DNA from: Clostridium sp. CAG:413 | GTDB taxonomy: Bacteria > Bacillota > Clostridia > Oscillospirales > Acutalibacteraceae | Direction: 5' to 3' | Length of the DNA: 17,170 bases | Assembly: GCA_000431775.1 (NCBI GenBank) | Contig: FR888195.1 | Span: 4,991-22,160 of the forward strand | Shown: piece by piece, positions 1 to 17,170 of the stretch | Layout: every line of letters starts with the position of its first letter | Position numbering within the stretch: the first letter of the stretch is position 1 | Translations under genes and position numbers: made by a program | The notes under the pieces: model-generated | Told to the model about the DNA's origin: nothing | Seen by the model: only the letters and a program-made list of their open reading frames with translations | Database searches by the model: none

Positions 1-3
1 CTT

Positions 4-48
4 GTTAAAGAAAAACAGCCTCCTGCGATGCACGGCAGGGGGCTGTTT
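4..48 (-). terminator. Intrinsic terminator at the left edge (minus strand)
   Basis: A 14-bp stem pairs 13-26 with 35-48 (one G-T wobble) around an 8-nt loop. Read on the minus strand it is followed by TTTTTCTTT, a good U-tract; on the plus strand the tract is weak. It ends the short transcript that starts near 99, as either the end of a small RNA or an attenuator for a gene beyond the left edge. Confidence 0.8.
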
Positions 49-99
49 AACAGAGGAAAGGAGAGAGAGGAGACTTTTGTTTGCTTTTACTTTGCTGCT
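4..99 (-). ncRNA. Candidate small RNA or attenuated leader, about 95 nt
   Basis: A consensus promoter (106-134) and a strong terminator (4-48) bracket only about 95 nt on the minus strand. No convincing open reading frame with a ribosome binding site lies between them. The 5' half includes an almost pure pyrimidine stretch (about 56-77) rich in CUCC/UCCUC, the kind of single-stranded sequence that can pair with Shine-Dalgarno sites. Known Firmicute small RNAs use such C/U-rich segments against mRNA ribosome binding sites, so a regulatory RNA is one reading. The other is an attenuated leader of a gene off the left edge. The sequence cannot separate these. I do not recognise it as a known family. 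Confidence 0.5.
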
Positions 100-105
100 G
101 AATGT

Positions 106-134
106 ATTATAGCACAATGTCTCGACATTGTCAA
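106..134 (-). promoter_or_regulatory. Perfect-consensus sigma-A promoter (minus strand)
   Basis: On the minus strand, TTGACA (129-134) and TATAAT (106-111) are separated by exactly 17 bp. Both hexamers match consensus at every base. The predicted start is near 99. An 8-bp-arm palindrome sits in the spacer and overlaps the -35, so a repressor probably holds this strong promoter down. Confidence 0.85.
114..131. promoter_or_regulatory. Palindromic operator candidate in promoter spacer
   Basis: ACAATGTC (114-121) and GACATTGT (124-131) form a perfect inverted repeat with a 2-bp centre. It fills most of the spacer and overlaps the last three bases of the -35 element, the usual place for a dimeric repressor site. 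I cannot assign it to a specific regulator family. Confidence 0.55.
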
Positions 135-216
135 TAATATATTTAAAAAAAATATAATTTTTCTTGAATTTTATATCTTAATATGTCGATGCTGATTTTT
201 GACCGATTTTCTGATG

Positions 217-248
217 AAAAGACCCCGTATGACGGTTGCCATACGGGG
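217..248 (-). terminator. Terminator of the exported-protein gene (minus strand)
   Basis: CATACGGGG (240-248) and CCCCGTATG (223-231) form a 9-bp stem with an 8-nt loop. On the minus strand it is followed by TCTTTTC. It lies about 11 bp past the stop codon at 260 and ends the ABC transporter operon. Confidence 0.8.
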
Positions 249-259
249 CTTAATGTTGC

Positions 260-1569
260 TTACAGCCTTTTCTCGTCCTCAAGTCTGCGTTTTCTGCTTA
301 TTATCGCAAGCGGTATGCCTGCGCCCGCTGCGCCGCCGACTGTCAGCCCGAGCAGCAGGAAAAGCCACCAAAGGGGATTCCTGTTTTCTTTCGCTTCATC
401 CGCCGATGCGGCAACGGCTTTCTCTGTGACGGTCGATGAGACTTCAACGCTCTCGCTGTATTTTTCGCCGTAGTCGTCCTCGTAGCTGATAGTGAGAGCT
501 CCGCTGACCTCGCCGAGGATGCCGCTGTCGGGGCGCAGATTCGCCGTGCCGCTCTTGCTCTCGCCCGCAGCTATCGTGCCGATGAGAATAGAGCCGCCCG
601 AGCTTACGCCCTCAACGTCAAACTGCATGATGCAGTTGTATATCGTGCTCTTGCCGGTATTCATAAATACCACGCTGACCGCCGAGGAGTCGCCCTGCAC
701 GAGCTTTGCGGGCAGAGCCGCGCCGCTGTATTCAAGGCTCACAGATTGGCGCACGGGTATGCGTACGGTGTCGCTTGAGGTGAGCTGAGTGCCTTCGTCG
801 TCCTCATATTCGGCGGTGATCGTCGCCTTGTGCTCGCCCGATTTTGCTGTGTTTGCCGCGGTGAGATTTATCACCCATGCGTATTCGTTCCCCGCACCGA
901 GCAGCGGCAGATAGGCCGTGCCGAGCCCGTCGCATATCAGCTCCCCGCTCTCCTCGGCAAAGGTGAGCTTGATGCTTTTCATCGCCTTTTTGGTGCTTGT
1001 GTTTTTGATTTTTACCGTCACGGCGGTGCTGCTCCCGGGGGAGACGAAGCCGCCGCGGGGGAGACGAGGCCGCCGCCGATATCGCAGCCCGTCACCATGG
1101 CCCTCGGCTGAGATTTGTCGGTCAATTCTGAGGTCGTCTTTATGCCGCTGACCTTGACGTTTATCGTCTCGGTGGATGTGCCGCCGACCCCGCCGCCCGC
1201 TGAATAATCCATCGTGAGGGTCAGGGTGTGGTTGCCGTCCGCCGCCTCGGGCAGCACATTTACATTCATCGTCCATTGTGTTTCTCTGCCCGCCCGTATT
1301 TCACGGATATAGCCCGAGCCGTTTCTGGTTATGCCGCCCTGAGCGTCGCTGAGGGCTATGCGTATGTCCGTTGCGGCGCTGCTGCGGCTCATATTTTTTA
1401 TTGTCACGGTTATTCCGGCGCTCTCGCCCGCCGCCAGCTCACCGCCGGGGACGGCAACGCCCGTGACTATCAGCTTCGGCGCCTCGGGGGCTGTCTCCTC
1501 TGCCGCAAAGGCTTGACAGGGGAGGAGCAGCAGGCAAAGCACGGCGAAAATTGCAAATATTCTTTTCAT
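260..1569 (-). pseudogene. Exported, membrane-anchored beta-domain protein, broken by a frameshift
   Basis: Read on the minus strand, the frame from ATG 1569 encodes a signal peptide (residues 1-23, ending AFA-AEE) and a beta-rich domain (about 30-140), then stops after 183 codons. The rest of the protein continues in another frame to 260: further CARDB/COG1361-like beta domains, a membrane segment (NPLWWLFLLLGLTVGG) and a basic RKRR tail. The shift falls in a 20-bp tandem duplication (1035-1074). Removing one copy restores a single 429-residue frame with the TM at about 392-418. As it stands, the product would be secreted without its anchor. RBS AAGGGAG lies 9 nt before the ATG, and the gene starts 3 nt after the permease stop, so it belongs to the ABC operon. 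It probably works at the cell surface with the transporter. The family name is a fold-level guess. Whether the gene is truly broken or misassembled is open. Confidence 0.75.
1035..1074. repeat. 20-bp imperfect tandem duplication causing a frameshift
   Basis: Positions 1035-1054 and 1055-1074 match at 18 of 20 bases. The unit is not a multiple of three, so it shifts the reading frame of the exported-protein gene. Deleting either copy joins the two frames into GGG-(F or L)-VSPGSSTAV and gives a total length divisible by three. Confidence 0.9.
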
Positions 1570-1572
1570 CTG

Positions 1573-4422
1573 TTAAAGCTCCCTTATATTCTCAACTATG
1601 CTGTATTTCATCAGCCTGCTGACCTTGGAATACAGATTGACGCTGCAAACGGCAAACAAAACCGCGCAGAATATTGCCGCCTGCCACAATTGCGGCGCGC
1701 CGAAATGCTCCGTTATTTCGCTGAGTCCGGTAGAATTCATCGAATGCAATATCGCTGTGAGCAGCAGATACCCGAGCAGATAGACTGCGTAGCCTATTGC
1801 CGCGCCTGTGCCCGTCATTGCGATTAGCTGATAAATGAAGGATCCGGTCAATACGCTCTTTGAGGCGCCGACCGTCCTCAGCGTGCCGACCTTTTGCTTG
1901 CTTTCCCTGACCTGAGCCGTCAGGAAGTTGTTGATAAGGCTGGCGACCGCCGTGAATATCAGCATTATGACCGCAAGCATGGCGAAGAAAACGCCGCGAT
2001 ATGTCTGAGTATTCTCCAAATCGTCACGGAATTTTGAATAGATCCTCGGCTCTATCACGTTGATCGCGGCGTTCTCAAGCCCGCTCATTATATCGTCGTC
2101 GATTTCCTGAGTTATCTGAACGCCGTCCTGCACATTGAGATTCAGGTCGGAGTAGGGCAGATTCGGGATGAGTGCGTCAGCCGCCTGATGTACGGTAATT
2201 GCAACTATCGGTAGAGCCGAATACGTCCAAACCGTGTATCTGTCGCCGGAGCGATAATTACTGACTATTGCGCCGATTCTCACTTTTTTCTTCGTCACCG
2301 TCATACCCTCGGGGTGATCAAAGGCTTCGGCGTCGTTTATGCTCACGCCGTCAAAGAGTGAATCCTGCGTTTCGGGCATTCTGTCGCAGCTGGCGACCGT
2401 CAATTCTATCTCGTCGCCGACGTGGAAATAATCCTGCTTTGTAACGAGATCGCATCCGTCCTCTTCCTCCGGGGATATATCCAAATTAATGAACGGATAA
2501 GTCCACGACGCGCCGTGACTGTCGGTCTTGTATTCGGTTTTGAAGCCTATCCGCTGTGGCACATAAAGGATTATCTCTTCGCCGGAAAGTAATTTATCCG
2601 TGTTTATGCTGCCCTCTATCACCAGCGGAGCAAACAGACTTTTGATTTCGCTCGTGTCATACGAATGCACAACGGCTTCGGCATAGTCACCGCTGAGCGA
2701 GTAGTATTCACGGCGGTTTTTGTATTCGTCATTTTCGGTGATGTTGCCGCTCTTGACCGTGCTTTTTAGCTGATCCAAGGTCTCTGCTGCTTCTTCGGCG
2801 GCAAAGTAACGATCCGTGTCAAATACGGTTTTTGCCTTGAAGAGTTTGGCATAATCCGATTCGCCGCTTAGAGGGATTATTATTTTGCCGTATTTTGCGC
2901 CCGTGACCTTGCCGATATACGGCGTTGCCTCGACCTTGCGCCTGACCTCGTTGCTGAATGACGACTCATTTTCGAGAAGCGGATAATTCACATAGTTCGA
3001 CCAGACAGTGCCGCCGCTTCGTGACATGGAATAATCGGGCATGGTCTCTATATAGTCGTAATCGCTGAGAACATACCTCATGAAGTTAAAGGCGCAGCAG
3101 ATGAGCACCACCGACAGAGCAAGCAGAGCGCTCACGAGGACGAAGCGACCCTTGCGGAATATAAGATTTCGCCTTGCTATCAGCTTTGATGGGTCGAAGC
3201 TGAGCTTGTTTTTGAGCTTCAGCCGCTTCATCTTGCGGGTCATGTCGATATCTCTGATAGCCTGCACCGGTGTTATCTTTGAGGCTCTGACCAGAGGGAC
3301 AAGCGCCGCCCCCATTACGCAGGCAATGCCAAGCAAAGCGCCGAGCAGCATTATGGGCACATTCAGCGTGAAGATGAAGCCGTCGCCGACCGCCTTGGTC
3401 ACGGCGAATACCGCCCCGATCGAGAGCAGAATGCTTGCGGGGGCGCAGATGAGGCTTATCACCAGCGCCTCTCTGCCGTATATCCTGATTATCTGCCGCC
3501 TTGTTGCGCCGACGGCACGCATCATGCCGATCTGCTTGCGCCGCTCTGCGAGATTTGAGCTAAAGGAATTGATTATGCCTATGCAGGATATGAGCGCCAG
3601 CACCGCCGCAAAGACGCACAGCAGCACCGTCCTTAGCAGATACGGAGTGTTGTCGCCGTAAAAGCCGTAGAAGTCAGAAGAATTCCATTCACCGACCTCA
3701 ATACCGTAAGAGTCAAAGAATTCAAGCATGGTCTGATAGCTCAAAAAGCCGGCGGAGGCGTTGGCGTAGCAAACTCGGTGCAGCTTTTGGGTTGACGGGT
3801 CATATTCCGAGGCGTTCACGACGGCCGATGGGTAATGCTCTGTATCAAACGAGTTACGCATACTGTTTATTAGATTCTTGCGCTTGTCACGCATTATGCC
3901 CGTGAGCAGATACGACTTCTCCGCCGCATTTGCGCCGTCAACGTCCTCGACCGTCAGCGTTATCGTGTCGCCGACCTTGGCGCCGCTCAGCCCGAGGGCT
4001 ATCAGCGCCGAGCGCTCAATCGCTATTTCGCCCGCCTTTTGGGGCATACCGCCCTCAATGAATGCGGGGTAGGCGAGGGGGATAGCAGCATCGTCAAAGA
4101 ATGCTATCGCCGTGCCGTTGCTCTTATCCTCAGGGTCGGTGTAGCCGTAACCGAGTACGTTTGCAAAGGCATATTCGGTTATCTTGCCCTGTGCCTGCAT
4201 CTCGGCAAAGTCGATATCGCCGCAGTCGAGTATGAGCAGGTCGCTGTTGCCGTAGCGAGCCTTTCTGTCCGCTTTGTTTGAGGCGTCCATGCATACGAGC
4301 AGCAGCGCTATCGAAACGGCGAAGGTCATTGCGAGGATTATGCCCGTTATCATCAGCAGGTATTGCCTGCGCCTTGCCCTCAGGCTGCCGAGGGCAAGGC
4401 GGTTAACAGTCAGCTTTTTCAT
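1573..4422 (-). CDS. ABC transporter permease, two FtsX/MacB-type domains
   Basis: The 949-residue membrane protein is the partner of the ATPase just upstream. It has an N-terminal membrane segment (about 20-45), a large extracellular region, and a three-helix FtsX block (about 263-390) with the typical RRKQIGMMRAVGATRRQI coupling motif and PVQAIRDI end. A second half repeats this plan: a membrane segment at about 425-450, another extracellular region, and three C-terminal helices (about 815-935) with VGTLRTVGASKS. This tandem layout matches the large FtsX-like permeases of Firmicutes linked to peptide, lipid or envelope-stress functions; the substrate cannot be read from sequence. It is not BceB-like, since those are about 650 residues with ten helices. 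It starts 1 nt after the ATPase stop with RBS GGAGGG, so translation is coupled. It reads as intact. Confidence 0.9.
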   Translation of the reverse strand: MKKLTVNRLALGSLRARRRQYLLMITGIILAMTFAVSIALLLVCMDASNKADRKARYGNSDLLILDCGDIDFAEMQAQGKITEYAFANVLGYGYTDPEDKSNGTAIAFFDDAAIPLAYPAFIEGGMPQKAGEIAIERSALIALGLSGAKVGDTITLTVEDVDGANAAEKSYLLTGIMRDKRKNLINSMRNSFDTEHYPSAVVNASEYDPSTQKLHRVCYANASAGFLSYQTMLEFFDSYGIEVGEWNSSDFYGFYGDNTPYLLRTVLLCVFAAVLALISCIGIINSFSSNLAERRKQIGMMRAVGATRRQIIRIYGREALVISLICAPASILLSIGAVFAVTKAVGDGFIFTLNVPIMLLGALLGIACVMGAALVPLVRASKITPVQAIRDIDMTRKMKRLKLKNKLSFDPSKLIARRNLIFRKGRFVLVSALLALSVVLICCAFNFMRYVLSDYDYIETMPDYSMSRSGGTVWSNYVNYPLLENESSFSNEVRRKVEATPYIGKVTGAKYGKIIIPLSGESDYAKLFKAKTVFDTDRYFAAEEAAETLDQLKSTVKSGNITENDEYKNRREYYSLSGDYAEAVVHSYDTSEIKSLFAPLVIEGSINTDKLLSGEEIILYVPQRIGFKTEYKTDSHGASWTYPFINLDISPEEEDGCDLVTKQDYFHVGDEIELTVASCDRMPETQDSLFDGVSINDAEAFDHPEGMTVTKKKVRIGAIVSNYRSGDRYTVWTYSALPIVAITVHQAADALIPNLPYSDLNLNVQDGVQITQEIDDDIMSGLENAAINVIEPRIYSKFRDDLENTQTYRGVFFAMLAVIMLIFTAVASLINNFLTAQVRESKQKVGTLRTVGASKSVLTGSFIYQLIAMTGTGAAIGYAVYLLGYLLLTAILHSMNSTGLSEITEHFGAPQLWQAAIFCAVLFAVCSVNLYSKVSRLMKYSIVENIREL

Positions 4423-4423
4423 C

Positions 4424-5110
4424 TCAGCCCTCCGAATTCTTGGTGTCGGAGACTATGCGGCCGTCCTCGATTGTGATAACGCGCTCCGCCTGCTCGGCAA
4501 CATGGAGGTCGTGGGTGACGAGTATCAGCGTTACGCCAAGCTCCTTGCCCGCATATTTCAGCAGTGAGAGCACCTCGCGCCCGCTCTTGCCGTCAAGGTT
4601 GCCGGTAGGCTCATCCGCAAAGAGCACCGAGGGCTTGTTTGCAAGCGCCCTCGCAATGGCTATCCTCTGCTGCTGGCCGCCCGAGAGCGCCGACGGCAGA
4701 TGTTCAAGGCGGTCGCGGATACCGAGCATATCTATTATTTTATTCAGATATTCCTCGTCGGGCTTTTTGCCGTCGAGCATGACGGGCAGCAGGATATTCT
4801 CATACCCCGTAAGCTCCTGAACAAGGTTGTAGGCTTGGAATACGAAGCCGAAACGCCTGCGTCTGAGAATGGATAGCTGATTGTCGTTATAGGTCGACAG
4901 CTTCACGTCATTATATATAATGTCGCCCGCGGTCGGCGCCTCAAGTGAGCTGAGCAGGTGAAGCAGCGTTGATTTGCCGGAGCCGCTGGGGCCTGTAACG
5001 GCGCAGAATTCGCCCTTGTCAAAGCTGACGCTGATATCATCGACCGCCTTTACGGTGTTTTCGCCGCTGATATATTCCTTTGTCAGCGAGGTGCATTCAA
5101 GTATTTTCAT
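4424..5110 (-). CDS. ABC transporter ATP-binding protein (MacB/LolD-like)
   Basis: This 228-residue cytoplasmic ATPase powers the adjacent FtsX-type permease. All motifs are present: Walker A GPSGSGKST (40-48), Q-loop Q92 in FVFQAYNL, signature LSGGQQQR (142-149), Walker B VLFADEPT (162-169) and H-loop H200 in VTHD. LFADEPTGNLD and the short length are typical of the MacB/LolD/FtsE branch. An in-frame GTG at 5119 would give three more residues, but it sits about 1 nt from the AAAGGG ribosome site, while ATG 5110 sits about 10 nt from it, so ATG is chosen. It is the first gene of an ATPase-permease-exported protein operon and is separated from the two-component genes by a terminator. Confidence 0.93.
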   Translation of the reverse strand: MKILECTSLTKEYISGENTVKAVDDISVSFDKGEFCAVTGPSGSGKSTLLHLLSSLEAPTAGDIIYNDVKLSTYNDNQLSILRRRRFGFVFQAYNLVQELTGYENILLPVMLDGKKPDEEYLNKIIDMLGIRDRLEHLPSALSGGQQQRIAIARALANKPSVLFADEPTGNLDGKSGREVLSLLKYAGKELGVTLILVTHDLHVAEQAERVITIEDGRIVSDTKNSEG

Positions 5111-5144
5111 AATAAACACGCCCTTTCTATCGTATATGATATCA

Positions 5145-5182
5145 TGTCAATCTTTCTTTTCGGTGACTTTAATCTTAAGATT
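5145..5182 (-). promoter_or_regulatory. Control region of the ABC operon (candidate regulator sites)
   Basis: Between the kinase terminator and the ATPase gene lies a TTGACA hexamer (5145-5150, minus) without a good -10 at normal spacing, as expected for an activator-dependent promoter. Around it are AAGATT direct repeats on the minus strand (5171-5176 and 5149-5154, period 22 bp, two helical turns), a 12-bp perfect palindrome AATCTTAAGATT (5171-5182) and a 10-bp palindrome ATGATATCAT (5136-5145). OmpR-type regulators usually bind spaced direct repeats, so the neighbouring response regulator is the likely ligand. That link is inference. Confidence 0.35.
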
Positions 5183-5185
5183 TCG

Positions 5186-5213
5186 TAAGAAAAAGGGGAG
5201 CGTGAAGCTCCCC
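5186..5213 (-). terminator. Terminator after the histidine kinase (minus strand)
   Basis: GCTCCCC/GGGGAGC (5207-5213 and 5195-5201) form a 7-bp GC-rich stem with a 5-nt loop. It is followed on the minus strand by TTTTTCTT, a few bases past the kinase stop. It separates the regulator transcript from the ABC operon. Confidence 0.9.
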
Positions 5214-5218
5214 GCGAT

Positions 5219-6118
5219 TTAATATTGTATTTTTTCCTCGCCCGTGAGGATGGGGAAGCACATAACCGTCCGCAGCCCCTTATCGGTATTCTCGGCGGTG
5301 ACCGTGCCGTGGTGCTTCTCGACTATCGCCTTGGTTATCGCAAGGCCGACCCCCGCGCTGCCCGCTGCCGAGCCTGAGGAGCGGTAAAATCGCATGAAGA
5401 GCTTCGGCAGTTCCTCGCTCGGCACTCCGCCGCCGTCATCCTCAAAAACTATCTGCGACGAGCGCTCGCTCTGCTCGACGGCTATATTGATATGCCCACC
5501 GCTGCACGTGTGCTCGCAGGAATTCTTTATTACGTTGCCTATCGCTTCGCCGAGCCACCGACCGTCGCACCGCAATTGAGCCTCTCCCGTGACGGTTATC
5601 ACTCTGTCGGGGAACAGCTTGCGGAAATATTCGGCGTTTTCATTAACAATCGACGCCAAATCCTCGCTTTTCATCTCAAGCTGATATGAATCCGAGCGCA
5701 GCTTCTCCATTCGGAGCAGCTCGTGTATAAGGCGCTCGGTCTTACTTATAAGCTCGAGCTGCTTTTCGTTCCTCGAATTCGGCGCCTCGGCTCTGTCCAA
5801 CTCGCAGTAGAGGCGCAGACCCGCAAGCGGAGTTTTGAGCTGGTGCGATATATCCGCAACAAAGCGCTCATTCTCACTAACGGCGTTCTCCGTGTTCGCC
5901 TTCTCGAGCAGCAGGGCATTCTCAAGCTCGCCAACGCTGTTCTCAAGCTGTGAGAGCTTATCGTCCTTTAGGCTTAGGAAAGGCTCGCCGCCGCGCATGA
6001 AGCTGTCAATGCTGCGCTTCAATGCGCTGAGCCGCCGATTTTTGATTATTATCGCCGCCGCAAGCGCTATGATCACGGCAATCAAAACGACGATAACGGA
6101 TATCAGCAGTTCATTCAT
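5219..6118 (-). CDS. Sensor histidine kinase with a minimal sensor region
   Basis: This 299-residue membrane-bound kinase autophosphorylates on histidine and passes the phosphate to the response regulator encoded just upstream. It has one N-terminal membrane segment (about 5-26) and no extracellular sensor domain, then a short linker helix. The H-box is FVADISHQLKTPL with H92. The ATPase domain shows the N-box around EAIGNVIKNSCEHT (191-204), G1 EDDGGGVP (226-233) and G2 GVGLA (256-260). Kinases this poor in sensor domain often sense through a partner transporter or within the membrane, which fits the nearby ABC genes, but this is inference. The ATG at 6118 overlaps the end of the response regulator gene by 8 nt, so the two are translationally coupled. 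No defect is seen. Confidence 0.93.
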   Translation of the reverse strand: MNELLISVIVVLIAVIIALAAAIIIKNRRLSALKRSIDSFMRGGEPFLSLKDDKLSQLENSVGELENALLLEKANTENAVSENERFVADISHQLKTPLAGLRLYCELDRAEAPNSRNEKQLELISKTERLIHELLRMEKLRSDSYQLEMKSEDLASIVNENAEYFRKLFPDRVITVTGEAQLRCDGRWLGEAIGNVIKNSCEHTCSGGHINIAVEQSERSSQIVFEDDGGGVPSEELPKLFMRFYRSSGSAAGSAGVGLAITKAIVEKHHGTVTAENTDKGLRTVMCFPILTGEEKIQY

Positions 6119-6779
6119 TGCCGTCCTCCCATCTGTAGCCGACGCCTCGCACGGTCACAATATGCTCTGCGCCGATCTTTTCGCGCAGGCGGCTGATGTG
6201 GACGGAAAGGGTGTTATCGTCGATAAAGCTGCCGTTGTCGTCCCATATGTTTTGCAGCAGCAGAGTGCGGGTGACGGTGACGCCTCTGCCGTGCATAAGC
6301 ATGGAGAGTATTTGATACTCCGTCGGTGTCACAAACACATTCTCGCCGTTTTTACGAACGGTCATGCTGCTGCGCTCAAGCGATATACCGCCGCTCTCGG
6401 TCGGCTTGTCGGCAAGCTCGCTGCGCCTGAGCAGCGCACGGATGCGCGAAAGCAGCTCTTGGAGCCTGAACGGTTTCGTCACATAGTCGTCCGCGCCTGA
6501 GTCAAGCCCTCTGACTATTTGTATCTCATCGTCGCAGGCGGTCAGAAAGAGCACGGGTGTGCCGCAGCCTCGGCTGCGAAGCGCCGTGCAGATATCAAGC
6601 CCGCTGCCGTCGGGCAGCATCACATCGAGGATTATCAGCGAGAATTTATCCCCGGCGAGCCGAGCCTGAGCCTCGGCGGCGTTCTGAGCCGTTACAGGCT
6701 CGTAGCCCTCCTTGGTCAGCAGCTCCGAAAGCCCGTCACGCAGGAAGAAATCATCCTCGACTACAAGTATTTTTGCCAT
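6111..6779 (-). CDS. OmpR/PhoB-family response regulator
   Basis: This 222-residue two-domain DNA-binding regulator is the partner of the overlapping histidine kinase. The receiver domain (1-115) has the acidic pair E8/D9/D10, phospho-acceptor D52 in LIILDVMLP, T80 and K102 in TKPF. The C-terminal winged-helix domain (about 125-220) ends VRGVGYRWED, typical of OmpR/PhoB. The start is ATG 6779 (MAKILVVEDD), preceded by AGGCGGTG. A longer in-frame extension upstream would add 31 residues of non-family sequence and run through the promoter, so it is rejected. Its likely target is the control region at 5145-5182 in front of the ABC operon. Confidence 0.94.
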   Translation of the reverse strand: MAKILVVEDDFFLRDGLSELLTKEGYEPVTAQNAAEAQARLAGDKFSLIILDVMLPDGSGLDICTALRSRGCGTPVLFLTACDDEIQIVRGLDSGADDYVTKPFRLQELLSRIRALLRRSELADKPTESGGISLERSSMTVRKNGENVFVTPTEYQILSMLMHGRGVTVTRTLLLQNIWDDNGSFIDDNTLSVHISRLREKIGAEHIVTVRGVGYRWEDGNE

Positions 6780-6801
6780 AATATCACCGCCTGTCGAGTT
6801 T

Positions 6802-6830
6802 ATTTTAACATATGGGTCATGTTTTTTCAA
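6802..6830 (-). promoter_or_regulatory. Promoter of the two-component genes (minus strand)
   Basis: TTGAAA (6825-6830) and TAAAAT (6802-6807) are 17 bp apart on the minus strand, about 25-30 bp before the response regulator ATG. The -35 lies directly after the U-tract of the upstream putP terminator, so the pair is transcribed separately from putP. Confidence 0.7.
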
Positions 6831-6831
6831 T

Positions 6832-6866
6832 AAAAAAAGCTCCGCACGCTTTTTCGGCGCACGGAG
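6832..6866 (-). terminator. Terminator of the putP gene (minus strand)
   Basis: A 10-bp stem pairs 6857-6866 with 6840-6849 (two G-T wobbles, 7-nt loop). On the minus strand it is followed by TTTTTTT (6832-6838). It lies 15 bp past the symporter stop codon. Confidence 0.85.
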
Positions 6867-6880
6867 TGACATTATTCAGA

Positions 6881-8449
6881 TCAGGTTTCGCTATAGGTGC
6901 GAGCCTTTTCAAATTCGGCTTCCATCTCGGCCGAGGGCTTCTCGGTGAGAAGCGAAACGACCACGATGAAGATGCAGGAGACGAGGAATGCGGGAAGCAG
7001 CTCATAGATGCCGAAGATGCCGCCGAGGGGCTTGAGCAGGAGCTTCCAAACAAAGACGGATATACCGCCCGCGAGCATACCTGCGATAGCGCCGGGCCTG
7101 TTGACTCTCTTCCAGAAGAGGGAGAAGAGAATGATGGGGCCGAAGGTGGCGCCGAAGCCCGACCATGCGAAGGAAACGACCTCAAATATAACGCTGTTTT
7201 CGTCCCAGGCTATAGCCATGCCGAATACGGTGATGAGCAGGAGGACGGCTCTTGAGACGTGCATTATCTGCTTGTCGGTAGCGTTCTTTTTGATAACGCT
7301 GCCGAAGATATTCTTGGAGACTGCCGAGGCGGCTATCAGCAGATAGGAGTCGGAGGAGCTGATGGTCGCTGCGAGGATACCCGCCATCACCACGCCTGCA
7401 AGCAGGGGATGGAACAGGAGCTGTGCAAGGTGGGCAAAGACGTTCTCTGCGCCGCTTTGAGTTGCGAGGGCTGCGTCAGTGGGCAGGAGATATCTGCCGA
7501 GCACGCCGATGAATACGGCGGCGGTGAGCGAGATAACGACCCAGACTGTAGCTATACGGCGGGATCTTTTAAGCTCAGAGCTCTTACGGATAGCCATGAA
7601 ACGCAGGAGCACCTGGGGCACGCCGAAGTATCCGAGGCCCCACGAAGCGGTCGAAAGTATGGTAAGGAAGCCGTATTCCGAGCCTTCGCCGAAGAGCGGG
7701 GAGCCGTTAAGCGCCTGCTGCACTCCGTTGGTGTCGGTCACGGGGTTCGCAATTGCGGTCAGTGAGAAATAGCCGGGAATGGCTCTTGCGTTCTCAATAA
7801 CGGCGTTGATGCCGCCTGCCTTGACAGTGCCGCAGACAAACACCCCGACAAGGGCGATTATCATAACGACGGCCTGCATGAAGTCAGATGCACTCTCGGC
7901 AAGGAAACCGCCGAGAATGGTGTAGATGAGCACGAATGCGGCGCCGACTATCATCATCGAGTGATATGAATAGCCGAACAGGCCGGAGAAGAGCTTGCCG
8001 CAGGTGACGAAGCAGCTTGCTGCATAGATGGTGAAGAATATGATGATGAATCCGGCGGCGATGGTAAGTATGACCTTTTTCTTCTCATGGAAGCGGTTGC
8101 TCAGGAAGTCGGGCACGGTTATAGAGTTGCCCGATACTATCGAGTAGGAGCGGAGTCTCTTTGAGACGAGCAGCCAGTTGATATATGTGCCGACTGCGAG
8201 GCCGATAGCCGTCCAGGCGGCGTCGGCAATGCCGCACCAATAAGCAACGCCGGGCAGACCCATGAGGAGCCAGCCGCTCATGTCGGAAGCCTCGGCGCTC
8301 ATTGCGGCGACCCAGGGGCCGAGCGAGCGTCCGCCGAGGAAGTAGTTCTCTGAATTAGCCTGTGATTTCTTTGCGAAAAATATACCGATGAGAATGACTA
8401 TCAGCATATAGCCCGCCATTGCGATAAGCAGTTGGAGCTTTTCGCCCAT
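6881..8449 (-). CDS. putP: Sodium/proline symporter (SSS family)
   Basis: This 522-residue inner-membrane protein of the sodium:solute symporter family couples proline uptake to sodium entry. It has about 12-13 hydrophobic segments along its whole length. The diagnostic PutP stretch GGRSLGPWVAAMS (39-51) and ASDMSGWLLMGLPG (54-67) is present, including R41, D56, S58 and G59, which align with the residues shown in E. coli PutP to bind sodium and proline (R40, D55, S57, G58). A second conserved stretch, ILAATISSSDSYLL, supplies the serines of the sodium site. The length is close to E. coli PutP (502). ATG 8449 has AAAGGA 10 nt upstream. The gene has its own promoter (8494-8522) and terminator. 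Uptake of another amino acid is possible. Confidence 0.92.
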   Translation of the reverse strand: MGEKLQLLIAMAGYMLIVILIGIFFAKKSQANSENYFLGGRSLGPWVAAMSAEASDMSGWLLMGLPGVAYWCGIADAAWTAIGLAVGTYINWLLVSKRLRSYSIVSGNSITVPDFLSNRFHEKKKVILTIAAGFIIIFFTIYAASCFVTCGKLFSGLFGYSYHSMMIVGAAFVLIYTILGGFLAESASDFMQAVVMIIALVGVFVCGTVKAGGINAVIENARAIPGYFSLTAIANPVTDTNGVQQALNGSPLFGEGSEYGFLTILSTASWGLGYFGVPQVLLRFMAIRKSSELKRSRRIATVWVVISLTAAVFIGVLGRYLLPTDAALATQSGAENVFAHLAQLLFHPLLAGVVMAGILAATISSSDSYLLIAASAVSKNIFGSVIKKNATDKQIMHVSRAVLLLITVFGMAIAWDENSVIFEVVSFAWSGFGATFGPIILFSLFWKRVNRPGAIAGMLAGGISVFVWKLLLKPLGGIFGIYELLPAFLVSCIFIVVVSLLTEKPSAEMEAEFEKARTYSET

Positions 8450-8493
8450 GTAGCATCGTTCCTTTCATGCTTGTATTACAAAATTATTTCTTA

Positions 8494-8522
8494 ATTGTAT
8501 CATAACTGTGAACAAAATACAA
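8494..8522 (-). promoter_or_regulatory. Promoter of putP with extended -10 (minus strand)
   Basis: On the minus strand, TTGTAT (8517-8522) and TACAAT (8494-8499) are 17 bp apart, and TGA directly before the -10 makes it an extended -10. A 12-bp perfect palindrome TTTTTCGAAAAA (8528-8539) lies just upstream and could be an operator. Confidence 0.65.
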
Positions 8523-8581
8523 CATCATTTTTCGAAAAAATTAACTTTTCTTGTATTTTAATACTTTCGGGCTTTGCAATC

Positions 8582-8610
8582 TTGACCTTAGACGTTATTT
8601 ATGGTAAATT
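8582..8610 (+). promoter_or_regulatory. Promoter of the glmU-like/glmM pair (plus strand)
   Basis: TTGACC (8582-8587) and TAAATT (8605-8610) are 17 bp apart, with TGG before the -10 as an extended element. The predicted start is near 8617, which leaves a 5' UTR of about 100 nt. A separate TATAAT at 8654-8659 has no matching -35. Confidence 0.6.
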
Positions 8611-8679
8611 TAATTCGGGATTTATGATAAATCCGTGTATTTGCATTCATTTTTATAATAGAATAAAAACAGCATCTTT

Positions 8680-8699
8680 CCGATACTATCCGATACTAT
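8680..8699 (+). repeat. Perfect 10-bp tandem repeat before the ribosome site
   Basis: CCGATACTAT occurs twice back to back (8680-8689 and 8690-8699), directly before the Shine-Dalgarno sequence AGAAGGA (8705-8711) of the glmU-like gene. The repeat lies in the 5' UTR and has no evident coding role. Confidence 0.85.
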
Positions 8700-8717
8700 A
8701 TGAAAGAAGGAAAAATT

Positions 8718-9380
8718 TTGAATCTAAGGATAAGCGAGCTTTACGACCTCAGCCATACCGCCGCGGCGGATTATCTCGGCGTATTTGAATACCCGTGGGA
8801 GGCGCTCGGCGGCATCAAAGAGATGATAATCTCGCTCGGCAGAGGGCTTGACAGCTCCGAATACAGGCTTCTCGGCGAGAATGTGTGGGTCCATGTCAGC
8901 GCCCGCATAGCTCCGACGGCGTTTATAGGCGCTCCGTGCATAATCGGCGCCGATACCGAGGTGCGCCACTGCGCCTTTATCAGAGGCTCTGCCCTGATAG
9001 GCAGCGGCTGCGTTGTCGGCAATTCCGTTGAGGTGAAGAATGCTATTATCTTTGACAACGTGCAGGTGCCGCATTATAATTATGTCGGCGACAGCATCCT
9101 CGGCTACCGCTCCCACATGGGCGCGGGGTCGATAACCTCAAATGTCAAATCAGATAAATCCCTCGTTGTCGTCAAAAATGAGGGAGAGATGATAGAAACG
9201 GGTCTTAAAAAATTCGGTGCAATGCTCGGCGACTTCGTTGAGGTCGGCTGCAACAGCGTGCTGAATCCCGGAACTGTCATCGGCAGAGGCACTAATATCT
9301 ATCCGCTCTCGTGCGTTCGGGGCGTTGTGCCGCCGCAGAGCATCTATAAAACGGGCGGCGTTATAGTAAAGAAATCATAA
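8718..9380 (+). CDS. Left-handed beta-helix acetyltransferase, GlmU C-terminal-like
   Basis: The 220-residue protein resembles the acetyltransferase half of GlmU, which makes N-acetylglucosamine-1-phosphate from glucosamine-1-phosphate and acetyl-CoA. Hexapeptide repeats run from about residue 62 to 200. The stretch around 118-142 aligns with the GlmU active site: H119 and Y122 match E. coli H363 and Y366, followed by GAGSITSN with N142. There is no N-terminal uridylyltransferase domain, only about 50 residues of helix-like sequence, so UTP transfer must come from another protein. The start chosen is TTG 8718, 6 nt after AGAAGGA. An in-frame ATG at 8700 has no ribosome site and would swallow it. 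The gene directly precedes glmM, the preceding pathway step, which supports the role. Acetyl acceptor and catalysis are inferred. Confidence 0.82.
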   Translation: MNLRISELYDLSHTAAADYLGVFEYPWEALGGIKEMIISLGRGLDSSEYRLLGENVWVHVSARIAPTAFIGAPCIIGADTEVRHCAFIRGSALIGSGCVVGNSVEVKNAIIFDNVQVPHYNYVGDSILGYRSHMGAGSITSNVKSDKSLVVVKNEGEMIETGLKKFGAMLGDFVEVGCNSVLNPGTVIGRGTNIYPLSCVRGVVPPQSIYKTGGVIVKKS

Positions 9381-9410
9381 CTTCATCACAATATTGAAAA
9401 GAGGTCAATT

Positions 9411-10796
9411 ATGGGCAGATATTTCGGCACCGACGGCTTCAGAGGCGAGGCAAACGAAAACCTCACCGCCGACGAAGCGTATAAGGTCGGCAGATTCCTC
9501 GGCTGGTATTTCGGCGAGTTAAAAAGGCGCTCGGGCTTGACCGAGAGCGCAAAGGTCGTTATAGGCAAGGATACAAGGCGCTCAAGCTATATGTTTGAAT
9601 ACGCCCTCGTTGCGGGTCTCACCGCCTCCGGAGCGGACGCATACCTCCTCCACGTCACCACCACACCCTCCGTCGCATATGTGACAAGGGTCGACGGCTT
9701 TGACTGCGGAATTATGATATCCGCAAGCCATAACCCCTACTACGATAACGGCATCAAGCTGATAAACCATGAAGGCGAGAAGCTCGGCGAGGATACGATA
9801 GCTTATATCGAGGATTACCTTGACGGCAAGCTCGAGATATTCGGCGAAAGCATGAGCGAGGTGCCGTTCGCAAAGAGAAACGCTATAGGCAGGACTGTGG
9901 ACTACGTCTCCGGCAGAAACAGATATATCGGCTACCTCATCTCGCTCGGTATGTATTCATTTAGGGGAGTTAAGGTCGGCCTTGACTGCGCCAACGGCAG
10001 CTCGTGGAATATCGCAAAGGCGGTTTTTGACGCCCTGGGCGCAACTACCTATGTTATTAACGCCGAGCCGAGCGGCTTCAATATCAACGAGAACGCAGGC
10101 TCGACCCACATTGAGGGGCTTCAGAAATTAGTCGTCGAGAAAGGGCTGGATGTCGGCTTTGCCTACGACGGCGACGCCGACCGGTGCCTTTGCGTCGACG
10201 AAAAAGGCAATGTCATTTCGGGCGACCATATCCTTTATATCTGCGGCCGCTATATGAAGGAGCGCGGCACGCTCACCAATAACACCGTCGTCACCACCAT
10301 AATGTCGAATCTCGGGCTTTATAAAGCGTTTGACGAGCTTGGCATCGACTACGCCAAAACGGCGGTCGGCGACAAATACGTCTATGAGTATATGATGAAA
10401 AATCATAATCGCCTCGGCGGCGAGCAGTCGGGTCATATCATTTTCTCAAAGTATGCCTCGACCGGCGACGGAATTCTCACAAGCCTCAAGGTCATGGAGG
10501 TCATAATGGCGAAGAAAACGTCGCTGAGCAAGCTGGCGGAGCCGCTTGTAATCTATCCGCAGGTGCTCGAAAATGTGCGGGTCAGCGATAAGGCGGCGGC
10601 GCAGGCGGATAAAGACGTCTGCAAGGCTGTGGACGCGGCTGCCGAAGCCCTCGGCGATTCGGGCAGGATCCTTGTGAGAGAATCGGGCACCGAGCCGCTC
10701 GTCAGAGTCATGGTCGAGGCGGAGAGCATAGAGATCTGCCGCAAGTACGTTGACAGCGTTGTAAAAGTCATCCTTGATAAAGGCTACGGTGTGTAA
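9411..10796 (+). CDS. glmM: Phosphoglucosamine mutase
   Basis: This 461-residue cytoplasmic enzyme converts glucosamine-6-phosphate to glucosamine-1-phosphate for UDP-GlcNAc and peptidoglycan synthesis. The alpha-D-phosphohexomutase signature is complete: active-site ISASHNP (103-109) with phospho-serine S106, the magnesium loop DGDADR (253-258), the sugar-specificity GGEQSGH motif and the phosphate-binding RESGTEPLVRVMVE near the C-terminus. The opening RYFGTDGFRG is the usual GlmM N-terminus, and the length is close to B. subtilis GlmM (448). RBS AAAGAGG lies about 6 nt before the ATG. It follows the GlmU-like gene by 30 nt and shares its transcript, which ends at the terminator at 10803. 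No unusual residues are seen. Confidence 0.95.
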   Translation: MGRYFGTDGFRGEANENLTADEAYKVGRFLGWYFGELKRRSGLTESAKVVIGKDTRRSSYMFEYALVAGLTASGADAYLLHVTTTPSVAYVTRVDGFDCGIMISASHNPYYDNGIKLINHEGEKLGEDTIAYIEDYLDGKLEIFGESMSEVPFAKRNAIGRTVDYVSGRNRYIGYLISLGMYSFRGVKVGLDCANGSSWNIAKAVFDALGATTYVINAEPSGFNINENAGSTHIEGLQKLVVEKGLDVGFAYDGDADRCLCVDEKGNVISGDHILYICGRYMKERGTLTNNTVVTTIMSNLGLYKAFDELGIDYAKTAVGDKYVYEYMMKNHNRLGGEQSGHIIFSKYASTGDGILTSLKVMEVIMAKKTSLSKLAEPLVIYPQVLENVRVSDKAAAQADKDVCKAVDAAAEALGDSGRILVRESGTEPLVRVMVEAESIEICRKYVDSVVKVILDKGYGV

Positions 10797-10802
10797 AACG
10801 AC

Positions 10803-10837
10803 AGCCCGGGTGTTGAACCCGGGCTTTGTTCTTTATT
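10803..10837 (+). terminator. Terminator after glmM (possibly bidirectional)
   Basis: AGCCCGGGT (10803-10811) and ACCCGGGCT (10817-10825) form a perfect 9-bp stem with a 5-nt loop, followed by TTTGTTCTTTATTT. The convergent minus-strand gene ends at 10833. On that strand the hairpin is followed by a weaker GTCGTTTT, so it may serve both genes. Confidence 0.9.
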
Positions 10838-11789
10838 TGTCTTGTTCCGCTTCTGAATAGTCAACCTCAATAAAACCGTTGTTGATAAAGAGTTCCTCTT
10901 TCTCGTCGGCTTTATGGTTGGGATTACTAAGAAGAGTGTCGTTAAGCGAAGCCTTCAATTTGTCACAGCAAGGCTTGAATGACACAAAAGTAAGTCCACC
11001 GCCTATAACGCCGCCGACAACGGGAATAGTCTTTTTAAAGAAGCCGGCAAAAACGTCTTTCGTCATTTTGACACCGAACCATTTTGCTACGCTTTTAACA
11101 AGCGGATAAAGCGTTCCTTTGGTTAGCGCTGTGTTTAATAACTTCTTTTCTATGCCCTTTGCGAAAGCGTTTGCAATGGCCTTGATTGCATTATTGGCAC
11201 CTACAACGCCGTACATAACGCCCAAACAAACGATAAGTATGTTCATTGTTTCAGAGTCAAAACCTTGCGTTTCTTCATTAATACCTATTTCGGGAAAACC
11301 ATAGAGATACATCAGCTTTTGTGCTGCACGGAGCATATAACCGTAATACTGAATGATATCGGCGGGTATGGTCGCCGCCATAGCGGCTCCTCCGGGTGCG
11401 CCGAGAGCGGTGGATATTCCTGTTACGCAAAGCCTTTCATATTTTATTACATTTTCGGCAATGGATTCTATTTCCTCCTGTGATATCCCGGCTTGTGCAG
11501 GGGTGGTTGCTATTGCTTTGTCTATTACCTCTTTGGGTTGGGTCTTAATTAGCTCTTTTGCCAAAAAATCGTCTCGTCGGATTCTGATGCCGGGAGTTTT
11601 AAGACCCAATGTAATTATGTCCTCGATGTCAACTTTCCCGTCACCATTTAAGTCGATTTTTGAAACAACGCTGTCCTTTGACTTTGAAATTGTTTGTTTC
11701 CCTTTTGCCGCAAGCGATTTTGCAGCTTTCCCGGCTTTGTCAGTAAGGTTTTGCGTCATTTGGCCGATTGAATCTTTGTCCAATTTCAT
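10833..11789 (-). CDS. EcsC-like protein with an EF-hand/dockerin-type calcium loop
   Basis: This 318-residue protein begins with a Lys/Ala-rich helical segment (about 8-44). A calcium-loop motif follows, DLNGDGKVDIED (46-57), the 12-residue pattern of EF-hands and dockerins with D46, N48, D50, D54 and D57. The main part (about 100-285) carries glycine-rich hydrophobic stretches: GAPGGAAMAATIPADIIQYY (131-150), a hydrophobic helix at 184-197 and KTIPVVGGVIGGGL (253-266). This resembles EcsC-family proteins, whose function is poorly known. There is no signal peptide. The start is ATG 11789, 10 nt after AAAGGA; an upstream GTG at 11798 is too close to it. GC is visibly lower than its neighbours (25/60 in 11041-11100 against 42/60 in 14821-14880), hinting at different ancestry. 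A structured leader with a terminator precedes it. The family call is by eye only. Confidence 0.7.
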   Translation of the reverse strand: MKLDKDSIGQMTQNLTDKAGKAAKSLAAKGKQTISKSKDSVVSKIDLNGDGKVDIEDIITLGLKTPGIRIRRDDFLAKELIKTQPKEVIDKAIATTPAQAGISQEEIESIAENVIKYERLCVTGISTALGAPGGAAMAATIPADIIQYYGYMLRAAQKLMYLYGFPEIGINEETQGFDSETMNILIVCLGVMYGVVGANNAIKAIANAFAKGIEKKLLNTALTKGTLYPLVKSVAKWFGVKMTKDVFAGFFKKTIPVVGGVIGGGLTFVSFKPCCDKLKASLNDTLLSNPNHKADEKEELFINNGFIEVDYSEAEQDK

Positions 11790-11813
11790 TTGTACCACTT
11801 CCTTTAATTATTA

Positions 11814-11825
11814 AGCCGAACGGCT
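11814..11825 (-). promoter_or_regulatory. Small hairpin before the EcsC-like gene's ribosome site
   Basis: AGCCGAACGGCT is a 5-bp inverted repeat with a 2-nt centre, about 12-15 nt upstream of the AAAGGA site of the EcsC-like gene. It could modulate ribosome access, but it is short and may be chance. Confidence 0.25.
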
Positions 11826-11856
11826 CATAGAAGAGCTTGTATTTTTCGCGTGAAAT

Positions 11857-11892
11857 CAAAAAAGTGCATAGCCCCTTTCAGAGCTATGCACT
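11857..11892 (-). terminator. Intrinsic terminator inside the EcsC-like gene's leader
   Basis: On the minus strand, AGTGCATAGC (11883-11892) pairs with GCTATGCACT (11863-11872) in a perfect 10-bp stem with a 10-nt loop, followed by a run of T (11857-11862). It lies about 67 nt upstream of the start codon and downstream of a promoter and structured RNA, the position of a riboswitch expression platform. Confidence 0.9.
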
Positions 11893-12040
11893 CGAAAAAC
11901 ATACAAACTCTGACATAAGGTTGCTATACACTTACATTATCCTCACCACAAAGTTCAGAAAGCCAGAGCGTACGCTTTTACTAAAGTAGCGTACACTTTG
12001 CGGTGAAAATAATACTCCTATTTTAATGTAAGTATATAGC
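11857..12040 (-). ncRNA. Structured leader RNA: candidate riboswitch or attenuator
   Basis: From a predicted start at about 12040, the minus-strand RNA folds into three nested stems. P1 pairs 12024-12040 with 11923-11939 (17 bp, one G-U). P2 pairs 11996-12005 with 11944-11953 (10 bp, one G-U). P3 pairs 11988-11994 with 11970-11976 (7 bp). The internal loops are asymmetric (about 18 nt on the 5' side of P1/P2; 16 nt on the 3' side of P2/P3). A terminator follows at 11857-11892. The P1 3' arm can also pair with the terminator 3' arm (10/10), and the P1 5' arm with the terminator 5' arm (9/10), so the two states exclude each other. It is about 184 nt long. A 6S-like standalone RNA is the main alternative. 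I do not recognise a known riboswitch core. Confidence 0.65.
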
Positions 12041-12046
12041 ATAATC

Positions 12047-12075
12047 ATTATATCATAACAATTCTGGAATGTCTA
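12047..12075 (-). promoter_or_regulatory. Promoter of the structured leader RNA (minus strand)
   Basis: TAGACA (12070-12075) and TATAAT (12047-12052) are 17 bp apart on the minus strand, with TGA directly upstream of the -10 (extended -10). The predicted start at 12040-12042 coincides with the first paired base of stem P1, which supports the call. Confidence 0.8.
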
Positions 12076-12080
12076 CATAT

Positions 12081-12128
12081 TTAAAAAGAAATCCTCCGTA
12101 ACGGCCCAGCCGCTGCGGAGGATTTTTC
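12081..12128. terminator. Terminator after isocitrate dehydrogenase, usable on both strands
   Basis: AATCCTCCG (12090-12098) pairs with CGGAGGATT (12116-12124), with an inner CGGC/GCCG stem. T-runs lie on both sides: TTTCTTTTT after it on the minus strand and TTTTT on the plus strand. It ends the icd transcript just upstream of the leader RNA promoter. Confidence 0.85.
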
Positions 12129-12137
12129 ATGTCGTAA

Positions 12138-13304
12138 TTATGCGAGCTTTGAGAGGGTATCCATTACATAGTTGCCGAATTCTTCACAGGTGCAGCCGTC
12201 GGCTCTGCCGGTAATATGGAGCTTCTTCTCCTCATACATGCAGATGTCGAGCGCTCTCTCGAGCTTGTCTGCCTCGGCCTGCTTGCCGATGTGAGAGAGG
12301 AGCATGACCGCAGCCCTGAGCATTGAGCACGGGTCTGCATACTTACCTCTGCCCTCGCGCACCATTCTGGGAGCCGAGCCGTGGATAGCCTCAAACATGG
12401 CGTATTTCTTGCCGATGTTTGCGCTGCCCGCCGTGCCGACGCCGCCCTGGAACTCAGCGGCCTCGTCGGTGATTATGTCGCCGTAAAGGTTGGGCAGGAC
12501 GAATACCTTGAAGTCCTTGCGCCTCTTGGGGTCGATGAGTTTTGCGGTGGTGATGTCGATATACCACTCATCAGTCGTTATCTCGGGATATTCCTTGCCT
12601 ATCTCCTTGCAGAGGTTGAGGAATTTGCCGTCGGTGGTCTTTATGACGTTTGCCTTTTGGATTATTGATACCCTGTCCTTGTGGTTTCTTCTTGCATAGT
12701 CATATGCGAGCCTTGCTATCCTCTGCGAGCCCTCGGTGGTGGTGACAACGAAGTCCATAGCGAGATCGTCGGTAACATTCACGCCCTTGGAGCCGACGGC
12801 GTATGCGCCCTCGGTGTTCTCGCGGAAGAAGGTCCAGTCAATGCCCTCAGAGGGGACCTTGACGGGGCGAAGGTTTGCAAAGAGGTCAAGCGCCTTCCTC
12901 ATTGCGACGTTTGCGCTCTCGATATTCGGCCACGGGTCGCCCGCCTGCGGGGTGGTGGTGGGGCCTTTGAGGATAACGGGGCACTGCTTCAGCTCCTCGA
13001 GCACGTCGTCGGGGATAGCCTTGTTGACGGCAACTCTGTTCTCAATGGTGAGGCCGTCGATGCTCTTGAATTCGATCTTACCGCTGTCAACGTCGCTCTT
13101 GAGCAGGAATTTGAGCACTCTTGCGGCCTCGCTCGTGATGATGGGGCCTATGCCGTCGCCGCCGCAAACGCCTATGGTCAGCTTATCGAGCTTTGAGTAG
13201 TCGATGAAGTCGCCCTGCTTCTTTATTGCTTCGCTTCTTGCATCCTGCTCTCTGATAAGAGCTTCAAATTTGTCGAGCGCGTTTTTGATTTGAGCTTCAG
13301 TCAT
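12138..13304 (-). CDS. icd: Isocitrate dehydrogenase (isocitrate/isopropylmalate DH family)
   Basis: This 388-residue enzyme oxidises and decarboxylates isocitrate to 2-oxoglutarate. Substrate and metal residues are visible: S130, N132 and R136 in ESANVAMR, R146 in LRP, R161 and Y168 in RENTEGAY, K222 in KANVIK, and the metal aspartates in NLYGDIITDEAAE (272-284). The segment HGSAPRM (309-315 region) carries Arg-Met where NADP enzymes have Lys-Tyr and NAD enzymes usually Asp-Ile, so the coenzyme is unclear. Homoisocitrate or isopropylmalate dehydrogenase is less likely because the ESANVAMRKALDLFANLRP stretch matches isocitrate enzymes and aconitase is next door. The start is ATG 13304, 1 nt after the aconitase stop, with GGAG as ribosome site; a longer frame would overlap aconitase. 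It is co-transcribed with aconitase and followed by a terminator. Confidence 0.9.
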   Translation of the reverse strand: MTEAQIKNALDKFEALIREQDARSEAIKKQGDFIDYSKLDKLTIGVCGGDGIGPIITSEAARVLKFLLKSDVDSGKIEFKSIDGLTIENRVAVNKAIPDDVLEELKQCPVILKGPTTTPQAGDPWPNIESANVAMRKALDLFANLRPVKVPSEGIDWTFFRENTEGAYAVGSKGVNVTDDLAMDFVVTTTEGSQRIARLAYDYARRNHKDRVSIIQKANVIKTTDGKFLNLCKEIGKEYPEITTDEWYIDITTAKLIDPKRRKDFKVFVLPNLYGDIITDEAAEFQGGVGTAGSANIGKKYAMFEAIHGSAPRMVREGRGKYADPCSMLRAAVMLLSHIGKQAEADKLERALDICMYEEKKLHITGRADGCTCEEFGNYVMDTLSKLA

Positions 13305-13305
13305 A

Positions 13306-15249
13306 TTATTTCTCCTGTTTTGAAAGATTTTTGGTGTAGTTGAGCAGGCCGCCCGCAAGGATCATAGCCGTCTGCCTGTCGGAGTAGTCGTAGTTCAGGG
13401 CGTATTCCTCGCCTTTGGTGAGATTCTTGAGGGTGACGGGCTTGCCGTCCGCGATCTTCTCACGGATACCCTCGAGAGCGAGCGTGTCGTCGGTGTCTAT
13501 CCTGTCATAATCGCTGCCGTCGGCAAAGGTGAAGGGCATGATGCCTGCGTTTATGAGGTTAGCGCAGTGGATGCGGGCAAAAGATTTCGCAATGACCGCT
13601 TTTATGCCGAGATAGAGAGGGACAAGAGCTGCGTGCTCCCTCGATGAACCCTGGCCGTAGTTTGCGCCGCCGATGATGAAGCCCTTGCCTGCCGCCTTGC
13701 AGCGTTCGGAGAATTTCTCATCGCACTGCCTGAAGCAGAAGTTTGAAAGGTAAGGGATATTTGAGCGGTAGGGGAGGATCTTAGCGCCTGCGGGCATGAT
13801 GTGGTCGGTGGTGATATTGTCGCCGACCTTGAGAATTGCGGGTGCTTCAATGGATTCGGGCAGCTCAACGCTCGTGGGGAAGGGCTTGATGTTGGGACCG
13901 TATTTGATCTCAACAGAGTCTGCCTCTTCAACAGAAGCGGGCTTCTCTATCATGTTGTCGTTGATGATAAAGCGCTCGGGCAGCTTGATCTCGGGCATCT
14001 CGCCGAGAGTCCTCGGGTCGGTGAGGCAGCCGGTCAGAGCCGATGCCGCCGCTACTTCGGGGCTGACAAGGTAAATGCCTGCGTCCGCCGTGCCGGAGCG
14101 ACCCTCAAAGTTTCTGTTAAAGGTTCTGAGTGAAACGCCCTTTGACTGCGGCGACTGACCCATGCCGATGCAGGGGCCGCAAGCGCATTCAAGCAGCCTT
14201 GCGCCTGCGCCGAGGATGTCGGAGAGCGCACCGTCGAGCGAGAGCATATTGAGCACCTGCATTGAGCCGGGGGAAATGGTGAGGCTTACGTTCGGAGCGA
14301 CCTTTTTGCCCTTGAGTATTGCAGCCACCTTGAGCAGGTCGAGCAGCGAGGAATTGGTGCAGGAGCCTATGCAGACCTGGCTTATCTCTATGTTGCCTAT
14401 TTCGCTGACCTTCTTGACGTTGTCGGGCATATGGGGCATAGCCGCCATCGGCTCGAGCGCGGAGAGGTCAATGTCGATTATTTCGTCGTACTTTGCATCG
14501 GGGTCGGGCTTCAGCTCGCTCCAATCCTCTTCGCGCCCCTGAGCCTTGAGGAAGGACTTGGTTATTTCATCTGAGGGGAATACCGAGGTGGTTGCGCCGA
14601 GCTCGGCGCCCATGTTGGTGATAGTTGCTCTCTCGGGCACAGAGAGGGTCTTGACGCCCTCGCCGCCGTATTCGATTATCTTGCCCACGCCGCCCTTAAC
14701 GGACATGATTCGGAGCACTTCAAGGATGATATCCTTTGCGCCTACCCACGGCGAGAGCTTGCCGGAGAGGCGTATGAGGGTCATCTTGGGCATGGTGGTG
14801 TAGTATGTGCCGCCGCCCATGGCTACCGCCACATCGAGACCGCCTGCGCCGATAGCGAGCATACCGATGCCGCCGCCGGTGGGAGTGTGGCTGTCTGAGC
14901 CGATGAGAGTCTTGCCGGGCTTGCCGAAGCGCTCAAGATGGATCTGATGGCAGATGCCGTTGCCGGGCTTCGAGAAGAGCAGGCCTCTCTTTTTGGCGAC
15001 GCTCTGGATAAATCTGTGGTCGTCGGCGTTCTCAAAGCCGGTCTGGAGGGTGTTGTGGTCTATGTAAGCCACCGACAGCTCGGTGCGTACACGCTCAACG
15101 CCCATTGCTTCAAATTCAAGATACGCCATGGTGCCCGTTGCGTCCTGAGTAAGGGTCTGATCAATTCTTAGACCTATCTCGGTGCCGGGGATCATTTCAC
15201 CGCTGACAAGATGGCTCTTTATCAGCTTTTGACCTATTGTCATTCCCAT
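13306..15249 (-). CDS. acn: Aconitate hydratase, short clostridial type
   Basis: This 647-residue cytoplasmic iron-sulfur enzyme isomerises citrate to isocitrate. The three cluster cysteines are C297 in CIGSCTNSS and C357 and C360 in CACGPCIG. Other conserved stretches are DQTLTQDATG (30-39), DSHTPTGGG (119-127) and, in the C-terminal swivel domain, ITTDHIMPAG and GGANYGQGSSREHAALVP. It is shorter than AcnA/CitB (about 900) and resembles the compact enzymes of anaerobic Firmicutes. ATG 15249 has a strong AGGAGG 6 nt upstream. It forms a pair with icd, 1 nt downstream, for 2-oxoglutarate and glutamate synthesis; citrate synthase is not in the window. Only 40 nt separate it from the lipoprotein gene, with no terminator, so readthrough from upstream is likely. 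Confidence 0.95.
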   Translation of the reverse strand: MGMTIGQKLIKSHLVSGEMIPGTEIGLRIDQTLTQDATGTMAYLEFEAMGVERVRTELSVAYIDHNTLQTGFENADDHRFIQSVAKKRGLLFSKPGNGICHQIHLERFGKPGKTLIGSDSHTPTGGGIGMLAIGAGGLDVAVAMGGGTYYTTMPKMTLIRLSGKLSPWVGAKDIILEVLRIMSVKGGVGKIIEYGGEGVKTLSVPERATITNMGAELGATTSVFPSDEITKSFLKAQGREEDWSELKPDPDAKYDEIIDIDLSALEPMAAMPHMPDNVKKVSEIGNIEISQVCIGSCTNSSLLDLLKVAAILKGKKVAPNVSLTISPGSMQVLNMLSLDGALSDILGAGARLLECACGPCIGMGQSPQSKGVSLRTFNRNFEGRSGTADAGIYLVSPEVAAASALTGCLTDPRTLGEMPEIKLPERFIINDNMIEKPASVEEADSVEIKYGPNIKPFPTSVELPESIEAPAILKVGDNITTDHIMPAGAKILPYRSNIPYLSNFCFRQCDEKFSERCKAAGKGFIIGGANYGQGSSREHAALVPLYLGIKAVIAKSFARIHCANLINAGIMPFTFADGSDYDRIDTDDTLALEGIREKIADGKPVTLKNLTKGEEYALNYDYSDRQTAMILAGGLLNYTKNLSKQEK

Positions 15250-15289
15250 ATGTGACCTCCTGATATATATAAATGTTTTATTGCCTTGA

Positions 15290-15760
15290 TCATTTCGTTA
15301 CCGTGAAGGTGTAGATATCGCCGTTTTTAACATAAGTCTGATCGACGCCCTTTTGCGACAGCTCGCCGTTGACGCTGAACGCCCAGTATGTGCCGTCCTT
15401 GTCATAGTCGGCGGTGATGCCGTTGACCGTCTTGACATAGAGGCCGTAATCGCCCTGTTCGCCGGATATAAGACCGATCGAGCTGAGCGCCTCGCCGACG
15501 GTGGATTTATCTGACGCAACGTCAAATACCGTGCTGTTGCCGTTACTGTCTATGACCTCGAGCATAAAGGAGAATTTGCCGCTGCCGATCTTGCTGTGGG
15601 CTCCGTTCGCCACGGTGTATGCCGCGGTCGTTTCGGCTGCGGTGGCGGTAGTGCCCGCAGCGGTCGTTGCGTCGTTCCCGCCGCCTGAGCAGGAGCAGAG
15701 CACGGTGCATACGCACAGTATGGCGCAGATGAGCGAAAGAATCGCTTTTGATTTCTTCAT
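15290..15760 (-). CDS. Secreted lipoprotein with DUF4430-like domain
   Basis: This 156-residue protein starts with a lipoprotein signal: MKKSKA, a hydrophobic core and L-C-S-C with lipidated C24. A Thr/Ala-rich linker (about 31-50) follows, then a small beta domain (50-156). The domain's end, GTYWAFSVNGELSQKG plus YVKNGDIYTFTV, matches the DUF4430/transcobalamin C-terminal-like pattern. Such domains occur in surface proteins of gut Firmicutes, and some bind cobalamin or other ligands; the ligand here is unknown. The start is ATG 15760 with GTGAGG upstream. An extension to 15799 would overlap the transporter gene and precede the signal peptide, so it is rejected. It begins 17 nt after the Na/Pi transporter stop and ends 40 nt before aconitase. 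A functional link to phosphate uptake is unproven. Confidence 0.82.
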   Translation of the reverse strand: MKKSKAILSLICAILCVCTVLCSCSGGGNDATTAAGTTATAAETTAAYTVANGAHSKIGSGKFSFMLEVIDSNGNSTVFDVASDKSTVGEALSSIGLISGEQGDYGLYVKTVNGITADYDKDGTYWAFSVNGELSQKGVDQTYVKNGDIYTFTVTK

Positions 15761-15776
15761 TTCAACTACCTCACTT

Positions 15777-17170
15777 TTAAGCCTTGCCGGGCAGGGCATA
15801 TTTTTTCTTGAAGCCGTCGTAGGCAGCGGTGAATTCCTTGCCGCCCGCGTTTTTGTATTCGTTAAGGTATTCGTGCGTGTCGAATACCGAATGACCTATC
15901 TGAATTATGCATACCGCAATGTTGGAGCAGTGGTCGGAGACTCTCTCGTAATTCGTGAGGATGTCCGAGAGCACGAAGCCGAGCTCGATGGTGCAGCTGC
16001 CGCCGGTGAGACGGGCGATGTGCCTGTCCTTTATCTCGGCAAGGAGCTTGTCAATGACCTGCTCGAGCGGCTCGACCCTGAGCGCAGCCTCGGCGTCGTT
16101 GTCGCAGAACGCCGTAACCGTGATATCGAGTATCTCGCTTATCGCCTTTGTGGCGGTCATCAGTTCGTTCTTTGCTTCGTCAGAGAAGCTGATGCCCTTG
16201 TCGGATATCTCCTGCGCGACCTTGACTAAATTCAGCGCATGGTCGCCGATCCTCTCGAAATCGCCGATAGTGTGCAGCAGGGTGGAGACGATGTTGGCGT
16301 CCTCGTCCGTCAGCTCAAGACCGGATATCTTGACAAGGAAGGTGCCAAGCTTATCCTCATAGTCGTCGAGCGATTGCTCAAGCTCGGTTATCCTGTCGGC
16401 GGCTTTGCGGTCATATCCGCCGAGCAGTTTTATTGACTCGGTGAAAGCCTCTCTTGCAATCTTGGCCATTTCAACCGTATGGTTGCGGCATTCCGAGACG
16501 GCGAGCGGTGGGGTGAGCAGCAGCCTTTCGTCGATAAAGGTTTTTTCGCTCTTGTCGCCCTTATCGCGCACCGCCTTGATCGCCAGCTTCTCGAGCAGAG
16601 AACTGAACGGCAGCAGCAGGAGTGAGGTGGCGACGTTAAAAATGCTGTGTATCATTGCAATGTCGTGCGGGCGCAGGGCGGTGTCAACAAATGCGAATTT
16701 GAATATTGCGTCAAGGCCGTAGAAGAGCGAGAGGAAAACGGCTGTGCCTATTACGTTGAATGAGACATGGATGAATGCCACCCTCTTTGCGTTCTTGCTA
16801 ACGCCGATGCTCGATATCAGCGCCGTGACGCAGGTGCCGATATTCTGACCCATGATTATGGGTATCGCCATGCCGTAAGTGACGCTGCCCGTCATTGAGA
16901 GAGCCTGCAATATGCCGACAGTTGCGGCGGAGCTTTGTACTATACCCGTGAGCACTATGCCGACCGCAAGACCGAAGAGGGGATTGTTGAACATCAGCAT
17001 TATCTCGCCGAAGCCCTCCATCTCCGCAAGCGGGCTGACCGAGTCACTCATCAGCTCCATGCCGAACATCAGCACAGAGAAGCCCATGAGGCAGGAGCCG
17101 ATGTCCTTTGTCCTGCTCTTTTTGGCGAGCATTATCAGCAGTATGCCTGCAAGCGCCAGCAGCGGCGAGA
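15777..17170 (-). CDS. Na/Pi cotransporter with C-terminal PhoU domain (5' end off window)
   Basis: This membrane phosphate transporter of the Na/Pi-cotransporter II family is fused to a cytoplasmic PhoU-like domain. The frame stays open to the right edge (upstream residues SPLLALAGILLI), so the start is missing, about 80-120 residues by comparison with relatives near 540-590. The visible membrane part has the family motifs GIVLTGIVQSSAATVGIL and GQNIGTCVTALISS, then several hydrophobic helices. The last 220 or so residues are helical with two PhoU-type repeats, including HTIGDFERIGDHALN and TNYERVSDHCSNIA, whose E/D and R residues bind metal in PhoU. It is first in a run with the lipoprotein, aconitase and icd. 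It probably imports phosphate; transport of another anion cannot be excluded. Confidence 0.9.
   Translation of the reverse strand, partial: SPLLALAGILLIMLAKKSRTKDIGSCLMGFSVLMFGMELMSDSVSPLAEMEGFGEIMLMFNNPLFGLAVGIVLTGIVQSSAATVGILQALSMTGSVTYGMAIPIIMGQNIGTCVTALISSIGVSKNAKRVAFIHVSFNVIGTAVFLSLFYGLDAIFKFAFVDTALRPHDIAMIHSIFNVATSLLLLPFSSLLEKLAIKAVRDKGDKSEKTFIDERLLLTPPLAVSECRNHTVEMAKIAREAFTESIKLLGGYDRKAADRITELEQSLDDYEDKLGTFLVKISGLELTDEDANIVSTLLHTIGDFERIGDHALNLVKVAQEISDKGISFSDEAKNELMTATKAISEILDITVTAFCDNDAEAALRVEPLEQVIDKLLAEIKDRHIARLTGGSCTIELGFVLSDILTNYERVSDHCSNIAVCIIQIGHSVFDTHEYLNEYKNAGGKEFTAAYDGFKKKYALPGKA

Follow-up and report, generated by a model that had tools for sequence, protein, structure and literature searches.

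T-box leaders carry a long 5′ hairpin followed by an antiterminator/terminator, LoaP-dependent leaders in Bacillota combine a leader hairpin with control of terminators by antitermination, RAT and put RNAs are antitermination leaders that bind a protein or the polymerase, and 6S RNA is a long interrupted hairpin that begins at the first transcribed base. In a window of 17,170 nucleotides from Clostridium sp. CAG:413 (the whole stretch of DNA that was analyzed; contig FR888195.1), an initial annotation had described an unrecognized riboswitch- or attenuator-like leader ahead of an ecsC-like gene. Our analysis leads us to read this leader as one copy of a new, widespread class of cis-acting transcription-attenuation leaders, a reading drawn from sequence comparison to which we give a probability of about 0.8. 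As in transcriptional riboswitches, there is a promoter, a structured 5′ domain, a mutually exclusive antiterminator and terminator, a gene directly downstream, and covariation, but the family has diverse target genes, is not known to bind a ligand and showed no link between hairpin and antiterminator. The order of long 5′ hairpin and then antiterminator/terminator is that of T-box leaders, but the family lacks a Rfam match and an amino-acid theme (among the 25 of 60 downstream protein families listed), and by eye no T-box sequence was noticed in the leader. Leader hairpin and antitermination control of terminators are shared with LoaP-dependent leaders, but a second NusG-family protein is absent from 27 of 28 genomes rich in the leader RNA. 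With 6S RNA the leader shares a long, interrupted hairpin that opens at the first base transcribed, but this leader has an antiterminator/terminator and a gene, occurs in many copies per genome and has no Rfam match (E up to 10).

The window leader, the ecsC-like gene and icd share the minus strand, and icd is followed by an inverted repeat (12125-12089, minus strand) that lies upstream of the leader promoter and may be the icd terminator. The features of the locus are as follows:

12075-12047, minus strand: promoter, with -35 TAGACA (12075-12070), 17 nt, and -10 TATAAT (12052-12047) with a TG extension; 11 of 12 consensus matches
near G12040, minus strand: predicted transcription start of the window leader, placed from the promoter
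12042-11858, minus strand: whole leader RNA, the end-to-end match to covariance model R2
12041-12025, minus strand: P1 5′ arm, 16-17 pairs with 11938-11922
12012-11995, minus strand: P2 5′ arm, partner 11954-11937
11994-11970, minus strand: P3 and apical loop ACTTTAGTAAA, helix 11994-11988/11976-11970, from the fold
11954-11937, minus strand: P2 3′ arm, partner 12012-11995
11938-11922, minus strand: P1 3′ arm, partner of 12041-12025, from the fold and the model alignment
11913-11900, minus strand: antiterminator 5′ strand (AT5) TCAGAGTTTGTATG, predicted to pair with the terminator 5′ arm at -14.1 kcal/mol in the window copy
11893-11862, minus strand: intrinsic terminator hairpin, 14 pairs with G-U counted, U-tract to 11858
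11852-11825, minus strand: E2, a second conserved element, CACGCGAAAAATACAAGCTCTTCTATGA, between the window terminator and the ecsC-like ATG
11805-11795, minus strand: Shine-Dalgarno sequence AAAGGAAGTGG of the ecsC-like gene
11789-10833, minus strand: ecsC-like gene, ATG at 11789, 68 nt past the end of the U-tract at 11858

The architecture described in the initial annotation is borne out by this layout, namely an extended -10 promoter (TAGACA-17-TATAAT), a stem at the first bases of the transcript enclosing two nested stems (P1, P2 and P3 are all present) and a terminator ahead of the gene. The 188-nt window leader folds at -73.6 kcal/mol (z -8.6) and the window hairpin alone has z -7.1, with 0 of 200 shuffles equal in both cases. 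The 4-nt gap from the -10 to the model start in the window copy recurs in 83 of 112 family copies, more often than any other gap, and the commonest apical loop in the family is ACTTTGGTAAAAAGT, against ACTTTAGTAAA in the window copy. Two small open reading frames lie inside the window leader, one of 36 amino acids from an ATG at 12042 and one of 15 amino acids from a GTG at 11931, the latter ending in the terminator 5′ arm. The sequences flanking the window terminator are complementary, with 47 of 3000 shuffles equally good.

By DNA comparison the leader seemed an orphan, and it was the structure model alone that reversed this view. Plain DNA searches with the window element identified no relative among phages and plasmids, none in 83 loci of ecsC homologs (best E 0.12) and none in 45 genomes of the nearest genus, that of G888 (best E 0.003 over 32 nt), which we infer from icd to be in or near the genus of the window; one loop-sequence pattern looked for in viral contigs also had no match. 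Using R1, a covariance model made from the window hairpin alone and without the terminator, we identified matches in 658 kb of sequence at L001 and L002 (E 0.002) and L057 (E 0.015), all of them upstream of ecsC-like operons. The terminator pattern common to the R1 matches, TTTTTCGGTGCG-N-CGCACTTTTT, led to 21 contigs of the IMG/VR virus collection, which amount to 15 distinct sequences, and a TG-extended -10 precedes the hairpin in all 21. Of the 15 distinct virus-collection sequences, R1 itself hits nine at P1, with E up to 0.05 (L194, 4.8e-6; L196, 7.6e-4; L176, 9.1e-4; also L198, L208, L201, L199, L205 and L211) and misses the other six (L192, L195, L197, L202, L203 and L206) as well as L063. 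On its reverse strand the window hairpin still reaches 24.8 bits with R1, as high as the weaker R1 matches, so that R1 partly favors any long hairpin of like composition and its matches alone are insufficient.

A second model, R2, is cleaner. It was built from a MAFFT alignment of 12 members (11 from the virus collection plus L001) with the window, L057 and L063 left out, and it recovers these three from 675 kb with E values of 4.2e-8, 3.4e-14 and 1.3e-6, respectively, although in L063 it aligns only part of the hairpin. All 21 virus-collection contigs are matched, 11 of these being in R2 itself, and the best background score in 72 other loci (270 kb) is 20.2 bits, while reverse strands of true members reach up to 33 bits. 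The window leader scores 47.3 bits over 12042-11858, and we class it as a divergent copy of the family. The covariance-model search, which the initial annotation had named as a check, placed the same leader ahead of other ecsC-like operons (L001, L002, L057, L063 and L233); in L233 the RNA stands before an operon whose second gene encodes a protein 41% identical to the window protein.

The family keeps its folding while its sequence changes. In the 12-member MAFFT alignment, which was not fitted to a model but supplied part of its own structure, 93.3% of cells are paired, double changes occur in 11 of 34 pairs (5.3 when shuffled, 1 of 500) and the covariation score is 0.249 against 0.143 shuffled (0 of 500). 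For 48 members aligned to R2, 94.0% of 1582 cells are paired, 23 of 34 pairs show double changes (against 15.5 in shuffles, 0 of 500) and a score of 0.433 stands against 0.168 (0 of 500), with 225 double-change cells against 74 in shuffles. Because this second alignment follows the structure, it is biased in favor of it, and the statistics of both alignments ignore relatedness. Sliding the partners in the same 48 members, as a control, gave pairing of at most 52.6% and a score of at most 0.124. Compensatory changes, another of the checks proposed at the outset, were found throughout: 9 of the 12 modelled P1 pairs and 6 of the 11 terminator pairs have double changes, and pairs of P3 and P4 covary as well. 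The hairpin domain upstream of the expression platform is therefore conserved and structured in these 48 members, and the region inside P1 (P2, P3 and P4) has a mean z of -4.9, with z below -2 in 47 of 48 (the exception is L063). Sequence conservation is seen in the apical loop and in an AATA after P1, and much of the hairpin is a near-perfect helix of free sequence.

The initial annotation had proposed that the arms of P1 exchange partners with those of the terminator. The complementarity it described is strong in the window copy, where the P1 3′ arm pairs with the terminator 3′ arm at -15.7 kcal/mol and the P1 5′ arm with the terminator 5′ arm at -9.9, and where 0 of 3000 shuffled terminators pair equally well with either P1 arm. 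It is not, however, a trait of the family: across 47 members the 3′ arms pair with their own partner at -7.14 and with mismatched partners at -7.11 (40 of 100 reshufflings equal; the window ranks 1 of 47), and the 5′ arms at -5.61 and -5.79 (81 of 100 equal), so that exchange of the P1 arms fails as a general switch. The conserved switch is instead the predicted antiterminator, in which the segment after P1 (AT5) competes for the terminator 5′ arm (T5). Its own pairing is -13.2 against -9.38 mismatched (sd 0.47) in 47 members, and in 45 non-redundant pairs -10.46 against -7.68 (0 of 300). A small excess is also found for the P1 3′ arm with T5 (-4.48 against -3.83, 0 of 100) and for the P1 5′ arm with T3 (-4.53 against -4.19, 1 of 100) in 47 members, and is too weak to be a switch alone. 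These pairing tests cover 47 of the 48 members, L216 being unparsed in the AT5:T5 test and L063 misaligned in the P1-arm and pseudoknot tests. The last of these looked in 47 members for a link between hairpin and antiterminator and found none; a pseudoknot of AT5 with the strand that follows P3 was rejected, with 11.5 for own and 11.52 for mismatched pairing.

In the window copy and in the family, an intrinsic terminator lies between promoter and start codon, together with a mutually exclusive antiterminator conserved by covariation (own against mismatched pairing). In approximately 13 of the 48 members the antiterminator is, by eye, the minimum-energy fold. When the window transcript is folded at growing lengths, the minimum-energy structure has the antiterminator until the terminator 3′ arm is complete and the terminator from then on, and the fold of the full leader retains P1 and the terminator, which implies that readthrough needs an active cause. 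We propose that transcription would start at the first base pairs of the long hairpin P1-P2-P3/P4, and that AT5, by pairing with the terminator 5′ arm, would form an antiterminator hairpin around U5CG; with AT5 unpaired, the terminator would form and RNA polymerase would stop before the gene. A signal read by the conserved hairpin, with a ligand, a protein and the polymerase as candidates, would bias this choice, and each copy would set readthrough into its own downstream gene, the ecsC-like gene in the window. Promoter, hairpin, exclusive antiterminator and terminator with covariation, and association with genes are evident in the compared sequences. We infer from them that the leader is transcribed, that readthrough is regulated by attenuation and that one signal is sensed.

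The association with genes was examined in 112 genomic copies, drawn from three result sets (30, 43 and 39) and being among the best-scoring rather than a random sample; tandem partners (e.g., in L215, L226, L270 and L281), L244 (a repeat of L001) and all virus-collection loci were excluded. A same-strand open reading frame with a ribosome site starts within 160 nt of the terminator in 97 of these 112 copies, against 9 of 112 for a mirrored control upstream of the promoter, and in 75 of the 97 the gene start lies 14-30 nt past the terminator (median 21). The remaining 15 copies have no gene by the open reading frame rule, and in one of them, L304, another promoter of the same kind follows. The nearest genus, with 25 of 30 loci used, has a gene start after the terminator in 22 of 25, and in the virus-collection contigs an open reading frame starts 1-42 nt after the terminator in 18 of 21. 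The promoter also recurs, with a -10 matching at least 5 of 6 positions in 102 of the 112 copies, a TG in 88 and a -35 matching at least 4 of 6 in 77, these being best matches in a short search interval, counted alongside no shuffled control.

The predicted class reaches far beyond ecsC: its copies also precede genes for surface leucine-rich-repeat proteins, other genes whose products look secreted or that are accessory, and genes on contigs of the virus collection. Among 92 of the 97 downstream proteins that were scanned, 13 contain LRR_5 (BspA-type leucine-rich repeats), 5 Cu_amine_oxidN1 (the copper amine oxidase N-terminal domain) and 3 AMP-binding, and no metabolic theme is common to the 25 of 60 families listed. 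A crude rule assigns a hydrophobic N-terminus to 53 of the 97 and a lipobox-like motif to 18. In the virus collection, the first gene of L176 encodes a PASTA-domain protein, and those of L192, L198, L203, L205 and L208 are similar by eye. A peptide of about 41 amino acids often follows the first gene in the virus-collection loci, and in L001 a similar 39-amino-acid peptide is encoded between leader and ecsC. A small, membrane-like peptide some 40 amino acids long, ending in GGLWLIWILIRYLRNNS, accompanies the RNA in L176, L194, L195, L203, L205, L208, L209, L211 and L212. Two of these peptides were scanned, and neither has a Pfam family.

Our survey of genomes showed R2 matches in 104 of 295 from the order to which G009 belongs (E up to 0.01), in 61 of 245 from the class of G006 (E up to 0.001), and in 24 of 41 from the G888 genus, where a genome has 1 to 7 (E up to 0.1); we take the order to be Oscillospirales and the class Clostridia. 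The three samples overlap, and the counts are lower bounds, with 10 to 12 candidates scored per genome in the G009 and G006 sets and 72 in the G888 genus. Up to 12 leader copies were scored per genome, and several genomes have at least 10 to 12. Tandem arrangements also occur: L215 (1100-1660) contains three complete RNA copies, each with its own promoter and terminator, and tandem partners are present in L226, L270 and L281. The class is therefore abundant, in about a third and a quarter of the genomes of the two larger samples, yet neither the window nor six member loci have a match in Rfam 15. We consider it possible, at somewhat short of an even chance, that one signal and one RNA fold, used a dozen or more times per genome, serve a large undescribed regulon of accessory genes and genes for surface and secreted proteins, scattered through Clostridia-type genomes, with virus-collection contigs bearing the same switch before cargo genes. 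Were a single signal sensed, the RNA would mark a switch shared by surface proteins and mobile cargo, and the models, the switch strands and testable mutants would give a direct handle on that signal.

The tandem units with their own promoters are odd for a plain leader, and together with the complete promoter-hairpin-terminator units and the many copies per genome they would suit stand-alone small RNAs that act in trans, with the neighboring gene served by its own promoter; in the window such a promoter might be provided by E2, whose second half resembles a -10. We consider this improbable, since 75 of 97 copies have the gene start 14-30 nt past the terminator, with almost no space for a further promoter, and a conserved antiterminator would be pointless for a plain small RNA. 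Dispersed and tandem copies with inverted repeat ends could also be produced by a MITE-like mobile repeat that happens to carry a promoter and a terminator, but the hairpin sequences vary between copies while their folding is kept, and both orientation and spacing to genes are fixed (97 of 112 copies; 75 of 97 at 14-30 nt). An element found away from genes with target-site duplications, which the initial annotation had named as grounds for abandoning its proposal, is not what we observe: the copies stand at gene starts (97 of 112, against 9 of 112 for the control). At the window copy, looked at by eye, no target-site duplication is seen. The mobile-repeat explanation is very improbable.

The attenuation-leader reading itself has two narrower forms, whose probabilities are contained in its own and do not add to it. 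Were the leader a strict riboswitch, P1-P4 would bind a small molecule directly, as the conserved apical loop, the AATA after P1, the covarying hairpin and the antiterminator/terminator switch might suggest; the missing metabolic theme among the downstream genes (92 proteins, 25 of 60 families listed) and the large share of near-perfect helix of free sequence make this form unlikely, in our view, though a real contender. By analogy with RAT and put RNAs, the hairpin might instead bind a protein or the polymerase, and the presence of the same RNA before unrelated genes and in virus-collection contigs would suit one trans-acting factor or a polymerase-modifying RNA; we regard this form as tentative, and the one candidate factor examined, a NusG paralog such as LoaP, is absent. 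A second PF02357 protein occurs in 1 of 28 genomes with at least 5 copies, and two or more occur in 7 of 30 genomes with no match, so that a NusG paralog is disfavored as the trans factor, the NusG-family protein being single in the other 27 of the 28.

The leader was called unrecognized in the initial annotation, and our searches agree. At the gathering score, the window has no match in Rfam 15, and a scan of 11780-12140 with E up to 10 gave chance-level matches only (the best at 18.5 bits, where the gathering score is 45). The Rfam models of 6S RNA and T-box have no match in the window either; a 6S hit had been named as evidence against the proposal, and it is absent in the scan with E up to 10. 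In 26 other loci, among them the members L001, L057, L063, L176, L178 and L192, no Rfam 15 model matches the leader RNA. Our literature search on EcsC with riboswitch, on the EcsC family protein and on structured RNA surveys met no description of the leader in the literature covered, which included the surveys PMC8632094, PMC11109978 and PMC8040213, and an unnamed candidate in the supplements of these surveys may be the same RNA. The leader family is apparently undescribed, which these Rfam 15 scans and literature searches indicate rather than prove.

The gene downstream of the window leader has a history of its own. Among 120 relatives listed, the ecsC-like protein has three at 97-100% identity and the rest at 74% or less, which suggests horizontal transfer of the gene; icd has many relatives at 91-94% among the matches listed (90-92% for icd of the G888 genus), and an ecsC homolog is present in only 3 of 45 genomes of that genus, at 38% identity or less. 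Pfam EcsC has no match in the window protein, PF12787 is found in three of the relatives listed, and a weak EF-hand-like stretch (E 0.003) falls below the Pfam cut-off.

Since the window ATG lies 68 nt past the terminator with E2 between them, ecsC might be under an additional control or have another start. E2 has the pattern CGCGAAAWWTACA-nnn-CCTNWWRTGR, and 16 of 83 ecsC-type loci carry its core on the ecsC strand (including L006, L010, L034, L044, L050 and L060; Markov expectation 0.0), with two matches on the opposite strand, both at palindromic sites of L001 and L002. Two exact E2 patterns identified 38 stretches in the virus collection (L156-L193), where E2 is usually followed by an open reading frame and often stands directly after a terminator-like hairpin (by eye). 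From its sequence, E2 could be a promoter-type element, with a TATAAT-like second half, or a 5′-UTR RNA that hides the Shine-Dalgarno sequence; our literature search found no paper holding the E2 strings. Upstream of ecsC, E2 precedes MerR-like regulator genes (by eye) in L034, L044, L064, L070 and L076, and these five loci contain a further common stretch, AAAAGGGTATTGCTAT, which might belong to a different structured leader. In one virus-collection contig (L160, 12990-12903, minus strand), a pemK RNA (RF02913) directly follows an E2-like sequence, whose -10-like half overlaps with the first conserved bases of the pemK RNA; the structure of this RNA is different from that of the leader, the likeness being one of E2 neighborhood.
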